Made by a program: the position numbers and the translations under genes. Of a stretch of 64,000 nucleotides of DNA, positions 1-64,000 are shown piece after piece. The stretch covers positions 4,666,001-4,730,000 of the forward strand of contig NZ_CP150203.1 in NCBI RefSeq assembly GCF_037969725.1, in the 5' to 3' direction. The first letter of the stretch is position 1; the number at the start of each line of letters is the position of its first letter. A model generated the notes under the pieces. It did not search any database. It was not told the origin of the DNA and was given only the letters and a program-made list of their open reading frames with translations. The stretch comes from Paenibacillus sp. FSL W8-0426 (GTDB lineage: Bacteria; Bacillota; Bacilli; Paenibacillales; Paenibacillaceae).

Positions 1-225
1 CATCTTTCTCAATTTGCTTTTTAAAGCAATTGAACTGATCTACGTCTTGAAGAAGAAATCAAAATCTGAATCAATATCCATGCCAATCAACGTTCTTCGG
101 ATTGCACCACCACCAAGCCATGGTCCTTCTGGAGATAGAGCAGGAAGGTCATTTAAAACCTTCAATATTTCTACCTCTTCCGCATCAGTGAACCTTCCAA
201 GAAACTCAAGTGCATTTTTCTTCAT
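1..225 (-). pseudogene. Nucleotidyltransferase-like phage gene, apparently frameshifted and cut by the window edge
   Basis: The readable product starts at 225 and stops at 40 after 61 residues. Residues 36-59 show GGGAIRRT followed by a DSDFDFFF motif, the glycine patch and DxD pattern of the polymerase-beta nucleotidyltransferase fold. Translation ends just after this motif, far short of a full domain. Shifting the frame by one base near position 46 restores an open frame (reading DVDQFNCFKKQIEKD) to the left edge. One base therefore seems to be missing, through decay or sequencing error. The start overlaps the previous gene by ATGA, so it is the next cistron of the early operon. Substrate unknown. 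Confidence 0.5.
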
Positions 226-455
226 ATGCTCCGCTCCCTTTTAATTCGTTCCCGCCATTCCTTCGAGTGCTTGCACCCCTGGGCAGGCTCTTCATAATGC
301 CGCTTGCCAAGCATGAATGAAACAAACTTGTCAGTAGCCTTTTCGTAATACATGCCGTTCAACTTTGGCCGGGATGGAGCCGGAGGCGGCTCCGCTGGTT
401 CGGCTCCTATGCTGAACAGATCGAGTTGCACGGGCTTCTCGTCTGGCACGGTCAT
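222..455 (-). CDS. Small phage protein of unknown function
   Basis: 77 residues from an ATG at 455 preceded by GGAGG. The upstream in-frame TTG at 500 lacks a comparable ribosome-binding site. The N-terminal third is acidic and proline-rich (PAEPPPAPSRP), followed by a compact half with an H/C pair and a very basic tail (RERIKRER). No domain recognised. Its stop overlaps the next start as ATGA, so it is translationally coupled in the early operon. It overlaps the end of the zinc-finger gene upstream in another frame. The function cannot be inferred beyond an early phage gene downstream of recombination functions. Confidence 0.55.
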   Translation of the reverse strand: MTVPDEKPVQLDLFSIGAEPAEPPPAPSRPKLNGMYYEKATDKFVSFMLGKRHYEEPAQGCKHSKEWRERIKRERSI

Positions 456-588
456 TCGCCTCCAATCCTTCCTTGCACTGGTCGCATACGCGGCGTCCAC
501 GGTTGTATTGCTCCCTGCCTACCGTTATTTCGTGGCCGCATATTTCACAATCCGGACAGCGCCGATATATTTCGACCAAGGCGCTCAT
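331..588 (-). CDS. Small zinc-finger-like phage protein
   Basis: 85 residues. The N-terminal half has CPDCEICG and, about 20 residues on, CDQC, which could make a four-cysteine zinc site. The C-terminal half is low in character and overlaps the following gene in another frame, so the biologically used end could differ. The ATG overlaps the stop of bet as TAATG, implying coupled translation. Such zinc-knuckle proteins are common in early phage operons and often bind nucleic acid, but no specific role is visible. Confidence 0.5.
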   Translation of the reverse strand: MSALVEIYRRCPDCEICGHEITVGREQYNRGRRVCDQCKEGLEANDRARREARATRSVQHRSRTSGAASGSIPAKVERHVLRKGY

Positions 589-1481
589 TATTCGGGCAGG
601 CTGTCATGCTGCGCTTGGATTTGCAGGTCCATAACTTTGAGGTAAGCTTTGATTTCCTGAACAGTTGGTTCGCCGTTCTTCGCCTGGCAGTATTGGCCCA
701 TGTGTGCGGCCATAGCATCTTTATCTGTTATCCCGAGCAGCTTATATTTTTGTTTCATTTCAGCTTTCATCTGCTTGATTTCATCAACCGGGGCTTCTTC
801 GTTCCCTTCAACAGAATCAGGTTGTTGAATGGTCTGAACCGGTGGAGCTTCCGGGGTTACATCACGTCTTGTATATGGATTGTGCTCACTTGGTGCCGCC
901 GGGGCTTCGTCTTCTGAAACCTCAATCCCGTACTGGCGCTTGAATGCACGCTTAATGGCGTGTTTAACGATCATGTCGTCGAAGTAGTCCTTCCACATCT
1001 GACCGTTGCGCCCCTTAATCAGATGTTCCACCTGATCCTTACGAACAATGACCAGAATGTTCGGTGCGTCCTCACGATAGGCGATGCAGTAGGCTCCGAT
1101 CGTCTCACCTGGGTTCATCACATCCGGTTCATGTTCAACCTCACCCGTGTGAATCTTGGCTTTGAAATGATCATTAGCTCGGATTTCGGAAGCAATGAAT
1201 CCTTTATATTGCGGGTGCTTCTTTGCCAGAGCGACAATCCCCTCGACAGCAATTTGCATGCTCATAGTCGGGCCGTCCTTGCCGTTGTAAACGATGCAGA
1301 AGATTTGATTGAGGAACGGGTCCAAACCTGTACGGACGCACGTTTGCACGAATAAAGCGAACTGCTCATTACTGGTACCTTTGGCGATGGTCGACTTCAA
1401 AGTATCCAAGTGTTTTTGCGTGTAGTTGCCTACAACCACCTCTTCATTGATCGCTTGCAGTTGATTATTTGAATTTGTCAT
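588..1481 (-). CDS. bet: Bet/RecT-type single-strand annealing protein
   Basis: 297 residues. The N-terminal ~190 residues match the phage lambda Bet pattern: SNEQFALFVQTC..TGLDPFLNQIF, then a GPTMSMQIAVEGI segment, and a basic KHAIKRAFKRQYG helix. The C-terminal ~100 residues are a charged, proline-rich linker and a small helical tail that may contact a host single-strand-binding protein (inference). The family anneals complementary single strands during phage recombination and usually works with an exonuclease. Here the upstream neighbour is an SbcC-like ATPase, and no lambda-Exo homologue is visible within the window. Part of the minus-strand early operon. Confidence 0.9.
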   Translation of the reverse strand: MTNSNNQLQAINEEVVVGNYTQKHLDTLKSTIAKGTSNEQFALFVQTCVRTGLDPFLNQIFCIVYNGKDGPTMSMQIAVEGIVALAKKHPQYKGFIASEIRANDHFKAKIHTGEVEHEPDVMNPGETIGAYCIAYREDAPNILVIVRKDQVEHLIKGRNGQMWKDYFDDMIVKHAIKRAFKRQYGIEVSEDEAPAAPSEHNPYTRRDVTPEAPPVQTIQQPDSVEGNEEAPVDEIKQMKAEMKQKYKLLGITDKDAMAAHMGQYCQAKNGEPTVQEIKAYLKVMDLQIQAQHDSLPE

Positions 1482-1517
1482 GGGCTTGTAGCCTCCTATG
1501 ATTGAATGATTTTGTTG

Positions 1518-3098
1518 TTAACGAATTGCGTTATCTGTTTCAATGCGTAATTCCTGACCTTCGACCACTCGGCCCGTAATCAGTTGGTCGTATACTGCAA
1601 CCCGGCCTGTGTAGCTCTCGATGTTGTCGATAAAGGTTGGAACGATTAATTCTGATTGCTTGAACAACACTTCTGTCAGCTCAAGACCCGCTTCAATGCG
1701 TTCGCCAGTGGACAATGCTAGGTAATCCTTGCCGTCCATTTGGATGCTGAAATCCGGCTCGTATGAACCGCTGGACTTCACATATTTGAAAAGACGGATC
1801 GAAAGTCTGGTAAACAGCGATTGCACCTTGCTGGCTTGCAATTCGGCTTCTTTGGCGCGATACGCTTTGATTGCATCCAAGATGAAGACCGATTCTTTCA
1901 GGCTTGCAAGGGTGTCTGCCTCGGCCTGCTTCGCATCCTCAACCTCGGCAGCAAGGCTGCTCCGGCGCTTCTCCGCTGCCAGTAAGTCCTCCAATGCATC
2001 CCGCTGGCTCTCTGCTTCTCTCAGCAGCCTCCATTGCTCTACCAGATCAACAGGTTGAATCTCAGCCGCCTTTGCCTCCAACTCATTCCGTTCCTTGACC
2101 AACTGTTCATGCTCTGCGCGCAGGAGCTTCTTCTTGTTCTCTTTAGCGTCAGTCACGGCCTTAACGGAATCATCATCAAGCAGTCGATTACAGGTCGGGC
2201 ATGTATCCTCAATAGGTTCGTTGTATGCTTCCATGTAACGATCCTTGGCAGCAGCTACCCGGGCTTTAGCCGACTCTATTTGTAGTTTCAAGTCACTCAG
2301 TTTCTGATTGGTACCCTCAGCCGCATCGATCGGTTCATAGAGGGTTTTGATTTGCTCTAGCAACTCGGCTGAATCCAAGCGTATTTCTTCCGCATCCCGA
2401 TCCAGTTGAGGCAAGCGATCAAGTTGTTCCTTTAGCGTCTTCGTCCGGCTCTGAGCAGCGATGTGTTCCTTCTCCAGCTTCGATTTCTTACCTCCGGTGC
2501 CGCCGTGAATCTTCTGCAAGTCATCAAGCGTGTGTTTCTTCATCAGCTCATCCAGCTTGACGGCAGCAGGGTTAAGCGTGATTTCCTTCGGATTCTGTTC
2601 TGGATCAGTGCGGCTCATTTCCTGAAAGACTTCTTTCTTAGCAGGCGGCGTAGTGTACTTCATAATCTGTTCCCGTTGTTTGGTCCAATGACGGCCGAAG
2701 AAGTAAACGGGATTGTAAAAGGACAGGAATTCATCCTTATCGAACAGTTCAGCTACCGCGGCCTCAAACTCTTTCGCCTTGGCTGGAACATCGTTGATAT
2801 AAAATGAGTTGGTGCCCTTTTCACTGATTTCCCGAGCAAACTTGATAGGCATTCCGTCGACTTGTAGGATCGTGGAAGCGAACACCCGGTCAAATTCATA
2901 GTTGGTAGGCGATGGATTGTATTTGTTGCCGAATAGATCAGTTCCGTACAGGGTCCATACCGGAGTCGTGCCGATGGACGTTTTGCCTTGGCCGTTCTTC
3001 CCGGAAATCCGGGTTATATCCCCGTACTCTACTTTTTGATGCCGTAGCCCTGCGAAATTGATAACTTCTGTTTCGATCAGGCGCACATGGTTTGCCAC
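1518..3098 (-). CDS. SbcC/Rad50-like SMC ATPase
   Basis: 526 residues from a GTG at 3098 with GAGGAA upstream. Walker A is GKNGQGKTS near residue 33. Long coiled-coil arms flank a CPTC zinc hook near residue 300. The ABC signature region is LSTGERIEAGLEL, and the Walker B region reads VPTFIDNIE, with asparagine where SbcC normally has the catalytic glutamate. The family tethers or processes DNA ends, normally with an SbcD nuclease, which is absent here. Sitting directly before bet, it is probably the end-processing or loading half of a phage recombination pair. Phage versions are about half the size of cellular SbcC, as seen here. Confidence 0.85.
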   Translation of the reverse strand: MANHVRLIETEVINFAGLRHQKVEYGDITRISGKNGQGKTSIGTTPVWTLYGTDLFGNKYNPSPTNYEFDRVFASTILQVDGMPIKFAREISEKGTNSFYINDVPAKAKEFEAAVAELFDKDEFLSFYNPVYFFGRHWTKQREQIMKYTTPPAKKEVFQEMSRTDPEQNPKEITLNPAAVKLDELMKKHTLDDLQKIHGGTGGKKSKLEKEHIAAQSRTKTLKEQLDRLPQLDRDAEEIRLDSAELLEQIKTLYEPIDAAEGTNQKLSDLKLQIESAKARVAAAKDRYMEAYNEPIEDTCPTCNRLLDDDSVKAVTDAKENKKKLLRAEHEQLVKERNELEAKAAEIQPVDLVEQWRLLREAESQRDALEDLLAAEKRRSSLAAEVEDAKQAEADTLASLKESVFILDAIKAYRAKEAELQASKVQSLFTRLSIRLFKYVKSSGSYEPDFSIQMDGKDYLALSTGERIEAGLELTEVLFKQSELIVPTFIDNIESYTGRVAVYDQLITGRVVEGQELRIETDNAIR

Positions 3099-3157
3099 TT
3101 GCTTTCCTCGCTTCCTGTGATATGATGATTGCGAATAGTTTTCTTATGGACCGCTCT

Positions 3158-3346
3158 CTAATGGGCGGCTTTTTTTGTTTGTTTTGGCCCCTCGACTTTC
3201 TCCATTTCCCACGGATCAAGTGTCCTGACCGGTATTGCAATCGTGGTATTGACTGCATCCAGCATGCATAGCAGGCAATGCGGCTGCGATGTCTCGTAAA
3301 CTGCGTGTGTCGCTACTCGTTGGCCGCATCCACACATAACGATCAT
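3158..3346 (-). CDS. Small cysteine-rich phage protein
   Basis: 62 residues. It begins MIVMCGCGQRVATH and has a CLLC pair about 20 residues later, so a four-cysteine zinc site is likely. The start overlaps the previous stop by ATGA. Lies between a small unknown gene and the SbcC-like ATPase in the early operon. No function assigned. Confidence 0.55.
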   Translation of the reverse strand: MIVMCGCGQRVATHAVYETSQPHCLLCMLDAVNTTIAIPVRTLDPWEMEKVEGPKQTKKAAH

Positions 3347-3549
3347 TTCTTACCTTCACCCCCTCTCAAGCTGCGGCGGATTCGGTTGTATTTCATTTGG
3401 TGCGCCTCGCTAGGGAAAGCAAATTTGGGATATTTCAGATCAAGATACTGTCCACCGGCTTCCGCTAAGGCTCTGAGGTCATTCGGGTCATCGCTTGCCT
3501 TGATTCGGATAGATAAGTGCATTGGCTTCGATTCAATCATGCTGATCAC
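3343..3549 (-). CDS. Small early phage protein, unknown
   Basis: 68 residues from a GTG at 3549 that overlaps the preceding stop (GTGA). An ATG nine bases inside (3540) is an alternative start. The middle reads RIKASDDPNDLRALAEAGGQYLDLKYPKFAFPSEA, with a basic tail (RIRRSLRGGEGKK). No domain recognised. It is the middle of a chain of overlapping small genes between mazF and the SbcC-like ATPase. Confidence 0.55.
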   Translation of the reverse strand: MISMIESKPMHLSIRIKASDDPNDLRALAEAGGQYLDLKYPKFAFPSEAHQMKYNRIRRSLRGGEGKK

Positions 3550-3689
3550 CAGTGACCATTCAGGCGGCGGCGGTACTTATCCCGCTGGCCCCGAGCATGC
3601 AGCGCAATCAACATGCGGCCTTGCTGGAGCATCCGGCGTTCGAATCCTTCGAAAAACTCGCACAATTCGTCCAAGCGTTGTTCACTCAT
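3546..3689 (-). CDS. 47-residue early phage protein
   Basis: A short frame starting ATGAGTGAACAA at 3689, with AAAGGAGG eight bases upstream. The start overlaps the mazF stop as ATGA, and the stop overlaps the next gene as GTGA. It encodes MSEQRLDELCEFFEGFERRM and then a basic tail with YRRRLNGHW. The ribosome-binding site and double overlap make it a convincing real gene. Being cotranslated right after MazF, it might modulate the toxin, but nothing in the sequence proves this. Confidence 0.6.
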   Translation of the reverse strand: MSEQRLDELCEFFEGFERRMLQQGRMLIALHARGQRDKYRRRLNGHW

Positions 3690-4057
3690 ACATGGACCTC
3701 CTTTCTGTGTGGCACCGAGATGAGCCCGAGGCTTATCTTGAGCGCTTGCTCCATCCGTTCCATTTCCTTCGGGAACAAGTGAGATTTCTTCTTTATCAAC
3801 CTTCGTTTGTCCACTGTCCGGATCTGTTCGAACATGACCACTGAATCTTTCGGCAGCCCATTCGACCGTTCGATTTGGACATGTGTTGGTAAGTCTCTCT
3901 TGTTGCCGTCTGTTATAGCAGCGACGATCACCGTTGGTGAATACGTGTTACCCACATCATTTTGAATTACCAGTGCTGGACGAACTCCCTTCTGCTCACT
4001 GCCCACAACCTCGCCAAAATCGACCATGTAGATGTCACCGCGTTTGATTTGGTTCAT
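3686..4057 (-). CDS. mazF: MazF/NdoA-like mRNA interferase
   Basis: 123 residues if translation starts at the second methionine (4057), whose ATG overlaps the upstream stop as ATGA. The family core is intact: KRGDIYMVDFGEVVGSEQ, GVRPALVIQND, a SPTVIVAAIT strand and FEQIRTVDKRRL. These cover the substrate-binding and catalytic residues of Bacillus NdoA (MazF), which cleaves mRNA at specific short sites. The usual upstream MazE antitoxin is not recognisable. The preceding 84-residue gene is not an obvious ribbon-helix-helix or AbrB-like protein. It may be a toxin with a novel antitoxin, or a regulated host-shutoff nuclease expressed early in lytic growth. Confidence 0.85.
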   Translation of the reverse strand: MNQIKRGDIYMVDFGEVVGSEQKGVRPALVIQNDVGNTYSPTVIVAAITDGNKRDLPTHVQIERSNGLPKDSVVMFEQIRTVDKRRLIKKKSHLFPKEMERMEQALKISLGLISVPHRKEVHV

Positions 4058-4308
4058 GTACACTGCACCTCCAGTTCTTCCAAGCGCTCGCAGACATGTT
4101 GTACAAGGTCCATCTGATCGAGCATTTGTCCGGTAAAGGCGATTTCTTTCAGTCCGTCTATCTCGTAAACAAGTTCATAATTTTGTTTGAGTAGCGGGAG
4201 AATCAAAGCCAGTTCAGGCTGACCGACTATCAAGTTTCCGTTTTTGTCGGTGATCATTTGAACGATTTTTGCCAACTCCCGGTGAACATTGTGGACCATG
4301 ACTGCCAT
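4054..4308 (-). CDS. Unknown protein overlapping mazF; possible antitoxin
   Basis: 84 residues, acidic and mostly helical by composition (repeated L/E/Q blocks such as DQMDLVQHVCERLEELEVQ). No DNA-binding motif of MazE type is seen. It ends in an ATGA overlap with the MazF-like gene, the arrangement expected of an antitoxin-toxin pair. That is the only reason to suggest an antitoxin role. Start at 4308 with AGGGGATAGGGA upstream. An alternative start is the methionine four residues in. Confidence 0.5.
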   Translation of the reverse strand: MAVMVHNVHRELAKIVQMITDKNGNLIVGQPELALILPLLKQNYELVYEIDGLKEIAFTGQMLDQMDLVQHVCERLEELEVQCT

Positions 4309-4335
4309 GTCCCTATCCCCTTTCGGATCAATTAG

Positions 4336-4791
4336 TTATCTTTCGTATTTCAGCATTACGTTGACAACTTCGTTGACAATTTCTTCTGCTAAAGCAGCCT
4401 CTTCTTCTGTCATAACAAGAATGGTTTTGATACCCAAAGTAGCTCTGACTATAGTCGATAGAATTATTTTGACTTGATGCCTTAAAGGATGATCTTCAAG
4501 GTTGAGTCGGTTGACAGCCCGTTTTCTAATTCCGTTCCAAAAGGCTCCCTTTCCGGAGATCTCTTCCTCAATCCCGGGATCGTCATCCTCGCCCAATTCC
4601 AAACCGTTAAGCAAGTTGCGGAGAGCGATTATCGCTTTTCTGTCTGAGAGGCTGAAAGACTTTGCAGGAAATGTAAACCCTTGTTCTAAATCCTGTTGTT
4701 CTTCTTGTAATAGAGTCAGGATGCTTGAATCTCCGCGTTGTACAATTGTTGCAACCTGCCAATCGTTCAAAATCTCTGCAGTGCGATGCAT
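4336..4791 (-). CDS. Unknown early phage protein
   Basis: 151 residues from an ATG at 4791 with AGGTGG upstream. The earlier in-frame ATG at 4809 has no clear ribosome-binding site. Contains an acidic stretch (GLELGEDDDPGIEEEISG) followed by a helical C-terminal half ending LAEEIVNEVVNVMLKYER. No family recognised. It is the first gene after the Cro-like regulator, and its promoter region contains two palindromes (4839-4855 and 4873-4889), so it is probably under lysogeny-switch control. Confidence 0.55.
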   Translation of the reverse strand: MHRTAEILNDWQVATIVQRGDSSILTLLQEEQQDLEQGFTFPAKSFSLSDRKAIIALRNLLNGLELGEDDDPGIEEEISGKGAFWNGIRKRAVNRLNLEDHPLRHQVKIILSTIVRATLGIKTILVMTEEEAALAEEIVNEVVNVMLKYER

Positions 4792-4838
4792 ATAACCACC
4801 TACTTTCATCTAAATAAGTAACATTTCTATTGACTGAC

Positions 4839-4855
4839 ATACGGTTTTACCGTAT
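4839..4855. promoter_or_regulatory. 17-bp palindrome, operator candidate A
   Basis: Perfect dyad ATACGGT-TTT-ACCGTAT upstream of the early minus-strand gene at 4791. The same 17-bp architecture recurs at 8373-8389 between the -35 and -10 of the agr-like operon, so one DNA-binding protein probably recognises both. Confidence 0.6.
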
Positions 4856-4868
4856 ACTTTCTCTAGTA

Positions 4869-5138
4869 TCAATTCTCTAAATCAGAGAATTTATTCTCAA
4901 AAAAATATGCCGGATCAACCGAAAGACCTTTTCTGCAAATCTTCTCAAGATCATCTGCTGTTAACCTACACTTACCGTTAATGATCTTGTAAAACTTCTT
5001 ATCACCAATACCAGATCGTTCAGCAACAATTCTGAATACATAACCCTTAGACTTGATGTAACTTTGCAATCTAACATGGACAGGAACCTCAAAGCTTTCA
5101 GTATCATTCAAGTTAGCGATAGTCTCTGCTGGATTCAC
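4869..5138 (-). CDS. Cro-like XRE DNA-binding protein
   Basis: 89 residues from a GTG at 5138 with AAAGGAGG upstream. Residues ~25-75 form a helix-turn-helix of XRE type (LQSYIKSKGYVFRIVAERSGIGDKKFYKIINGKCRLTADDLEKIC). It is divergent from the CI-like gene at 5323, with operators between them. This is the Cro position of a phage genetic switch and the first gene of the leftward early operon. A role as early repressor or antirepressor is inferred from position and size. Confidence 0.75.
   Translation of the reverse strand: MNPAETIANLNDTESFEVPVHVRLQSYIKSKGYVFRIVAERSGIGDKKFYKIINGKCRLTADDLEKICRKGLSVDPAYFFENKFSDLEN
4873..4889. promoter_or_regulatory. XRE operator candidate, copy 2
   Basis: TTCTCT-AAATC-AGAGAA, an inverted repeat with 6-bp arms in the same spacing as the perfect dyad at 5173-5189. 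It overlaps the 3' end of the Cro-like gene and precedes the gene at 4791. Confidence 0.55.
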
Positions 5139-5172
5139 GGTTGACCTCCTTTCTCCGTTTTGGGGTTCTCAA

Positions 5173-5189
5173 TTCTCTGTATCAGAGAA
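5173..5189. promoter_or_regulatory. XRE operator candidate, copy 1 (perfect dyad)
   Basis: TTCTCTG-TAT-CAGAGAA, perfect 7-bp arms, lying just downstream of the -10 of the leftward early promoter (5203-5231). A repressor bound here would block initiation of the early operon. Confidence 0.65.
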
Positions 5190-5202
5190 ATTTCGTATCC
5201 CC

Positions 5203-5231
5203 AATATAATTCTTCGATTCGGAGAAGTCAA
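5203..5231 (-). promoter_or_regulatory. Leftward early promoter
   Basis: Minus-strand TTGACT (5226-5231), 17-bp spacer, TATATT (5203-5208), driving the Cro-like gene and early operon. The dyad at 5173-5189 overlaps the expected start region. Confidence 0.65.
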
Positions 5232-5322
5232 CGTTTTTTTTAAAAAAGTATTTGAAACGGAGAATAATTTTTCTCAGCTTGGACATTATGCTAATATCCA
5301 TAAAGGAGAGGTGAACTCAAAA

Positions 5323-5703
5323 ATGGCTGCAATTTACGCGGAAAGATTGAGAAAGATACGAAAAGACTTGAGACTCACTCAACTTCAAGTATCGCAACAC
5401 ACAGGAATAAATAATAAGACGTTGAGTGGTTATGAGGCCGGAAGAAACAAACCAGACTACGAGACTTTAAAGACCCTTTGTGATTTCTATGATGTTACAA
5501 TGGACTGGGTTTTAGGGCACACAAATAATCCCCACAGCCAGTTAAGCGAAGCTGAAAGGGATATGGTCGAGAAAGTGGATCTGGACGATGATTCATTCAT
5601 CAATGGGGATTTTAAATTTGCGGGACGTGAATTGACGGTAGAGGAAAAAAGAGAGTTACAAGCTATGGCTCGTCTGTTTCTGAATCGGAAGAAAGGGAAC
5701 TAA
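5323..5703 (+). CDS. CI-like XRE repressor
   Basis: 126 residues from the ATG at 5323, nine bases after AGGTG. A GTG at 5311 is an alternative. Residues ~8-62 are a classic XRE helix-turn-helix (AERLRKIRKDLRLTQLQVSQHTGINNKTLSGYEAGRNKPDYETL). The C-terminal half is acidic and then helical (ELTVEEKRELQAMARLFLNRKK), like ImmR/Xre repressors of Bacillus elements. There is no LexA-type peptidase domain, so induction must work through another route such as an antirepressor or peptidase. Divergent from the Cro-like gene. Most likely the lysogeny repressor. Confidence 0.75.
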   Translation: MAAIYAERLRKIRKDLRLTQLQVSQHTGINNKTLSGYEAGRNKPDYETLKTLCDFYDVTMDWVLGHTNNPHSQLSEAERDMVEKVDLDDDSFINGDFKFAGRELTVEEKRELQAMARLFLNRKKGN

Positions 5704-5877
5704 GAAACTTCTTAATGAGTTCTTGGTTTTCTGGCGTATCTTCTGCAATTGCTTTTAGGAAATGCTCGACATCAATGCTATTCATAAGGCATTACCCCCG
5801 GTATGTAGTATTTTAAATTATATACGAACGACTGTTCCTATGGAAGACTTAAAACTTAATATGGAGGCATACATAAT

Positions 5878-6105
5878 ATGGCGCTTACCTTCGGGAAGTG
5901 CCTGTTGCGTGATGTCCGCATCAAAGCTGGTTACACTCAGGAAGAGCTTTCTGAGGCCCTGCTTGAAGACTGCGGATTGAAGGTTTCCACCACCCTTTTG
6001 TCGCTCTACGAGAACGATAAGAGAACCATGCCTGCCCTCACTATGAGAGGGATCTGCATTATTCTCGGATGTTCAGAGACTGACATTTATGAGTGGCCAC
6101 TATAG
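5878..6105 (+). CDS. Small XRE regulator
   Basis: 75 residues. Almost the whole protein is one XRE helix-turn-helix (LRDVRIKAGYTQEELSEALLEDCGLKVSTTLLSLYENDKRTMPALTMRGICIILGC). Start ATG at 5878 after a GGAGG 11 bases upstream. Follows the CI-like repressor on the same strand after 174 bp, and faces the end of the minus-strand agr-like operon. It may be a second repressor for the agr-like promoter or the 17-bp palindrome (speculative). Confidence 0.7.
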   Translation: MALTFGKCLLRDVRIKAGYTQEELSEALLEDCGLKVSTTLLSLYENDKRTMPALTMRGICIILGCSETDIYEWPL

Positions 6106-6313
6106 CGCATCAGGCCGGAGCAATCACTGCTCCACCGGAGGTATTTCTTTACCCCTGTGTAAAGTTCGGAAACATCAACAGGAAATCTTGTTCCTATTTC
6201 CCATTTTGCCCCATATCACAAGATTTGTAAATTAGAATTGGTCAGATGAGCTAGTTCCAAAATTCGACAAGATGATACATATGATTCATATTGAACTATT
6301 TTTTAAAAGCAAA
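6106..6313. other. Intergenic stretch with inverted repeats
   Basis: About 200 bp between convergent genes. It holds a GGAGCA/TGCTCC hairpin near 6116-6132 with no T-run, and a 9-bp inverted repeat AAATCTTGT (6183-6191) / ACAAGATTT (6218-6226) separated by 26 bp. No gene seen. Confidence 0.35.
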
Positions 6314-6348
6314 AAGAGGGGCCCCCGCGCTATGACGGAGGCCCCTCT
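6314..6348 (-). terminator. Terminator of the agr-like operon
   Basis: On the minus strand a GC-rich hairpin (GAGGGGCC arm pairing with GGCCCCTC) followed by TTTTT, directly after the LytTR gene. The flanking A-run suggests it may also work on the other strand. Confidence 0.8.
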
Positions 6349-6350
6349 TT

Positions 6351-6737
6351 TCATTGGTATCTGGGTACGAGTTTCCCATCATTCAACGGAAACTCCTTAA
6401 TAAATCTGTTGTATTTGCTTTCGGACATCGTGCATTTAAATTCGCCAATCCTTCGGAATCTTTCGAAATATGCAACGTATCGTAATGTGTCGATTCGGCA
6501 AATTCTTTCGACATTCACGGAGTTATTTCTGTCAACATCTCGGAAGACAGCGCCGCTTGTATTAAAAACATGGGTCCAATATTCTTTAGAACCTGCGCTG
6601 TAGTACGTTCCTTTTTCTGTGTAGAAAGCGACCTTGTTATACTTGCGCACATAGGAAAGATATAGTATGTCGTTGATCGGCACCAGCACAAGACCTGTGT
6701 CTCCATGCGGATCAATCGTAAGTGTTACTTGTTCCAT
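6351..6737 (-). CDS. LytTR DNA-binding protein without receiver domain
   Basis: 128 residues. Residues ~15-110 fit a LytTR domain: VPINDILYLSYVRKYNKVAFYTE, a YYSAGSKEYW turn, then FRDVDRNNSVNVERICRID. In agr systems the response regulator AgrA has a receiver plus a LytTR domain. Here only the DNA-binding part exists, and there is no phosphoacceptor aspartate module. ATG at 6737 with GGAGG nine bases upstream, 18 bp after the AgrD-like gene. It is the last gene of the operon and probably its transcriptional output. How it would be controlled by a peptide without phosphorylation is unknown. Confidence 0.75.
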   Translation of the reverse strand: MEQVTLTIDPHGDTGLVLVPINDILYLSYVRKYNKVAFYTEKGTYYSAGSKEYWTHVFNTSGAVFRDVDRNNSVNVERICRIDTLRYVAYFERFRRIGEFKCTMSESKYNRFIKEFPLNDGKLVPRYQ

Positions 6738-6754
6738 ATATGTGATCCTCCATT

Positions 6755-6883
6755 TTATTTTTTCAGAAGGCGTTTGGACGGCTTCGGATTGTTAACGAAA
6801 ATCAAGCTTGCAGGCAGCACAGTAAGAGCAGCAATGGCACCCAGACTTGATGCAATCGCGGAATAAATAGCCACTTTAAACAT
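6755..6883 (-). CDS. AgrD-like autoinducer pre-peptide
   Basis: 42 residues: an amphipathic/hydrophobic leader (MFKVAIYSAIASSLGAIAAL) and then the tail SLIFVNNPKPSKRLLKK. Staphylococcal AgrD has a five-residue ring beginning with cysteine, followed by a charged tail with a conserved proline and leucine. Here serine takes the cysteine position (predicted ring SLIFV), with a basic NNPKPSKRLL tail. A serine lactone is known from Staphylococcus intermedius. The ATG lies eight bases after GGGAGG and overlaps the last eight bases of agrB, the usual B-D arrangement. Too short for most gene finders. Ring boundaries are inferred. Confidence 0.75.
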   Translation of the reverse strand: MFKVAIYSAIASSLGAIAALTVLPASLIFVNNPKPSKRLLKK

Positions 6884-7418
6884 GGTTGTCACCTCCCTTC
6901 GTGATGCACTCATTGGCTACGAGTGTCATGGCCTGTACAAAAAAAGCAATAGCAGCCCAAGACGATCCGAACCAAAGGTTTGATGCAACGATCAGGAATG
7001 ATATGACAGTGAGTAGCGGGTAAAATCGTTCTGGTATGCGCGTCTGGTGCTCGATACCGGACGGAGCATAATGGAGCACGATAACCATACTGATCAGCGT
7101 GAGTACCATGGTCCATGTCGAATTGATGCTTACCATACTTAACGCCGTCGCTGCGCCAGAAGTTACAAGGGCACATCCAATACTTGATTCGAGATGTAGG
7201 CCGCCCGAGACAAGCCGGAGCAACGCAAAGCATTTGAGCAGCATAATGACCTCTGATCCCCGGCCAGTAAACATCGCTCCGATAATCGTAAACAGTACGA
7301 CAGCAGCCGTATTCAAGATGACGATCAGCGTGTGCCGCATGTCATCCTCGTGAACCGGATGGTTTGGCACCACTGACTTGATATGTCGGGCTATTCGGCC
7401 CGCCGCATTCTCAATCAC
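6876..7418 (-). CDS. agrB: AgrB-like peptide-processing membrane protease
   Basis: 180 residues with four or more hydrophobic segments. The diagnostic AgrB motif is present at about residues 67-86, RLVSGGLHLESSIGCALVTS. The catalytic histidine and cysteine are seven residues apart, as H77 and C84 are in S. aureus AgrB. AgrB cuts the AgrD tail and cyclises the peptide at the membrane. GTG start at 7418, inside the upstream gene's stop region, with GGGAGG six bases before it. Overlaps the AgrD-like gene downstream. High confidence in family membership. That it acts on the adjacent peptide is inferred from the overlap. Confidence 0.9.
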   Translation of the reverse strand: MIENAAGRIARHIKSVVPNHPVHEDDMRHTLIVILNTAAVVLFTIIGAMFTGRGSEVIMLLKCFALLRLVSGGLHLESSIGCALVTSGAATALSMVSINSTWTMVLTLISMVIVLHYAPSGIEHQTRIPERFYPLLTVISFLIVASNLWFGSSWAAIAFFVQAMTLVANECITKGGDNHV

Positions 7419-7998
7419 TCATGTCCTCCCTCTCTTTACGCACTGCGTAGTATAAAAAAAGTACTGATGATGCCCCGAAGAATAGAATGTTAGCCCAAGA
7501 TTCTTGGATATACATCGTGATCGCCAACAGTACAAATGCAACCAAGATGACGGACACAACCATGATCTTCTCCCAACGGAATCTCAACAAGTCATAGTCC
7601 GCGGTAAAGCCAAATCCGAACCGGTACAGTCCATACGATAGAACCAGGAACAGAATGCTTGTCACGAGCTGTAGGAGTTCCCCTCCAACTACGTTAAACA
7701 ATATGGCCTGTACAATGCCGTAAAGAAAAAATCCAGTACAAGATATGATTGCCGACCAAATTAGCGGCAGCCGCACGATCGTTGCCAAGAAAAGCACGTA
7801 GCATAACAGGTTAATGACTGTAGCCAGGTAACCAAGCTCTAGCCCCCGGAGAAAGTGGCTTTGCAGGCCCATCAGGATCGATACAACCACCGTTTGCCAG
7901 ATAAAGTCCATCGGGTTTTCTCTGAATATTGCCATCATGAATACGAATACTGCTAATACCTCAAGCGTTGAAAACAACAGAAACGTGACCAATTCCAT
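7411..7998 (-). CDS. AgrC-like seven-helix membrane sensor lacking a kinase
   Basis: 195 residues from ATG at 7998 (AGGGGA upstream). About seven hydrophobic helices: LVTFLLFSTLEVLAVFVFMM near the start, then segments around residues 37-55, 60-80, 82-110, 112-130, 148-167 and 171-190. The layout and the E-x-LAVF...FR start resemble the peptide-binding half of AgrC-type sensors. The protein ends in KEREDMSD exactly where the histidine kinase domain should begin. The stop is native, since agrB starts inside it, so this is not a fresh truncation. It may be a receptor, decoy, immunity or transport partner for the peptide. Relation to AgrC is inferred from topology and context. Confidence 0.6.
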   Translation of the reverse strand: MELVTFLLFSTLEVLAVFVFMMAIFRENPMDFIWQTVVVSILMGLQSHFLRGLELGYLATVINLLCYVLFLATIVRLPLIWSAIISCTGFFLYGIVQAILFNVVGGELLQLVTSILFLVLSYGLYRFGFGFTADYDLLRFRWEKIMVVSVILVAFVLLAITMYIQESWANILFFGASSVLFLYYAVRKEREDMSD

Positions 7999-8014
7999 CC
8001 GACTGTCCCCTTTT

Positions 8015-8329
8015 CTAATCCGGCTTGTCTTTGTTTCTCCAATCTGCCATGCGCTCTTGGTACTCATCGATGGATGGTTTGTACCAAAAAGGCCGGCTGC
8101 CTACCATAACATCAGGCTCGGGAAACATTTTGTTTTTGCGGACATGGTGCATATTCTTGGGGTCTACGCCTATCTGGTCGGCCACTTCCTTGCTGCCGAG
8201 CAGCGGCGGATACTTCTTCCCGCGAATGATCTGCCTTGCGTCCTCCAGCTCATCTACCAATGCTGCGATCTGTTCGCCGACCTCTCCTCCTAACTGGTTG
8301 GCCATCTCGCGGTATTGATTCAAGGTCAA
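8015..8329 (-). CDS. AlpA/MerR-like helix-turn-helix protein
   Basis: 104 residues. The N-terminal ~45 residues are helical. Residues ~46-95 (LLGSKEVADQIGVDPKNMHHVRKNKMFPEPDVMVGSRPFWYKPSIDEY) match the AlpA/excisionase winged-helix pattern, with a fixed aromatic near the end. It heads the agr-like operon, 16 bp before the sensor gene. The promoter upstream has a 17-bp palindrome between -35 and -10, so autoregulation is plausible. An excisionase or phage-control role is an alternative. Confidence 0.7.
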   Translation of the reverse strand: MTLNQYREMANQLGGEVGEQIAALVDELEDARQIIRGKKYPPLLGSKEVADQIGVDPKNMHHVRKNKMFPEPDVMVGSRPFWYKPSIDEYQERMADWRNKDKPD

Positions 8330-8369
8330 TGTTCATCCCTCCATAATTTACCGTTTCACTGCTGATATA

Positions 8370-8398
8370 AATATACGGTAAAGCCGTATGTTTTTCAA
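8370..8398 (-). promoter_or_regulatory. Promoter and operator of the agr-like operon
   Basis: Minus-strand TTGAAA (8393-8398), 17-bp spacer, TATATT (8370-8375). The spacer is almost entirely filled by the near-perfect dyad at 8373-8389 (ATACGGC-TTT-ACCGTAT on the minus strand). A partial half-site (TTTACCGTTT) lies at about 8348-8357. A protein bound here would occlude RNA polymerase. Confidence 0.65.
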
Positions 8399-8433
8399 TG
8401 GTCAATTTGTTGTTTCGTGAATTTTTCATTGTA

Positions 8434-8473
8434 TTAAAAGAACCCGGAATCCAAATGGACCCGAGTTTCTTTA
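8434..8473 (-). terminator. Probable terminator after the YolD-like gene
   Basis: Minus-strand imperfect hairpin with CTCGG pairing to CCGGG, ending in a T-run, immediately after the stop at 8474. It insulates the SOS cassette from the agr-like operon. Confidence 0.5.
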
Positions 8474-8812
8474 TCAGTCAATTGTTGCGGATAAGATCTC
8501 CCCAATGTCGATAAACACCCAATCATCTTCACCAATGAGCAGTTTGAATTCGTTACGATGAACGAAAATCGTTGAAACCATCCCCACAAATACCTCATCC
8601 TCATACGGACCAAACTTTGTTACCCGGAGTTTTAAACGCTGGTTTCGAGCGTCGATAATTGCTCGATGAATCAATTCCAACTCCTGCGGATCAAGAGCTG
8701 GCTTTTTCTTCTCCAGCTTCCTTTCCTGCTGCTCCAAATATGCATCTCGGTATTCAGGGAGGATCATCCGGGACGACTCAAACACACCGTTTCCAACCAG
8801 TTTCTTTCCCAT
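8474..8812 (-). CDS. YolD-like protein
   Basis: 112 residues. The signature GNGVFESSRMILPEYRDAYLEQQ, then LDPQELELIHRAIIDA and a small beta-rich half ending DDWVFIDIGEIL, match the YolD-like family (PF08863). YolD proteins usually accompany SOS-induced Y-family polymerases (UvrX/YqjW). Here no polymerase is present, and the partner is the LexA-N-like protein upstream, 12 bp away. Probably DNA-damage-induced through the SOS box at 9134-9145. Molecular role unknown in the family. Confidence 0.8.
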   Translation of the reverse strand: MGKKLVGNGVFESSRMILPEYRDAYLEQQERKLEKKKPALDPQELELIHRAIIDARNQRLKLRVTKFGPYEDEVFVGMVSTIFVHRNEFKLLIGEDDWVFIDIGEILSATID

Positions 8813-8824
8813 TGAATAACCCTC

Positions 8825-9112
8825 CTAATATTCCGTCCAGTAACTGGTGTCTACTGGTGGTTTCTGTTTGACCGGAGCAGTTTTAGGTTGATCTGCTTCG
8901 CGTTCCCAGCCTTCAAGAATAACGATGGTGCTTGTATCCGGTTTGTCACGCCACAGTATGTAATTTGCATCAACAAGGCCGTCCAAAGCTACTATGATAT
9001 CAGCCTTGCTCCTTCCGGTTTTAACGACCAGTTCTTGGAGCGTTGGGAATCGGCGCCGTACGTTGCTGTAGTTGTACAAGATCCTCAGCACTTTACGTTC
9101 ATAATCATTCAA
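8825..9112 (-). CDS. LexA-N-like winged-helix protein
   Basis: 95 residues from a TTG at 9112, eight bases after a perfect GGGAGG. Residues ~5-65 (YERKVLRILYNYSNVRRRFPTLQELVVKTGRSKADIIVALDGL) resemble the LexA DNA-binding winged helix. There is no autopeptidase domain. A chromosomal paralogue lies at 42987-42703, about 50% identical over the core by eye, with a matching promoter. First gene of an SOS-boxed pair with the YolD-like gene. May compete at LexA sites or sense damage (inference). Confidence 0.65.
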   Translation of the reverse strand: MNDYERKVLRILYNYSNVRRRFPTLQELVVKTGRSKADIIVALDGLVDANYILWRDKPDTSTIVILEGWEREADQPKTAPVKQKPPVDTSYWTEY

Positions 9113-9133
9113 TTTGCATACCTCCCAAAATGA

Positions 9134-9145
9134 GAACGTCTGTTT
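9134..9145 (-). promoter_or_regulatory. SOS (LexA) box and promoter of the prophage cassette
   Basis: GAAC-GTCT-GTTT, matching the Bacillus LexA half-sites, lies just downstream of a minus-strand TATAAT (with TTGTTT 18 bp further up). The sequence TTCGCATATAATA around the -10 is shared with the chromosomal SOS promoter near 43235. Confidence 0.7.
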
Positions 9146-9275
9146 GTATTATATGCGAAGTGTGACAAATCAAACAACTGCAAAAAAGCTCCATAACATA
9201 GAAACATTTTCCTAGTTCTGTTAGACTATTCATTATTATCTCCAATTTGATTGGAGACATTTGAGGTGATGACCA

Positions 9276-9794
9276 TTGAAGAAATGTCCATACTGTGCCG
9301 AAGAGATCCAAGATGAGGCCATCAAATGTAAACATTGTGGGAGTATGCTTAATGAAAACGAACCAGTCACTGCTCCAGCACCCGGCATACCTGTTACATC
9401 GCCTGCGCCTGTTGAAGAAAAAAAGCCTAACACACTAGCTGTAGGCTCTGTTGTTTTAGTTGTACTTGCCCTTATACTTGGAATGTCCTACTGTAATAAT
9501 GTGAAAAGCGGATCTACTAGTGTCAAAGCAACAACAAATGTGATGACAGGAGATCGTGGATACATAAATACAAACACCTATGTGGCTCTGACAAAAGACG
9601 ATCTCGACTTGATGATCAACTACATCAATGCAAGCAACAACGATGGTTTGAATGAAATGATTCTTACAGGCAAAGTGTCTACAGTAAAGTCAGGAACAGA
9701 AGTAAACGTTGTTGACAGGACTTTTGCGTCGTTGAATGTTAGTTACTCTGGCGGATCAGGCTGGCTTCCTAAGGAATTTGTTTCTAAGAAATAG
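9276..9794 (+). CDS. Zinc-ribbon, single-TM surface protein
   Basis: 172 residues from a TTG at 9276 with GAGGTG upstream. N-terminal zinc ribbon [19 protein letters not shown], a proline-rich linker, one transmembrane segment ([17 protein letters not shown], ~55-71) and an outer domain of ~95 residues ending in an SH3-like WLPKEFV. The topology is cytoplasmic zinc ribbon, outer C-terminal domain. It is alone on the plus strand beside the lysis genes and has its own terminator, the pattern of a moron gene expressed from the prophage. Function unknown; superinfection or envelope roles are possible. Confidence 0.7.
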
Positions 9795-9798
9795 CTAT

Positions 9799-9836
9799 CA
9801 AGAGCATGTGGAGCAAAATCCCCATGCTCTTTTTGT
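9799..9836 (+). terminator. Terminator between convergent genes
   Basis: AGAGCATG / CATGCTCT 8-bp stem followed by TTTTTG on the plus strand, after the zinc-ribbon gene and before the end of the endolysin. Confidence 0.8.
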
Positions 9837-9877
9837 TATGTAGATGGCCCGCTTTTTAAATTGGCAGGCCAGTTTCG

Positions 9878-11212
9878 TCATTTTACCTTGATACCATTGT
9901 CCCTACGGTAATTGATAACAAGCAACCGCCAGAAGTCGTAACTACCTTTTCCATCAGCAATATAAGGCTTGTAGAATTCGAAAGCATCCTTTGCCCAGTC
10001 CGGACATTCCATATTGTCCTTTTCCTTCTGAGCCGCTATCCATTTGGCTTGGGCATCCACAGTACCTTGCAGTTCATTCATCCGTTTCTTTTCCGCCTCT
10101 GTCATCGGTGTCCCCTCCGTTCTGTAATAATCAATCAGATATTGCGTAGGCTCTGTTACGCCCGCCTCTGTAGCTGTGTAGCCGTATTGCGGACTTGATG
10201 CCTTTCGGACCTCGTAATGCAGGTGCGCACCACTGCTGATACCGGTACTCCCCTGCCTGCCGATCAGATCACCTTGTTTGACCTTTTGGCCAACCTTGAC
10301 GGCAACCGAGGATAGATGGGCGTAAACGTGCAAATAACCCTTGTCATCTTTGATGGCCACGACGATACCATAATTGCCGAAGCCGGAACCGGACACCCCC
10401 ATTTTTGCATGCATGACCTCACCAGGCACAAACGCATAGATCGGTCCGTCACTCGTGGAAACAACTAGGTCGACCCCACGATGAAATTTTTTCACTCCTG
10501 ACACTGGATGCGTCCGCATGCCAAACGGGCTTGTGATCCGGTATCCTTCGAATGGATTTCTCATTCCCTTCTCCTTCCCGTATCGGGATTTAAGCTCGGA
10601 TAGGCTGCCGCTGAATTCATTAAGATCCACAGCCCCACCGATCCCCGGCACCTTTCCTGAATCGCTGAATTGCCAGATGGTCCACGACTTCCATGCAGGC
10701 TGATCATCCGGAACCTTTGAGTTGCTGTACCGCGCAATCCACAAATCATATCCGGACAAACCCGTATCGAAGTTCCCAGCAAAGGAGTTCCCTGTATAAA
10801 TAATTGGCTTACGTCCTGTCAGGCGTTCCAACTCGGTCAGGAATGTTTTAGCAACAACGTTGATCTGCGCTTTGCTCAAGTTGCCTGGATTGTTTTCATA
10901 GTCCATAACCGGTGGCAATTGCAGCGCAGAAGCCCCACCCACAGCATCCAACGTCTTGGCATAATGTGTAGCCTCAGCCCGAGCAATATCAGCAGACGTT
11001 GCCCGCAGGAAATGGTACGTACCCACTAGCAACCCTGCGGTTAATGCACCTTTTACATTTGTCTCTAAATTCGGATCAGTGTACGTCTGCCCCTCTGTTG
11101 CCTTGATGAAAACAAACGTAATGCCACTTGCTTTTACCTTAGCCCAATCAACATTCCCCTGATATCGCGATACATCGATGCCTTGGGCATTGGTTTCTTT
11201 ACGCTGCTGCAT
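9878..11212 (-). CDS. Two-domain endolysin: GH25 lysozyme plus M23 endopeptidase
   Basis: 444 residues from ATG at 11212, chosen because GGGAG lies nine bases upstream within the holin end. Residues ~8-210 are a GH25 muramidase (GIDVSRYQGNVDW, VMDYENN with the catalytic acids). Residues ~215-350 are an M23 metallo-endopeptidase (HRGVDLV and HLHYEV zinc ligands). A ~90-residue tail (MNELQGTVDAQAKW..., CPDWAKDAFEFYKPY) is probably a wall-binding or linker module. It would cut both glycan strands and cross-links. The three lysis genes overlap or abut, so they are coexpressed late. Confidence 0.9.
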   Translation of the reverse strand: MQQRKETNAQGIDVSRYQGNVDWAKVKASGITFVFIKATEGQTYTDPNLETNVKGALTAGLLVGTYHFLRATSADIARAEATHYAKTLDAVGGASALQLPPVMDYENNPGNLSKAQINVVAKTFLTELERLTGRKPIIYTGNSFAGNFDTGLSGYDLWIARYSNSKVPDDQPAWKSWTIWQFSDSGKVPGIGGAVDLNEFSGSLSELKSRYGKEKGMRNPFEGYRITSPFGMRTHPVSGVKKFHRGVDLVVSTSDGPIYAFVPGEVMHAKMGVSGSGFGNYGIVVAIKDDKGYLHVYAHLSSVAVKVGQKVKQGDLIGRQGSTGISSGAHLHYEVRKASSPQYGYTATEAGVTEPTQYLIDYYRTEGTPMTEAEKKRMNELQGTVDAQAKWIAAQKEKDNMECPDWAKDAFEFYKPYIADGKGSYDFWRLLVINYRRDNGIKVK

Positions 11213-11477
11213 CCTCATCAACTCCCTTGCGTGTCTGTTTAACCAGCTGGTTACCGTACACCGCAACCGCCCCTACCAGAATGCCTTGGACCACGCTCTC
11301 AACGCTTACGCCAAGTATCAGTATCGCAAACACAATTGCTGCTGCCGTAACGCCAAAAATAATAGTCCAATCTGGAACCTTTGGCGTTAGCTTTAGCACG
11401 TAGCCGATCACCCAACACGCTGCAAGAACGATCAGCAGACGGCCATCAATCAATCCTTGAATAACATCCCATTCCAT
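11199..11477 (-). CDS. Holin
   Basis: 92 residues with three hydrophobic segments (LLIVLAACWVIGYVL, WTIIFGVTAAAIVFAILIL, VVQGILVGAVAVYGNQLV) and a charged C-terminus (KQTRKGVDED). Size, topology and position between XhlA and endolysin fit a holin that times lysis by permeabilising the membrane. The VQGILVGAVAVYGNQL segment is typical of Firmicutes siphophage holins. Overlaps the endolysin start. Confidence 0.85.
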   Translation of the reverse strand: MEWDVIQGLIDGRLLIVLAACWVIGYVLKLTPKVPDWTIIFGVTAAAIVFAILILGVSVESVVQGILVGAVAVYGNQLVKQTRKGVDEDAAA

Positions 11478-11480
11478 GAG

Positions 11481-11783
11481 TTAAACGCCTCCCGTTTTCA
11501 GAACTAATACAATTGCACTGATCGCAATCCCAATCAACACGGCACCAATTGTCCTCCACAGCCAAGTCTGATTGCTTTCAATCTTGTCCAGCCTGTGATG
11601 CGCAGACTTTGTAGATTGCATTGCCTCTTTCGCTAAATCACGAGTTGTTTCTAAGGTGGCGGCCATAACTGGCACACCTTCGAGCGTCTTTTCCATCCTT
11701 GCCAGTTGGATCTGAATGCCCATAAGCGCCTTTGTAGTCTCTTCCACAACAGCATTCACCTCGCTTATATTTGTGTTATCCAT
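11481..11783 (-). CDS. xhlA: XhlA-like lysis protein
   Basis: 100 residues: an amphipathic, heptad-like N-terminal helix (MGIQIQLARMEKTLEGV ... HHRLDKIESNQTWLWRTI) and one C-terminal transmembrane helix (GAVLIGIAISAIVLVLKTG). This is the XhlA architecture of B. subtilis PBSX, where XhlA and the holin together release the endolysin. First gene of the lysis trio, preceded by a terminator that separates it from the tail genes. Confidence 0.85.
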   Translation of the reverse strand: MDNTNISEVNAVVEETTKALMGIQIQLARMEKTLEGVPVMAATLETTRDLAKEAMQSTKSAHHRLDKIESNQTWLWRTIGAVLIGIAISAIVLVLKTGGV

Positions 11784-11819
11784 CCACTCAATCCCCCGTC
11801 TCTTTTTTCAAAATGAAAA

Positions 11820-11847
11820 GCCCCCTGACCACTCCAGAGGGCATAAA
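11820..11847 (-). terminator. Terminator between tail and lysis genes
   Basis: Minus-strand GCCCTCTG / CAGGGGGC stem followed by TTTTC, between the CD1375-like gene and xhlA. Confidence 0.75.
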
Positions 11848-11873
11848 AATAGCGCACCAATTTGGTACGCTTG

Positions 11874-12005
11874 TTACTTCTCGATCATGAATTCAACGCC
11901 GCTATCAATCAGAATTTCATCGACTTGCTCACGCAAAGATTCGGGAACCACTTTGTATTCAGTTTTTCCCAAAATGATACGTTGTGCAAAGAACATAGCC
12001 ACCAT
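11874..12005 (-). CDS. CD1375-like small phage protein
   Basis: 43 residues from an ATG at 12005 preceded by GGAGG. The earlier in-frame start has no such site. The sequence (FFAQRIILGKTEYKVVPESLREQVDEIL) fits the short CD1375 family found between tail fibre and lysis genes in Firmicutes phages. A comparable 42-residue gene sits in the same relative place in prophage 2 (59794-59666). Function unknown. Confidence 0.7.
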   Translation of the reverse strand: MVAMFFAQRIILGKTEYKVVPESLREQVDEILIDSGVEFMIEK

Positions 12006-12055
12006 GGTCTCACCTCCTTCCAGGCGCAGCAATAACCAGAAAAGGACGCGCTGGA

Positions 12056-12343
12056 TCATTTGTATATCTCCAGGGCTATTTCGGCGATAACGTCATCTGT
12101 GAAGTCAGCTCGGTCAGCCAGCGCTTTGCTTTGAGCTTTCAGGAGTGTGCTTTCTTGCTTCAAAGATTCAAATTCTTCCTGTGGCACCGTGACATAAACA
12201 ACAGGTTCAGGTAAAGGTTCATCCGAGAAAATAAGAAAATTACCCTCAGTGATATTGTGTTCTTCGATCAGGATCAAGCTATTGTTTTCGGCTATGATCC
12301 TTTCTCGATCATCAGCGGATTTGTACTGGTATTTAGTTCTCAT
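12056..12343 (-). CDS. Tail-end accessory protein, unknown
   Basis: 95 residues from ATG at 12343 with AAGGAGA upstream, overlapping the fibre gene's stop by a few bases. Acidic, with a proline-rich middle (SDEPLPEPVVYVTVPQEEF) and a helical C-terminus. Similar small proteins follow fibre genes in this phage group and may assist fibre assembly (inference). Confidence 0.6.
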   Translation of the reverse strand: MRTKYQYKSADDRERIIAENNSLILIEEHNITEGNFLIFSDEPLPEPVVYVTVPQEEFESLKQESTLLKAQSKALADRADFTDDVIAEIALEIYK

Positions 12344-13887
12344 GTCTGTCTCTCCTTCTGTGTGTACAGAATGTTTAAATAAACGTTGCGTACCCATGAA
12401 TAACACTCACTGTTACCAGATCGAACCCAAAACTGTATTTCATCATTCGCGTTTATGGTAATATCCTCAACATAGGTTCCAGGAACATCCCTCAGGATTC
12501 CGCGGGGGACACCGTTAACATATATCTGTGCATAAACGGAAGAGTCTACCCCTCCTGTTTTACTGAGAAGGAACTGCACTCGGAAAGTACCACCAATGGA
12601 TGGTGTAATCCCGCCCGTCATACGCATTGTGGAGTTACTATAGGCTGTAAATGCGCTTTTTTGGTAAATAGGGAAATCTCCTGGAGAGAATTCCATAACC
12701 ATATTTCCAGTAACCCCAAGAATATTCTTACCATTTCGTATATTTGCTGGTTGCAGATCGGGCGTAAGTGCATATACCCAGGTTTGCCCATTATAGTACC
12801 CGTCAGGCGGCATTAAAAATGTACGATCACCGGGCCAAACAGTCAAATTAATCGCTGGTTGGTGGGCATTTTGAGCGCTTCGGTTGACCATCGTTCCCTC
12901 TACAACCCCTGATTCAGTTCCTATTGTTTTGGGCGCCAATACGTCGGAAGCCCCAGCTGTTCCATACTCCCCCCCTTCACCCTGTAAAATAAAAACCGTT
13001 CCGTTATAAACCAACGTGTATACAGAGTTGGCCTTTAGAAACCCTGGTGTCACTGCGGTACCGTTAGATTTCAAAATACTTTTTGGGCCGAGTCCGTTCA
13101 CATTCAAGGAAGCGGCTCCTGTATTAGTAGCATTAATTTGGACGGTCACCCGTAGACCAGCAACAAGGGAGGTCGGCGCCGGAACAGGCACAACTGAGTA
13201 GGCATTAGCACTATTGCTGGTAGTCCCGTATCCCCCTGTCAAAACCCGATTATCCACATATTGTGGTGTAGCAAACCCCTCATCTTGCACTGACTTTAAG
13301 AAATCCTCCCACTGCTGGCGGTATTCTGCTGTTTTCGTGTTGAGCCAAGCTTGAAACTGATTGAAGATTGAAGTAGTATCTGCCTGCTGAATCAAACCAG
13401 TTACAATACCGCAAACAGCACTGTTCAGACGCTCATCAGTAATGTTCTCTGGGAGCACAACCGATGTATTAGCTTTGACAAGTATCTGAGCCAGACTGAG
13501 ATCATAAATGTCTCCAGAACGTGTAATAGCAGGAACAACAGGAGAAGCAGAAGGGTTTCCTTGTAGAACAAGCGCTCTGATGGCCCTTACAGGCGCGCTA
13601 GTGTCCAGTCGAAGGATAACCCTGTCAATCCGATCTGCGTTCGTGGCAGGCTGTACAGGCAGCGTCAGAGGTTCATCATAGACACTATACAAGTAACCGT
13701 TAATCCAGCCGAAACCAGTCTCGATTTTTACGCTTGCGGTCGTACCGGTTGCACTCACCTTTAACTTAGTGCCCCCGCTGAAAACACCGTTACCCACGAA
13801 ACGGGAAAAGTATTCCGCAAACTCCCGAGCAGGGTAGTCCCGTGGGTCGTCTGCGGTTGTATCAAAAAATCCTGATTTCTGAGGCAT
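12340..13887 (-). CDS. Tail fibre / baseplate protein
   Basis: 515 residues from ATG at 13887, eight bases after GGAG. The N-terminal ~170 residues resemble phage baseplate attachment domains (FFDTTADDPRDYPAREFAEYFSRFVGNGVF). The middle is a repeat-poor beta region (AGLRVTVQINATNTGAASLNVNG). The stretch MPPDGYYNGQTWVYALTPDL...NILGVTGNM is a common fibre motif. A beta-rich C-terminal domain (about the last 110 residues) is probably the receptor-binding head. Likely host recognition. Confidence 0.8.
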   Translation of the reverse strand: MPQKSGFFDTTADDPRDYPAREFAEYFSRFVGNGVFSGGTKLKVSATGTTASVKIETGFGWINGYLYSVYDEPLTLPVQPATNADRIDRVILRLDTSAPVRAIRALVLQGNPSASPVVPAITRSGDIYDLSLAQILVKANTSVVLPENITDERLNSAVCGIVTGLIQQADTTSIFNQFQAWLNTKTAEYRQQWEDFLKSVQDEGFATPQYVDNRVLTGGYGTTSNSANAYSVVPVPAPTSLVAGLRVTVQINATNTGAASLNVNGLGPKSILKSNGTAVTPGFLKANSVYTLVYNGTVFILQGEGGEYGTAGASDVLAPKTIGTESGVVEGTMVNRSAQNAHQPAINLTVWPGDRTFLMPPDGYYNGQTWVYALTPDLQPANIRNGKNILGVTGNMVMEFSPGDFPIYQKSAFTAYSNSTMRMTGGITPSIGGTFRVQFLLSKTGGVDSSVYAQIYVNGVPRGILRDVPGTYVEDITINANDEIQFWVRSGNSECYSWVRNVYLNILYTQKERQT

Positions 13888-13888
13888 C

Positions 13889-14986
13889 TCATCCACTCCT
13901 TTTTACATCTGTTTTAAGCTGCTTGACGAATTGGGTTATTGTCGGTATTTCATCCCCAAGCGAGATTTCAATCTTGGATACTGGTTCATATATCTCTTTG
14001 ACCTCAGTGATGCGACTGTCCAGTGTGAGTCCCCACTTTTTGTTTTGAACTGTTACGATGTCCCCCAGGTCCCAATCTTTCTCGAAGATAAAGCTCCGGG
14101 TATCCAATATCTTTCCGTCAAAAGTGAGCAGCCGCTTTTGTTCAGCAAGCTTCTGATTGCCCATTTCCACCAATTCGGCAGCATCCTCAGCGCTGGAGCA
14201 GTCCAGAAACACTTCGCGTCTATCCAGTCCAGTACCAGAGCCCACCATCTGAATTAATCGTTCCTCGTACTCACCTTTACCACCTGCGTACCCGATGTTC
14301 TTGTACTGCTGATCCGAATCGATGAATGATTGAGATTCAATATTGTCGAAATCATGTGAGAAAATAACAGGTGGCCTGGCTGACTGGCCTGCGGTTAGGT
14401 TTCGCCCTTCTAACACTTCGAACACCCATTTCCGGGACGAGTAATCCAAGGATACAAACCAACCGATGTCACACCATTCGGCTATCTCTTGAATGACTGT
14501 ATTCAAAGGTTCAAATCGGCTTTGCCATGGAGTCACATTCCCCCGGCCTTGGTCAACTGCGTTAGCAAAAAAGGGCACCCTCCTGTCTGGAAAGTCCCCG
14601 TTAATCAAATGGTTATCAATGTAGTGCTTCATTACAGTTTCAGCCGGTCCACGAACCCGATCGAAATTATCTGTGACAGTGATACGACGATCAAGCACGC
14701 CACCTAGAGACGGACCTTTAACAATCAAGGTTTCTATACCTTTATCGTCCTGGCCTATCTCGCGGTACTGGATGATACCGGACTTGTGCCCCTTGTTATC
14801 AATGATGATAATGTTCTCTTTCTGTAGCTTATCTGCGTGCTGCTTATGGAGAGCGATATGCAATTCAAATTCACCTGCTCGGTAGAACCTTCGGGTAAAT
14901 TGTAAGCTCTCGTAATCGTCTATTTCCCCAAGCAGATTAAAATTGCGGTCAATCACACGGACAGAAGGTATCTTCACATCAACCAC
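13889..14986 (-). CDS. Gp37-like tail hub / tail-associated protein
   Basis: 365 residues. It opens with VRVIDRNFNLLGEIDDYESLQFTRRFYRAGEFELHI, the pattern of the ReqiPepy6 Gp37-like siphovirus family, which forms the tail tip hub (Tal/gp27-like). No peptidase motif is apparent, so wall-cutting activity must lie elsewhere. The GTG at 14986 overlaps the distal tail gene's end. A GTG three codons later fits the GGGGGTGG ribosome-binding site as well. Confidence 0.8.
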   Translation of the reverse strand: MVDVKIPSVRVIDRNFNLLGEIDDYESLQFTRRFYRAGEFELHIALHKQHADKLQKENIIIIDNKGHKSGIIQYREIGQDDKGIETLIVKGPSLGGVLDRRITVTDNFDRVRGPAETVMKHYIDNHLINGDFPDRRVPFFANAVDQGRGNVTPWQSRFEPLNTVIQEIAEWCDIGWFVSLDYSSRKWVFEVLEGRNLTAGQSARPPVIFSHDFDNIESQSFIDSDQQYKNIGYAGGKGEYEERLIQMVGSGTGLDRREVFLDCSSAEDAAELVEMGNQKLAEQKRLLTFDGKILDTRSFIFEKDWDLGDIVTVQNKKWGLTLDSRITEVKEIYEPVSKIEISLGDEIPTITQFVKQLKTDVKRSG

Positions 14987-15836
14987 CCCCGTATCGGTTG
15001 TACCAGTAAACCGTGACTGTTGCTACAGATCGATCACCTTCGCGATCGCTATCATACCGTAACATATTACGGCCTGGCTGGAGCTGAAAGAAGGTACTAC
15101 CCAGATCAATCCAGTGGAATACGTTCGTTCTGCTCCCATCTATGTTGACCACTTCAACCCTCTTTTGTCCGAAGGCCGTATTGATGACCAGGACGTCGTC
15201 CTCACCCAGATCATAATTGACCTGAATAAACTCCCCAGTTGTCTCGTTTATGACCACTGGATTCAGTGCAGGCCCTTTGTAATGGATCTCGACAGGTGTT
15301 TCCACATCACCGTCATTTTGAAACAAACCGCGATAGGCACTGTATGCAAATTGAGTCGGCAACCGTAACGGAAACGTAAGACCGCCTGACTCAAACCGCA
15401 ATCCTTTTGATATCTGGGCCTCGTCTGTAAAGTACGGGTCCGGACAAATGAAATTGATTGTGAACGGCTGGTTGTTTACGATCCGATCATCGAATTCGGG
15501 AGTGTTTTCGACAACTGCTTGGATTGCGTAACTCCGTGCTGAATTTGTGTATACCAGCTTCCCCAATCCCAATTTCGGATTCAGAATCCTCATGAAATCC
15601 CTACGATATTGATACATTTGTTGTCGGTTATTGGCAATGATCCCTCCCTCAATCACAATAGGCCTGTCTGCCAGACGCATTTCCACAAATGACGAGCCAT
15701 CTTGATATGGTGATTGTGTTGAAAGGAGATCTCCCGGCACTCCACCAGTTCCTTTAATCCGTTGCATATAGAACGGCTTCGAGGTGCCGAACACAAGGCT
15801 TTCACCGCGAGCATTAGTAAATGTGACCCTTTCCAT
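14979..15836 (-). CDS. Distal tail protein (Dit)
   Basis: 285 residues. N-terminal region MERVTFTNARGESLVFGTSKPFYMQRIKG and central FTINFICPDPYFTDEA match the phage tail family with the SPP1 gp19.1/Dit fold, followed by a beta-rich C-terminal domain ending WYNRYGGG. The protein forms the ring joining the tube to the fibre hub. It lies 10 bp after the tape measure, the usual order. Confidence 0.85.
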   Translation of the reverse strand: MERVTFTNARGESLVFGTSKPFYMQRIKGTGGVPGDLLSTQSPYQDGSSFVEMRLADRPIVIEGGIIANNRQQMYQYRRDFMRILNPKLGLGKLVYTNSARSYAIQAVVENTPEFDDRIVNNQPFTINFICPDPYFTDEAQISKGLRFESGGLTFPLRLPTQFAYSAYRGLFQNDGDVETPVEIHYKGPALNPVVINETTGEFIQVNYDLGEDDVLVINTAFGQKRVEVVNIDGSRTNVFHWIDLGSTFFQLQPGRNMLRYDSDREGDRSVATVTVYWYNRYGGG

Positions 15837-15846
15837 TCAGCACCTC

Positions 15847-18800
15847 CTAGTAAGCCAATTTTTGAGCAGCTTGCTGCGTGGCCCGCGCAATATCGCTTGG
15901 TGAAGTAACTTTCGTATTAAAGTTATTCACTACTTCCACAGAAACGGCGCGTCTTGTTTCAGCCCCACTTGAAGAAGCGGAGCCGCTATTTGTTCCGGAT
16001 GATGGACCGGCAGCAGCACTTACAGTATTCATTGCAGAAACAGCGGCGCTTCGAGCGGCGTCAATTTGTGAATTGATAGCCGAAATCAAACTTTGGATCT
16101 GGTTTACCTTTTCGGCGAAACCTTGGTACATCTTTTCACCAAGTGTCTGGCCTGTTGTATTGTACGCCTCTCCAAAGCCATCAAGCAGCTCAATGATTTC
16201 TTTTTGCTGATTCTGAACAATCATCTTTTCCGCTTCCGCCTGAATCGCCTTGGCATCCAACATTTTGTTATACGTGGCTTGCGTCTCTGCAAGCTGCGCA
16301 TTAAGCGTTGCTTTTTGGGTTTCGTACAATGCATTTATCCGGGCAACGTCCGCCTCATAATCAGCCTGCATGATTTCTTTTTTAGCGGCTAGATTATCTT
16401 TGATGGCCTGTGTATCTGCTGCCAATTTCTCTTTCAACGTCTTTTGCTCGTTTTGGAGAGCTTCTTTCGTATCAGCCAACTGTTCTTGACGGTGTCGTTC
16501 ATTCTGATCGGCAATGACTTTGTTCAACTCTTTTTGAAGCTGTTCCCGGTTGAATGCGTCATGCTCATAATCAATCATGCCAGTGAGCCGGTCGATTTTC
16601 TTTCGATCATCGGCATCCAACTCAGCACGGCTACGCTGTTTCTCAGCTTTATCCAATGCGTCAAGCTGAGCTTGTAAGGCTGCAACCTGTGCATTAACCA
16701 CTTCATTCAGACGAGCAATTTCGGCGTCTGCCGCCTTTTGCGCGGCTTCTACTCGTGCATCATACACCGCCTTAATGGACTCAAGCTGGCTCTTCTTCCA
16801 TTCCTCATTAGCGCTTATAGATTCTTTCAAGGCATCCTCAGCGATTTTCTTTTCATCCTGATACTTGGCCTTGAGCGCGTCCTGAATCCCTTTGGAAAGA
16901 TTATTGATGCTTTCAACCTGTTCTTTCTTGTTCTGTTCAATTATCTTTTTCTCTTCCTCGGCATAACTACGAGCCAAATTCAAACGCTCGTTGGTCTGTA
17001 CCCGGATTGCTTCGGTAACATCCCGCTCGATTTCCTTTTTCTCTGCTGATGTGTAACGGTCGTCCTTTAGGACTTTTTCGAGATAATTCTTATTGAGCCA
17101 GATTTGGTCATTGAGCAGCCTATCCTCCAGCTTGTATCGTTCTTCGGCAGTCAGCTCTTCTCGGGCAAGCCGATCCTCATAAGCGGCTTTCAGCATCTTG
17201 CTTGTGTATTCGGTCGCTTCTTTGCGTTTTTCTTTTTCCGCCTCAATTTTGCGTTGAGTAGCTTCGAATATCATGTCATCAATGCGTTCGCGTTCTTCGG
17301 CAGAGTCGGCATACAGCTTCTTGATCCGTTTTAGGCGGTTTATTTCGTCGTTTTCCGTGAGCTTACCAAGAGATTTAGATCTTTCGTAATCCTTTAGCGC
17401 TTTTTCCAAAGACTTATCGCCGAGTTCTTTTTGAACCGCGTAGATCCGTTCCTCAATCTCCATACGCTCTTCTGCTGTCTTAACGTGTTTTGCCTTGATT
17501 TCCTCAAGCATTTTAAGTTCGCTTTCCAGCGTGAGTTGATCCATTTTCTTTTTATGCTCAAGTTGTTTGTATGCAGCATCAAGCGCAGGGTTTTCATACG
17601 CCTTTTCCTTCTCCTTCTTTTCCTTCTTTTTCTTAGGGGTTTTTGTCTTCGGAGTAGGCAAGTCCAAGTCTGCTGCACTAGGCGCTACAGTCACAGGCTG
17701 GACAGTTGGCAGTTTAATGTCATCAGGAGACATGTTAAGCAACGCTTGCAGGGATGCGGCTTCACCACGCAAACGAGTAAGTTCATCATTCATCTTTCTT
17801 ACCGCAGTTTCTGCAATTCCGCTGGCTCCAGTTATTTTTTGGATCCCTTCGGCAATTTTTATTGCAGCCTCTTGTTTTGCGATGGCTGTTTTCTTCTCCT
17901 GCAACGCTTCCTGTGCCTTGACTTGGATGCTCTGCCATTCTGCTGCGATCTCTTGTTGTTTAACAAGCAAGAGACCCTTGACCGCCTCCGTGTTAATCCC
18001 TGTTGCGGTTGCGAATTGCGGGAATTGGTCAATCAACGCTTTCTGAGCAGCAGTCCATTCCTGTGATCCTTTTTTCGCATTGGCGTAGGTTTGCAGCAAA
18101 TTTTGAGTGCTGGTAATCTGCTGTTTCCTTGCAGCTACTGCTCGTGCCATTTCGTTTATTTCAGACGTTGTAGCCTTTTGAGCGTTTTTGACAGCAGTGG
18201 TGTACGTGTCAGAAGCGGCTTTTAGGTCCTTGAGTGACTTTGCGCTCAATTTTCCTTTGTCGTCAACGTACTCCAGTTCTACGCCAAATTCACGCGCTTT
18301 GCTACGCAAGTCTTTGAGCGATACCCCCAACTCATCTGCCGCTTGCACCAAAGCTTTCATCGTTTGCCCGCGCTGCGCCGCTGTTGATTCAGATGCTACT
18401 TCAACGAGTTTTTTATAAGATTCCGTCAGCTCGTTAAGCTTTTGTATCTTTTCTTCGGTTGAAGCTATCTCGGCCCGATCAATCCCATTTTGTTGTACTT
18501 CTTGTAAAGCTTGTTGCGCTGCGGTCAACTCTTCCGTTGCTTGCTTTGCGCTGATGAATCCCATTGTCATGATTGCCGCTGCTGAGGTTACAGCTGTTAT
18601 TGCCAATCCTAGTGGCGTTGTTGCTAAGAAAATCATCGCTGTACCCAAAGCCTGTATAACGGGAATAAGGGCAGCTATTGATATGGTGAGTTGTCCGAAA
18701 ATCAACAGTGCCGGACCTAAAGCGGCAACCACAGCCGCGATCGTGATTATTGTCGTTTGCGTTGATTGATCAAAACTCGCGAATGTTTCGGCGCCGCGAA

Positions 18801-20286
18801 CCAATCCTTGAATAACTGGCTCTAATGCCGCCAATGCAGCCATCAAAGCAGGTTTCAAGGAATCTCCAAGTGTTATCGCTGCGTCCATCACCCGGTTTTT
18901 CATTGTTTGCAGTTGGGATTCTGTTGTCGCGTACCTTGCAGATGCCTCTTTTGTTAAAGCCAGGTTTTCTTCCCATGCTTGTGTTCCAAGTGCCATGCTA
19001 TCCCGGAACAAGTCACCCGCTCCTGAAGCACGGAGCAAGGCATCACGTACCCGAATTTCCGATAGTCCCAGCGCATCCAATACAGCAAATGTATTTTCAC
19101 CAGCCGCAGACATTCTGCCAAGTCCATCAATGAAGTCAACCAGTGCGCCTCCAGCATCAGCTTTAAATCGCTGTTGGAAATCTTTTGCGCTTACTCCTGC
19201 AACCAAAGCGAAGTTATTTAGCGCTTTTCCACCTGTGGCTACAGCCTGAGCCATATCAATCATGACTCTACTGAACGCCGAACCTCCGGCCTCTGCCTCT
19301 ATACCAACGGATGATAATGCCCCGGCAAAAGAAAGTATTTGTGCTTCGGTTAGACCAATCTGATTACCAGCACCCGCTAAACGCAATGCCATGGCTACAA
19401 TTTCACTTTCCGTTGTCGCCAGATTGTTACCCAGATCTACAATCGTTGCCCCGAGCCGATCAAAGTTCTCCTGGGGCATCTGCGTTATATTCGCCAATCG
19501 AGCAAGGTCTTTCGCCGCTTGATCACTCGTCATATTTGTTGCAACAGCCAAGTCCGACATTGTGCTTGTAAAGCTAAGGATCGCTTCGTTTTTGATACCT
19601 AACTGACCAGCCGCTTCCGCTATTTCTGCTAGGGACGAAGCTGTTGATGGCCCTTGCCTTGCCATTTCGCGCAGACCATCTGATAAGCCTTGCAATTCCT
19701 CTTCGGTTGCATCTACGGTTTTTATCACGCCCGCGAATGCTGATTCATATTCGATAGACGCTTTGGTTGCCAAGCCAGCCACCGTAGCAAGCGGGGCTGT
19801 TAACATCATTGATAAACTTGTCCCTGCATTTCTCATCGCCTGTCCGGCACTTTCCATCTTCCTTGCCGCTGCACCTAAAGCATTAGACATCCGGTTCCAT
19901 GCAGATGTTTGTCGCTCGATCTCGGATTCTGTGCTTCTGAGAGCCGCATCCATTCGGTTATACTCAGCGACTGCCCTATTTAATCTAGTTTCAAGATTCT
20001 GCGTTTCCTTAGCGTCTCTGCCCTTAGCCGCCACTGCTGCCTCATGTTGCTGTTTGAGTTTGATTATCCGTTGCGCCTGAATCTCCATTTGTTGGTTAAG
20101 GCTAGCAGATTTCGCCCTAAGTTGTTCCTCGGCGTTCCCAAGTGCCTGCGCTTTAGATGATGCTGCTTGGAATTCAGACTGCACCACCCGCATCTGCCGA
20201 CTCAATTGCGCCATAGACTGGCTTACGCCCGAGTCGCTTAACGTTAATTTGGTGACTAGGTTAGCAACTTCGATTTCCCCTGCCAT
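15847..20286 (-). CDS. Tail tape measure protein
   Basis: 1479 residues. Helical N-terminus, a TP901-type core (about 180-470, with GNNLATTESEIVAMALRLAGAGNQIGL), and a hydrophobic block of several helices at ~505-590. Very long charged coiled coils follow (~600-1370), with repeated R/K/E heptads, and a serine/glycine-rich end. The protein sets tail length and is ejected with the DNA. At roughly 1.5 angstrom per residue a tail near 220 nm would be expected (established rule, my estimate). Largest gene in the window. Confidence 0.95.
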   Translation of the reverse strand: MAGEIEVANLVTKLTLSDSGVSQSMAQLSRQMRVVQSEFQAASSKAQALGNAEEQLRAKSASLNQQMEIQAQRIIKLKQQHEAAVAAKGRDAKETQNLETRLNRAVAEYNRMDAALRSTESEIERQTSAWNRMSNALGAAARKMESAGQAMRNAGTSLSMMLTAPLATVAGLATKASIEYESAFAGVIKTVDATEEELQGLSDGLREMARQGPSTASSLAEIAEAAGQLGIKNEAILSFTSTMSDLAVATNMTSDQAAKDLARLANITQMPQENFDRLGATIVDLGNNLATTESEIVAMALRLAGAGNQIGLTEAQILSFAGALSSVGIEAEAGGSAFSRVMIDMAQAVATGGKALNNFALVAGVSAKDFQQRFKADAGGALVDFIDGLGRMSAAGENTFAVLDALGLSEIRVRDALLRASGAGDLFRDSMALGTQAWEENLALTKEASARYATTESQLQTMKNRVMDAAITLGDSLKPALMAALAALEPVIQGLVRGAETFASFDQSTQTTIITIAAVVAALGPALLIFGQLTISIAALIPVIQALGTAMIFLATTPLGLAITAVTSAAAIMTMGFISAKQATEELTAAQQALQEVQQNGIDRAEIASTEEKIQKLNELTESYKKLVEVASESTAAQRGQTMKALVQAADELGVSLKDLRSKAREFGVELEYVDDKGKLSAKSLKDLKAASDTYTTAVKNAQKATTSEINEMARAVAARKQQITSTQNLLQTYANAKKGSQEWTAAQKALIDQFPQFATATGINTEAVKGLLLVKQQEIAAEWQSIQVKAQEALQEKKTAIAKQEAAIKIAEGIQKITGASGIAETAVRKMNDELTRLRGEAASLQALLNMSPDDIKLPTVQPVTVAPSAADLDLPTPKTKTPKKKKEKKEKEKAYENPALDAAYKQLEHKKKMDQLTLESELKMLEEIKAKHVKTAEERMEIEERIYAVQKELGDKSLEKALKDYERSKSLGKLTENDEINRLKRIKKLYADSAEERERIDDMIFEATQRKIEAEKEKRKEATEYTSKMLKAAYEDRLAREELTAEERYKLEDRLLNDQIWLNKNYLEKVLKDDRYTSAEKKEIERDVTEAIRVQTNERLNLARSYAEEEKKIIEQNKKEQVESINNLSKGIQDALKAKYQDEKKIAEDALKESISANEEWKKSQLESIKAVYDARVEAAQKAADAEIARLNEVVNAQVAALQAQLDALDKAEKQRSRAELDADDRKKIDRLTGMIDYEHDAFNREQLQKELNKVIADQNERHRQEQLADTKEALQNEQKTLKEKLAADTQAIKDNLAAKKEIMQADYEADVARINALYETQKATLNAQLAETQATYNKMLDAKAIQAEAEKMIVQNQQKEIIELLDGFGEAYNTTGQTLGEKMYQGFAEKVNQIQSLISAINSQIDAARSAAVSAMNTVSAAAGPSSGTNSGSASSSGAETRRAVSVEVVNNFNTKVTSPSDIARATQQAAQKLAY

Positions 20287-20298
20287 TTCATCACCTCT

Positions 20299-20837
20299 TT
20301 AAATAAATTGGTCAATATATCCGGGTGGGGCAGACGGTTTTTTTTCTTCTTGTTGATCCAATCCGTTGACGCGCACATGTATTTCCCACAACGCAAACAA
20401 CTTACGCGCCGTGCAGCGCCAGAACTCTTCCTCGCTCATCCCGAGCAAGGTTGTTCCCATGTAGTACATCCAGTCCCAATCCCATCCGGTTTCTTCCCCG
20501 TCTGCCGTGCCGGAGGATTGGGATGTTAGTTTTTTGATTCAGGCAGGTTCCCCGTGGCGGAGCGCAGGATTTTGTCCGAAATTTCAATAATGTCCTCTGG
20601 ATCGGTGTCAGAAAAAATCCTCCCGACCTGCTCAACAGTCAATGAACGATCTTCATGCACTAAACCAGCCCACAGCCACGCTCTGATGTGTTTCAAACCT
20701 CCTGTTTGCAGGGCTTCCAACGCTTCTTTTTTCGAGCCGTAAATTTCCTCCAGCTCGATGAATGCGTTGAGGTCAAAAACAATATTCCGGGGTTTATCCA
20801 ACTCCACCGGGATTTTAACTACTCGAACATTTGCCAT
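20299..20837 (-). CDS. Tail assembly chaperone GT (frameshift product)
   Basis: The zero-frame product G ends at 20526. Just before its stop the sequence A-AAA-AAC (20529-20535), directly followed by TAA, is a classic -1 slippery heptamer. Shifting there opens a frame to 20299 that reads on as KLTSQSSG..., then LGMSEEEFWRCTARKLFALWEI, the typical T extension in this phage group. The product would be 179 residues. GT binds the tape measure and recruits tube subunits. Frameshift efficiency cannot be judged from sequence. Confidence 0.8.
20526..20837 (-). CDS. Tail assembly chaperone G
   Basis: 103 residues. The pattern IVFDLNAFIELEEIYGS ... LKHIRAWLWAGLVHED ... LTVEQVGRIFS matches the gpG-type tail assembly chaperones of siphophages. 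Lies between the HK97 gp10-like gene and the tape measure, as expected. It ends in the slippery site that produces GT. Confidence 0.85.
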   Translation of the reverse strand: MANVRVVKIPVELDKPRNIVFDLNAFIELEEIYGSKKEALEALQTGGLKHIRAWLWAGLVHEDRSLTVEQVGRIFSDTDPEDIIEISDKILRSATGNLPESKN

Positions 20838-20899
20838 TAATCAAAAACCTCCCTTTTGTGTTAAACACGCAAAAAAAGAGAGTGAAATTAATCCACTCT

Positions 20900-21286
20900 C
20901 TACTCCAGCGCCTTTCGTAATTCTGATGCCATAAACTGCGCAACCCTGGCTTTCTGTTCGTGAAAAGACGGGTAAATGAACGGTTTCGCAGGCATTTTTG
21001 ATGTGCCGAACTCCAAAAAATGAGCCCTCCATCCTGTCTTTTTACCAGGACCGATAGCGACGAACTTATCCCCATCGTTTGACCGAACACCGCTCACTTT
21101 TATGTCGTCTCGAATGTGTAGATGGTCAATTTGGCTGACTGCAACCGAGTTTCTTTGAGCAGCAGCAAATATTTCACCGCCTTCTCGCAAAGCCTTGTTC
21201 TCAAGCTGCTGTGCTCCTTCGCCGAGTTTCTGCCGGATCGCAGCAAGCATCTGATTTACACCTTGCAATTCCACCCTGCCAGCCAT
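20900..21286 (-). CDS. HK97 gp10-like tail completion protein
   Basis: 128 residues from ATG at 21286, overlapping the stop of the tail-tube Ig extension as TAATG. Contains LGEGAQQLENKALREGG and GWRAHFLEFGTSKMPAKPFIYPSF, the hallmark of the HK97 gp10 family. Usually this gene precedes the tail terminator and tube genes. Here it follows the tube gene, a minor rearrangement. Confidence 0.85.
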   Translation of the reverse strand: MAGRVELQGVNQMLAAIRQKLGEGAQQLENKALREGGEIFAAAQRNSVAVSQIDHLHIRDDIKVSGVRSNDGDKFVAIGPGKKTGWRAHFLEFGTSKMPAKPFIYPSFHEQKARVAQFMASELRKALE

Positions 21287-21570
21287 TATGGAGTCCAATC
21301 CAATACAGCTCTGTAGACCTTTCCGGCCGATGTTTTTACATCAAAAATATAGCTACCTGCAGGGCTTGTAGCATTGAACCAAAGTGTAGTTTGATCATCA
21401 GGGACAAGAAGAGTACCGTTGCGCTTAATATACTCAACATCCCCTAATGCGAGGGATACGATCGCTCCTTGCCCGTCCAACATTTCGAATTCCACATGGT
21501 TCACTCCATTGTGGTCCCCCTCTCGACCTGTTGGAACAAGTGTTGCGGACAAAGGAGTTACCCCTTTGGG
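21286..21570 (-). CDS. Ig-like C-terminal extension of the major tail protein, by -1 frameshift
   Basis: About 94 residues in the -1 frame of the tail tube gene. The overlapping heptamers C-CCA-AAG (21564-21570) and A-AAG-GGG (21561-21567) lie immediately before the tube stop. The shifted frame reads through PTGREGDHNGV and then a beta-sandwich-like domain (HVEFEMLDGQG, VEYIKRNG, PDDQTTLWFN, PAGSYIFDV). It has no ribosome-binding site or start of its own. Phages are known to attach Ig-like domains to tubes and capsids this way. The capsid gene here carries a close paralogue. Confidence 0.8.
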   Translation of the reverse strand, partial: PKGVTPLSATLVPTGREGDHNGVNHVEFEMLDGQGAIVSLALGDVEYIKRNGTLLVPDDQTTLWFNATSPAGSYIFDVKTSAGKVYRAVLDWTP

Positions 21571-22139
21571 GACGCTGGCACCGCCGTGAACCATGTCGCA
21601 ATTTTCGCTGCGCTTTCTGGGTTTCTGCTGTCTGCCCGCACTCTCCATTCCCCATCATAGGCGCGTTTAAGGAATGTTCCGGTAATAGTCGGGGTTTGGA
21701 ACTCAATTTCGCCCTGTTTGGTGGTCGCTTCTTCCGCTGGCAAGGCAAATTTACCTTTGAGCAGCCAAGTGTATACAAAGCTACCGTCCGACATGCTGCG
21801 ACGAAAACCAAGGGCAACCTCAGGAGCTTGGTCATCTGAGTTATCCCAAAGCAATCCATCCTCAGTGATCGTAGAGCCAAGCAAATCTGCTTGCTGCGCC
21901 AAATCAAGGTTTGCAACCCCGATTTCCACCTCAATCTCACTGAGCGCGTTTGCCGTTACAATCGGACCATCATTGCCATGAAGCGTAGCCGATTCAACGC
22001 TTGGTGTTACATTTGCTGTAATTGCAGGCAAAAGAGCAATCGGTGCTCCGTACTCCACGCCTGTGGCATCATCTTTAATCAATTTCGCGTAATAAATGTC
22101 TTGCAGACCCACCGGAACCGCAATCCCTGTTACTGGCAC
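21558..22139 (-). CDS. Major tail (tube) protein
   Basis: 193 residues. The layout MPVTGIAVPVGLQDIYYAKLIKDDATGVEYGAP and GEIEFQTPTITGTFLKRAYDG match the phi13-type major tail protein family of Firmicutes siphophages. Forms the tail tube. Ends with ASPKG and TAA directly after a slippery sequence, allowing a longer Ig-tagged form. Confidence 0.85.
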   Translation of the reverse strand: MPVTGIAVPVGLQDIYYAKLIKDDATGVEYGAPIALLPAITANVTPSVESATLHGNDGPIVTANALSEIEVEIGVANLDLAQQADLLGSTITEDGLLWDNSDDQAPEVALGFRRSMSDGSFVYTWLLKGKFALPAEEATTKQGEIEFQTPTITGTFLKRAYDGEWRVRADSRNPESAAKIATWFTAVPASPKG

Positions 22140-22144
22140 ATAAA

Positions 22145-22531
22145 TCAGCTCCCTATCTGTGTTTTTTTGTATCGTAAAACCTTGTGATAAATCTTTGTTT
22201 CAGGTTCGTAAAGGCTGTTCGTACCACTGCGAACAAAGCCCAAAGACTCCATGACACGATTGACTGCGCTGGAGATTTTGGACGTATTGCTGTTATGCCA
22301 TACGTCGACTTGGAAGTGAATTGCACTACTCAGGGCCCTGTCATCCGCAAACTGATTATCGAAATTGGTCAGTTCGAAGAATGTTACTTTAGGCAGTGAA
22401 ATGTCTGGTGCAGCAAGGGGATAAACCTTGGTGTTCCCCTTCGAATCACGCCCGAGAAACCCAATCAATTCCGGATCATCGCGAAGAGCAGATACGACAA
22501 CCGGTTCAAGGTCAATCAACATTTCAACCAC
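22145..22531 (-). CDS. Tail terminator / completion protein (DUF3168-like)
   Basis: 128 residues. MLIDLEPVVVSALRDDPELIGFLG, AIHFQVDVWHNSNTSKISSAVNRVMESLGF and RYKKT match the minor tail/terminator family DUF3168. It caps the tube at the head-proximal end. Five bases before the tube gene. Confidence 0.8.
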   Translation of the reverse strand: MVEMLIDLEPVVVSALRDDPELIGFLGRDSKGNTKVYPLAAPDISLPKVTFFELTNFDNQFADDRALSSAIHFQVDVWHNSNTSKISSAVNRVMESLGFVRSGTNSLYEPETKIYHKVLRYKKTQIGS

Positions 22532-22555
22532 GCCCTTTCACAACACCAAGCATCA

Positions 22556-22903
22556 TTAAGCATTCGTGAAGTCCTCCAAGACCATAAGATGGGTTTCTGT
22601 ACGGTCTCCAAAAGGATCATCAAGGACTGCTGTGATGTTGCAGGTGCGCCCGTTGTTCAAATCAATAAAACGCATGTCTGGCGTGATGCCATCGCGATAT
22701 CGGATTTTGTATCTCAACGTAAGCTCGGCATTAGCCGCAGCTGCTGCAAAGAACTCACGGCCTCGTAAAGGCTCCCGTGATGCGTAGAGAGTCATAACAT
22801 CCTCCCACTCATTTCCGGGGTTTACAGGATATCCGGAATCGTCCTCATCAGCCTCACTCTTCCTTTGAAGGAGTATCCTCCGGTTCAGCTTTGCTGGATT
22901 CAT
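22556..22903 (-). CDS. Head-tail joining adaptor
   Basis: 115 residues. Starts MNPAKLNRRILLQRK and has WEDVMTLYASREPLRGREFFAA and YRDGITPDMRF, matching the phage head-tail joining family (SPP1 gp16-like stopper). Overlaps the preceding small gene by about 50 bp. Confidence 0.85.
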   Translation of the reverse strand: MNPAKLNRRILLQRKSEADEDDSGYPVNPGNEWEDVMTLYASREPLRGREFFAAAAANAELTLRYKIRYRDGITPDMRFIDLNNGRTCNITAVLDDPFGDRTETHLMVLEDFTNA

Positions 22904-23108
22904 TCACACCACCGCCCGGATCGTCAGATTTACCCTTACCTGAGGTTCTGCCACGGGTTTTTGGCTTCTCTTCGATTGCCGCACCGATATACCCCTCTCG
23001 TTGCAGGTGTCCGACACGTTCCTGGTCATCCGTTTCATAAAACCCGCCCTTTTCATAGCGCTTGTAGTTCGGTTTTTCACGGAACGTGATTTCTACCGGA
23101 TATTTCAT
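22854..23108 (-). CDS. Small head-region protein with charged tail
   Basis: 84 residues. N-terminal EITFREKPNYKRYEKGGFYETDDQERVGHLQREGY forms a small domain. The rest is a hydrophilic, proline- and acid-rich tail (KGKSDDPGGGVNESSKAEPEDTPSKEE). Common between the connector genes in Firmicutes phages. Function unknown. Confidence 0.6.
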   Translation of the reverse strand: MKYPVEITFREKPNYKRYEKGGFYETDDQERVGHLQREGYIGAAIEEKPKTRGRTSGKGKSDDPGGGVNESSKAEPEDTPSKEE

Positions 23109-23377
23109 TCGGCTTCACCCCAATCCTTAATTTGCAAGATGATGGACTGTAACGCGTAGTTGATGGACTCGATCTTGATTGCCGGGTTCCGATTTTCATA
23201 ATTCAGAGCGACATGCATCATGACGGCAAGTTTATAAAGAGCAGTGTTCGCTTCTTTCACCCCTGCTCCCGCCATGAATTCCTTCGATGCTTCAACTAAA
23301 AGAGCGAGGATATCATCATCCTCGCTCCCATCGATCCGCAAATATTTTTTCAATTCATCTAAAGACAGTTCGAGCAT
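23105..23377 (-). CDS. Head-tail connector (HK97 gp6-like)
   Basis: 90 residues, all helical: LSLDELKKYLRIDGSEDDDILALLVEASKEFMAGAGV matches the gp6-like connector family that forms a ring beneath the portal. Ends with an ATGA overlap with the next gene. Confidence 0.85.
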   Translation of the reverse strand: MLELSLDELKKYLRIDGSEDDDILALLVEASKEFMAGAGVKEANTALYKLAVMMHVALNYENRNPAIKIESINYALQSIILQIKDWGEAE

Positions 23378-23398
23378 GACAAATACCCCTCTCCTACC

Positions 23399-23692
23399 TT
23401 ACGGCATAGGGTCCGGTACCCAATCCAAGATTGCTACATACTTCACTCCTGCCTTGGTTCTAACCTCAAATACATAAGAGCCAGCAGGCTTGGTCACGTT
23501 GAACCAGAGTGTTTCCTGATCGTCTGGTGCCAAGTTAACGCCGTCACGCTTGATGTACTCAACGTTATCCGCTGCGAGGGAAACCTTCACCCCATCCTTG
23601 TCCAGCAGGTCGTATTCGACGTGCATTACGCCGTTGTGCTCTCCCTCACGACCAGTTGGCGAAAATGTCGCGGTAGGGGTTACAACTTTTTT
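23399..23692 (-). CDS. Ig-like C-terminal extension of the major capsid protein, by -1 frameshift
   Basis: About 97 residues in the -1 frame of the capsid gene, entered at A-AAA-AAG (23686-23692), the strongest known bacterial -1 heptamer, two codons before the capsid stop. The new frame reads KKVVTPTATFSPTGREGEHNGV and then an Ig-like domain (HVEYDLLDKDG, VEYIKRDG, PDDQETLWFN, PAGSYVFEV). By eye 44 of 70 core residues match the tube's Ig extension. A fraction of capsid subunits would carry a surface-exposed adhesion domain. Confidence 0.8.
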   Translation of the reverse strand, partial: KKVVTPTATFSPTGREGEHNGVMHVEYDLLDKDGVKVSLAADNVEYIKRDGVNLAPDDQETLWFNVTKPAGSYVFEVRTKAGVKYVAILDWVPDPMP

Positions 23693-24816
23693 GCGATACG
23701 GAAAGCAGATTTCAGTTTGATTTGGTGGTCAAACCATGCAGTCAGTACGAAATCCCATACGCCTGTGCGGACGTTTTTGTCCCGATCGTAGAGAATTTGC
23801 GGGTCATAGTTGAAGTGCGAGTAACGGAAGTCGCCTACAACCGGATCAACGGCAGAGTCGCAGAATTCAACCGGTTTCCCCAGAATTTGCTCCGGCTGCG
23901 CGTTATAAAGGTTGGTTGTACCGTTGGAAAGCAATTCGACGATGTCCAGGTAGTCTGCGTAAGTCATAACGATCTTGGCATTTTCCCGGTAGTCTTCGTG
24001 CAGATCAGCAATTGCTTTCTTGATAGCAATGTACTTGGATGGTCCGTCAACTACTTTGATCGGATCAACAGTGCGGTAGAAAGACATATGCTCTTCTCCC
24101 GCTTTAGGGGTAGTTGCAAAGGATACCTTTTTCTCTTTTGCAGCCAGACCACTACCAAGTGCGTTATCAACCGTTTGGACAAGGTTTGTATCAGTCGCAG
24201 CCAAGATTGTTTCAGAGATAGGAGCGAAGACTTTGAATTTATGGCGACCGAACGAAACCACATCGCCAGTAGATTCAATTTCATTAGCCGTCTCCGTATC
24301 TGCGATGAAATCATCATCGTCTAATTCAAACGTGATTTTTGGAATCTCAAGGTTAGTCACGCTGGTGAACGTAGATACGTCACGGAGCGGATTTCTGACA
24401 AAAGGCTCATGAAGGAGTTCGGTTGTCATTGTAGTCGGCAGGATCTTGTCTCCACCTGTCCCGTTACCATCACCCAAAGCAGCTACCACATCATCTGTTA
24501 CACGCTCGCCGCGGATTGTGGCACGTACCAAAGCAGCTTTGGCAGCCGTCACCTGTGCTTTAGGGTCACCCGCATTGTCGACTGGACCCCGGTTCCGATC
24601 CAAAGCCGCCTTTTGATCAGCCTCCATTTGGTCATGCTCTTTTTGCAGGATGTCGAAACGAGCTTGCAGATTGGCAGCCTTTGTTTCAAGCGCCTTAATG
24701 TCATCGATGGACGCATCAGGTTGTGATGCTTTAGCAAGGATATCTTGCTTAGTAGCGGCGAGCGATGCGCCAATTGTTACCAGATCATTTTTCACATCAA
24801 ACAGTGTTTTAGCCAT
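23680..24816 (-). CDS. Major capsid protein (HK97 fold)
   Basis: 378 residues from ATG at 24816, overlapping the protease stop. The first ~100 residues are a charged coiled coil (delta domain) expected to be removed by the upstream protease. The rest (ILPTTMTTELLHEPFVRNPLRDVS, IPKITFELDDDDF, FRYSHFNYDPQILYDRDKNVRTGVWDFVLTAWFDHQIKL) matches the HK97-type capsid family. The last codons contain a -1 slippery heptamer. Confidence 0.9.
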   Translation of the reverse strand: MAKTLFDVKNDLVTIGASLAATKQDILAKASQPDASIDDIKALETKAANLQARFDILQKEHDQMEADQKAALDRNRGPVDNAGDPKAQVTAAKAALVRATIRGERVTDDVVAALGDGNGTGGDKILPTTMTTELLHEPFVRNPLRDVSTFTSVTNLEIPKITFELDDDDFIADTETANEIESTGDVVSFGRHKFKVFAPISETILAATDTNLVQTVDNALGSGLAAKEKKVSFATTPKAGEEHMSFYRTVDPIKVVDGPSKYIAIKKAIADLHEDYRENAKIVMTYADYLDIVELLSNGTTNLYNAQPEQILGKPVEFCDSAVDPVVGDFRYSHFNYDPQILYDRDKNVRTGVWDFVLTAWFDHQIKLKSAFRIAKKL

Positions 24817-25585
24817 TAATAATACCTCCCAGGTATGAGTTAAGGTTTTGTATTTCAAGTCCGGATGTTTCCCGGATTCGTTGCAGGTATGCCGCTGTTT
24901 CCTCATCATTTCCGCTTGCCTGTGGAGCTTCTGGACTATTCAGCTTTGCAGCGATATCCTTCGGCACGTTTCGGTACTTGGCAAACAACTCTTGGCTGAC
25001 GCAGGCAGCGGCTTGATTTGCCTCTTCTACAACATCACACAGCCCGTAGTCCAGACACTCTTGCGCGGACAGCCAGGTTTCGGCATCAAGTAACTCAGCG
25101 AGTTTTTCAGGTGTCAGCTTGTCGCCCGTCTTTGACAAGTAACTTTCCTTCATCGATCCGCCAATTCGATCAAGGTCATCCGCTGCTTTGCGGAGTTCGG
25201 CTGCATTACCCCAGGTAAATGTCCAAGGGTTATGGATCATCATCATGGCGTTACGCGGCATTCGCACTTCATCCGCGGCCATTACGATGACAGAGGCAAT
25301 TGAAGCTGCTAGGCCATCAATATTTGCGATGACATAGGCTTTATGGCGTTTGATAATGTTTCCGATGGTTACTCCTTCGAAAACAGAACCCCCAGGAGAA
25401 TTGACGTATAGATTCAAACGACTTATGTCACCAAGGGCATCAAGATCACGTTTGAAACTGTTCGCGCTTGTGTCGTCATCATCCCATTGCCAAGAGACGA
25501 TATCTCCATAAATGTACAGATCACCTTCACCCTCAACAGCAGACGCTTTGAATTCCCAATATTTCTTTTTCTGTTGCTTGCTCAT
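24809..25585 (-). CDS. ClpP-type prohead protease
   Basis: 258 residues of peptidase family S14. VNSPGGSVFEGVTIGNIIKRH, the nucleophile serine in GLAASIASVIVMAADE, and the histidine in MMMIHNPWT are all present. Residues after ~210 are a tail unrelated to the active site. Processes capsid and portal during assembly. Lies between portal and capsid. Confidence 0.9.
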   Translation of the reverse strand: MSKQQKKKYWEFKASAVEGEGDLYIYGDIVSWQWDDDDTSANSFKRDLDALGDISRLNLYVNSPGGSVFEGVTIGNIIKRHKAYVIANIDGLAASIASVIVMAADEVRMPRNAMMMIHNPWTFTWGNAAELRKAADDLDRIGGSMKESYLSKTGDKLTPEKLAELLDAETWLSAQECLDYGLCDVVEEANQAAACVSQELFAKYRNVPKDIAAKLNSPEAPQASGNDEETAAYLQRIRETSGLEIQNLNSYLGGIING

Positions 25586-26823
25586 TGTTCATTCTCACCC
25601 CCTTTCGTCGTGCTTCCAGATCCGGACGACCGCCGGAGAGTAGGGTCCATATCAACCGGATATAGATCACCGCTAATCCATAGCTTGTCTGCCATACCAC
25701 CCTCTGGCGGTAAATCTTCGAGCCTACGCACTTCATCCGGCTTCATCCCCGAACTGCGAAGCATTACATTGTAAAATGCAGTTCTGGAAGCCGTGTCCCC
25801 TCGTAACAACCCGCCCATGTTGAGCTTGAAGTACATTCCTTTCTTGCGTTCCTCTGGACGAAGCAGTTTTCGGTTGAACTCTTGCTCGTACTGCCGCACA
25901 TCCGGCGTCAATTTCATTTGCACGTATTGGATCATCATTTGTTCATTTGATGCATAACTCTGCCCCTCGTTGTCGTTAAGAAACGTTACGGGGACATTAA
26001 AAACGTTGGCCACCCTTGAGCGAGTAATTCGCTCGGATGCCAACGTATCGGATGAAAAATATTTCTTGTCGATTTCGTCAATTGTGACGCCAGGCTCTTG
26101 AAACAAGATACCGCCGTTTTCGTTATAGAATCGTTTAAAGTCGCTGACAATCCGTTTTCGCTTCTCATCATCCACATTTGCCCCGTATGACAGGATGAAG
26201 CTGTCCTTTTTCTCCATCTCCGACAAACTGAACTCTTGAACCGCCTTATCATACAAAATAGTGTTTTTGAGAACATCCAACGGACTGATCCCTTTCCACC
26301 TTGATGAACCAGTAATGTGCTTGACATGGATCATGTCCATGTTATGGACATAGTAGGTCCCTTTTACGCCCCGGATCTCATACCACAGACTGCCATCATC
26401 AGAGTTGATCACTGGTGTAACAGCCGTTGATTCTATTGGCGTTATCGAGACAGGCTGATACCGAATATCACGCTCAATAATGGCGTATCCATTGCCAAAC
26501 TCATTCCTATCCACTTCCAACTTGTTGATCATCTCGAAGCCACCCATGTTTTGATTAGGGCTGTTAATCAACAAATCTGCAGATGCATGATCAGTAACGA
26601 CGTCATACTCCTTGTACAACTTGAGCGGCAATGCGGACATTATGTTTGCTTGTCGGGTAATGACGCTAAAGATGTTTTCATTTGACGCCAATTTGCTGTT
26701 GTCGATGCCCCAAAATGTTCGACCAGCCCATGAAGAAAAATTGAAACCCGCACCCTTCCATCCTGCTGCAGCAGCCTTAATCGCGCCGGTCACAGCACCC
26801 CGTAATCGTTGATGCCATTTCAA
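25582..26823 (-). CDS. Portal protein (HK97 family)
   Basis: 413 residues. ENIFSVITRQANIMSALPLKLYKEYDVV, GNGYAIIERDIRYQPVSITPI, HVKHITGSSRWKGISPLDVLKNTI and NVPVTFLNDNEGQSYASNEQ match the phage portal family PF04860. Forms the dodecameric DNA-entry ring. Stop overlaps the protease start as ATGA. Confidence 0.9.
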   Translation of the reverse strand: MKWHQRLRGAVTGAIKAAAAGWKGAGFNFSSWAGRTFWGIDNSKLASNENIFSVITRQANIMSALPLKLYKEYDVVTDHASADLLINSPNQNMGGFEMINKLEVDRNEFGNGYAIIERDIRYQPVSITPIESTAVTPVINSDDGSLWYEIRGVKGTYYVHNMDMIHVKHITGSSRWKGISPLDVLKNTILYDKAVQEFSLSEMEKKDSFILSYGANVDDEKRKRIVSDFKRFYNENGGILFQEPGVTIDEIDKKYFSSDTLASERITRSRVANVFNVPVTFLNDNEGQSYASNEQMMIQYVQMKLTPDVRQYEQEFNRKLLRPEERKKGMYFKLNMGGLLRGDTASRTAFYNVMLRSSGMKPDEVRRLEDLPPEGGMADKLWISGDLYPVDMDPTLRRSSGSGSTTKGGENEQ

Positions 26824-26855
26824 ATTCTCACCCCCTTCCTATGGCGTTTTTTCGA

Positions 26856-27113
26856 CTAAGAGAGTGAGTTTTGCAATTTGTAGCCTTCCAGCTCCCAAAT
26901 CTTGGTTTCGATCCGTGATTTTGCGATATTCGCTCCGTTTTTCTCGTCATAGTTGTTCGGATCTACGCAAGCTGATTCACCAACAACCGTGAACCCATTT
27001 GGTAGCTTGGCCACAACGATACACTGCTTGCCAAAAACCTTGTGGAAAACCTCAAACTCGGAATTATTCATAATTTCATCGACTTGCGCTTTGGTTACGG
27101 TATTGCCTGCCAT
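26856..27113 (-). CDS. Gp49-family phage protein
   Basis: 85 residues from the second methionine. VTKAQVDEIMNNSEFEV, VVAKLPNGFTVVGESACVDPNNYDEKNGANIAKSRIETKIWELEGYKLQ match the Gp49-like family (PF13876). Usually near terminase and portal, as here. Role unknown. Confidence 0.8.
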   Translation of the reverse strand: MAGNTVTKAQVDEIMNNSEFEVFHKVFGKQCIVVAKLPNGFTVVGESACVDPNNYDEKNGANIAKSRIETKIWELEGYKLQNSLS

Positions 27114-27131
27114 TGAGATCATCCTCTCTCG

Positions 27132-28919
27132 TTATAGATCGTTAACCGAAATAAATTGTATATCTCCGCCCCCTGGTGGAACCCCCATCTGCTTCATAAC
27201 CTCTACATGGGCATTCAAAAAAGCCGCGAAACCGTCGATTTTACGGTAGCGGCTTTGCTTTTTAGGGAGTCGGTCCCTTTTGGGATCGTTCCCCAGCTTT
27301 ACATTATTGACGTACCAGCGGAACATCCTGTTTTTGTTGAAAATAACCTTTCCGTCTATAAACATCTCTTTCGCGTCATCAACAGCCGGGCCAAGCGTTA
27401 ATTGTCCTTGCCGGACTACTTCCATCTCAAAACCGTATGCTTTCAGGTCTTCCACGAGCCGGAACGCTTTGGCTGGGTCATACATTATTTTTTGTATTCC
27501 GAACCGGTTGGATTGCTCCACGAACCAGTCATATACATATTCTTTCTTCACGTATTCACCTGGAACAATGGTTACCAACCCCTGCTTCTCCCAAGCTTCA
27601 TAAGGTATCTTTTCATTGTCGAGCTTAGCCTTTGCCTCTGAAACCCATGAATGACTCAATACCAGGACATCCCCAGTCTCGGTAATAGGAAATTCGAGGC
27701 ATGCGCTTGTAAGATCCTCCGTGTCTGACAAGTCAAATCCACCGATACAATTGCGCCCGGCCAGCTCTGCCTCGTCCATTACTTTGTCATTCCTGTTGAG
27801 AATTTCCGGTGATACAAATGACAATTCGCTGCTGTTCATGAATAGATTAAATTGCTTTGTTACCCAGTCATTGTATTCCTGCGGAACATGACGGTCTGTA
27901 TTGAAATCTTGTACCAGCTCGGGCAGATTAAGCGTGACCCCGATATTCGGGTTCGCCTTAATCCACATGGCCGGGTTCTCAATCTCTTTCGGATCGTCGA
28001 GTTCAGCCATAAAGTAAAATTTCCGTTCCTGCTCCGTCTCACCCTCAAGGACGTCCGTAGCAATCTCGTAATACTCCATGAGCGGACCGTCCAATTGGTA
28101 ACCTGCTGTAGTGATGTAAATGACCATCGGCTGCTTACGTGCTGACCAAGACCGCTTGATAACGTTAATCAATTTGAAATCTTTAAACTCGTGGATCTCA
28201 TCGAAAATCCCCAAGTGTGTATTCAATCCATCCAGCTTCTCACTGTCAGAAGCCCGTGGTTCAATTTGGCTGAATGTCTTCCCAAAATAGATACCTTTTT
28301 GATTTTCACGAAATCTTTTCCGCAAGGATGGAGATTTCCTGACCATCACACGGCTTTCATCGAAAAGCTCTCCCGCCTGCTGTTTCGTATTCGCCAAAAC
28401 ATAAACCCGAGCGCCTTCCTCATTGTCCTTTGACACTGAAAAGAGTGATAATCCTGATATTTTAGTCGTCTTACCGTTTTTCCTGCCAATAAAAATAAGC
28501 CCCTCACGGAAGCGTCGGAAGCCGGTGTCTTTATGAACCCACCCATACAATGAACCGATGGCGAAATGCTGCCATGGTTGCAGAATGAGTTTTTGGTAAT
28601 CACCTTTCGAAGGCTTGCAATATTTCTCGATGAAGCTGATCGGGCGATGACCCATTTCTTCGTTGAAAATATAAGGGAATTCGTCAGTTCCTTGCCTTTT
28701 TAGGTCGTTTAAATGCCGAAAACAGGCCTGAATGACCTTTTTACAGGCGATTATTTCACCTTTTACGACCTGTTTTGCATACCAAGTCGTAAGCAATGTT
28801 GGTGAAAAGTCATCGAGTATGTGACGTTTTTTGATTTGTTGAGTCCGCCATTTTTCATACCATCTCTGGAGCTCAGAAGGGCTAGAATTCGTCGAAATCG
28901 TCATCGTCATCTGACCCAT
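27132..28919 (-). CDS. terL: Terminase large subunit
   Basis: About 595 residues if started at 28919 (a start at 28904 is also possible; both overlap the small subunit). Walker A FIGRKNGKTT, Walker B LGIFDEIHEF, and nuclease aspartates in CIGGFDLSDTEDLTSA and further on MYDPAKAF. Matches the Terminase_1 family of HK97-like cos phages. Cuts concatemers and drives packaging. Confidence 0.95.
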   Translation of the reverse strand: MGQMTMTISTNSSPSELQRWYEKWRTQQIKKRHILDDFSPTLLTTWYAKQVVKGEIIACKKVIQACFRHLNDLKRQGTDEFPYIFNEEMGHRPISFIEKYCKPSKGDYQKLILQPWQHFAIGSLYGWVHKDTGFRRFREGLIFIGRKNGKTTKISGLSLFSVSKDNEEGARVYVLANTKQQAGELFDESRVMVRKSPSLRKRFRENQKGIYFGKTFSQIEPRASDSEKLDGLNTHLGIFDEIHEFKDFKLINVIKRSWSARKQPMVIYITTAGYQLDGPLMEYYEIATDVLEGETEQERKFYFMAELDDPKEIENPAMWIKANPNIGVTLNLPELVQDFNTDRHVPQEYNDWVTKQFNLFMNSSELSFVSPEILNRNDKVMDEAELAGRNCIGGFDLSDTEDLTSACLEFPITETGDVLVLSHSWVSEAKAKLDNEKIPYEAWEKQGLVTIVPGEYVKKEYVYDWFVEQSNRFGIQKIMYDPAKAFRLVEDLKAYGFEMEVVRQGQLTLGPAVDDAKEMFIDGKVIFNKNRMFRWYVNNVKLGNDPKRDRLPKKQSRYRKIDGFAAFLNAHVEVMKQMGVPPGGGDIQFISVNDL

Positions 28920-29217
28920 CACCCGATCCTGATAAAGCTGCTTTTTTACGCTGAGCAGGAGTGAGCCCAAGCGATTTCAACAAGTTATTCAATGTCTGAA
29001 CAGTCTTGGTAATCTCGATGGCAAGCGGGTTTTTCACGATATTAGTCGCTCCAGCTTTATTCGTATGTTCAATCATCAATGGGTTCTTATCGACTTCCTT
29101 TTTCAATTTTCGATAGAACTTATGTGTCTCAACATAGAGTTGAATTAGTTCCTCGTCCGACTCACGATATTTGCTCCCAAGATGATCTCTTATTTTTTGA
29201 GCTGTAGGCACTGCCAC
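28882..29217 (-). CDS. terS: Terminase small subunit (P27-like)
   Basis: 111 residues. MAVPTAQKIRDHLGSKYRESDEELIQLYVETHKFYRKLKKEV and a TVQTLNNLLKSLGLTPAQRKKA end are typical of P27-type small terminases. A poly-aspartate C-terminal tail (SDDDDDFDEF) overlaps the large subunit start. Recognises the packaging site in DNA. Confidence 0.85.
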   Translation of the reverse strand: MAVPTAQKIRDHLGSKYRESDEELIQLYVETHKFYRKLKKEVDKNPLMIEHTNKAGATNIVKNPLAIEITKTVQTLNNLLKSLGLTPAQRKKAALSGSGDGSDDDDDFDEF

Positions 29218-29420
29218 ATGTACTCACTCCTTTCAGCCGGGGTACCCCCCTTAATCTAAAAAACGTTCCTCGCAACGAGCGAAGGTGGCTCACCGGTCCC
29301 TAGACATCTCTTGACGCATTTTCAGGGGCGGGGGGGCTTGTTTTGTTGTTTCTCCATCCATTTGTTGCTTTGAAATTAGAACGCCTTAAAACACCCTTCT
29401 AGCTCGTCTGAGAGGGTGTG
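29218..29420. other. Packaging-site (cos) candidate region
   Basis: 200 bp without a gene between HNH and terS, the place of cos in HK97-like phages with adjacent HNH nucleases. Contains a G-rich core (CAGGGGCGGGGGGGCTTG near 29321-29340) and a GGTACC-centred dyad near 29239-29248. The exact cut position cannot be deduced. Confidence 0.4.
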
Positions 29421-29735
29421 TCAAAATTCAATAGGGTTCGCCGGACTCTTTAACACCGTCGCTCGTCTTTTCTTTGGCTTCTCAGACCTTCTCCTGCCCT
29501 TCTCCGGGTGTTCTTGGTTGTGACAGGAAGGACAGATGCTCTCCAGGTTCTCAAGAGCGAGAGAGAGCTCTGGGAAGTCCTCCAGCGGCTTGATGTGATG
29601 GACCGTGTTGGCCGTGGTTATTCTCTCTGCTCTCATGCAGGGCTGGCAAAGGTAATGGTCCCGCTCAAGGACCAGGACTCTGCATTTTAACCACGCAGTT
29701 GATTTGTAAAAAGGATTTACTTTTTTATTCCTCAT
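29421..29735 (-). CDS. HNH endonuclease
   Basis: 104 residues. FYKSTAWLKCRVLVLERDHYLCQPC, TVHHIKPLEDFPELSLALENLESICPSCHNQEH give the HNH motif with two CxxC zinc pairs. Basic C-terminus. In HK97-like phages this small HNH works with the terminase during cos cleavage. Start at 29735, seven bases after GGTGGTG. Confidence 0.9.
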   Translation of the reverse strand: MRNKKVNPFYKSTAWLKCRVLVLERDHYLCQPCMRAERITTANTVHHIKPLEDFPELSLALENLESICPSCHNQEHPEKGRRRSEKPKKRRATVLKSPANPIEF

Positions 29736-29741
29736 GATCAA

Positions 29742-30128
29742 TCACCACCAAGGGTTAACCCCATGCTTGAAGAGCGCTAACCACTGAGCCTTGATGTCCT
29801 TCCACCATCTCAGGATGCCTTTGCGTACTCTCTTCCGTTCGTTCGGATCGGTTGTGCACCGGATGTATTCCAACTTTATTTCATGCAATTGATCACGTTC
29901 CATCTTCGTTTCGCTAACAACAAAGATTGATTTTCTGAACGCTTTGTCGTAGACATCGTACAACTGTATCTCTTTGAATGCATATACAGGCAAACGATTT
30001 TCTTTGAGTAACCACGGCTTTTTATAAAGCATACCTAACCCTTCAAGGATGTGTTCATTTTCTGCCGTCACAAATGTAAACCCGTTCTTGTCCAACCATC
30101 TGCGCTTACGCTTCTCCTGTCTGATCAT
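29742..30128 (-). CDS. Unknown basic phage protein
   Basis: 128 residues from an ATG at 30128. The start is uncertain: GGAGG lies 12 bases upstream, and a GTG at about 30134 is closer. Very basic and tryptophan-rich (KRKRRWLDKNGFTFV, KGILRWWKDIKAQWLALFKHGVNPWW). No domain recognised. Overlaps the previous gene and precedes HNH, within the late operon. Confidence 0.55.
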   Translation of the reverse strand: MIRQEKRKRRWLDKNGFTFVTAENEHILEGLGMLYKKPWLLKENRLPVYAFKEIQLYDVYDKAFRKSIFVVSETKMERDQLHEIKLEYIRCTTDPNERKRVRKGILRWWKDIKAQWLALFKHGVNPWW

Positions 30129-30411
30129 TGCAATCACCATCCTCCATTCTCTTTCGCAGCTCATTCATCAGCAGCTTATTCTTCTCTATCAGCTTCATAC
30201 CTTTAGATGCTTGGATGCTGTCCTGCAGGTTCCTGATGTTTGCTTGAAGTCTCCGGATCTCCGGGTCAGTGTAGTAAGCGACGTACCTATGCTTGCAATG
30301 CGGACAATCGAAGTATGTCTTCTCAATCCCGTCATGCATTTGTTCTATCTCAAATCCAGTTACCGTGAATTGTTGTTGGCATCCTGCGTTGCACAATGCT
30401 GGTATCGACAT
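30106..30411 (-). CDS. Zinc-ribbon protein, first gene of the late operon
   Basis: 101 residues from ATG at 30411 with AAAGGAG upstream. Cysteines in PALCNAGC and FDCPHCKHRY suggest a zinc ribbon, followed by a long helical tail (EIRRLQANIRNLQDSI, IEKNKLLMNELRKRM). It is common upstream of HNH and terminase genes in Firmicutes phages. A terminator and repeats lie directly upstream. Confidence 0.65.
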   Translation of the reverse strand: MSIPALCNAGCQQQFTVTGFEIEQMHDGIEKTYFDCPHCKHRYVAYYTDPEIRRLQANIRNLQDSIQASKGMKLIEKNKLLMNELRKRMEDGDCNDQTGEA

Positions 30412-30436
30412 CTTTTCATCTCCTTTTTGTGGAATC

Positions 30437-30468
30437 AAAAACCACCCGCTTTTATACGAGTGGTTATG
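30437..30468 (-). terminator. Intrinsic terminator in the leader of the late operon
   Basis: Minus-strand AACCACTCG pairing with GCGGGTGGTT (9 bp, one wobble), followed by a short T-run, 26 bases before the first late gene. It would stop transcripts coming from the repeat region upstream unless antitermination occurs. Confidence 0.6.
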
Positions 30469-30538
30469 CATGCATGAATGGAGTTGTATTGTATATATCT
30501 TTTATTATTTATATCTTTTATTTCTTTTTTCTTTCTTA

Positions 30539-30629
30539 GGTGGAGAATCGTCCACCAGTAGTGGTGTATAACTCTCCACCACAAACGTATTTTTAGGTGT
30601 TTATTTAGTGGTGTATGATTCTCCACCAC
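30539..30629. repeat. Three GTGG-type dyad repeats upstream of the late operon
   Basis: Copies at 30561-30582 and 30608-30629 are 22 bp, direct, and differ at two positions. Each has GTGGTG and CACCAC arms. A third, inverted and diverged copy lies at 30539-30556 (GGTGGA/TCCACC arms). Start-to-start spacing of the direct copies is 47 bp. Likely binding sites for a late-gene activator or packaging protein. Confidence 0.65.
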
Positions 30630-30680
30630 TAGCATTCATGATTTATGTATATCGATGTATATTATGAAAAAAATAAATAA

Positions 30681-30709
30681 TTGCCTAACCCAGCATCTGG
30701 AATTATAAT
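30681..30709 (+). promoter_or_regulatory. Promoter of the structured RNA
   Basis: TTGCCT (30681-30686), 17-bp spacer, TATAAT (30704-30709) on the plus strand. A GAAA-capped hairpin begins within about ten bases of the expected start. Confidence 0.65.
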
Positions 30710-30715
30710 ATCAAT

Positions 30716-31139
30716 ATCCCTCGAAAGAGGGGAGTCGAAAGGAGTGTCGCATTTTGGGCCAATTTTTGTTCTCCCCTTGTTCTTTAGGATATAGACAAGC
30801 ATAACGGCGGACTATGAACAGGCGTAGATTCACGAGAGGTTTAGCCTACCTCTCCGCTGACGAGCGTAAAACGGTACATAGGACTACGTTATTGCCCTGT
30901 ATTACCACGAGCTATAAGGGGATCTAATATGAGCAGGGTCACAGCTGCTTAAGTCGTGGTCGTCTCCATAGAAGCTGGGAAGGTGCTTCCAGTGGACTCG
31001 CCCTGAGCAACCATACTCGGGGGCCAAGCAGCCATACTTGGTGTCTTGAATACAATCAAGACCTTGACCTGCAAGGATGTTAAGGTATACAAGCGTGAAA
31101 CACTGCCCGAGAGGAGCACCTTCCTCTCGGGTTTTGTTA
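30716..31139 (+). ncRNA. Unidentified structured non-coding RNA, about 420 nt
   Basis: This plus-strand locus has a consensus promoter and a strong terminator (CCCGAGAGG/CCTCTCGGG plus TTTT, 31107-31139). It has no convincing reading frame and runs opposite to both neighbouring operons. Many local stems are visible: CCCTC-GAAA-GAGGG at the 5' end, GAGAGGT/ACCTCTC, a longer-range ACCACGA/TCGTGGT, CTGG-AAG/CTT-CCAG, CCAAG/CTTGG and GTCTTGA/TCAAGAC. I do not recognise it as a known family. GOLLD and ROOL are larger. Lying between the GH9-like gene and the late leader, it could be a phage regulatory or packaging-associated RNA. Confidence 0.65.
31107..31139 (+). terminator. Terminator of the structured RNA
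   Basis: CCCGAGAGG and CCTCTCGGG form a perfect 9-bp stem with an 8-base loop, followed by TTTTGTT. It works on the plus strand only, since the other side lacks a T-run. Confidence 0.85.
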
Positions 31140-31205
31140 TATGCACAAATCCCCCTACTTCGCCGTCACCTCTGCGGCTTTTCGGGGCATAGATTTGCCC
31201 TGTAT

Positions 31206-33983
31206 TCACTGCACAAAACCTAGAGCTGATTTAGTTGAAAGACGTTTACCGTTGAGCATGGCAGCAATGACCATAGTCTTGTCGGAAACCAGACCCTTGA
31301 CTTCCAATGCCAACTCAGTAACACTTCCAGCTTTCAGCCTTATGACGTGCTCGGAATCATTAATACTCACATTGTCACCTAACAGCCTGACCTCAACCTT
31401 CTTGTTCAAATCAGATGTATTTACAATCTTGACTGTCACCGTCGCCGATCCTCCGGATGCGATAACTTCGGATGATAGTTTCACAGACTCAATAAATACA
31501 TCTTCTTTTTTCTTCTTTCTCATGTTCTCCAGTTTTGTCAACTGAGCGACTGCGAATTGCATCCATGCCCGGTTAACGCCCCATGTTTCCCCGGTCTGCC
31601 ATGTGTTTGTCCATCTTGGTACATCAGTGGATAGGCTCCCATCTATACCATTCACCATCGCCCCAACCAATTCATAACTATTGGCTGTATAACCATGGGT
31701 AAAGAGTTTAGAGGAATCAATTTTAATGTCACCAAAACCAACAATTTTCGGGGTGCCAAACACGTTTTTACCGCCGATCCATTCGAGCTGCCTATCTGCG
31801 ATTTCAGCAGCCTCTTTATCACCAAATGTTATTGCGTATTCGTACAATGCTGCGGCGTAAAGAGCAACCATCTTTGTGTTCCCGTCCGAATATGATGCGC
31901 CATCGGATTCCGTGCCTTGAAAAAACCTGTAGTTCAAAGTATCAGAAGCATTAACCTTCCGGCTGCCTATCCCAAATCCATATGGGATAATGTTGTAGGC
32001 AGTGTTGGGAGCGAATCGTTTGATAAATCCATCCACGAATGTTTTTGCCGCTTGGTGCCACGAAAACCATTCTTCTTCTGTCGCATCTGTCATTTCCCTG
32101 GCGATCAAAGACAAAGCGTAAAGAGGTATTCCTGCATGGATTCGACTACGCATAATCTCCGCATTTCCTACATCCCGCAGGAAGAATCCCGTAAACTTAC
32201 CAGCCGTCTTTTTGTGATCCCTAACCTGAGACGCTACAACCTTCGACAGGGCTTGTTTTGACTTGTATTGGTATGTTCTATCCCCCGTTAGTTTGTACAA
32301 CTCAAATGCGGCTAGGGCTTTGTATGCGTAATTGATAACAGGCAAGGCGCGGAAATAATCCTTAACTGTTAAAGACTCTGCATATTTAACCCGTGGCACT
32401 TCGTCGTATTTGTCCATATATGCAAAAGCGTCAACTGCATGCGTTTTTAACTGGTTTGAATACTCCCTATCTTTGGAGAAGTACGCCGCTGCCTTTGATA
32501 ACACCAAGGCATACAAATAATGCGCTATGACATGCTCACAGCGCTTGTTGTATCCACCTAAGTCTTCAAGTTCAATGTTTTCCACTCGCAAAATATAAGG
32601 TGTGCTATCACTGGACACGACATCGGAATATGCCGCCGCCAGCTGCCCGAATTTCATAACGCCGGATCCGTTTGGGTTACGCTCTTGTATCTTGAGCAGG
32701 TATGAAAGCCCGTAACGAAGTTCCTCTTCTGCACCAGGAACGTTAAGAGCATTGGCAATCATCTCCATAAGCGCAAACGGCTGAATGGTATCGTTGTAGC
32801 TGGTCCAGTGCTTGTAATCCAGAGCGTCTTCCCAGCCGCCGCCGATATCAACCATTTGGCCCGTGTCTTCACGTTTTACGAGTTTAACAGCGGGCCACCT
32901 TGAAATTTTGAGACTCCTTATGGACGCTGCCAAGAAATCGTCGTAAATATCGTTTCCGATAGGGAACACCGTCGAGAACAAACCATTGTCCGTTTTGATT
33001 CGGTATTTACCCGGCGCTTTTATGTCCGACAAATCACCCTTTAGGACGGTAGTAAGCATAGGGTCATTGACCGTTTCTAGGTTCCGCATATGTTGAACCG
33101 TGCTACCATCCAGAGCATTCAGCACGCTGAATCGAGTGGCTCCAGTCTCTGCTTTGATTAATACCGTTTTAAGTTGATCTGGCTTGTAGCCAAGAGCAGT
33201 AACATGTATGTCTGCCGATACAGACACAGCATCCAATCGAGTGATTGATGACTCTGCGGCAAACCCCGCCCTTCCGATCGCACCTATACGGTATGTGATT
33301 TGCGCGCTCGACGCTTTATAAGCGTAATAGTCATAATATGTTTTCGTCCCCGGCATAATCTCAACTTTGTACGATTTACCATCCGCAATTCGATCAATAT
33401 ACAAAGGCAACCCCTTGGCGTCCCCTTCGATGTCTATACGGTTTGTTGTTGGGCTGAAAACACTTGTCTTGATTTTAAGATCCGGTTGTTTGGTTTCCAA
33501 CTCTAAGACAAACATCATGGCATCGGCATTGATTACAATGCTGGTCGAAGAACGCTTGTTGTCGATCTCTACATACTGATCAGATGTTGTATCAAATCGG
33601 AACGTTCCAAGGTACGCCGCCCTACTTCTTGTGCGTTGGTCCATCAGCGCAACAAAAACACCATCAGCATGTTTGATTGTGTAAGGACATTCAAAATCAC
33701 GGTTGGTTGGGCCATCCGGCAAGTTGACATAAACGGAATAATAACCGGCATTCAGGAGTTTAGGAGACCATCTCACCTTTTTGCTCCCGTTCACCTCTGC
33801 CGAGGTGTATATAAAATCTCCACCTTTGAAGCCAGGGAACTCATTTTTTGAACTATTCGACGTCCAAGATCCCGACACTGTTGCTGCAGCGTTGTCTATA
33901 GAAGGTGCGTATCGAAATTCTTTGACTTCTCCTGCCTCGATATTCCGTTTTGGTTTTATTGTACGTTTGGGCGTGATTCTCAT
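31206..33983 (-). CDS. GH9-like modular glycoside hydrolase
   Basis: 925 residues. Residues ~20-160 resemble a golvesin/CBM-like beta-sandwich. Residues ~255-345 (VTALGYKPDQLKTVLIKAETGA) fit the CelD N-terminal Ig-like domain. Residues ~360-830 look like an alpha-barrel of GH9 type: DIGGGWEDALDYKHW corresponds to the DAGDYG region, GGKNVFGTPKIVGFG to the later conserved loop, and TGETWGVNRAWMQFAVAQL carries a candidate acid glutamate. A ~90-residue Ig-like domain ends the protein. No signal peptide, so it is probably virion-bound or released at lysis. A polysaccharide-degrading role is inferred. Confidence 0.65.
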   Translation of the reverse strand: MRITPKRTIKPKRNIEAGEVKEFRYAPSIDNAAATVSGSWTSNSSKNEFPGFKGGDFIYTSAEVNGSKKVRWSPKLLNAGYYSVYVNLPDGPTNRDFECPYTIKHADGVFVALMDQRTRSRAAYLGTFRFDTTSDQYVEIDNKRSSTSIVINADAMMFVLELETKQPDLKIKTSVFSPTTNRIDIEGDAKGLPLYIDRIADGKSYKVEIMPGTKTYYDYYAYKASSAQITYRIGAIGRAGFAAESSITRLDAVSVSADIHVTALGYKPDQLKTVLIKAETGATRFSVLNALDGSTVQHMRNLETVNDPMLTTVLKGDLSDIKAPGKYRIKTDNGLFSTVFPIGNDIYDDFLAASIRSLKISRWPAVKLVKREDTGQMVDIGGGWEDALDYKHWTSYNDTIQPFALMEMIANALNVPGAEEELRYGLSYLLKIQERNPNGSGVMKFGQLAAAYSDVVSSDSTPYILRVENIELEDLGGYNKRCEHVIAHYLYALVLSKAAAYFSKDREYSNQLKTHAVDAFAYMDKYDEVPRVKYAESLTVKDYFRALPVINYAYKALAAFELYKLTGDRTYQYKSKQALSKVVASQVRDHKKTAGKFTGFFLRDVGNAEIMRSRIHAGIPLYALSLIAREMTDATEEEWFSWHQAAKTFVDGFIKRFAPNTAYNIIPYGFGIGSRKVNASDTLNYRFFQGTESDGASYSDGNTKMVALYAAALYEYAITFGDKEAAEIADRQLEWIGGKNVFGTPKIVGFGDIKIDSSKLFTHGYTANSYELVGAMVNGIDGSLSTDVPRWTNTWQTGETWGVNRAWMQFAVAQLTKLENMRKKKKEDVFIESVKLSSEVIASGGSATVTVKIVNTSDLNKKVEVRLLGDNVSINDSEHVIRLKAGSVTELALEVKGLVSDKTMVIAAMLNGKRLSTKSALGFVQ

Positions 33984-34633
33984 TTGAAGTATCCAATAAC
34001 TCTTATTGTTAAATCTCCAGCAGTTGGCGCGCCTCCAACAGTTTGGTACGTTATTTTCATTCCACCTGCTCCGGCCGCGTTAACTCTATTGAATTTTCCC
34101 GATGGCTTTTGCGGTAGGATCGTACCGCCATCCACAGATTTGGGCATGAGTTCACTAAGCCAGAACACGTTGTTACCATTAGCAGCCTTCGCGGGGATAG
34201 CGTAAGCGTAATTTAATTTGTTTGTGGCATCGCTCGCCAATTCCCATACACCTATCGTACCGTCCTCCAAAACAATTGATGTCCCTTGCCATGGAGCGAT
34301 CCTAACCGGTTTATCCAAGGTAGATAATACATACAAATCATATCTGACGTATTTGGATAGATCGGGCATGTCGACCGTTTTAACCAATGCATCCCTCAAT
34401 GCAACCTTGTTTACCGTGTTAATGAATTCCATAGCAGTTCCATTGTCGCTGCTTCCACCAATAGTTACTGGTTTTCCATCTTGGTCAACCAAAGATACGT
34501 TCAACTTCTCACCAGGATTAGCCAAATTCACGCCTTGAATATCTACGGGGATAGCTATATCCGAAGCGGTTAATTTCGTGGACAATAAAGTACTCACATC
34601 CAGAATTGATCCGTCTGCCAAATGAATGAACAT
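33980..34633 (-). CDS. Unknown protein paired with the GH9-like hydrolase
   Basis: 217 residues. Beta-rich, no signal peptide, opening FIHLADGSILDVSTLL and ending AGDLTIRVIGYFK. The middle (YDLYVLSTLDKPVRIAPWQGTSIVLEDGTIGVWELASD) looks like a structural phage domain. ATG at 34633 seven bases after AAAGGAG. Stop overlaps the hydrolase start as ATGA. Probably an adaptor or structural partner of the hydrolase (inference from coupling only). Confidence 0.55.
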   Translation of the reverse strand: MFIHLADGSILDVSTLLSTKLTASDIAIPVDIQGVNLANPGEKLNVSLVDQDGKPVTIGGSSDNGTAMEFINTVNKVALRDALVKTVDMPDLSKYVRYDLYVLSTLDKPVRIAPWQGTSIVLEDGTIGVWELASDATNKLNYAYAIPAKAANGNNVFWLSELMPKSVDGGTILPQKPSGKFNRVNAAGAGGMKITYQTVGGAPTAGDLTIRVIGYFK

Positions 34634-34732
34634 TTTCTCACTCCTTTAATTTTTTTATCTCCATTCGTGTCGTCTTGGTGTCGATTTAGTGTATCTTATT
34701 AAGCATCACTCCCTTCCTGTGCTGATCAAAAG

Positions 34733-34757
34733 AAAAAGCCGCTCGTTTGAGCGACTT
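34733..34757 (-). terminator. Terminator
   Basis: Minus-strand AGTCGCTC-AAAC-GAGCGGCT and TTTTTC. It overlaps the stop of the 34756-35028 gene and separates it from the hydrolase pair. Confidence 0.8.
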
Positions 34758-35028
34758 AGTTAATCTTATGATAAATATGAACCTCTACCAAAACCCCGTC
34801 ATCCTGACAAATCAACTTGAAGCCTCGGTCTGTTTCTTCTACATTTTCGTCTGATGCGATAACCGCGCTTTTAAGGAGGTCAGGCAACACTAATTGATCT
34901 TGCTCAGTCATAACTAAAGTATTGTTAAAAGTTTTTGTTTCCGCCGAATCTCCATTATGCCATATGATGATTCCGTTGACTTTCAACCCTTGTGCGAACT
35001 CTGTTAAAACTCGGTTTTTAGTTAGCAA
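34756..35028 (-). CDS. Unknown small phage protein
   Basis: 90 residues from TTG at 35028, six bases after AGAGGTG. A GTG at 35037 would overlap the ribosome-binding site. The sequence (GLKVNGIIIWHNGDSAETKTFNNTLVM ... LICQDDGVLVEVHIYHKIN) suggests a small alpha/beta domain. No family recognised. Monocistronic, flanked by a terminator on each side, hence a candidate moron. Confidence 0.5.
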   Translation of the reverse strand: MLTKNRVLTEFAQGLKVNGIIIWHNGDSAETKTFNNTLVMTEQDQLVLPDLLKSAVIASDENVEETDRGFKLICQDDGVLVEVHIYHKIN

Positions 35029-35114
35029 ACACTTCACCTCTTATTTTATTATTCACAAGAAGCGCTCAACTTGCTGTTAGTGAAGTATTCAACAAAAATG
35101 ATGTTTTTCCTTTA

Positions 35115-35182
35115 AGCTCCCTGACGGAGTCGAACCGCCGCTTTCCAGATCTCTCCGGACTCTGCCATTGAGTTAAAGGAGC
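35115..35182 (-). tRNA. tRNA-like gene lacking an anticodon loop
   Basis: A cloverleaf of about 67 nt. Acceptor GCTCCTT/AGGGAGC, D-arm ACTC-AATGGCA-GAGT with the GG pair, T-arm GGCGG-TTCGACT-CCGTC with a canonical T-loop. The anticodon arm is only 14 nt: CCGGA and TCTGG closed by GAGA, a GNRA tetraloop, instead of a 7-nt loop. No alternative fold gives a normal anticodon. No CCA is encoded. Either a decayed tRNA or a deliberate tRNA mimic that cannot decode. It follows a terminator closely. Confidence 0.6.
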
Positions 35183-35185
35183 GCA

Positions 35186-35212
35186 ATAAAAAAGCCGCCT
35201 ACATTTGGCGAC
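35186..35212 (-). terminator. Terminator
   Basis: Minus-strand GTCGCC / GGCGGC stem plus TTTTTT, directly after the membrane protein gene and just before the tRNA-like gene. Confidence 0.75.
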
Positions 35213-35222
35213 AATGATAATC

Positions 35223-35675
35223 CTATTGGGAATTTGGTTTGGGCAATATTTTCATCATTTGCTCATCGAAATGTGCGGAATACCTGCTTACTAATTCTGT
35301 AATATCACTTATAAGTATTTCTTTATCCTCTGGTCGAGTCCCCTTCGTACCTAAATCAGTAATATCTTCGATCAATTGAAGTAGTTCTCTTGTTATTATT
35401 TCTCCATGTTCAAATGTATTAGGCACTAGATCTTGAAGCCTATTCACGCATATTAGCAATTTCATTTTTATTTCTCTTACACTTTCATCACCCATAATTA
35501 ATTCCCAATTCACAGCATTAATAATTCCTTTGAATTGTTTATAGAGCAGATACTGGGCACTTTTCAATTTAGGAGTTTCTTTCTTTTCCTGTGCAACGAG
35601 AGTATACTTTGCAACCAAAAAAGCTCCTACAGTTCCAATGATACCTCCAAAAAAACCTCCAAGATCAAATGTTGG
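35223..35675 (-). CDS. Single-TM phage protein, unknown
   Basis: 150 residues from ATG at 35675 after GGGGGAAAG. N-terminal glycine-rich membrane segment (FDLGGFFGGIIGTVGAFLVAKYTLVA), then a cytoplasmic helical domain of ~120 residues. Organisation resembles small membrane-tethered accessory proteins of prophages. Its own terminator and a structured locus upstream suggest independent expression in the lysogen. Superinfection exclusion or abortive functions are possible but unproven. Confidence 0.55.
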   Translation of the reverse strand, partial: PTFDLGGFFGGIIGTVGAFLVAKYTLVAQEKKETPKLKSAQYLLYKQFKGIINAVNWELIMGDESVREIKMKLLICVNRLQDLVPNTFEHGEIITRELLQLIEDITDLGTKGTRPEDKEILISDITELVSRYSAHFDEQMMKILPKPNSQ

Positions 35676-35744
35676 CATGGTAACTTTCCCCCTTTTCAGA
35701 CTTCTTTCGACATATCGCAAACAAAGTCCTTTGGGGAATGAAAC

Positions 35745-35884
35745 AAAAAGAGCAGCATGCCCGCTTGTACTACCCTTGCGGCTCTATGCAGGTCTGATTG
35801 CAAGGGGCTAACTGTCGCCGCTCGTCTTACGCCTACCACCGTCAAACAGGTATTTGGTGTGTCGGGTGCTGTTCTCTTTTTGTT
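35745..35884 (-). ncRNA. Structured RNA locus closed by a long stem with T-runs on both sides
   Basis: About 140 bp. The outer arms GAGCAGCATGCCCG and CGGGTGCTGTTC pair over ~12 bp, and each strand ends in TTTTTG, so it can terminate transcription either way. Inside is a second stem, CCCTTGC/GCAAGGG, plus conserved-looking blocks. An AT-rich promoter-like stretch (TATAAG, TATAGT) lies upstream on the minus strand near 35900-35930. A 26-codon frame is present but not convincing. It may be a small RNA or the RNA half of a type I toxin-antitoxin. No toxin peptide seen. Confidence 0.45.
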
Positions 35885-36036
35885 CCATGCTATAACTATA
35901 AACTATAAAAAACCTAATGACTTATAGGATTTTTAAATAATTCGTAAAACTTTTTTAAAAAGTTGTTAACCTGATTTTTGGGAGAAAAGAAGGATCGCCG
36001 AAGGCATTTGGAGAAGTAGCCCTTTGAGGTGATCAG

Positions 36037-36255
36037 ATGCATCGTACATACAGAGTTTTAAGGAATGACATGGAGTTTTTGGTCGCGGCATTCAGCCAGG
36101 ATCGCGTGAGCGTTTGGCATGTGCTTGAGGAAGGCGAAGCATTGATTGATTATGGAGGGATTGTCGAGGGGTACAGCCCAATAGCGGTTAGGATCGCAGG
36201 CAAGAGGTTTTTCAGGGATACATTTGAGTTTAGGCTTGAGAAAGTAACTACATAA
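36037..36255 (+). CDS. Small unknown protein
   Basis: 72 residues from ATG at 36037 with GAGGTG upstream: MHRTYRVLRNDMEFLVAAFSQDRVSVWHVLEEGEALIDYGG. A compact alpha/beta sequence with no family recognised. The only plus-strand gene in this zone, with its own terminator, so possibly expressed in the lysogen. Confidence 0.55.
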   Translation: MHRTYRVLRNDMEFLVAAFSQDRVSVWHVLEEGEALIDYGGIVEGYSPIAVRIAGKRFFRDTFEFRLEKVTT

Positions 36256-36260
36256 CTAAA

Positions 36261-36297
36261 ATGCTCTGCCGGCTTTTGTCTGGCAGAGCATTTTCTT
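36261..36297. terminator. Bidirectional terminator
   Basis: ATGCTCTGCC / GGCAGAGCAT stem with TTTTC on the plus strand and an A-rich left flank. Serves the convergent genes at 36037 and 36329. Confidence 0.8.
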
Positions 36298-36328
36298 CTA
36301 TATTGTTGCTTTTTAATTTCTGGAGTTG

Positions 36329-36922
36329 CTAATTTTGTTGTCTTCTGTTATCGACTACAGTAATTTTTGTCTGTCCATTTTCATCTTTCGAATAAGTGAC
36401 AAAGATATTCAGCGTTTCCCTGACATAATCAATCACTTGTTTATCTGTTCGATGGTCTACGCTATCAGTAGGTCTGGTTAATTGAGCAAATGAGTTTAAA
36501 AGATCTCTGGCATCTCCGTAACCGGTGTATGCTGCTGTCACCTGGTCACGCAGACCAACACAGCATTCAAGGTAAAATTTAGCCATCGCATGTGTATTAA
36601 TTTCATCTATGACTATCGGAGTGGATGTTATAGAACGAACCAATTCCCGTGCATCTAGATATGATTTCACCATACTTGAGTTGAGTACTGTAAAATTAGG
36701 GACTAGATTTCTAAAGTCCTCTAAGTCATCACGATCTTTAAAATACCAACCTAATTCGTTGCTGCGACGTTCCCGTAGTATGGTCATCAAAAGCATCCCG
36801 TTTATATGTACATCATTCCCGATGACTAGAATGTTTTCAGTTCCTTTGGCCAGTTCTTTTAATAGCTCTTTATCCTCGTTCGAAAGTAATCCTTTTTCAT
36901 TCAATTGTTCTAACGTATTCAT
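36329..36922 (-). CDS. Unknown protein resembling a P-loop-less secretion-type ATPase
   Basis: 197 residues from ATG at 36922 (GGGG six bases upstream). ILVIGNDVHINGMLLMTIL occupies the place where a T2SS/CpaF-type ATPase would have GxxGxGKT, but the lysine and glycines are missing. PIVIDEINTHAMAKFYLECCVGLRDQVTAAYTGYGDARDLLNSFAQL looks like the Walker B and following segment of that family. If related, it has lost ATP binding. The similarity is weak and only by eye. Confidence 0.4.
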   Translation of the reverse strand: MNTLEQLNEKGLLSNEDKELLKELAKGTENILVIGNDVHINGMLLMTILRERRSNELGWYFKDRDDLEDFRNLVPNFTVLNSSMVKSYLDARELVRSITSTPIVIDEINTHAMAKFYLECCVGLRDQVTAAYTGYGDARDLLNSFAQLTRPTDSVDHRTDKQVIDYVRETLNIFVTYSKDENGQTKITVVDNRRQQN

Positions 36923-37085
36923 GTGCTTCCCCACTTTCCAGTTTTCATAATTTTGTCAACGACCATCATATTATCTCACAGATAGGACACTCAGTGCTAC
37001 TAATGAGTTGTCTCAATGCTAAGTTATAAGATATATATTAGTGTTCTGGCGAGAACCCACCGAGGTGCATGCATCAAACAATGAC

Positions 37086-37112
37086 CATGAAAAAACTCCA
37101 TCAGCGTAATGC
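37086..37112 (-). terminator. Terminator of the ligase-SRAP operon
   Basis: Minus-strand CTCCA-CAGC pairing with GCTG-TGGAG (one bulge) followed by TTTTTT, after the SRAP gene. Confidence 0.75.
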
Positions 37113-37127
37113 TGTGGAGCGTTTTGT

Positions 37128-37799
37128 TTAGGATACTTCTTTTATTAGATTCTCATTGTTATTCTTCACATTGCCGACGGAGGAATCCACCTTGTATGCT
37201 CTCATTTCATCCGCCGAATACGGTCTGAGAAACGCCAGGACGCTTTCTTTGTCAGAATCCTTGTTAAGCCACTCCGCTTCATCCTGCGGCCGGAGAATGA
37301 CCGGCATGCGATTATGGATGTCCTCCATGAGACTGTTCGGTTCGGTCGTAATAATAGTGCATGTGCTCAGCTTGTTTCCGTCCGGATCGATCCAGGTATC
37401 GTATAACCCGGCTAAGGAAAATATTGAGTCGTCTTTCATTAAAATTCGCATCGGCTGCTTTCCGGATCCAGTCTTCCGCCACTCATAGAATCCGTTCGTC
37501 GGGATGATGCACCTCTTCGATCCAATCAGACGTTTGAAAGCCGGCTTTTCTGCAAGTGTCTCAGCTCGAGCATTGATCATCTTGTTTCCGATTATCTTTT
37601 GATCATCGGCCCAGGATGGCACCAAACCCCAACGAAGGGAACCAAGTCGATTTCCATTGCTGCTCCCTATGATCGTCGGAATGAATTGCATAGGCGCTGC
37701 ATTGTAGTTTGGCTTGTACTCAAATCCATCCGCCACGGCCGCCATGTACCGGTCCATGATTTCTTCTATTGGGTCCGTAATTGTGAATCTGCCACACAT
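37128..37799 (-). CDS. SRAP/HMCES-type abasic-site shield protein
   Basis: 223 residues. Catalytic Cys2 (MCGRF), an N-x-APM motif (YNAAPMQFIP), INARAETLAEKPAF, NGFYEWRK with the active glutamate, and IHNRMPVIL with the histidine are all present. The family covalently caps abasic sites in single-stranded DNA. It follows an ATP-dependent ligase by 27 bp. The SPbeta prophage carries the same pair (yoqV ligase, yoqW SRAP), so this is a known phage repair module. Confidence 0.9.
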   Translation of the reverse strand: MCGRFTITDPIEEIMDRYMAAVADGFEYKPNYNAAPMQFIPTIIGSSNGNRLGSLRWGLVPSWADDQKIIGNKMINARAETLAEKPAFKRLIGSKRCIIPTNGFYEWRKTGSGKQPMRILMKDDSIFSLAGLYDTWIDPDGNKLSTCTIITTEPNSLMEDIHNRMPVILRPQDEAEWLNKDSDKESVLAFLRPYSADEMRAYKVDSSVGNVKNNNENLIKEVS

Positions 37800-37826
37800 C
37801 TGAATCCACCTCCTGCAAATCTTTAA

Positions 37827-38684
37827 TCACACGATAAACTGTTCAAACACCGGCGTTCGTAATAAACCGGATTTTGTCCAGTTTCGCATTTTTACCCTGG
37901 CTTGTATACGTGGCTCCAGGTAAACGTGATTCTTATCCTCTCCAGTCACAAGCTGCTTGCATACACCGCGGAATGCCTGCTTATGCTTTTGATTCGGCCC
38001 GTGCTCAATTATTCCTGCTGGACGTAGCTTTCCGGATAGATCGGACACGGCAGCAAGCCAGCCGAATTTCGCCTTTTTGTACCCTGTGATAAATACATTG
38101 GCGTAAGACCAGTTAATGACCTTCTGCCAGTCTCTGGACCGCCTGCTGACGTACTGGCTGTCCTTACGTTTGCCGACTACCCCTTCCATTCCCATAGCCT
38201 CTATTTGGACGTACAGGGCTTCTCCCGCCCCTTCTATGTGTGGGACAACCCCAAAGCTACTGGACGGCAGATTGAGGCCGTGAAGTATAGTCTTGCGCTC
38301 GATGAGCGGCAGCTTGCGGAGGTCTCGACCTTTGTACCGGAGGATATCGAAGATTGCGAACGTGGCAGGCAGCGTCTTAGTGAGCTGCAGCACCTTGGAA
38401 TGCTGACGCGTACTGAAACGGCTCATAACGCCTTCGAAGTCGTTCAATCCCGTATCCGGATCAGTACAGGCCACCTCTCCGTCCAAGATGATGTCATCGT
38501 CAAATGGGAGCAACAACTCGGGGTATTGCTGTGTGCAAACATTATTGTGTCGCGTATATAACCGGATGTCTCCGGACTGCTGCGAAAAAATTAACCGGTG
38601 CCCGTCTACCTTAGGTTCAAAAATGTATTCCGAATGACTGAACGGTCCCGGGGATGTTTCAAGTAACATAGGGGAAATAAACAT
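37827..38684 (-). CDS. ATP-dependent DNA ligase
   Basis: 285 residues from ATG at 38684, seven bases after GAGGTG. Adenylation motif FEPKVDGHRL (lysine nucleophile), DGEVACTDPDTGLNDFEGVMSR, EGVVGKRKDSQYV and DWQKVINW give the ligase core. The C-terminal OB domain follows. Similar to single-chain phage and LigD-type ligases and comparable in size to SPbeta YoqV. Seals nicks, probably in phage repair. Confidence 0.9.
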   Translation of the reverse strand: MFISPMLLETSPGPFSHSEYIFEPKVDGHRLIFSQQSGDIRLYTRHNNVCTQQYPELLLPFDDDIILDGEVACTDPDTGLNDFEGVMSRFSTRQHSKVLQLTKTLPATFAIFDILRYKGRDLRKLPLIERKTILHGLNLPSSSFGVVPHIEGAGEALYVQIEAMGMEGVVGKRKDSQYVSRRSRDWQKVINWSYANVFITGYKKAKFGWLAAVSDLSGKLRPAGIIEHGPNQKHKQAFRGVCKQLVTGEDKNHVYLEPRIQARVKMRNWTKSGLLRTPVFEQFIV

Positions 38685-38752
38685 AAAAAACACCTCAACC
38701 CAATTATAGCGTTTTGCCATAAAGGATTGAGGCGGTAAGTTATGGGTGGCCT

Positions 38753-39415
38753 CTAACCTACTGGCCAAGTATGTACGCTAAGAGGTTTTACAAAATCCCC
38801 CTCTGAGTCAATAATAAAGTCTTGAACAGAATTATCATTTATCAACATCATATGCGCAACATCACCAACACTCGAAACGGATTTAGATGTCTCTCTCACT
38901 GCATTCACAAAAACGCCTGTAGCCTCATCGAGATTTTTAATCTCCGTTTCCCCCATTACGTTGCGAGCCTCGATACATCCACTACCCAATGCAACACGAT
39001 CTTTAATTTCTAATACCTGAAATCCGTTGCTACTTTCACAACCATAAACAAACGGCTGACCGTCTTCTCCGATTCCAAAGATTACATAGCTCATTCCTAC
39101 ATCGTGGTAATCTGGATTAGCAATTTTAAATCGTTCATAGTTAAACGAAAAGCAAGCTTGTGCACACAATACAACCTGAGAGATTTTAACATGGGCCTTA
39201 CCTTGAAACGAAGCTTTAATCCCCATTACTGCCGCATCACTCGCTGAACCCAAACCACTTGTTGCAATACCTACTCTAGGAGCAATTACGTGTATTTTTT
39301 GTGAGTTCTCTTTAGTGGCATATCCAGTTACACCCTTTTCATCAACTGCCACTCTTCGCATATCAGAAACAACGACAACTGCTTTTTCAAAACATTCAGC
39401 AATAATCAAAGTCAT
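38753..39415 (-). CDS. Proteasome-like Ntn hydrolase
   Basis: 220 residues starting M-TLIIAECF. Removing Met exposes Thr1, the nucleophile position of proteasome beta subunits. Asp17 is exactly in place (VVVVSDMRR), and a Lys at position 39 (QKIHVI) may replace Lys33 after a six-residue insertion. GIATSGLGSASDA and ALGSGCIEARNVM correspond to the conserved glycine-serine loops. No propeptide. It is a stand-alone protein in the prophage accessory zone with no unfoldase nearby. Peptidase or amidohydrolase activity is inferred. Confidence 0.7.
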   Translation of the reverse strand: MTLIIAECFEKAVVVVSDMRRVAVDEKGVTGYATKENSQKIHVIAPRVGIATSGLGSASDAAVMGIKASFQGKAHVKISQVVLCAQACFSFNYERFKIANPDYHDVGMSYVIFGIGEDGQPFVYGCESSNGFQVLEIKDRVALGSGCIEARNVMGETEIKNLDEATGVFVNAVRETSKSVSSVGDVAHMMLINDNSVQDFIIDSEGDFVKPLSVHTWPVG

Positions 39416-39542
39416 TTAAATCCCCCTCTTTTTATCATGAAATTATTATACAAATTTATCAACTATAAAACAACAATTTAAGTTTGACTTCATGTACTTT
39501 TAATTTTAAAATATAAACACAAAATAAAGAAAGGTTGATATT

Positions 39543-39746
39543 ATGGGTTTTTCATACAAACCATTGTTTCACTTAATGCTGGATCGCGGAATGAAAAAGA
39601 CTGACTTAAAGACTGAACTGGGCCTAGGGCCTTCAACTGTTGCCAAGTTTGAAAAAGGCGAGAATGTATCAATGGATGTCCTTGACAAGCTCTGCACACA
39701 TTTTGCCTGCACCCCAAACGACATTATTGAACATGTGAAGGAGTGA
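39543..39746 (+). CDS. XRE regulator upstream of integrase
   Basis: 67 residues, nearly all a helix-turn-helix: YKPLFHLMLDRGMKKTDLKTELGLGPSTVAKFEKGENVSMDVLDKLC. Six bases upstream of the integrase, so cotranscribed. Could control int expression or act as a small repressor. Promoter region shared with the divergent Ntn hydrolase. Confidence 0.75.
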   Translation: MGFSYKPLFHLMLDRGMKKTDLKTELGLGPSTVAKFEKGENVSMDVLDKLCTHFACTPNDIIEHVKE

Positions 39747-39752
39747 TCCAAG

Positions 39753-40943
39753 ATGCCACATTATTTCGACGAAAAAACAAACAGTCACTATTTCAAAATC
39801 AACTACAAAGATGAAAGCGGGCAATATAAACAACTTTTACGTCGGGGTTTTAAAACCATAAAAGAAGTAAAGGCCGCGATGGCTAAAGCCGAAACTGAGA
39901 TCAACGAAGGTAAATTTGTAAAAGAGTCGAAGATCCTTTACGAAGATTTTATGAGAGATTGGCTTGAGGATAAAAAGCGGAACATCAAAAAGGGAACTTG
40001 GATTATGTATAGCAGTTTGGTAAACAATCACATCCTTCCCATTAGAGTAAATGCAGCAGGAAAGAAAGTTGGTCTATCCGGGTTCACACTCGGTAAGATC
40101 AAGGCCAGACACATAAAAGACCTGCTTCATCATTTGCACGATTCACAAGCATTATCAGATGAAAATATTCAAAAGTGTTATTCGATCATTAAGGACTCCT
40201 TGAAAATCGCCAGAACTGAGGGGTTGGTTTCGGACAATCAAGCAGAATTGGTAAAACGTCCCACCAAGCGTAAAAAGGAAATGCAGGTTTGGACCCTGGA
40301 ACAATCCCAGCAATTTTTAAGGGGGGCTGCTTCTGATCCACTTTACAACGTCTTCCTTTTGGCGCTAACGACCGGTATGAGGCAGGGTGAAATTCTTGGG
40401 CTTAGGTTGAAAGATGTTGACCCGGAGAACAGCATAATTAGCGTCACGCAGATTTTGCAGCATGATGGCAAGGGATTTGATTTCGGAGCAAAAACACTAT
40501 CAGGTGTAAGACCGATCAGATTGGACAAGTCAACCATGGAATCTTTGCAGAAGCATATTAGAAAATCCAAAGAAAAGCGAATGGAATTTGCTGATGTCTT
40601 TGAAGATAACGGGCTGGTATTCTGCACGAAGACCGGAAAACCGTTGTCTCCACGAAACGTGTACAGAAGCTTCGAACGGATCATAAACACAATTAATGAG
40701 GAACTGCAGAAGAAGAGAAGTGCGGGGCTTGATGTTGGTCCAGATCTACCGAAAATCAGGTTCCATGACATGAGACATACTCACGTCACATTCCTGATCA
40801 AGAATCGGGAAACACCACAAGCAATAGCGGAGCGTTTGGGATGGTCTGATACAAGGATGATTGATAATTACGCTCATATTCGCCCAGACATTCAAATGGA
40901 CGTTGCTGAAACATTCGGTCGCTCTTTCTACTCATCTAACTGA
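39753..40943 (+). CDS. int: Tyrosine integrase
   Basis: 396 residues. N-terminal arm-binding domain (YFKINYKDESGQYKQLLRRGFKT), SAM-like core-binding domain (~60-165), and catalytic domain with Arg in TTGMRQGEILGL, HDMRHTHVT and tyrosine in MIDNYAHIRPD. Tn916/ICEBs1-type architecture. Located 117 bp from the 3' end of tRNA-Val, which is therefore the probable attachment target. The stop codon is part of a repeated octamer. Confidence 0.95.
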   Translation: MPHYFDEKTNSHYFKINYKDESGQYKQLLRRGFKTIKEVKAAMAKAETEINEGKFVKESKILYEDFMRDWLEDKKRNIKKGTWIMYSSLVNNHILPIRVNAAGKKVGLSGFTLGKIKARHIKDLLHHLHDSQALSDENIQKCYSIIKDSLKIARTEGLVSDNQAELVKRPTKRKKEMQVWTLEQSQQFLRGAASDPLYNVFLLALTTGMRQGEILGLRLKDVDPENSIISVTQILQHDGKGFDFGAKTLSGVRPIRLDKSTMESLQKHIRKSKEKRMEFADVFEDNGLVFCTKTGKPLSPRNVYRSFERIINTINEELQKKRSAGLDVGPDLPKIRFHDMRHTHVTFLIKNRETPQAIAERLGWSDTRMIDNYAHIRPDIQMDVAETFGRSFYSSN

Positions 40944-40989
40944 TACGAAAAATCGTATCAGAAACTTTATTCGTATCATATTCGTATCA
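40941..40989. repeat. Integrase arm-type site candidates
   Basis: Octamer TCGTATCA occurs directly at 40953-40960, 40971-40978 and 40982-40989, and inverted at 40941-40948. The first two copies make a dyad with a 4-base loop. Placed between int and the attachment tRNA. Confidence 0.6.
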
Positions 40990-41030
40990 CGCCTTAAAAA
41001 AGCGGGGTTATTTTTGTACGGAAAATAGGA

Positions 41031-41055
41031 AAACCCTTGCTGCGCAAGGGTTTTT
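41031..41055 (-). terminator. Terminator of tRNA-Val
   Basis: AAACCCTTG / CAAGGGTTT stem with T-run on the minus strand, starting five bases after the tRNA 3' end. Confidence 0.75.
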
Positions 41056-41059
41056 GTTA

Positions 41060-41132
41060 TGATCTGTAGTGGGCTCGAACCACTGACCCCTACCCTGTCA
41101 AGATAGTGCTCTCCCAGCTGAGCTAACAGATC
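41060..41132 (-). tRNA. tRNA-Val(GAC)
   Basis: Complete cloverleaf: acceptor GATCTGT/ACAGATC, D-arm GCTC...GAGC, anticodon stem CTATC/GGTAG with loop TTGACAG (anticodon GAC), T-loop TTCGAGC. No CCA encoded. The 3' end faces the integrase, marking the right end of prophage 1. Confidence 0.9.
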
Positions 41133-41170
41133 AGATCAAATATTAAATGTTGTATCGATCAAGTAACAGT

Positions 41171-41200
41171 ATCATACCAAGTAAACGCGTACACTGTCAA
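41171..41200 (-). promoter_or_regulatory. Promoter of tRNA-Val
   Basis: TTGACA (41195-41200), 18-bp spacer, TATGAT (41171-41176) on the minus strand. Confidence 0.7.
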
Positions 41201-41281
41201 TCCTTTTTTTTAACGTTATATTTTCGCTGATTTTGAGCACACTATGGTAAGATTACCAATTAAGTAATGGAGGTCCAACCT

Positions 41282-41533
41282 TTGAATAATATGCCGGAAT
41301 CCAAAACCACTTCCCTTCCGATCATTGCCCGTTTGTGCTTCGGTTCAATCTCCCTGCTGATGTGCATTGTTATTACGGGCTGCAGTCTGGAGAAGGATGA
41401 ACGCACGGTGCAAATCCAGCAGCTGATGCAGCCCAACGAAACGAACGATCTACCTGTGTGGCGGGACGTTTATTCCAAATCCGTTCAGCATGACGTTTAC
41501 TCCCCGCAAGGACATGTCGAATCTCTGCCTTGA
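41282..41533 (+). CDS. Small lipoprotein
   Basis: 83 residues from TTG at 41282, eight bases after GGAGG. Signal segment LCFGSISLLMCIVITGC with lipobox ITGC. The mature part is short and polar (SLEKDERTVQIQQLMQPNE ... QHDVYSPQGHVESLP). Anchored outside the membrane. Family unknown. First chromosomal gene beyond the prophage. Confidence 0.65.
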   Translation: MNNMPESKTTSLPIIARLCFGSISLLMCIVITGCSLEKDERTVQIQQLMQPNETNDLPVWRDVYSKSVQHDVYSPQGHVESLP

Positions 41534-41565
41534 ACAGGCAATAATCATGAACGATTCGGAAGGCT

Positions 41566-41673
41566 TCACTCCTCCTCATCCCATTTTCGAGAATAGGCCT
41601 TCTTGGTAACAAAGTACATAAGAACCATCATTCCAAGCGACATCAAAATGGCAATGACCACAACTCCCGCCAT
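41566..41673 (-). CDS. 35-residue membrane peptide
   Basis: Short frame MAGVVVIAILMSLGMMVLMY then FVTKKAYSRKWDEEE: one transmembrane helix and a charged end. The AYSRKW end resembles small Bacillus membrane proteins such as YtzI. Between the lipoprotein and the acetyltransferase, opposite strand. Weak ribosome-binding site (GAGGGCGGGG). Confidence 0.5.
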   Translation of the reverse strand: MAGVVVIAILMSLGMMVLMYFVTKKAYSRKWDEEE

Positions 41674-41780
41674 ACCCCGCCCTCACCACTTTCCCATATA
41701 TTCCCTCAACTATACAGCATCCGCCGTTTTTTGTATAATTTCAGACGGATATGTTATGCCAGAATTGAAAGAAAGAAGGA

Positions 41781-42230
41781 ATGGAATTGGCAGCGGAGAT
41801 TAGCTATGCACAGACAGAGGAACAACTTCAACAAGCGTTGGACATTCGCCATGATGTATTTGTGGTAGAACAACAGGTCCCGGCTGAAATCGAGATCGAC
41901 GATTATGATGTCATTAGCGCGGACGTGCATCACGCATTGCTTCATGTGGACGGACAAGCCGTTGCGACGGGCCGTTTGGTCTATTATGCTGACGATACGG
42001 CCAAAATGCAGCGCATCGCCGTGCTTAAATCCCATCGCTCGTTCGGCTACGGCCGTGTGCTTCTGTTGGCCATGGAAGAGCGGGCGCGTGAGCTGGGCCT
42101 TGCTTATTCCGTGCTGGATGCCCAGTGCCAAGCACAAGCTTTTTACGAAAAACTGGGATATGAAGTGATCTCCGCAGAGCCTTTTTACGATGCAGGCATT
42201 CTGCACGTCCGGATGAGAAAAAGCCTGTAA
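41781..42230 (+). CDS. GNAT acetyltransferase
   Basis: 149 residues. IRHDVFVVEQQVPAEIEIDDYD, MQRIAVLKSHRSFGYGRVLLLAMEERARELG (acetyl-CoA loop in a variant form) and QAFYEKLGYEVISAEPFYDAGILHVRMRK fit the YjcF/ElaA-like GNAT group. Substrate unknown. A TTG two codons in fits AAGGA better than the ATG at 41781. Confidence 0.85.
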   Translation: MELAAEISYAQTEEQLQQALDIRHDVFVVEQQVPAEIEIDDYDVISADVHHALLHVDGQAVATGRLVYYADDTAKMQRIAVLKSHRSFGYGRVLLLAMEERARELGLAYSVLDAQCQAQAFYEKLGYEVISAEPFYDAGILHVRMRKSL

Positions 42231-42375
42231 CAACTTGCTTGCTCCCGCCAGAGGAGCACCATTGCTCCCCATGCAAGCAGATCGCCAATCGCTCTCTTTA
42301 CGCATATTATTCATGCAATGGGGCCAACCTACCTAAGGAAGGATTCCATTCGCAGCAGACAAGGAGAGTGTACAG

Positions 42376-42612
42376 ATGGATGCAACGAATCGTGAAACGT
42401 TCGTGGCCGTGCAGAAAAACGGCGATGGCGACCTGACCGCTTTCCAGACTTCCACCGGGCGCGTGCTGGATTATCAACAAGCATTGGCTGAGGTGAAGTC
42501 CGGTGCCATTGCGGGCGTGAACGTCTTTAAAGGCAGGGATGGAGAAATGTACATCCGCGGCGACGCCGATGGCGATCCAACCAACAACCTGGATCAACTT
42601 CCCCCATTCTAA
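42376..42612 (+). CDS. DUF3892-like small protein
   Basis: 78 residues: ETFVAVQKNGDGDLTAFQTSTGRVLDYQQALAEVKSGAIAGVNVFKGRDGEMYIRGDADGDPTNNLDQLPPF. The pattern matches the DUF3892 family, widespread in Paenibacillaceae. Function unknown. Start follows AAGGAGA. Confidence 0.75.
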   Translation: MDATNRETFVAVQKNGDGDLTAFQTSTGRVLDYQQALAEVKSGAIAGVNVFKGRDGEMYIRGDADGDPTNNLDQLPPF

Positions 42613-42702
42613 AGCCCGGATGCAGTCATGCATTCCACTGGCAAGCACCCTTCCATCCTCTTGGATATTGGATCGGTGCTTGTTTTCTTATGGATAGGAC
42701 GT

Positions 42703-42987
42703 TCAGTATTCCATAAAATACTTGACCGCAAGGTCGCCGGCAGGCTCGCTCTTACGTACAGGCTGCGGCGGCTGCTCCCATGCTTGCAATATGCGAATGC
42801 CCTCCAACGAGGATTTATCCTCCCACAAAATATGCTGCCTGCGTTCAAGCTCCAGCAAGGACTCGCGAATCAACGCCTTGCTTCTGCCCGTTTTGTTCTC
42901 CAGTTCATCCATCCTTGGCATACGGCGCCGCTGTCCAGCGTAATTCACGATAATACGCAATATTTTTCGTTCAAAATCATTCAGCAT
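42703..42987 (-). CDS. LexA-N-like winged-helix protein (chromosomal paralogue)
   Basis: 94 residues: LNDFERKILRIIVNYAGQRRRMPRMDELENKTGRSKALIRESLLEL..ILWEDK. Clear paralogue of the prophage protein at 9112-8825, sharing the N-D-x-ERK start, RRR-x-P and KTGRSKA cores and a C-terminal aromatic plus EY. Overlaps the WYL-like gene by seven bases and lies under two SOS boxes. Probably a damage-induced DNA-binding protein. Confidence 0.7.
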   Translation of the reverse strand: MLNDFERKILRIIVNYAGQRRRMPRMDELENKTGRSKALIRESLLELERRQHILWEDKSSLEGIRILQAWEQPPQPVRKSEPAGDLAVKYFMEY

Positions 42988-43193
42988 ACTCCCGCCTCCT
43001 TGTCCTTACCGGAAATAGGACGCCATGCCAATATGCCTTGCTCCAGAAACGTCCGCGGCGAACCGTCGGCCCCGGAAGATGCTCGGATTTTCCCGCTCTT
43101 GACGCTATTGATCCGGATCTCGCGCTGCGTGATGCGTCCTGCCCGATCCATGTAAACGAGTTCGATCATCTGACCGACATATTTGTCAATCAT
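42981..43193 (-). CDS. Small WYL-like protein
   Basis: 70 residues: YVGQMIELVYMDRAGRITQREIRINSVKSGKIRASSGADGSPRTFLEQGILAWRPI. The IxxxYxDxxGxxTxRxI and RTF core resembles a minimal WYL domain, which binds nucleic acid or ligands in bacterial regulators. First gene of the SOS-boxed pair. Confidence 0.6.
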   Translation of the reverse strand: MIDKYVGQMIELVYMDRAGRITQREIRINSVKSGKIRASSGADGSPRTFLEQGILAWRPISGKDKEAGVC

Positions 43194-43211
43194 GCCATTC
43201 CCTCCAATAAG

Positions 43212-43250
43212 AACATTTGTTTGCTTTTATTATATGCGAACATAGGTTCT
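43212..43250 (-). promoter_or_regulatory. Promoter with two SOS boxes
   Basis: GAAC-ATTT-GTTT (43212-43223) and GAAC-ATAG-GTTC (43239-43250). The second lies in the spacer of a minus-strand TTGAAT-18-TATAAT promoter and the first just downstream of the -10, so LexA would block tightly. Confidence 0.75.
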
Positions 43251-43342
43251 TTATTCAACCTCCAAAAAAAGGATGCTCACGCCATATAAAAAAGCCGGAA
43301 CCCCGTCATAGGGTAACCAGCTTCCATCCCGCCTGTTTCACA

Positions 43343-43660
43343 CTATTGATTTTCAACCGTAAACTCCACGTTTTTCAACATTTGCGTATCCGGATTGAAA
43401 TTGACGCGTACATTTACGGCAAATTCCTTTCCGTTTTTGTCTTTCACCCACAGCTTGAACTGTTCCTGGGACAAACCGCCCGCAAGCGGCGAACGGCCGA
43501 TATGTTTGTAATCCAAAATGTCGACATCATATTTGGCCTGCGTCTCTTTGACTGCAATCAATCCCCATTTCGCATAATCGGGAATCGGAGAAGCCGATCC
43601 TGTCCCACCGCTAGTCGCGCCAAGCAATACTGCAATAAGAGTAATAAAGAGTGTCCTCAT
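43343..43660 (-). CDS. Secreted DUF3889-like protein
   Basis: 105 residues with an N-terminal signal sequence (MRTLFITLIAVLLGATSG) and a mature domain YAKWGLIAVKETQAKYDVDILDYKHIGRSPLAGGLSQEQFKLWVKDKNGKEFAVNVRVNFNP, typical of DUF3889 (YqzG/YhdB-like). Likely exported. Function unknown. GGAGG seven bases before ATG. Confidence 0.75.
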   Translation of the reverse strand: MRTLFITLIAVLLGATSGGTGSASPIPDYAKWGLIAVKETQAKYDVDILDYKHIGRSPLAGGLSQEQFKLWVKDKNGKEFAVNVRVNFNPDTQMLKNVEFTVENQ

Positions 43661-43710
43661 TATTTTCCCTCCATAACCGCATTTCTATTAGCGTGCCCAA
43701 GCTGTTTAAT

Positions 43711-44016
43711 TCATAGCCACATACGAACCAAGAACACCATCGGATGCGTGAATGCCCTGACCATACTTACTGCTCCACCCAATGAAACAAGCTCGTCCCC
43801 AAAACTTATTCCCCAAACCACCGACATGGCGGACGGGGATGTTCCCGTATCTTGGGTCAGCCCGTATTTTTCGGCAAGCCGATCTGCCGTCTCCTGGTCA
43901 ACACCGCCTTGTTCAAACGCAAACGTCACCTCTGTGCTCGAAATCTCAGCCCCCAAAAGGATCACAAGTACCGTCCAAAGGATCATGGCAGCTCGCCATA
44001 ATTTATGTTTTCTCAC
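43711..44016 (-). CDS. Membrane-associated protein, unknown
   Basis: About 101 residues from GTG at 44016 (GAGGGGG upstream). One strong N-terminal helix (LWRAAMILWTVLVILLGAEI), then a globular segment of ~60 residues (VTFAFEQGGVDQETADRLAEKYGL...). No family recognised. Confidence 0.5.
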   Translation of the reverse strand: MRKHKLWRAAMILWTVLVILLGAEISSTEVTFAFEQGGVDQETADRLAEKYGLTQDTGTSPSAMSVVWGISFGDELVSLGGAVSMVRAFTHPMVFLVRMWL

Positions 44017-44246
44017 TGAAATCCCCCTCATCCCTATCCATTCAATCCTTTAAAGCAAATAAGGCATTTCATCTGATTGTATCGAAAATTCAACCGGCTT
44101 GGAAATAACAAAACATAGGTTCTTCAGGACTGCGACTCCCGACTCAATCCTCCAATAAATGGTTTATTCCCATCATTTCAAGTGTAATAGCCCTTGTCGG
44201 AACGATCATTCATTTCGCAAAATGATGATGAGGAGGCTATCTCGGT

Positions 44247-45149
44247 ATGTTCAAACGTATGGATGAAATCGCCATTGAAATTCCTGACGTCCACAAGCCC
44301 GACCCGAACGCCGCAGCAGCCGTGCAAGAGCTGCTGGGAGGTAAGTTCGGCGAAATGTCCACCTTGAACAATTACCTTTACCAATCTTTTAATTTCCGCG
44401 CAAAAGACAAACTCAAACCCTTCTATGATTTGGTGATGAGCATCACGGCCGAGGAGCTTGGCCATGTCGAACTGGTCTCGCATGGCATCAACAAAATCCT
44501 GCGCGGCTCCACCGAACACAAAACCCCGGATCAAACGCCGTTGGACCCGGTTAAAGACGCAAGGCTTTCCTATCATTACCTCGCCGGCGCACAAGGAGCC
44601 ATGCCCGTAGATTCAATGGGCCATCCGTGGACCGGAGCAAACGTATTCAACAGCGGCAATCTGGTGGAAGACCTGCTGCACAACTTTTTTCTCGAATGCG
44701 GGGCGCGAACCCACAAAATGAAAGTTTATGAAATGACCGACCATCCCGCGGCACGGGAAGTGGTCGGCTACCTGCTGGTCCGCGGCGGCGTTCATGTCGT
44801 GGCATATGCCAAAGCTTTGGAAGTGGCAACAGGAGTCAACGTGACCAAACTGGTGCCGATCCCTTCCTTAAACAACAAAGCTTTCACCGAAGCCCGAAAA
44901 TTCGAGGACAAAGGCGTCCATCGCAAGCTGTACACATGGAGCGAACAGGATTTCAATACCCTTGGACAGATTTGGAAGGGTACGCATCCCGAGGACGATC
45001 AGCCGTTGGAGGTCATTCAAGGCGCACCCGAAGGTGTGCCCATCAAGGAATATCCCGCAGCCGAAGAGGAATTCGCGCCAGGCATCTCCGAGGAAGATTT
45101 CAAAGAAATCGCACGCCGGTTGAAAATCGCCGGGAATATCCACGGGTAG
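44247..45149 (+). CDS. Manganese catalase
   Basis: 300 residues. Dimanganese ligands are visible in the four-helix bundle: E in LLGGKFGEMSTLNNYLYQ, EELGHVE, HNFFLECGARTH and REVVGYLLVRGGVHVVAY. Full length compared with Bacillus YdbD/YjqC. Degrades hydrogen peroxide without haem and is often spore-associated. Own terminator downstream. Confidence 0.95.
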   Translation: MFKRMDEIAIEIPDVHKPDPNAAAAVQELLGGKFGEMSTLNNYLYQSFNFRAKDKLKPFYDLVMSITAEELGHVELVSHGINKILRGSTEHKTPDQTPLDPVKDARLSYHYLAGAQGAMPVDSMGHPWTGANVFNSGNLVEDLLHNFFLECGARTHKMKVYEMTDHPAAREVVGYLLVRGGVHVVAYAKALEVATGVNVTKLVPIPSLNNKAFTEARKFEDKGVHRKLYTWSEQDFNTLGQIWKGTHPEDDQPLEVIQGAPEGVPIKEYPAAEEEFAPGISEEDFKEIARRLKIAGNIHG

Positions 45150-45334
45150 ATCATGATTTTCCCGAAATCATTCGAAACGGCATGCCTGCAATCCAAAACA
45201 AACGGGTGCGGTGAATGGATTTTCGATGATCCAATCACCGGGGAGGGCCTGCCGTTGTCATGCCCAGACTCATAAAACATCCGCTTTCGCGGGAAGTATG
45301 GGCCGGCCTCCCCCAACATGGCCTAAACGCTAAG

Positions 45335-45376
45335 AACGCCTTCACGGTTCTTCCCGAACCGGCTGAAGGCGTTTTG
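45335..45376 (+). terminator. Terminator of the catalase gene
   Basis: AACGCCTTCA / TGAAGGCGTT stem with an inner GGTTC/GAACC stem, then TTTT. Confidence 0.8.
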
Positions 45377-45433
45377 TGGTGTATTGGTTTGAAGACATAG
45401 GATGAAACACAGGACGACTCTAGAGCAAAGGGC

Positions 45434-47149
45434 TTACGCGCCAAATTGCGCATAATGCAAGCGGCTGTATACGCCTCCTGCGGCAAGCAGTTCATCGTGA
45501 CGGCCCTGCTCGGTAATGCCTTGTTCGGCAACGACGATAATGCGGTCCGCATTTTTGATCGTAGCAAGCCTATGGGCAATTACCAGCGTGGTGCGTCCCT
45601 CGGACAGCTCGGAAAGCGACTGCTGAATGGCGGCTTCCGTCTCGGTATCGAGCGCGGATGTCGCTTCATCCAGGATGAGGATCGGCGGATTTTTCAGGAA
45701 CATCCGGGCAATCGACAGTCGCTGCTTCTGTCCCCCGGACAGCTTCACGCCGCGTTCGCCAATCAATGTATCCAGCCCTTCGGGCATGGAGCTGATCAAT
45801 GCTTCCATTTGGGCACGGCGTGCCGCATCCCAAATTTCTTCCTCCGTGGCGTCCAGTTTGCCGTAGGCTATGTTTTCGCGGATCGTGCCGTCAAAGAGGA
45901 ACACATCCTGCTGCACGATCCCGATATGGCTGCGCAACGATTCGAGCTTCATTTGCCGGATATCGTGTCCATCGATCGTAATACGGCCGCCTAACACGTC
46001 GTAGAAACGCGGCAGCAGACTGCACATCGTGGTTTTGCCTGCTCCCGAAGGGCCGACGAGGGCTACCGTCTCTCCGGCTTGAATGCGGAGATCGATGCCT
46101 TTCAACACAGGCTCCTGATCGGAATAACCGAAGGTGACATTTTCATAACGGATATCTCCTTGTAAATGCGGCACGCTGGACGCGCCCGGTTGGTCCTGAA
46201 CGTCAGGCTCCGTGTCCAGCAGCTCCATGTAACGCCGGAACCCAGCGATTCCTTTCGGGTACGTCTCAATGACGGAGTTGATCTTCTGGATCGGTGTCAG
46301 GAACACGTTGGACAACATGATAAACGCGATGAATTCGCCATAACTCATGCTGTCGTTCAATACAAACCATGTACCGCATACAAGCACGAACAGCGATACC
46401 AGCTTCATCAACACATAGCTGATGGAGGAGTTCCAGGCCATGATTTTGTAAGCGAGCAGTTTCGTTTGGCGGAAGCGGCCGTTATTCACGGCGAATTGCG
46501 CCATTTCATGCTCTTCGTTGGCAAACGCTTGAACGACGCGAATTCCCGTAACGTTGTTCTCTACACGCGCATTGAAATCCGCAATGTCCCCGAACATCCG
46601 GCGAAACGCCTTCGACATTTTGCTTCCGAAATACATGGATAAATAAATGATGAGCGGAATGATGATAAACGTCAGCACGGCAAGCTTCGCATTGATGCTG
46701 AACATGATGCCGAACGCTCCTACCAGAGTCATGATCGCGATGAATACGTCCTCAGGACCGTGATGGGCGATCTCTCCGATATCCATCAAATCGTTGGTCA
46801 TGCGGGATACGAGGTGACCTGTTTTGGTATTGTCGAAAAACCGGAAGGACAGCTTTTGTACATGGTTGAACAACGCTTTGCGCATGTCGGTCTCGATGTT
46901 GATGCCGAGCTTGTGCCCCCAATACGTCACTACATAGTTCATGAAGGCGCTCAGCAGATAGACGGCCAGCAAGCCTAAGCATGCCCAAAGAATCCAGTCC
47001 CAGCGCCCGCCGGGCAGCAGCTCGTCGACCACTTTGTTCACGGCTAGCGGAAACGCCAGCTCAAGGGCAGCAACGAGAATCGCGCAGGTAAAATCCAGGA
47101 TAAACAGCTTTTTATAGGGCCTGTAATAGGCAAAGAAACGGCGTAGCAT
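45434..47149 (-). CDS. ABC exporter (fused membrane and ATPase domains)
   Basis: 571 residues. Six transmembrane helices (1-310), then nucleotide-binding domain: Walker A GPSGAGKTT, Q-loop IVQQDVFLF, signature LSGGQKQRLSIARMFLKNPPILILDEATSALD with Walker B, and H-loop IAHRLATI. Resembles homodimeric multidrug or lipid exporters such as YwjA. Substrate unknown. Confidence 0.9.
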   Translation of the reverse strand: MLRRFFAYYRPYKKLFILDFTCAILVAALELAFPLAVNKVVDELLPGGRWDWILWACLGLLAVYLLSAFMNYVVTYWGHKLGINIETDMRKALFNHVQKLSFRFFDNTKTGHLVSRMTNDLMDIGEIAHHGPEDVFIAIMTLVGAFGIMFSINAKLAVLTFIIIPLIIYLSMYFGSKMSKAFRRMFGDIADFNARVENNVTGIRVVQAFANEEHEMAQFAVNNGRFRQTKLLAYKIMAWNSSISYVLMKLVSLFVLVCGTWFVLNDSMSYGEFIAFIMLSNVFLTPIQKINSVIETYPKGIAGFRRYMELLDTEPDVQDQPGASSVPHLQGDIRYENVTFGYSDQEPVLKGIDLRIQAGETVALVGPSGAGKTTMCSLLPRFYDVLGGRITIDGHDIRQMKLESLRSHIGIVQQDVFLFDGTIRENIAYGKLDATEEEIWDAARRAQMEALISSMPEGLDTLIGERGVKLSGGQKQRLSIARMFLKNPPILILDEATSALDTETEAAIQQSLSELSEGRTTLVIAHRLATIKNADRIIVVAEQGITEQGRHDELLAAGGVYSRLHYAQFGA

Positions 47150-47312
47150 GGACGAAGGTCCTCCTTATCGCTACCACATCGCAAGGGCAATGGATGAATT
47201 TTTTATCCGTTCGGAAAGAGTGCACTTTCAGAGCGTGATCTTCCTGATCATTGTAAGAAAAGCTTCTGCTATGTGCAGTTTGTTTTCTTGAAATGCGCGT
47301 CAGTAGACGCTC

Positions 47313-48347
47313 TTATCTCGTTCTGCTGAGCAGATACAGGAAATACGGCGCACCCAGAATAGCCACCAGGATACCCGCCGGAATTTCGGACGTCTCCAGC
47401 ATGACGCGTCCCAGCGTGTCAGCCACCAAGACGAGCAATGAGCCGATCAGTGCCGAGGCAGGCAGCAAAAACTGGTGTTTGGGACCGACGAGACGACGAG
47501 CCAGATGCGGTCCGATCAAACCGACGAAGCCGATCCCGCCGCTGACGGATACGCACGAACCGGCAAGACCGACTGCGGCAGCAAGCAGAACCAGCCGTTC
47601 CCGTTCGACGGGTGCGCCCAACCCGGTCGCGGTCTGATCGCCAAGATTCAGGACATTCAACACCCGCGCCTTATACAGTACGACAGGCACAAGAATGAGA
47701 ATAAACGGCAGCAGCGCCGTGACGAACTTCCAGTTGGAGCCCCAAATGCTGCCGGCCATCCATGTAGCCACAAATTGGTATTTCTCCGGGCTCAAACGAA
47801 GTGTAAGCACGATCATTGCCGCGCTGATCCCTGCAGCAACGCCAATCCCGGTCAACAGCATGCGGGTCGGCACGATGCCCTCTCCTTTTTTGTAGGAAAG
47901 CACGTAAATCAGGAATGCGGAGAAAGCGGAGCCGATTAAGGCAAGAACCGGCAGCAGGAAAATAGGAGCAGCCGTCGTTGTCGGGAAAAAGGAAACAAAT
48001 AACATGACGACCAGGCCGGCCCCGGCGTTAATGCCAAGAATCCCCGGGTCTGCCAGCGCATTGCGGGACACCCCCTGCAAAATGGCACCGGACAACGCAA
48101 GCCCGGCACCCACCAGCACAGCAATGACGATTCGCGGCAAGCGGAATTCGAACAAAATCAATTCTTGTTTATCCGTACCGCCGCCGAACAAGGTTTGCAG
48201 CACTTCAAACGGCGTTAACCGGATATGCCCTGTGTTCATGCTGATTATGAACGAAGCAACAATCAAAGCAGCAAGCACAATGATGACGATCGTATTCTTG
48301 GTTTTCTTTCTGCGCTCTGCACCTACCCTGGTTGAGGAAGTCATCAT
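47313..48347 (-). CDS. FecCD-type siderophore permease, second subunit
   Basis: 344 residues, nine or more helices. LQGVSRNALADPGILGINAGAGL and VSGGIGFVGLIGPHLARRLVGPKH are hallmark FecCD motifs (the latter docks the ATPase). Begins right after the partner gene, with AAAGGAGG. Imports ferric siderophore with a binding protein and ATPase encoded elsewhere. Confidence 0.9.
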   Translation of the reverse strand: MMTSSTRVGAERRKKTKNTIVIIVLAALIVASFIISMNTGHIRLTPFEVLQTLFGGGTDKQELILFEFRLPRIVIAVLVGAGLALSGAILQGVSRNALADPGILGINAGAGLVVMLFVSFFPTTTAAPIFLLPVLALIGSAFSAFLIYVLSYKKGEGIVPTRMLLTGIGVAAGISAAMIVLTLRLSPEKYQFVATWMAGSIWGSNWKFVTALLPFILILVPVVLYKARVLNVLNLGDQTATGLGAPVERERLVLLAAAVGLAGSCVSVSGGIGFVGLIGPHLARRLVGPKHQFLLPASALIGSLLVLVADTLGRVMLETSEIPAGILVAILGAPYFLYLLSRTR

Positions 48348-49406
48348 TTACAGAGACCTCCTTTCATTGCGTGCCAGATACAGGAAGAACGGAACTCCGA
48401 TCAAGGCAATAAGCGCACCGATCGGTGTCTCGTGAGGCGGGTTGATCATGCGGGCAGCCAGATCGGCGAACACAAGCAGCAAGCTGCCCAACACGGCCGA
48501 ACAAGGGATAATCCAGCGATAATCGACCCCGACCAGCTTTCGCGTGAGATGCGGGATGATCAAGCCAACGAAACCGACTGCACCCACGACGGATACGGCT
48601 GTGCCAGCGAGAATGAGCACGATAATCAAGCCGATCAATTTGACCAAACCGGTACGCTGACCAAGTCCGACCGCGATGTCTTCCCCCAGGCTAAGCAGCG
48701 TAATGGACCGGGAAATGAGGAATGAACCAATAAGGGCAGCCACTACCCAAGGCAGCATGACCTGCAAATGGGACCACTTTGTTCCGGCCACGCCGCCCGC
48801 TGTCCAGAAGGCCAAGTCTTGCCCGATTTTGAAATACAACGCAATGCCTTCGCTCAGCGCGGACAGCATGGCGGCTACCGCCGCCCCTGCCAGAACGAGG
48901 CGAATCGGTGTAAGTCCTGATTTTGAAGCAGCACCGAAACCGTACACCAGCAGAACGCCCAACCCCGCACCGATGAACGAATACATGATGATGTACATGT
49001 AAGACAGTCCCGGAAAAAAAGCAAAACAAATCGCCAGCGCGAAACCTGCGCCGGCGTTCAGGCCGAGCAAGCCCGAATCCGCGAGCGGGTTGCGGGTCAT
49101 GCCCTGCATGATGGCGCCGGCTACGGCGAAGCAGGCTCCAACCATGGCACCCCCGAGAATGCGTGGAAATCGAATTTCCCATATGATCTGATGCGGTGTC
49201 AGGTCGGGATTGAAATGAAAGATGGCCTGCCACACCATGCCGAGTTTGATATCGGCTGCACCGAACGAAATGGATAACGCCATGCCGAATATAAGCAGCA
49301 GGATGCCCCCTGTCAGTATAAGCGTGGCCGTCCACGGGCGAGTGTGTATTTTTGCCGTCGGTGAATCCTTTGTGCCGCGACTTTCGACTGAAGCTTTTGT
49401 ACTCAT
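48348..49406 (-). CDS. FecCD-type siderophore permease, first subunit
   Basis: 352 residues. MQGMTRNPLADSGLLGLNAGAGFALAI and VGAVGFVGLIIPHLTRKLVGVDYRW are the family motifs, together with many helices. Heterodimer with the gene at 48347. A Fur box lies 90 bp upstream, so iron starvation probably induces the pair. No substrate-binding lipoprotein or ATPase is adjacent. Confidence 0.9.
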   Translation of the reverse strand: MSTKASVESRGTKDSPTAKIHTRPWTATLILTGGILLLIFGMALSISFGAADIKLGMVWQAIFHFNPDLTPHQIIWEIRFPRILGGAMVGACFAVAGAIMQGMTRNPLADSGLLGLNAGAGFALAICFAFFPGLSYMYIIMYSFIGAGLGVLLVYGFGAASKSGLTPIRLVLAGAAVAAMLSALSEGIALYFKIGQDLAFWTAGGVAGTKWSHLQVMLPWVVAALIGSFLISRSITLLSLGEDIAVGLGQRTGLVKLIGLIIVLILAGTAVSVVGAVGFVGLIIPHLTRKLVGVDYRWIIPCSAVLGSLLLVFADLAARMINPPHETPIGALIALIGVPFFLYLARNERRSL

Positions 49407-49487
49407 GCTCGTCCACCCTTGTTATGAGCGAAGCTTGCAGACCTTATGTACATAACAATCACCTCTCTACATATGCCGAACTTTTAA

Positions 49488-49508
49488 TGATATTGATATT
49501 GATTCTCA
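49488..49508 (-). promoter_or_regulatory. Fur box
   Basis: TGATATT-G-ATTCTCA at 49494-49508 fits the 7-1-7 Fur consensus. An overlapping TGATATT-G-ATATTGA six bases upstream extends the array. Confidence 0.75.
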
Positions 49509-49649
49509 TTCCCATACATTATTGTATGTCAACGATGTCACTCTGGCAATGGATAAATCGGACAAGTTTGATGTATAAATGAGTATTGCGTACAAAAAAA
49601 AGAAGCCGCTTCCGGCTTATTGTTTCCAAACCATGAGCAAACACATGTA

Positions 49650-49684
49650 AAAGCACGGAACAATTCCAGTTCCGTGCTTCTCTT
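49650..49684 (-). terminator. Terminator of the phosphodiesterase gene
   Basis: Minus-strand AAGCACGGAAC / GTTCCGTGCTT stem with TTTT. Confidence 0.8.
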
Positions 49685-49703
49685 ATGCATCATAGTTTCC
49701 AAA

Positions 49704-50441
49704 TTATTGTGTAGGCGCATACGTTCCCATCAGCGCAGCCATGACGTCCGGCACATCCGTAATGATGGCCTGTACACCCATATCCATCATGGCCCGGATT
49801 TCGGCCGGGTCATTTACGGTGAATGGATGAACCGTAATTCCGTGCGCCAGAGCCGCAGCCACCTCTTCCCGCGTTACGGCCCATTTGTACGGATGCAGGG
49901 CCGAAGCTTCCAGCTTGGCCGCGTAATCGTACGGACGGTACAATTTTTCCATGTAAAGCAAGGCCGTACGAATCTCCGGCGCAAGACGCTTGCATTTGAC
50001 CAAGGAAGCATGATTGAAACTGGAGATAATGACCTGTTCTTCCAATCCCCATTCCCTGACGGCATGCACAACCTTTTCCTCCATGCCCCGGTAACCGACA
50101 ATACCGTTTTTCAGCTCCAGGTTGAGCAACGTATTTTTCCCCCGAATCAGGTCGAGCAACTCTTCAAGCGAAGGAATCCGCTCCCCTGCAAACTGCTCAT
50201 CAAACCAGTAGCCCGCATCAAGCGAACGCAAATGCTCATATGCAGCGTTCTTCACCCAGCCCTCTGCCCCGGCCGTCCGATTTAACGTCTCATCATGAAT
50301 GAGCACCAGCCTGCCGTCGCTTGACATCTGCACATCTGTCTCGATGCCTGTCGCTCCAAGTTGCAATGCCCGGTCAAACGCCACCATCGTATTTTCGGGA
50401 CATACAGCAGATGCTCCCCTATGCGCAATAATCTCGACCAT
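49704..50441 (-). CDS. Glycerophosphodiester phosphodiesterase
   Basis: 245 residues. Catalytic pattern IAHRGAS, PENTMVAF, ETDVQMSSDGRLVLIHDETLNRT, then LNLELK and the late VHPFTVND, the full GDPD barrel. Cytoplasmic (no signal peptide), UgpQ-like. Splits glycerophosphodiesters to glycerol-3-phosphate. Confidence 0.95.
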   Translation of the reverse strand: MVEIIAHRGASAVCPENTMVAFDRALQLGATGIETDVQMSSDGRLVLIHDETLNRTAGAEGWVKNAAYEHLRSLDAGYWFDEQFAGERIPSLEELLDLIRGKNTLLNLELKNGIVGYRGMEEKVVHAVREWGLEEQVIISSFNHASLVKCKRLAPEIRTALLYMEKLYRPYDYAAKLEASALHPYKWAVTREEVAAALAHGITVHPFTVNDPAEIRAMMDMGVQAIITDVPDVMAALMGTYAPTQ

Positions 50442-50649
50442 TTCGCAATCGCTCCTTCGAAATTTTCATTCCTTGCCACCCCATTGCTACTATACTGACG
50501 ATTTGTCACACGGGTATTAACAGAACGTATAATGAAGTCATTCAGCGGGCTTGGGGAAACACTCATTTTTGCGAACTCAATCTGCAAATCCACATAACAT
50601 GGTATAAACCATAGAAAAGCAGTACACTCCGCCATAAGGAGGTTGACTT

Positions 50650-50922
50650 TTGAAGTACTCCAGCCCAAAAAATCGGAGCTCACCTTCCCGCCCGCATGCC
50701 TCCCCGTCAAAGTCGGCGTCCAGGCTCTCCAGACCTACCGTACGCACCAAAAGCTATTCCGCTCCAACGACAACCATGCCAAATACAATGGCCGAAGCCG
50801 ACCATACGCTGGATAAACTCGCTGTCGTTGCCGCCATTCTCTCCCTGCTCGCGGCCATCCTCGGTCTATACATTGCTTGGAAAACCTTATACCACCCCGG
50901 CCAAACGGCCATTGTGGTATGA
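50650..50922 (+). CDS. Small tail-anchored membrane protein
   Basis: 90 residues from TTG at 50650, seven bases after AAGGAGG. N-terminal half serine/proline/arginine-rich and disordered. A single helix near the end (LAVVAAILSLLAAILGLYIAW). No family recognised. The strong ribosome-binding site supports expression. Confidence 0.5.
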   Translation: MKYSSPKNRSSPSRPHASPSKSASRLSRPTVRTKSYSAPTTTMPNTMAEADHTLDKLAVVAAILSLLAAILGLYIAWKTLYHPGQTAIVV

Positions 50923-51132
50923 ATCGATGCAGCCGGGCTGAACGACTCTTGTATTTGTCCTGCTTCCGTCAAACGTGTAAAAGCCGGGGGCAGGACACCT
51001 TCCATTGATTTGATCCATTTTTCGCGAAACAACAAAAAAACCGTTCCCTGAGAGCCGGCAGCGAACCGGCGCCTCAACGGAAAGGCTGATGTATGGGGCC
51101 TGCGATCATACCCCTGACGAAATGTGTGATCC

Positions 51133-51252
51133 CTAACAGATGAAGGTGCGACAAATGATGACCAGCAGGATGAACAGGACGAGAATTGCTCCTGTCGACG
51201 TCCAGTCTCCGTAGCCACAGCAACCATAGTCCGTACCTTTGATTTCGCTCAT
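51133..51252 (-). CDS. YjcZ-like sporulation peptide
   Basis: 39 residues: MSEIKGTDYGCCGYGDWTST then a hydrophobic helix (GAILVLFILLVIICRTFIC). The pattern of a glycine/tyrosine-rich start followed by LVLFILL matches YjcZ-family peptides common in spore formers. Supports a spore-forming host. Confidence 0.7.
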   Translation of the reverse strand: MSEIKGTDYGCCGYGDWTSTGAILVLFILLVIICRTFIC

Positions 51253-51356
51253 GAGTGACACACTCCCCTCTTCGAAAGTACACTATAGTCTATGTGTCAG
51301 TCCTGAACTTGATTGGGCGAAGCGGAAGCTATGGCGTGAACAAACGGTGACTTTAT

Positions 51357-51950
51357 TTAATCGGCACCAAGCTCCGACCATTTCTGAGTCAATGGTGCGG
51401 GAACGTAAGCTTCCATGCGGGCAAGCAGGTCGGCCGGATCCGATTCAAGGCTCCACAAGCTCAAATGGGACGTATTCGAAAATCCTTCGTGCACGCTATG
51501 CTCCACCATTTTCATCAGCGGTTCGTAATATCCGTTCACATTCAACAGTCCGACAGGTTTGCGATGAATGCCGATCTGTGCCCAGCACAACACCTCGAAC
51601 AGTTCCTCGAACGTGCCCATGCCTCCCGGAAGTGCAATGAAGCCGTCCGACAGTTCGGCCATCGTCGCTTTCCGTTCGTGCATCGTCCCTACTTCAACGA
51701 GCTCGGTCAATCCGCTATGTACGATTTCACCGCGAAACAGACCTGTCGGCATGACGCCGATGACTTCTCCGCCTTGTTCCAGCACGGCATTCGCGACGGC
51801 TCCCATCAAACCCATTCGTGATCCGCCATAAACAAGCGCATACCCCCTGCTTGCGATCAATTTGCCCAATTGCACGGCCTGCTCGGTATATTCCGGTTGT
51901 CTACCAGGGTTGGACCCTGCAAATACGCATATACGCTTCACGGATGTCAC
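51357..51950 (-). CDS. LOG-family protein (phosphoribohydrolase-like)
   Basis: 197 residues. [31 protein letters not shown] and the [14 protein letters not shown] motif define the TIGR00730 Rossmann family (B. subtilis YvdD-like). Known members cleave nucleoside monophosphates to release the base (LONELY GUY activity). Confidence 0.9.
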
Positions 51951-52180
51951 TCCTTCTCTTCTCCATTGTTTTAGTATACAACTTTATTGTCATTCCCATG
52001 TTATCTCCGTTCGGCTTTTCCTGGCAAAAAAATACCCGACCGTTTGCAGCCGGCCGGGCTTTCAGTCTTTGCACATCATTTAGAAGGGGTTGTTACATTT
52101 AATATAAAGGCCGAAGATTAAATCCATATGATCTTTACATGAAATACATATTAAATTTCTAACACGCCAAGTGATGCCAT

Positions 52181-52609
52181 TTAGCGGATGCCCCGCCTTG
52201 AACGTACAACGAAAAGATGCTTGTCCTTGCGAAGCTTCCGTCCATCGGCAATGACGACCTGGTCCTCGTCATGGCGAAGGATCGTTGTCGAGTAGGCGAC
52301 GATTTTGGCGCGATGCCAGATCATGACCCGTGATTTGAAATAAATGGCATTGTCGAACTGCAATGCCTTTTTCATCACATAGCCGACTTTATGCAAGTCG
52401 GAACGGGCTTTTTTCAAAGGAAGGCTTTCTTCGGGCAGCGGCCTGATCATGGCGATGTTATCGAACGATACCTTGATTCGCTTGGGTCCAATTCGAACAC
52501 ACTCCGCTTCTTCATCCCATTCCACCAGCGTTCCTTTCAGTGGCTCGCGTATGCCGGATGCGCGATATACTGCTACCTTCCGTCCCTCCCAATGCCGCAA
52601 TGCCCTCAC
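52181..52609 (-). CDS. Unknown protein
   Basis: 142 residues. An N-terminal small beta domain (GRKVAVYRASGIREPLKGTLVEWDEEAECVRIGPKRIKVSFDNIAMIRPL), Sm/SH3-like by pattern, then a basic alpha/beta half. No family recognised. Twelve bases after ung in the same direction, so likely cotranscribed. Confidence 0.55.
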   Translation of the reverse strand: MRALRHWEGRKVAVYRASGIREPLKGTLVEWDEEAECVRIGPKRIKVSFDNIAMIRPLPEESLPLKKARSDLHKVGYVMKKALQFDNAIYFKSRVMIWHRAKIVAYSTTILRHDEDQVVIADGRKLRKDKHLFVVRSRRGIR

Positions 52610-52621
52610 CTCTCTGTCGTT

Positions 52622-53290
52622 CTATATTTGCGGTATGCTCCAGTCGATCGGCGCGACGCCATGGGAGCTTAAGAACTCATTTGCCTTGGAGAACGGCCTG
52701 CTCCCGAAAAAGCCGCGGTGGGCGGCAAGCGGGCTAGGATGTGCGGATTGCAGCACCAAATGCCGGTCACGGTTGATGAAAGCTCCTTTTTTTTGGGCAT
52801 GACTGCCCCACAGCATGAATACCATAGGCTCTGAACGCTCGTTCAAGGCACGGATTACCGCATCCGTGAAACGCTGCCATCCAAGACCTTGGTGGGAGTT
52901 GGGTTGACCTTCACGCACCGTAAGCACCGCATTGAGCAGTAATACGCCTTGCTCCGCCCAGTGCACCAAATACCCATGCTTCGGAATGGGCAAGCCGAGA
53001 TCGGCGTGAAGTTCTTTGTAAATGTTCTGCAAAGACGGCGGGATGCGCACATCCGGCATGACCGAAAAGCTTAATCCGTGAGCCTGACCCGCCCCATGAT
53101 ACGGATCCTGGCCAATAATGACCGCTTTGACCTTATGGTACGGGGTCAGTTTTAGCGCGGAAAACAGGTTTTCCTTGGATGGGTAAACGGTCTGTGTCTT
53201 ATACTCCGCCGCAAGCGCGTAACGAATATCGTTGAAATAGTCCGCCTCAATCTCTTGTTGAAGCACCGTATCCCAATCGTTTCCAAACAT
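52622..53290 (-). CDS. ung: Uracil-DNA glycosylase
   Basis: 222 residues from ATG at 53290 with AAGGAG eight bases upstream. GQDPYHGAGQAHGLSFSV, VLLLNAVLTVREGQPNSHQ, VFMLWGSHAQKKG and HPSPLAAHRGFFGSRPFSKAN give a complete family-1 Ung. Removes uracil from DNA. Confidence 0.97.
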   Translation of the reverse strand: MFGNDWDTVLQQEIEADYFNDIRYALAAEYKTQTVYPSKENLFSALKLTPYHKVKAVIIGQDPYHGAGQAHGLSFSVMPDVRIPPSLQNIYKELHADLGLPIPKHGYLVHWAEQGVLLLNAVLTVREGQPNSHQGLGWQRFTDAVIRALNERSEPMVFMLWGSHAQKKGAFINRDRHLVLQSAHPSPLAAHRGFFGSRPFSKANEFLSSHGVAPIDWSIPQI

Positions 53291-53487
53291 TGCATGGACT
53301 CCTTTCCTTGATGAATGCATATCCGTGCAGTCCACACCGGGTCCTGCTGCCTGCGCAGCCGTTTGTTTGATCCAACGGCACATAAACTATCCACCATTTT
53401 AACATAATGGAAGACAGCTAGCCAGAAAGAAGGATACAGCATCGGATTGTTGACATATGCATCGTGTATTCCCCCCGAAAAATCAAT

Positions 53488-53540
53488 GGAAAAAGGGATT
53501 CCCCGAAGCGAAATAAATCCACCCCGAGAAATCCCTTGAC
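53488..53540 (-). terminator. Probable terminator of the peptidase gene
   Basis: Minus-strand AAGGGATT and AATCCCTT separated by ~28 bases, then TTT. Loop long, so moderate confidence. Confidence 0.45.
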
Positions 53541-53583
53541 TTGATCCGTCCTTTAGCTCCACCGTGCAAAAGCCTGCTGAAGC

Positions 53584-56505
53584 TTAATATCGTATCAGAT
53601 CCAGCGTTTCATCAAATAACCCGCGCTGTTCTTCAATTTTATTCTCATTGCCGATGACACAGCGATACTGGTCTGCCAGGATCGCCGATACGAGCGGCGC
53701 AAAACCGACGATGTCGCTTTCCGTTGTTCCCAGCACTTCGTTGCGTTCCTGCTGAAGATCTTCTTCCGTCACGTTGGACAAATAACACTCCAGGGAGAAC
53801 ACACCTTCGCCATGAGGTGTACGCGGCGTATCCAGCTCCTGAATAGCACCGATAATGTACCGCGTCATCTCGCGCTCATCCGCCTTGAACTGCTGCAAGT
53901 ATTGCGGCATTTTCTCATACACCTTGAACGTTTTCTCCAGATTGGGATCACGATAGGAGGCCATGTAACTGTCGCCATTCCGCCTGAACCCCGTCATGCA
54001 GCCGTAAGCGCCGCCTTTGGCCCTGATATTCGTCCAGAGATAATCCAGGGAAAGAATGCCCTGCAGCACGCGCAGCGATCCGGTGTACCGATACCCTTTT
54101 GCGATGAAATTGCCCGTCTGCACCACATACTGCACCTCCGAAGGAGACTTGAACCCCTCCTTATGATTCACCGGCTTGAACGGCGCATCTTCCTTGGGCA
54201 CATCATGGGTGAACAGTTTTCCTTTCAGTTGGGACACGCGCTGCTCCAGTCCGGCATAACCTTCGTCATCCGCCGTATAGCTCACGAGCAGGTTTTCCGG
54301 CCTGAAAATAATGCCGGTCAGTTCCCTGAAACGGTCGGCAAGCTCCTCTTTCCGTTCCTCGTAATGGGCCTGAACCTCCTCCAGCCACTGATAGAAAGAA
54401 ATGCCGCCCACGGCTTCCCGGAACGAGGCTACCGCAGAGTGTTTGGCCGAGGATCTGCCCATGGCGGCGGAATGGCCGCTGTTGATCAAGCTGCGCTGCA
54501 GCTGGCCCTTCAACTGGGAGATGATTTCGTACAGACGTTTGGAATCATCGAACTTGGAGGTCAGAATGATTTCCTCGATCATGTCAAAGGCAAATCCCAA
54601 TTTGCTGTACAGCACCTTTGCGCTGAATTCAAAGTTTGCCTTATAGGCGTTAAACTGCTTCGCATCGGCGCTCGCGCTTACATTGGCCGAAATGCCGCCG
54701 GAATGAATATGGATTTCGTTAGACAGATCGCTAAACGTGTGGTTCGCCGTATTGACGTAACCAAGCACGCTTTTCAGCAGGCCGACGTAGGGCAGGAGAC
54801 GTTCCGGCACCGATTTGACGTCAAACAACAGTTTCAGGTATCCGATCCCGTTGGTGTACAAATTATGGTGAACGATCGTAGTGCCGTCTGCCTGTTTCAG
54901 CGTCTGATGCAGGACAGAGGCTTTCGGTTCAATATCCTCGATCGACAACGTCGGGATCGCTTGCTGCTGTTCTTTCGTCGACGGTGCATTCTGGTAGTCT
55001 GCGAGCGCCTGTGTCCGCTGTACCAGCTCTTGAACTTCCGTCTCGCTCAGTCCGGCCTGCAGCGCCTTCAGCTTCGCCTTGAGCGCTTCCTCCTTGCGCA
55101 AATTTAACCCTTTGTCGGGTGTCACCGCAACGAAAGAAACATGCGTATTGTCCAGCAAATAGCGCTGAATCAGTTGTTCAAAGTATCCTTCCTTCATCTT
55201 TGTTCTCAGTGCGTCATACACCTCATTGGCTTCAAGGTACATGAACGGCGCCTGATCATCGTACAACCAGCTCTGCAATGTCTGGAGACCGTAGATGAGT
55301 CCTTTCGGCATTCTGCCGAAATCGGCCTCGCGATGGTTGAACTCATAGGAATTGATTCCCGCGAGCAGTGCCTTTGGATCGATCCCGTCCCGCACAACGC
55401 GTTCAAGCACCTCGCGCACCGTATCGAGGAACACCTGTTTGCTCTCCAGATTACTCTTTTTGAGTCCAATCGTCAGCACAGGCTGGTACAAGCTGTCATC
55501 GTATGAACCGTATACATCCTTCGCGATGCCCTTGTCCAGAAGGCCCTGCTTGAGAACAGCGCCTGGCGCGTTAAGGAGTGCGTACAACAAAATTTCGAGC
55601 GAAATGTTCAATTCTTTGTCCAACGTCGTTCCAATGACCGCATTGTACGTCAGGAAGCTGTTGTCGGTTTCCGATTCGGTGCTGCCGGCAGAATAACTCG
55701 TCACGACGTCCACGCGTTCTGCAAAAGGGGATTGCAGGCCGATGGCCGAATCCGGCTCTGTCCGATCATAATGGCTCAGATAGGCTTCATCCAGCCAGTT
55801 CAACTTTTCCTCCATGTCCATGTCGCCATACAAATAGATGTAACTGTTGGACGGATGGTAGTACTTGGTGTGGAAATCCAGCAAACCCTGGTATGTAAGG
55901 TCCGGAATGGCATCGGGAATGCCGCCTGACTCGTTGGAGTATGTCGTATCCGGGAACAGGGAATTCAGCACCGCACGGCGCACGACGCGTTCCGGCGACG
56001 AGAAAGCACCCTTCATTTCGTTGTATACGACCCCGTTGTACGTTAACTCGTCTTCGGGGGAAGCCAGGTTGTAATTCCAGCCTTCCTGCAAAAATATTTT
56101 TTCGTTTTCATAAATGTTGGTGTTCAGTACCGCATCCAGATAGATGTCCATCAGATTGTGAAAATCATGCGCGTTTCGGCTCGCAATCGGATATACCGTT
56201 TTGTCCGGATACGTCATAGCGTTCAAGAATGTATTGAGTGAGCCTTTCAACAATTCTACAAAGGAATCTTTGGCCGGAAATTTCTTCGACCCGCAGAGCA
56301 CCGAATGCTCCAAAATGTGCGGTACGCCCGTATCGTCGCTCGGCGGCGTTCTGAACCCGATATTAAACACCTTATTGTCATCCTCGTTGGACAGCAGCAA
56401 AATTCTGGCGCCCGACTTCGTATGTTCCAACAGATAGGCGTCCGCTTTGAGTTCCTCGATCCTGCGCTCCTGCAATACTTGGTAAGCCTGAAGATTTTTC
56501 AACAT
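53584..56505 (-). CDS. M16C peptidase (presequence-protease-like)
   Basis: 973 residues. The zinc motif HILEH (HxxEH) at ~63-67, followed by SFVELLKGSLNTFLNAMTYPDKTVYPIASRN, is typical of the M16C family, with two homologous halves forming a clamshell. Cytoplasmic. Degrades peptides. Full length for the family. Confidence 0.93.
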   Translation of the reverse strand: MLKNLQAYQVLQERRIEELKADAYLLEHTKSGARILLLSNEDDNKVFNIGFRTPPSDDTGVPHILEHSVLCGSKKFPAKDSFVELLKGSLNTFLNAMTYPDKTVYPIASRNAHDFHNLMDIYLDAVLNTNIYENEKIFLQEGWNYNLASPEDELTYNGVVYNEMKGAFSSPERVVRRAVLNSLFPDTTYSNESGGIPDAIPDLTYQGLLDFHTKYYHPSNSYIYLYGDMDMEEKLNWLDEAYLSHYDRTEPDSAIGLQSPFAERVDVVTSYSAGSTESETDNSFLTYNAVIGTTLDKELNISLEILLYALLNAPGAVLKQGLLDKGIAKDVYGSYDDSLYQPVLTIGLKKSNLESKQVFLDTVREVLERVVRDGIDPKALLAGINSYEFNHREADFGRMPKGLIYGLQTLQSWLYDDQAPFMYLEANEVYDALRTKMKEGYFEQLIQRYLLDNTHVSFVAVTPDKGLNLRKEEALKAKLKALQAGLSETEVQELVQRTQALADYQNAPSTKEQQQAIPTLSIEDIEPKASVLHQTLKQADGTTIVHHNLYTNGIGYLKLLFDVKSVPERLLPYVGLLKSVLGYVNTANHTFSDLSNEIHIHSGGISANVSASADAKQFNAYKANFEFSAKVLYSKLGFAFDMIEEIILTSKFDDSKRLYEIISQLKGQLQRSLINSGHSAAMGRSSAKHSAVASFREAVGGISFYQWLEEVQAHYEERKEELADRFRELTGIIFRPENLLVSYTADDEGYAGLEQRVSQLKGKLFTHDVPKEDAPFKPVNHKEGFKSPSEVQYVVQTGNFIAKGYRYTGSLRVLQGILSLDYLWTNIRAKGGAYGCMTGFRRNGDSYMASYRDPNLEKTFKVYEKMPQYLQQFKADEREMTRYIIGAIQELDTPRTPHGEGVFSLECYLSNVTEEDLQQERNEVLGTTESDIVGFAPLVSAILADQYRCVIGNENKIEEQRGLFDETLDLIRY

Positions 56506-56840
56506 ATACCGAGTCCTCCATCATCAGAAATGGTTTGTGCCTGTAAAAATCTCTGTAATTTATCCCGCAAGATAAAGGTAATTAATGACTATTTCCTCAT
56601 TATACACGATCACTCGCCGTCTTCCTAACCGAGGTTTTTTCCCGACAGAACGCCGTCTTAGATCCTATGTTTGGAGGATTGCGATTATGAGATTAGCCTT
56701 CCGTACAGCTATTGCATCGGGCAACAGAAAAAATTTGCATACTGCTTGCTTCGATCCTAAAGTTCGCCCCCAATCCGCCACCAAAGAGAAATAATGCACT
56801 CGTTCCCTTTGAATCGGGAGAGTTCATTTCAAAATACAAA
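56506..56840. other. Intergenic stretch before the second prophage
   Basis: About 335 bp between the peptidase and the tRNA-Leu remnant. A 35-codon frame at 56687-56794 with GGAGG upstream is the only candidate gene, and it is too weak to call. Nothing else seen. Confidence 0.3.
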
Positions 56841-56880
56841 AAAAGGAAATCCCTTATGTATTAAGGGATTTCCTTTTTTA
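56841..56880. terminator. Terminator downstream of tRNA-Leu
   Basis: AAAGGAAATCCCTTA / TAAGGGATTTCCTTT, a 14-15 bp near-perfect stem with A/T flanks on both sides. Bidirectional. Confidence 0.85.
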
Positions 56881-56886
56881 AATGGA

Positions 56887-56940
56887 TGCCGAGGACCGGG
56901 ATCGAACCGGTACGGTAGTCACCTACCGCAGGATTTTAAG
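56887..56940 (-). pseudogene. 3' half of tRNA-Leu(UAA), attachment-site remnant of prophage 2
   Basis: On the minus strand the sequence runs from the anticodon loop (CTTAAAA, anticodon TAA) through the anticodon stem 3' side, a long variable arm (GCGGTAGGTGACTACCGT), T-arm and acceptor 3' strand to discriminator A. Upstream of CTTAAAA the expected 5' half is missing and phage-like sequence begins. The intact tRNA should be rebuilt at the far end of prophage 2. Confidence 0.8.
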
Positions 56941-57129
56941 TTGCACCCGCAAGGTTCCGCAGTAAACTCCGCATTCCTACGCTATTTTATCGTTAAATTG
57001 GCGTCCAAACACACGAGGACCCACCGTTCATTTATACGTTGTGTTGTCGTTTTCCCCTTCCGCTACTGTGCGTTTGGGTCTCGTTCATTATACGAAATAC
57101 TAAGCGCAAAATCAACCGGGGATGCTACG

Positions 57130-57172
57130 TTGTGTTTACGTCATTTCCGCGCTATAATTAGAACGTATGTTC
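57130..57172 (+). promoter_or_regulatory. Promoter with SOS box at the prophage 2 edge
   Basis: TTGTGT (57130-57135), 17-bp spacer, TATAAT (57153-57158), directly followed by GAAC-GTAT-GTTC (57161-57172), a near-ideal LexA site. Confidence 0.8.
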
Positions 57173-57201
57173 TACAATTACCAAACGGAGGCCACTCGCC
57201 C

Positions 57202-57561
57202 ATGATCGATATCACCGACGAAGACCGCGCGCTAGTCAAATCGCATACTCTCCTTCCGCGTATCCTATCCGCATTCGAGCGTGACGCCGCGCTCATTAAC
57301 GCAACGCTAAAGACGCCGGGCCCGTACGCGGACATTATTGCGGAAGCACAGCGCAAACTCACCGCAGACATTTACGATATCCGCAAAGAGTTTCGCCGGC
57401 GCGGCATTAAAGTCTACGAAGAGTCTGCGGACAAGGACGGCGTGCTTGCGAAATATCAATGCCGCGGATATCACGCTGAGTTCCGACTGCTCAATTCGTT
57501 TATGGCGGCGGAAGCTAACGTTTTGATGCGGAAGTATCTCGGCGCGCCGCCGCTGTCCTAA
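57202..57561 (+). CDS. SOS-regulated unknown protein at the prophage 2 edge
   Basis: 119 residues from ATG at 57202 after CGGAGG: ITDEDRALVKSHTLLPRILSAFERDAALINATLKTPGPYADIIAEAQRKLTADIYDIRKEFRRRGIKVYEES, then FRLLNSFMAAEANVLMRKYL. All-helical, no family recognised, no membrane segment. It is the first gene inside prophage 2 and under a strong SOS box. Perhaps an antirepressor or induction function. Confidence 0.65.
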   Translation: MIDITDEDRALVKSHTLLPRILSAFERDAALINATLKTPGPYADIIAEAQRKLTADIYDIRKEFRRRGIKVYEESADKDGVLAKYQCRGYHAEFRLLNSFMAAEANVLMRKYLGAPPLS

Positions 57562-57585
57562 ACGCAGAAAAAATGCTACGCAGAC

Positions 57586-57623
57586 AAAAAAAAAATAAAC
57601 GCCCACCTCCGAAGAGATGAGCG
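57586..57623 (-). terminator. Terminator with UUCG loop
   Basis: Minus-strand CGCTCATCTC-TTCG-GAGGTGGGCG, 10 pairs, followed by a long T-rich tract. Ends the leftward operon of prophage 2. Confidence 0.85.
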
Positions 57624-57634
57624 CGTGTGTTACG

Positions 57635-57925
57635 TTATATCTGACGCGGCCATTCCCAGCCGTGCCGTTCATACTCGCGAGCGTAATCGCGTAGGCCTTC
57701 CTTATCCGCGCCTTCCAGCGTAATAACCGGAAGGTACGCGTAACATTCATCCGCCACGTAGTCGATAACCACGTCTTCAATGGCGCGGTCAACGTCATGC
57801 CCAAACGAACGATCGCGTATCTTGTGGCCGACCTGCGGCATCATCTTGCTTTCGAATGTGCGGACGACTTGCGTAGAAAGTCCGGATGAGGTTGCGATAG
57901 GCTGTACGATGACGATATCGATCAT
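57635..57925 (-). CDS. Unknown phage protein
   Basis: 96 residues: IDIVIVQPIATSSGLSTQVVRTFESKMMPQVGHKIRDRSFGHDVDRAIEDVVIDYVADECYAYLPVITLE. Small alpha/beta protein, common in Bacillales prophages at this place. Start overlaps the upstream stop as ATGA. No function known. Confidence 0.6.
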   Translation of the reverse strand: MIDIVIVQPIATSSGLSTQVVRTFESKMMPQVGHKIRDRSFGHDVDRAIEDVVIDYVADECYAYLPVITLEGADKEGLRDYAREYERHGWEWPRQI

Positions 57926-58437
57926 TGCGCGGGGTCTCCTTTCGTAAGGTCGACGCGTACGTAGTCGGCGCCGCCCATATCGAACATATCTGCGCGAATC
58001 AAAGCCTCAGTGATTTCGGCGCTCTCAGAAACTTCGAAACTCACCGTTCCCTTTTCGGTAATGCCCGGATTGATCGTCATGTTACCGAGGCCGCCGAGTT
58101 TGGGTTCGTACTCTCTGCCCGCGGAATCACGCAATTTAACTTGGTCTGACGTAAACGATCCGGCCTTATCCGCATCATTGCGCGCGGACATATCGAGTGT
58201 TACCGTTTTGACTCCGTTGCTGCTGGCTTCCGATTCGTCCACGCTATGTACCGTAACTGCAAACGTACCAACCTCGATCTCGCTATTCAAACCAGGCGTA
58301 GCAGTAACGGGAACAGATTCGGTTACACGGCTACTCAACGGATTACTAAGTGTTAGGGTTATCGCGCCAATAACAACGACAACGAATCCAATTAATATCC
58401 ACATCGCGCCGCTTCCTTTAAATGACCTGTACTCCAT
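57922..58437 (-). CDS. DUF4352-like membrane-anchored protein
   Basis: 171 residues from ATG at 58437. One N-terminal membrane helix (MWILIGFVVVVIGAITLTL), then an Ig-like DUF4352 domain outside (EIEVGTFAVTVHSVDES, DMSARNDADKAGSFTSDQVKLRDSAGREY, GTVSFEVSES). The family is a common surface domain in Gram-positives and their prophages. Probably expressed in the lysogen. Confidence 0.75.
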   Translation of the reverse strand: MEYRSFKGSGAMWILIGFVVVVIGAITLTLSNPLSSRVTESVPVTATPGLNSEIEVGTFAVTVHSVDESEASSNGVKTVTLDMSARNDADKAGSFTSDQVKLRDSAGREYEPKLGGLGNMTINPGITEKGTVSFEVSESAEITEALIRADMFDMGGADYVRVDLTKGDPAQ

Positions 58438-58491
58438 TACGCACACCTTCCCACACTATGTATTTTCTAAATAGTACCATCGATCGATATT

Positions 58492-58545
58492 AAAAGGAAA
58501 GACCTACCTACGATACAATACGTACTCTCTCGCAGGCAGGTCGCA
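58492..58545 (-). terminator. Terminator after the lysis genes of prophage 2
   Basis: Minus-strand GACCTGCCT...AGGTAGGTC stem followed by TTTCCTTTT. Confidence 0.75.
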
Positions 58546-58548
58546 GTT

Positions 58549-58722
58549 TTATTCCGTTTTAAACGTAGAATATACTCCGGAGCCGATAAGCGCATATGTC
58601 ACGATATCGACGCCGACCTGCCACATGCCGAAGTCGGGCGCAACGCCGTACTTTTCGAGCCCTTGGTACGCAAGCCCTACGGCGGCCGCGATAAACAACG
58701 GATTAGTTAAGCGTTTCTTCAT
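58549..58722 (-). CDS. Holin-like protein
   Basis: 57 residues from ATG at 58722 after AAGGAGG: MKKRLTNPLFIAAAVGLAYQ, then WQVGVDIVTYALIGSGVYSTF. Two short hydrophobic segments, like phiLC3-type holins. Last gene of the lysis cassette, with a terminator behind it. Confidence 0.7.
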   Translation of the reverse strand: MKKRLTNPLFIAAAVGLAYQGLEKYGVAPDFGMWQVGVDIVTYALIGSGVYSTFKTE

Positions 58723-58724
58723 CG

Positions 58725-59411
58725 TTATTTCGCCTCCTTCGTAATCGTCACCGTTTTTGTCTTCGCGTCCCACGTTACCTTCGCGCCTAACGCCTCGGCG
58801 ACTGCCCGCGCAGGTGTATACGTGGTGCCGCCGTCAAGCACGCCGTCCGTTACCTTTTTGCCGTTAACCACTACGCTTACGATTACGTCTTTCTTCACGT
58901 CGGATTCCGCCACCTTTTCGTTTAGTTTCGCAGCGACCGCCGCTTTAAACAGGCCCCAACCGGTCCACGCGCCGTTATCGTACATTAAGCGCGGGCAGAT
59001 TTTGCCGGACCAATCGAAGTGCCGGCGCAAGCGATCGACGCCCCATCCGCGCTCTTTCAACATCGACGCAACGAGTGTCGCGGCGTTATCGAGAGTCTTC
59101 GCGTAGTTGCCGGATTCGCAAATTTCGATGCCGATTGACGTACGGTTGCCGGAACTGGCTCCGCTACCGTCGCCTGCGTGCCATGCGTTCTCGTTCAGCG
59201 GAACACACTCGATGGCCTCGCGTTCATCCACAACGATATGGAACGACGCCGTGCGCGTGTTCGACGGATTCGTTAGCCAGGCGCGTTCGTTAGCGGCCGA
59301 GCTCTTTTCGTTGCCCGTATTATGGATCGTAATTGTTGTCGCGTTCATAGCATGGCCGGGTCGCCGGCTGTTTGCGGTAGTTTTCGGAATATAATCCTTG
59401 CGGTAGTTCAC
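58725..59411 (-). CDS. N-acetylmuramoyl-L-alanine amidase with stalk domain
   Basis: 228 residues from GTG at 59411 (GGGGAGGGG upstream). Amidase_2 domain: ITIHNTGN, SFHIVVDE, RRHFDWSGKICPRLM zinc-ligand regions (~30-155). C-terminal ~60 residues (DGGTTYTPARAVAEALGAKVTWDAKTKTVTI) are a copper-amine-oxidase-N-like stalk domain that probably binds the cell surface. Endolysin of prophage 2. Confidence 0.9.
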   Translation of the reverse strand: MNYRKDYIPKTTANSRRPGHAMNATTITIHNTGNEKSSAANERAWLTNPSNTRTASFHIVVDEREAIECVPLNENAWHAGDGSGASSGNRTSIGIEICESGNYAKTLDNAATLVASMLKERGWGVDRLRRHFDWSGKICPRLMYDNGAWTGWGLFKAAVAAKLNEKVAESDVKKDVIVSVVVNGKKVTDGVLDGGTTYTPARAVAEALGAKVTWDAKTKTVTITKEAK

Positions 59412-59426
59412 TCGTACCCCTCCCCG

Positions 59427-59666
59427 TTAATCCTTTTCGCGAGGAAGACGCTCTTTCATCTCGCGTATTTCTCCGATAATGAGATCGTACTTTTCGGAGA
59501 ACTTATCGAGTAGCGCTTGAAGGCGTCCCTCACGTTCGCGGTTCTCCTCCTGCATACTCTTTTCGCGTTCCCTATTCGTCTTCATGACGTAAATAAGGAG
59601 CCACACGAATAAGATCGCGAATGGCCCCTGCGTAAGAAAGTATTTAGCGATGTCCATTTCCGCCAT
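59427..59666 (-). CDS. bhlA: BhlA/UviB-like holin
   Basis: 79 residues: MDIAKYFLTQGPFAILFVWLLIYVMK then a highly charged helix (NREREKSMQEENREREG). Typical BhlA layout, one membrane helix plus charged tail. Stop/start overlap TAATG with the upstream gene. Works with the amidase downstream. Confidence 0.85.
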   Translation of the reverse strand: MAEMDIAKYFLTQGPFAILFVWLLIYVMKTNREREKSMQEENREREGRLQALLDKFSEKYDLIIGEIREMKERLPREKD

Positions 59667-59794
59667 TAAGCCGTCGCCTCCTCGCCAAGTAGTCCCGCTA
59701 CTTGTTCACGGAGCCCTTCGACATCTGGAACGCTATCCAGTGTCCGCAGCTTCTTACGGATAAGTGACGCATAAACCGGTGCAATCGCAAGCAT
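59666..59794 (-). CDS. CD1375-like 42-residue protein
   Basis: MLAIAPVYASLIRKKLRTLD, SVPDVEGLREQVAGLLG, then EEATA. The R-TLD-VP-LREQVA pattern fits the CD1375 family and parallels the prophage 1 gene at 12005-11874. TAATG overlaps on both sides. Confidence 0.65.
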   Translation of the reverse strand: MLAIAPVYASLIRKKLRTLDSVPDVEGLREQVAGLLGEEATA

Positions 59795-60279
59795 TAAACG
59801 TCGCCTCCTTTGAGCGCGTCAAGTTCTGAGCGCATATTTATGAGCTGTTCGTATACGTCGGCCAGCGCCATTTGCGCCGATGTCGTCTCCTGCTGCGATT
59901 GGATCAGCGCCTCATACGTGGAGGCGAGCGCAGCCTGTGTCGCGGTGCTTTCGGATTCTAGCGTTGACACTTTCGTTGAGAGCGCGGGCTGCGGTTCCTG
60001 CGGCGTTTCCGGCGCGCTCGGATCGGGATACGTAAACAGCGGCTCCAACGTCGTTAAGTCTACGCGAGTAAAGACGCCGCCTTCCGCATAATCAGCCGCA
60101 TGTGCGCCGTATTCGAGCTGGATCATGCCGACTGTATCCGGGACGCGGTCGGCCAGCGCGGCGTATACGGCGAAGTCTTGTTCGCGCGTGGTTTCGATGA
60201 CTTCGCCGGAGCGTTCGCCTACCGTTTGTATGACGTTGCCTGTGTCTTTTTCATAATAAATCTTCGCGCCAATCTGCAC
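59794..60279 (-). CDS. Tail-end protein with coiled coil
   Basis: 161 residues. The N-terminal part GAKIYYEKDTGNVIQTVGERSGEVIETTREQDF is typical of small proteins after fibre genes in PBSX-like phages (XkdW position). Proline-rich hinge, then a coiled coil (about 105-160). Function unknown. Confidence 0.65.
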   Translation of the reverse strand: MQIGAKIYYEKDTGNVIQTVGERSGEVIETTREQDFAVYAALADRVPDTVGMIQLEYGAHAADYAEGGVFTRVDLTTLEPLFTYPDPSAPETPQEPQPALSTKVSTLESESTATQAALASTYEALIQSQQETTSAQMALADVYEQLINMRSELDALKGGDV

Positions 60280-60291
60280 GTTTTTCCCTCC

Positions 60292-61407
60292 TTAAACTCC
60301 GTATGCTTCCCACACATAATTGACGCCAGCATTGACTGGTAGCAAAAACCCCGTATCATTTACATAAGCCGCCGAAGATGTCGTTAACGCCCCGGACATC
60401 TCGAAAACATAAAATCCTCTTTTCAGGTCATACGTCATATAGTTGTAGTTATTTCCGACGGTGGACGACGGTGCGGCCTGGCGTGTGCCCCAATCGTAAA
60501 CGCCCAAGTCAGCGTGAGCCGCCTCGGTTGTACCTGCGTCAAATACACGCTTTATGACTATACGGTTAGGCCTAAACCCTAGGCCGGACACCTGTATATA
60601 CACCATGCTGGCGCTACCGTCTAAGTGCGTAAATATTCTGGGTGTAGAGCCGCCCACCGCTGTTCCCATAGCATACTTCGGCCCCACTTGAATAGCGTTG
60701 ATATTCGCCGCCATCGTTGCGAATGGAGCGTCTGCCGCTGTTGGTACTCCTTTGCCAGTAATCGCAGCGGCAACTGATGCTTTACCGTTACTGACAGATG
60801 TAAAAAGGTCAGGACTCCACGCCGACCATCCGCTTCCGTTATTTGTTCGTTGCTGGTACGTATTATCAAACAAGTTCATCGCAATTTGTTTAATGTGGGA
60901 CCCGCTCATCGCGAAAACTTCGACGTACCACCAAGACCCTACCGCCGTACCTGGCGCATTAGTAATATTCTCGCCTGCGTAAAATCCTGTCTTGACTACA
61001 TTGTTAAGATTTTGATTCGAAATATTTAGGACCAACCCATCGTCGTTGGTGAGTTTATTCTTTTGCCACGTCTTCGCATCCACATAGCTTTTTGCGTTTG
61101 CCTCCGCCGCATTCGCCTTTGTCGTTGCGTCAGTTGCTGCCGCGCTAATAGCAGCTTGACGGGCGTCACTCACCGCTTTCTCCGTCGGCGCCAACGATTG
61201 GGACGTGCCATCTGTTTTGTTCGATAGCTGCACGATACCCTTCTGCGTCAAGCTCGCGTCAGGCACCGTTACCCCCGAAACAGCCTCGTCAATCGCCGCC
61301 TCGACCGCAGTGTCCACCGCATTAGCCAGCGCGTTCATGTCACGCGGCACATCGGCCGTCATCGCGCCATCGATTAGCGGGAGTCCTAAATTTGGCGTTG
61401 TTGCCAT
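60292..61407 (-). CDS. Tail fibre protein of prophage 2
   Basis: 371 residues from ATG at 61407, eight bases after GGAGG. ATTPNLGLPLIDGAMTADVPRDMNALANAVDTAV is a standard Firmicutes fibre start. A helical shaft rich in alanine (~75-115) and beta-rich C-terminus follow, which probably binds receptor. Confidence 0.85.
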   Translation of the reverse strand: MATTPNLGLPLIDGAMTADVPRDMNALANAVDTAVEAAIDEAVSGVTVPDASLTQKGIVQLSNKTDGTSQSLAPTEKAVSDARQAAISAAATDATTKANAAEANAKSYVDAKTWQKNKLTNDDGLVLNISNQNLNNVVKTGFYAGENITNAPGTAVGSWWYVEVFAMSGSHIKQIAMNLFDNTYQQRTNNGSGWSAWSPDLFTSVSNGKASVAAAITGKGVPTAADAPFATMAANINAIQVGPKYAMGTAVGGSTPRIFTHLDGSASMVYIQVSGLGFRPNRIVIKRVFDAGTTEAAHADLGVYDWGTRQAAPSSTVGNNYNYMTYDLKRGFYVFEMSGALTTSSAAYVNDTGFLLPVNAGVNYVWEAYGV

Positions 61408-61409
61408 CG

Positions 61410-61973
61410 TCATAACCTCCGATTATAAATGTCGTCGTATGTGTATCCGGTCAAGTCCGCGTACGTCTTGCCGCTGCCCGTTAACTCCGCGTAAGTGTAG
61501 TAACGGAACACGTAATCAATCGCCATGTGCGCCGGAATGATATCGCGTAGATTCGCTTTGAGCGCGTCGATTTGGTCCGGCACGCCATAGACGCCGACAA
61601 ACGTAATCGTCAGCGTATAGGCCGCGCTATCTACCGTTACATCGACGTCACCGTTTGCGTATGCCTCCGCGACATTTTCGATGAGACTTACGCTGACCTT
61701 GCCGACACCGCGCAGCTTGCCCCGGAGGACTTCGCGTCGCTGTGCGTAGGTGGCACCCGGCTCCGGAGTCACGCCGAATATGCGCTCCCATCGCGCTAGG
61801 CCCCACGTAGCCGTGTCGATAAAAAACTGATCGAGCACGTCGTAAATGTCCGCATTAAGCTTCGCAAACTCGATAGCCTCGGCGTTAAGAATGCCGCCAG
61901 CCACGAGCGAGTCGCGGTAATACAGCGGCACATAATCGAACATGTCACGCTTGATATCCGTTAGCGTCCTCAC
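61410..61973 (-). CDS. Baseplate wedge protein (XkdU/DUF2313-like)
   Basis: 187 residues. DYVPLYYRDSLVAGGILNAEAIEFAKLNADIYDVLDQFFIDTATWGLARWERIFGV matches the DUF2313/YmfQ family that connects baseplate J-like protein to fibres in contractile-tail phages. Confidence 0.85.
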   Translation of the reverse strand: MRTLTDIKRDMFDYVPLYYRDSLVAGGILNAEAIEFAKLNADIYDVLDQFFIDTATWGLARWERIFGVTPEPGATYAQRREVLRGKLRGVGKVSVSLIENVAEAYANGDVDVTVDSAAYTLTITFVGVYGVPDQIDALKANLRDIIPAHMAIDYVFRYYTYAELTGSGKTYADLTGYTYDDIYNRRL

Positions 61974-63049
61974 GTAACCGTCACCGTCCCGAGCACCGCA
62001 ACCTCGCCGTCCGCAATCAGCACGTTACCGGTCCCGCCGTTAATCGTAAGATCGCGGTAATCGATAACGCGCGGCACATCGAGAATGACGTTTGCAATCC
62101 GCGTGATCCGTACGAGTGGGTCCGAAAAGGCCAGCGTTGCCAGATAAGCGGTAACTCCCGTTTCAATCTGCTCGCGTACTTCGTCCTCCGTGTAGCCCGG
62201 CTCGATATCGCAATCGACCGCAATGTTAATCGGCACCTCTACCGCCGCCTGCACGGTAACAATCGGTCCAACCGGGGCCGCTCCCTCTCCGCGCCCATCC
62301 TGCGTTGGGTCGATGTACTGTTGAACCGCGTCAACTACGGATTGATCCGGAGCCGTTTTATCTGCGCCGAGCAATACGACTTTGACCGTGCCGGGCCCGG
62401 CCCAAATCGGATACACGATCGCGCTGCCTACGCCGGGCACTTCGAGCGCCCATTGGCGGTATTGATTCGCGTTGCCGGACGTGGCTGGCCGCTGTGCCCG
62501 TTCGAGGTATCGCGCGTACAAGTCCGCATCCGACTCCGTATCCACCCCGCCGCTAAAATTGACCGCGTTGGTTACCGTGACGATGCCGACTAGGTCGCCC
62601 GTCATCGTATTAATCGCGCCGATTCCGACGTTACCCGCTGCGCCGCCTTCTTGCGCTTCCGCGAGTACGGTAGTCGTCGGACCGCCGATCGTTACCGCGC
62701 CGAGTGTAACGAAATAGACCGGAGTGTCCCCGCCAGTTGATACGACGGTGCCTGCAGGGATAACGGTACCGGCCGGGCCCGCAAACGTAACCGAACCGCT
62801 GGCTTTAAGTGAAGGCTTACGCGTCAATCCGTACTCACTTGCGCGGCGGTCCAGGTACTCGCCCGTTGCCGTATCCGCGAATCCGTAATTAAGCACGTTG
62901 TCCAGCTCGGAGTACGCGAGTGATACCTCGATGGCCGCCGGCGACTCCAAATCGTAAGTTACCGAGCCGGGACGATGGTCTACGTCAGGCGGCGAATTGC
63001 CAAGCATCCGCTCTAATACCGCGGCTGACGTTTGATCCTCATACGCCAT
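61970..63049 (-). CDS. Baseplate J-like protein (XkdT)
   Basis: 359 residues. LERMLGNSPPDVDHRPGSVTYDLESPAAIEVSLAYSELDNVL and GGVDTESDADLYARYLERAQRPATSGNANQYRQWALEVPGVGSA match PF04865. Core of the contractile baseplate wedge, so prophage 2 is a myovirus or PBSX-like element. Confidence 0.92.
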   Translation of the reverse strand: MAYEDQTSAAVLERMLGNSPPDVDHRPGSVTYDLESPAAIEVSLAYSELDNVLNYGFADTATGEYLDRRASEYGLTRKPSLKASGSVTFAGPAGTVIPAGTVVSTGGDTPVYFVTLGAVTIGGPTTTVLAEAQEGGAAGNVGIGAINTMTGDLVGIVTVTNAVNFSGGVDTESDADLYARYLERAQRPATSGNANQYRQWALEVPGVGSAIVYPIWAGPGTVKVVLLGADKTAPDQSVVDAVQQYIDPTQDGRGEGAAPVGPIVTVQAAVEVPINIAVDCDIEPGYTEDEVREQIETGVTAYLATLAFSDPLVRITRIANVILDVPRVIDYRDLTINGGTGNVLIADGEVAVLGTVTVT

Positions 63050-63461
63050 CTAGCGCCACCTCCACCGGAATCGTATCGTTGTCAATGTCAACGAAAAAAG
63101 AGACGAACAATTTGTCCGCCTCCCTCGTTAACGTAAAATCACGCACCGCCAAAATGCGGTCGTCGTATATAAGCGCGTCCTCAATGGCACGCGGTATTTC
63201 CGTTTCCAAAAGCTCGGGCGATACGTCCTGTCCGATAAGCGCGTCGATCTCCGAGCCGTAATCGTCGTCATATATCGCAAATCGGTAACGCGCAGTCCGG
63301 ATCGCTTTGTAAATGAACTGCTCAATCGCGTCGATACCGTCAATCATTCCGCCCATTTCGCCTGTTTCAACATTAAGCGCGTACGTTTTGATCGGCTGAA
63401 CGAAATCTTCCGTGGTTACGGCCTCATCTTCAGGAATCACCGCTAAGGGACTAAGCGCCAT
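63039..63461 (-). CDS. DUF2634 baseplate protein (XkdS)
   Basis: 140 residues. KTYALNVETGEMGGMIDGIDAIEQFIYKAIRTARYRFAIYDDDYGSEIDALIGQ is the DUF2634/gp25-like pattern. Overlaps both neighbours. Confidence 0.88.
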   Translation of the reverse strand: MALSPLAVIPEDEAVTTEDFVQPIKTYALNVETGEMGGMIDGIDAIEQFIYKAIRTARYRFAIYDDDYGSEIDALIGQDVSPELLETEIPRAIEDALIYDDRILAVRDFTLTREADKLFVSFFVDIDNDTIPVEVALDGV

Positions 63462-63798
63462 CGTCTATGCCTCCCCATCGGTCGAATAGTAAATAATCCT
63501 GCCCTGCGTTAAACATGAGAACTATAACGCGGTCGCCCGGCTCTAGCACCGGCTCAAACTCGATCTCCGCGTCCGCCCCGTTGATCTTTACTTTGCGTTT
63601 ATATCCGGCCAAGTGTTCGGGGACTACGATATCCTCGGCCTCCAACTCGAAATTTGCGTTATCGAGTTTTACGCTAATGTCCGGAAGTGGCGCGATGACC
63701 GTGCCGAACTCGACGTCCACGTCCTTGTTGTATCCGAGTTGCCGGACGATATCGCGCAATTTACTTACGCCGCCGCCGTCAATAGTTTCGAGTGCCAT
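63451..63798 (-). CDS. DUF2577 baseplate protein (XkdR)
   Basis: 115 residues from ATG at 63798. ISVKLDNANFELEAEDIVVPEHLAGYKRKVKINGADAEIEFEPVLEPGDRVIVLMFNAGQDYLLFDRWGG is typical DUF2577. Order XkdR-S-T-U matches PBSX. Confidence 0.85.
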   Translation of the reverse strand: MALETIDGGGVSKLRDIVRQLGYNKDVDVEFGTVIAPLPDISVKLDNANFELEAEDIVVPEHLAGYKRKVKINGADAEIEFEPVLEPGDRVIVLMFNAGQDYLLFDRWGGIDDGA

Positions 63799-63802
63799 CG
63801 CG

Positions 63803-64000
63803 TCACTTTCCTTTCGTCTTTTTCGTATCCTTCTTCGTTTCCTTGTCCTTCGCAACCTTCTTCGATTTCTTCGCGGCCTTCTTCTTTTCCGGCTCCTCTT
63901 CGTATTCCAATTTCGGAAGGTCGTCCGTCTTGGACAGCGTCAGCGTCATCGTGTGGATGCCATCGCTAAACGTATGAGTGTCCGCGTTGACATAAAAGCC
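63803..64000 (-). CDS. C-terminal end of an XkdQ-like hub protein (partial)
   Basis: 65 residues visible, cut by the right edge. GFYVNADTHTFSDGIHTMTL is the end of the XkdQ/late-control-D-like domain. A lysine-rich tail follows (repeated KK blocks). The ribosome-binding region of xkdR lies just behind. Confidence 0.75.
   Translation of the reverse strand, partial: GFYVNADTHTFSDGIHTMTLTLSKTDDLPKLEYEEEPEKKKAAKKSKKVAKDKETKKDTKKTKGK

Follow-up and report, generated by a model that had tools for sequence, protein, structure and literature searches.

A prophage-borne agr-type cassette without kinase or receiver domains and the predicted direct coupling of its seven-helix sensor to a LytTR protein

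The agr system is a textbook two-component system. How, then, might an agr-type cassette pass on a peptide signal if it encodes neither a kinase nor a receiver domain? This question is raised by a locus carried by a prophage of the soil bacterium Paenibacillus sp. FSL W8-0426. The stretch analysed here, referred to as the window, comprises 64,000 nucleotides of the 6.9-Mb genome and includes prophage genes for terminase, portal, capsid, tail, lysin and RecT. An integrase gene is also located within it (39753-40943). Five genes on the minus strand (8329-6351) are arranged in the order AlpA/Xis-like protein, sensor, AgrB, AgrD and LytTR (Table 1). Open reading frames, profile searches and structure models bear out the initial annotation of these genes as an agr-type cassette devoid of kinase and receiver, and the CI/Cro-like genes nearby likewise uphold its placement beside a phage lysogeny module.

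Table 1. Features of the cassette and the neighbouring lysogeny module (positions in the window).
Feature	Position	Strand	Basis or remark
CI-ward promoter-like site TTGACT-17-TATACT	4830..4858	+	10/12 consensus matches
Palindrome site 2	4839..4855	.	same place within CI-ward promoter-like site
Cro-like HTH protein, 89 aa	4869..5138	-	HTH_26 barely above cut-off
CI-like XRE repressor, 130 aa	5311..5703	+	HTH_3, phrog_8
Small XRE protein, 75 aa	5878..6105	+	LexA-like box 5825-5838; conserved beside cassette
Likely terminator, hairpin and T run immediately after LytTR stop	6312..6350	-	by eye
Receiver-less LytTR DNA-binding protein, 128 aa	6351..6737	-	PF04397, structure matches
AgrD-like propeptide, 42 aa, Ser at ring position	6755..6883	-	ORF overlapping agrB
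AgrB, membrane cysteine peptidase, 180 aa	6876..7418	-	PF04647, H75/C82
Kinase-less seven-helix sensor, 195 aa	7411..7998	-	8 bp overlap with agrB
AlpA/Xis-like DNA-binding protein, 104 aa, TTG start	8015..8329	-	profile matches and relatives
Cassette promoter-like site TTGAAA-17-TATATT	8370..8398	-	10/12 consensus matches
Palindrome site 1, ATACGG-N5-CCGTAT, 17 bp	8373..8389	.	in promoter spacer, overlapping -10

The profile check proposed for the individual proteins assigned AgrB to PF04647 at 47.6 bits and the LytTR protein to PF04397 at 23.1 bits (cut-off 22.6), with LytTR as the only domain of the latter. The catalytic residues of AgrB were invariant among the five members compared. A model of the LytTR protein (pLDDT 90.9) has the LytTR domain of AgrA and other LytTR domains as its nearest solved structures. 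The sensor was modelled as seven helices (pLDDT 92.4), the protein ending with helix 7. None of the Pfam kinase families was matched by it, and its sole match in the profile searches was phrog_15604 (E 2e-5), a phage 'membrane protein' PHROG, so that a check on whether it belongs to an unrelated family returned nothing beyond this group. The AlpA/Xis-like protein matched phrog_597 (E 5e-10) and, below the cut-off, Xis_Gifsy_1 (E 5e-6), and has relatives that are 55-85% identical. The hairpin and T-run element behind the LytTR gene recurs at the same place in the related loci L024-L027 and is absent from the list of a simple terminator scan.

The lack of both signalling domains extends to the relatives. 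No kinase domain was detected at E <= 0.01 in any of 81 sensor relatives, and no receiver family was matched by the 68 LytTR partners scanned, 62 of which matched PF04397. Among 115 sensor-LytTR pairs, the partner is a single LytTR domain of 109-150 aa in 106 cases and a tandem LytTR protein of 235-246 aa in nine; save for these nine, no partner has room for a receiver. A longer LytTR protein is encoded in addition to the bare one in L048 and L060. On the predicted domain content, an ordinary phosphorelay between sensor and LytTR protein is excluded, because the former has no kinase and the latter no receiver.

The missing parts might be supplied by the host. Passages of a 2025 review (PMC11945551) describe phage agr sets without AgrA that may use that of the host, a proposal made for phage agr genes generally, and the initial annotation had raised the hijack of a host agr system, in which a host AgrC kinase or response regulator would partner the phage sensor or LytTR protein. 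The host indeed encodes one orthodox AgrC/AgrA-like pair, at 3.887 Mb, without an adjoining agrB. However, when the host genome was searched for a kinase able to pair with the sensor, the sensor profile was matched at E <= 0.001 in two places among the candidates scored, both kinase-less, and no kinase among these candidates matched it. Given also that the LytTR protein offers no receiver, hijack finds no support here and appears very improbable. Nor does the cassette seem to need a borrowed kinase, since the conserved pairing of sensor and LytTR protein points to direct coupling instead.

Measured against textbook agr, the absence of kinase and receiver could alternatively mark a decaying remnant without function. 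This is hardly credible, as all five cassette genes show purifying selection (dN 0.07-0.42; dS at least 1.48 or saturated) and their reading frames are open in most relatives.

The 'stripped' architecture is, moreover, not a one-off. It corresponds to a conserved four-gene system. With as many as 20 candidates scored in each genome, its sensor was matched in 91 of the 148 family genomes; at class level, with up to eight scored, 40 of 348 genomes had a match. Among the family matches listed, nearly all sensor frames measure 193-329 aa; one has 132 aa and one 426 aa (L095), the extra residues of the latter being situated in front of the sensor and having no Pfam match. For the class genomes, 40 of the 54 matches listed fall in frames of 193-250 aa, which leave no room for a kinase; eight lie in frames of 412-453 aa at E 1e-11 or better, and six are weaker. 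A search with an AgrB alignment yielded 41 loci in viral contigs, with a sensor in 40, a LytTR gene in 36 and sensor, AgrB and LytTR together in 36 (L047 lies on a contig that stops too soon). The order membrane protein, AgrB, small ORF and a protein of ~120 aa, the last detected with the LytTR profile, is shared by phages Abouo, Emery and Harrison. A search of plasmids gave no match, the Ser-type sensor of L033 used as query had no match in named phages, and one scan of genome contigs returned a single relative, in Cohnella faecalis.

We surveyed gene order in a pool of 135 sensors from viral, phage and fetched genome loci, the genome loci being mostly the better-scoring share of the 91-genome family matches, with duplicates (L042, L065, L107 and L001) removed ahead of counting. 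Where at least 1.5 kb of downstream sequence was available (102 sensors), AgrB was next in 97, LytTR was present in 90 and both were found in 86. One of the 97 AgrB neighbours (L103) is a 36-aa fragment. The survey for the window's five-gene order thus revealed a sensor-AgrB-LytTR order that is widespread and not peculiar to one phage. Judged by its sequence, the cassette is a conserved phosphorelay-free agr variant of phages and genomes, with a predicted function.

If no phosphate is passed on, the sensor must be linked to the output in some other way, and two lines of evidence suggest that it probably acts directly on the LytTR protein. First, L112, L152 and L101 retain sensor, AgrD and LytTR without AgrB, and L070 and L072 retain sensor and LytTR alone; because these five AgrB-less loci keep both, the sensor and the LytTR protein appear to behave as a receiving unit. 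Second, the evolutionary distances of the two proteins covary independently of AgrB. In 87 of 105 complete operons that remained after similarity thinning, the partial correlation between sensor and LytTR given AgrB was 0.61, a value reached by none of 500 shuffles, versus 0.11 between AgrB and LytTR given the sensor. Other alignments and distances gave 0.53 versus 0.16, the difference between the two partial correlations was above zero in 300 of 300 subsamples, and its direction was the same in both AgrD classes (Ser, 0.46 versus 0.16; Lys, 0.44 versus 0.09). When the sensor was cut to 80 columns the contrast narrowed to 0.43/0.29, and at 60 columns to 0.39/0.33, so part of it possibly reflects the greater length of the sensor. 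Since agrB is located between the sensor and LytTR genes, linkage alone predicts the opposite pattern. Direct contact between sensor and LytTR protein is the simplest reading of these data, from which we infer it.

The same two observations weigh against the idea that the sensor is a helper, decoy or self-immunity protein, with the LytTR protein an autonomous regulator whose level carries the signal. That idea would be in keeping with the 12 of 102 sensors, eleven of them adjoining AgrB and that of the host's second locus L002 among them, for which no LytTR gene was found downstream, and with the lack of a LytTR site found at the cassette promoters (see below), whereas the persistence of sensor and LytTR without AgrB and their AgrB-independent covariation argue for the direct reading; we consider the autonomous regulator unlikely. 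Among the 33 sensors with shorter downstream sequence, no LytTR gene was found for eight.

A LytTR binding site at the cassette promoters was not found by repeat, word or alignment searches. Direct repeats of the kind known from LytTR Regulatory Systems (LRS) were sought in the 160 bp before the sensor in 120 non-redundant of 134 upstream regions, which miss the promoter wherever another gene leads the operon; periods of 20-23 bp were not enriched (10 seen, 8.3 expected). Periods of 27 and 39 bp were slightly raised in these 120 regions (6 and 7 seen, 1.6 and 1.9 expected). Before the first gene of the nine loci of the window's type, two direct repeats were seen versus 0.66 expected. One of these two pairs is the palindrome described below, itself repeated. 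The promoter region of the window contains no repeat with 8/9 matches at periods of 20-23 bp. Word counts upstream of sensors returned mainly -10-like words and one element common to five loci, and promoter alignments of the genome relatives displayed conserved blocks with no identifiable LytTR site.

The peptide itself was analysed with the ring register taken by position from the PxxL tail, the ring position being predicted from the staphylococcal AgrD layout. The window's AgrD ORF, which matched no library model in the profile searches, is of the Ser type with a predicted ring SLIFV. Across 104 unique AgrD cores, 57 have Ser, 40 have Lys one place later, 3 have Cys and 4 have neither, so that the ring residue differs from the Cys of agr in all but the three Cys and four unclassed cores; no AgrD-like ORF was found at 11 of the 131 agrB places. 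The AgrD type (Ser or Lys) tracks the sensor tree with two changes, as would be expected if the sensor reads the peptide, and linked inheritance would give the same agreement.

A connection to lysogeny control is suggested by a palindrome common to two promoter-like sites of the prophage. The scan that identified the cassette promoter-like site returned 5 sites in its region versus 4.3 expected, and that for the CI-ward site returned 8 versus 2.8 expected. The CI-ward site, which by eye looks similar in relatives, runs antisense to the Cro-like gene, at the position that PRE has in lambda. The exact palindrome occurs at two places in the window and once more outside it in the 6.9-Mb genome, with none in the reversed control, and within the prophage it is confined to the cassette promoter and the CI-ward promoter. 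In the cassette promoter spacer, it is aligned in L024-L027. Its core, TACGG-N5-CCGTA, is present at both places in eight of the nine window-type loci (window, L024, L025, L027, L164, L165, L205 and L217), 56-63 bp before and ~3.5 kb beyond the AlpA-like start. All 17 bp are matched at both places in seven of them; in L205, one outer base differs at the second. The ninth, L026, has the first palindrome only, and its CI region is different. A scan of 394 family genomes for the full promoter-palindrome pattern returned 6 sites, versus 1 in the reversed control; they belong to 4 genomes, all of which have the cassette. Being shared by the cassette and CI-ward promoters, the palindrome would, in phages of the window's lineage, connect the cassette with the control of lysogeny. 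Other palindromes in the CI/Cro-like region look different by eye (TTCTCT-N5-AGAGAA).

Two candidates for the protein that binds the palindrome are disfavoured: the LytTR protein, as the core persists in loci whose LytTR identity is only 28-33%, and the CI-like protein, as L026 retains site 1 with a CI that is 29% identical. The best candidates are the AlpA-like protein and the small XRE protein, which these comparisons do not separate. The LytTR protein probably not being the binder, the route from the signal to CI is probably indirect.

It is also conceivable that the cassette works directly but has a host or moron output, for instance bacteriocin or surface genes, its position beside CI/Cro being incidental. 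Of 61 genome loci whose downstream sequence is long enough (prophage and other loci pooled), 53 have LytTR, and the host's second, chromosomal locus at 4.258 Mb (L002), which has no LytTR gene found downstream, is without obvious phage genes alongside by eye. Against such an output stand the palindrome, which in phages of the window's lineage recurs at the CI-ward promoter alone, and the small XRE gene, which follows the cassette in the window, L024-L028, L030, L164, L205 and L217. We regard an incidental position as quite unlikely.

Based on these comparisons, we lean modestly towards the view that the cassette is a complete peptide quorum-sensing circuit that operates without phosphorylation, by direct contact of sensor and LytTR protein, with lysis/lysogeny control as its probable output. 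AgrB would cut AgrD and export a short peptide, probably a serine lactone, for which the seven-helix protein would be the receptor. The signal would pass by direct contact at the cytoplasmic face, where the peptide-bound state may decide whether the LytTR protein is held or released, and the LytTR protein would then bind DNA at genes that it is predicted to regulate. In the window's phage, the output is probably lysis/lysogeny control, with a presumed direction of the switch, because the cassette adjoins the CI/Cro-like module and a 17-bp operator is common to it and the CI-ward promoter. A broader proposal, which we advance tentatively and with some doubt, is that of a phosphorelay-free agr class with direct receptor-LytTR contact, spread through Paenibacillaceae-type genomes and prophages, with Ser-lactone and Lys types (the latter possibly lactam or linear) and peptide-density-dependent lysogeny, including, in the window's phage lineage, shared operator wiring to the CI-establishment promoter.

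Phage peptide communication adjoining lysogeny control is familiar from arbitrium (AimR-AimP-AimX), in which a linear peptide is imported and read by a cytosolic RRNPP receptor. The cassette is likewise situated beside lysogeny control; unlike arbitrium with its cytosolic RRNPP/TPR receptor, it has an AgrB/AgrD peptide and a membrane sensor, and none of its proteins matched a TPR family in the profile searches. With agr (AgrBDCA) it shares an AgrB peptidase, an AgrD-like propeptide, a seven-helix sensor in the place of AgrC and an AgrA-like LytTR output domain, but it has no kinase domain and no receiver domain.

Contrary to the initial annotation, the architecture is not wholly undescribed. 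Hargreaves 2014 (PMC3901668) reported AgrB and AgrD in Davies, Emery and Abouo, along with membrane proteins that, like the window sensor, lack a HATPase domain, the relevant passages mentioning no LytTR gene; papers on these phages list, in the passages concerned, the AgrB gene in passing. In Abouo and Emery, a LytTR gene of ~122 aa is next, as in the window, whereas their AgrD is of the Lys class and that of the window of the Ser type. The agr3 locus of the Clostridioides phage phiCDHM1 similarly comprises phage-borne AgrB, AgrD and sensor; however, its AgrC has the HATPase domain that the window sensor lacks, and those passages speak of no LytTR gene there (PMC3901668). By title or start of abstract, a literature search of open-licence papers (preprints excluded) returned no kinase-free agr with a LytTR partner.

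The closest parallel is provided by LRS, such as HdrRM and BrsRM of Streptococcus mutans, which, in the sections of PMC6193735 that cover them, also combine a receiver-less LytTR regulator and a membrane protein in one operon without a phosphorelay. The membrane protein of an LRS acts as an inhibitor of the regulator. According to the same sections, the regulator gene comes first in the S. mutans type, whereas in the window and its relatives it follows the membrane gene, an arrangement also noted for LRS-like Bacteroides operons. LRS also differ in having 9-bp direct repeats spaced by ~12 bp immediately before the -35, which were not found at the cassette promoter. No peptide-maturation genes such as the cassette's AgrB/AgrD are described for LRS in those sections, and the membrane proteins described there have no Pfam family in common with the window sensor. 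AgrB, AgrC, Paenibacillus and phage do not occur in the main text of PMC6193735. The cassette thus stands outside agr by two defining domains and outside LRS by gene order and promoter repeats. Most likely, its mode of action is that of an LRS with an agr peptide as the driving signal.

If so, direct control of a LytTR factor by a peptide receptor would do without kinase and receiver, and would amount to a less elaborate form of quorum sensing in bacteria, employed by phages too. It would suggest a candidate kind of ligand for LRS, answer how phage agr cassettes without AgrA act, and add a second peptide channel besides arbitrium through which prophages may sense each other. AgrB-adjoining genes named 'hypothetical protein' or 'putative membrane protein' would be candidate receptors, and the system is testable with few genes.

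A glimpse of how the kinase was lost may be offered by longer relatives. The sensor profile also matches proteins of 406-450 aa in the AgrC place directly upstream of AgrB (hhalign prob 99.4). In a sensor tree (117 of 144 rows after thinning), these fall in two places, and the order and number of kinase losses are not settled by it. Six of the seven, all but L194, matched no Pfam kinase domain in a scan that drops most weak matches, and a profile of the long relatives weakly matches the ATPase half of the host's AgrC-like kinase (prob 38). These proteins may be degenerate kinases, in which case phosphotransfer was possibly lost before the domains were. In L191, L192 and L196, the long relative is directly upstream of AgrB and is followed by a receiver-bearing LytTR response regulator. 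These three loci have the window's gene order, with a receiver present and a longer sensor.

One class of AgrD, accounting for 40 of the 104 unique cores, has neither Cys nor Ser at the predicted ring position, which is counted back from the PxxL tail in the register of staphylococcal AgrD, and carries Lys one place later. The residue five before the tail in these Lys-type cores is Gly (34) or His (6). Their product may be a macrolactam or a linear peptide.

This type also occurs in the host chromosome, which encodes a second kinase-less sensor followed by AgrB and AgrD; no LytTR gene was found after this set. The promoter region of this host locus contains TTGGCTATGGAATTGCCA, which is common to the viral loci L029, L032, L053 and L057, and the loci bearing it span both the Ser and Lys types of AgrD. 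Elsewhere, the host encodes an orthodox AgrC/AgrA-like pair, with no agrB beside it.

The LytTR partner belongs to phrog_15081, for which PHROGs gives the name peptidase / dipeptidyl aminopeptidase; the record of phage Harrison labels its own partner (HARRISON_41) likewise. This name looks wrong, since 22 of the 23 members of the phrog_15081 alignment match Pfam LytTR. In two viral loci, L048 and L060, a longer LytTR protein adjoins the bare LytTR gene, and the first half of the L060 protein appears receiver-like by eye. Upstream of AgrB in other Bacilli, seven sensor relatives (L190-L196) are of AgrC length, and three of them are followed by a receiver-bearing LytTR regulator. No kinase was recognised in the C-terminal half of the six scanned with Pfam (all except L194), and these loci are possibly pseudokinase agr systems.

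Some loci encode more than one sensor: in phage Emery a tandem pair precedes a single AgrB, and in L041 an additional sensor is encoded on the other strand. In four loci (L028, L030, L031 and L036), whose AlpA-like gene differs from that of the window, twin TGTMTTG-N4-CAAKACA palindromes spaced 33-34 bp apart lie ahead of the leading gene of the cassette, around the -10 element of its promoter. LexA-like boxes precede both the HTH/YolD pair and the small XRE gene of the window, and the box at the corresponding XRE gene of locus L024 fits the Bacillus LexA consensus in full, as judged by eye.

Coordinates of features in the window, the host chromosome (G000:C1) and compared loci
Feature	Position	Handles	Remark
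LexA-like box before small XRE gene	window 5825-5838		2 mismatches to Bacillus consensus
LexA-like box before HTH/YolD pair	window 9133-9146		2 mismatches to Bacillus consensus
PemK/MazF-like toxin gene	window 3686-4063		prophage early region
Second kinase-less sensor-AgrB-AgrD	G000:C1:4258285-4259302	L002, L006	Lys type
Orthodox AgrC/AgrA-like pair	G000:C1:3887352-3888939	L009, L022, L171	kinase + LytTR response regulator
Lys-type AgrD ORFs		L003, L004, L005, L043-L062	
Longer protein, C-terminal part LytTR	L048:7179-8015		278-290 aa (range over both)
Longer protein, C-terminal part LytTR	L060:7127-7999		278-290 aa (range over both)
HARRISON_41, LytTR partner	L005:6648-7004		phage Harrison
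Tandem sensors	L004:4607-5272 and 5340-6008		phage Emery
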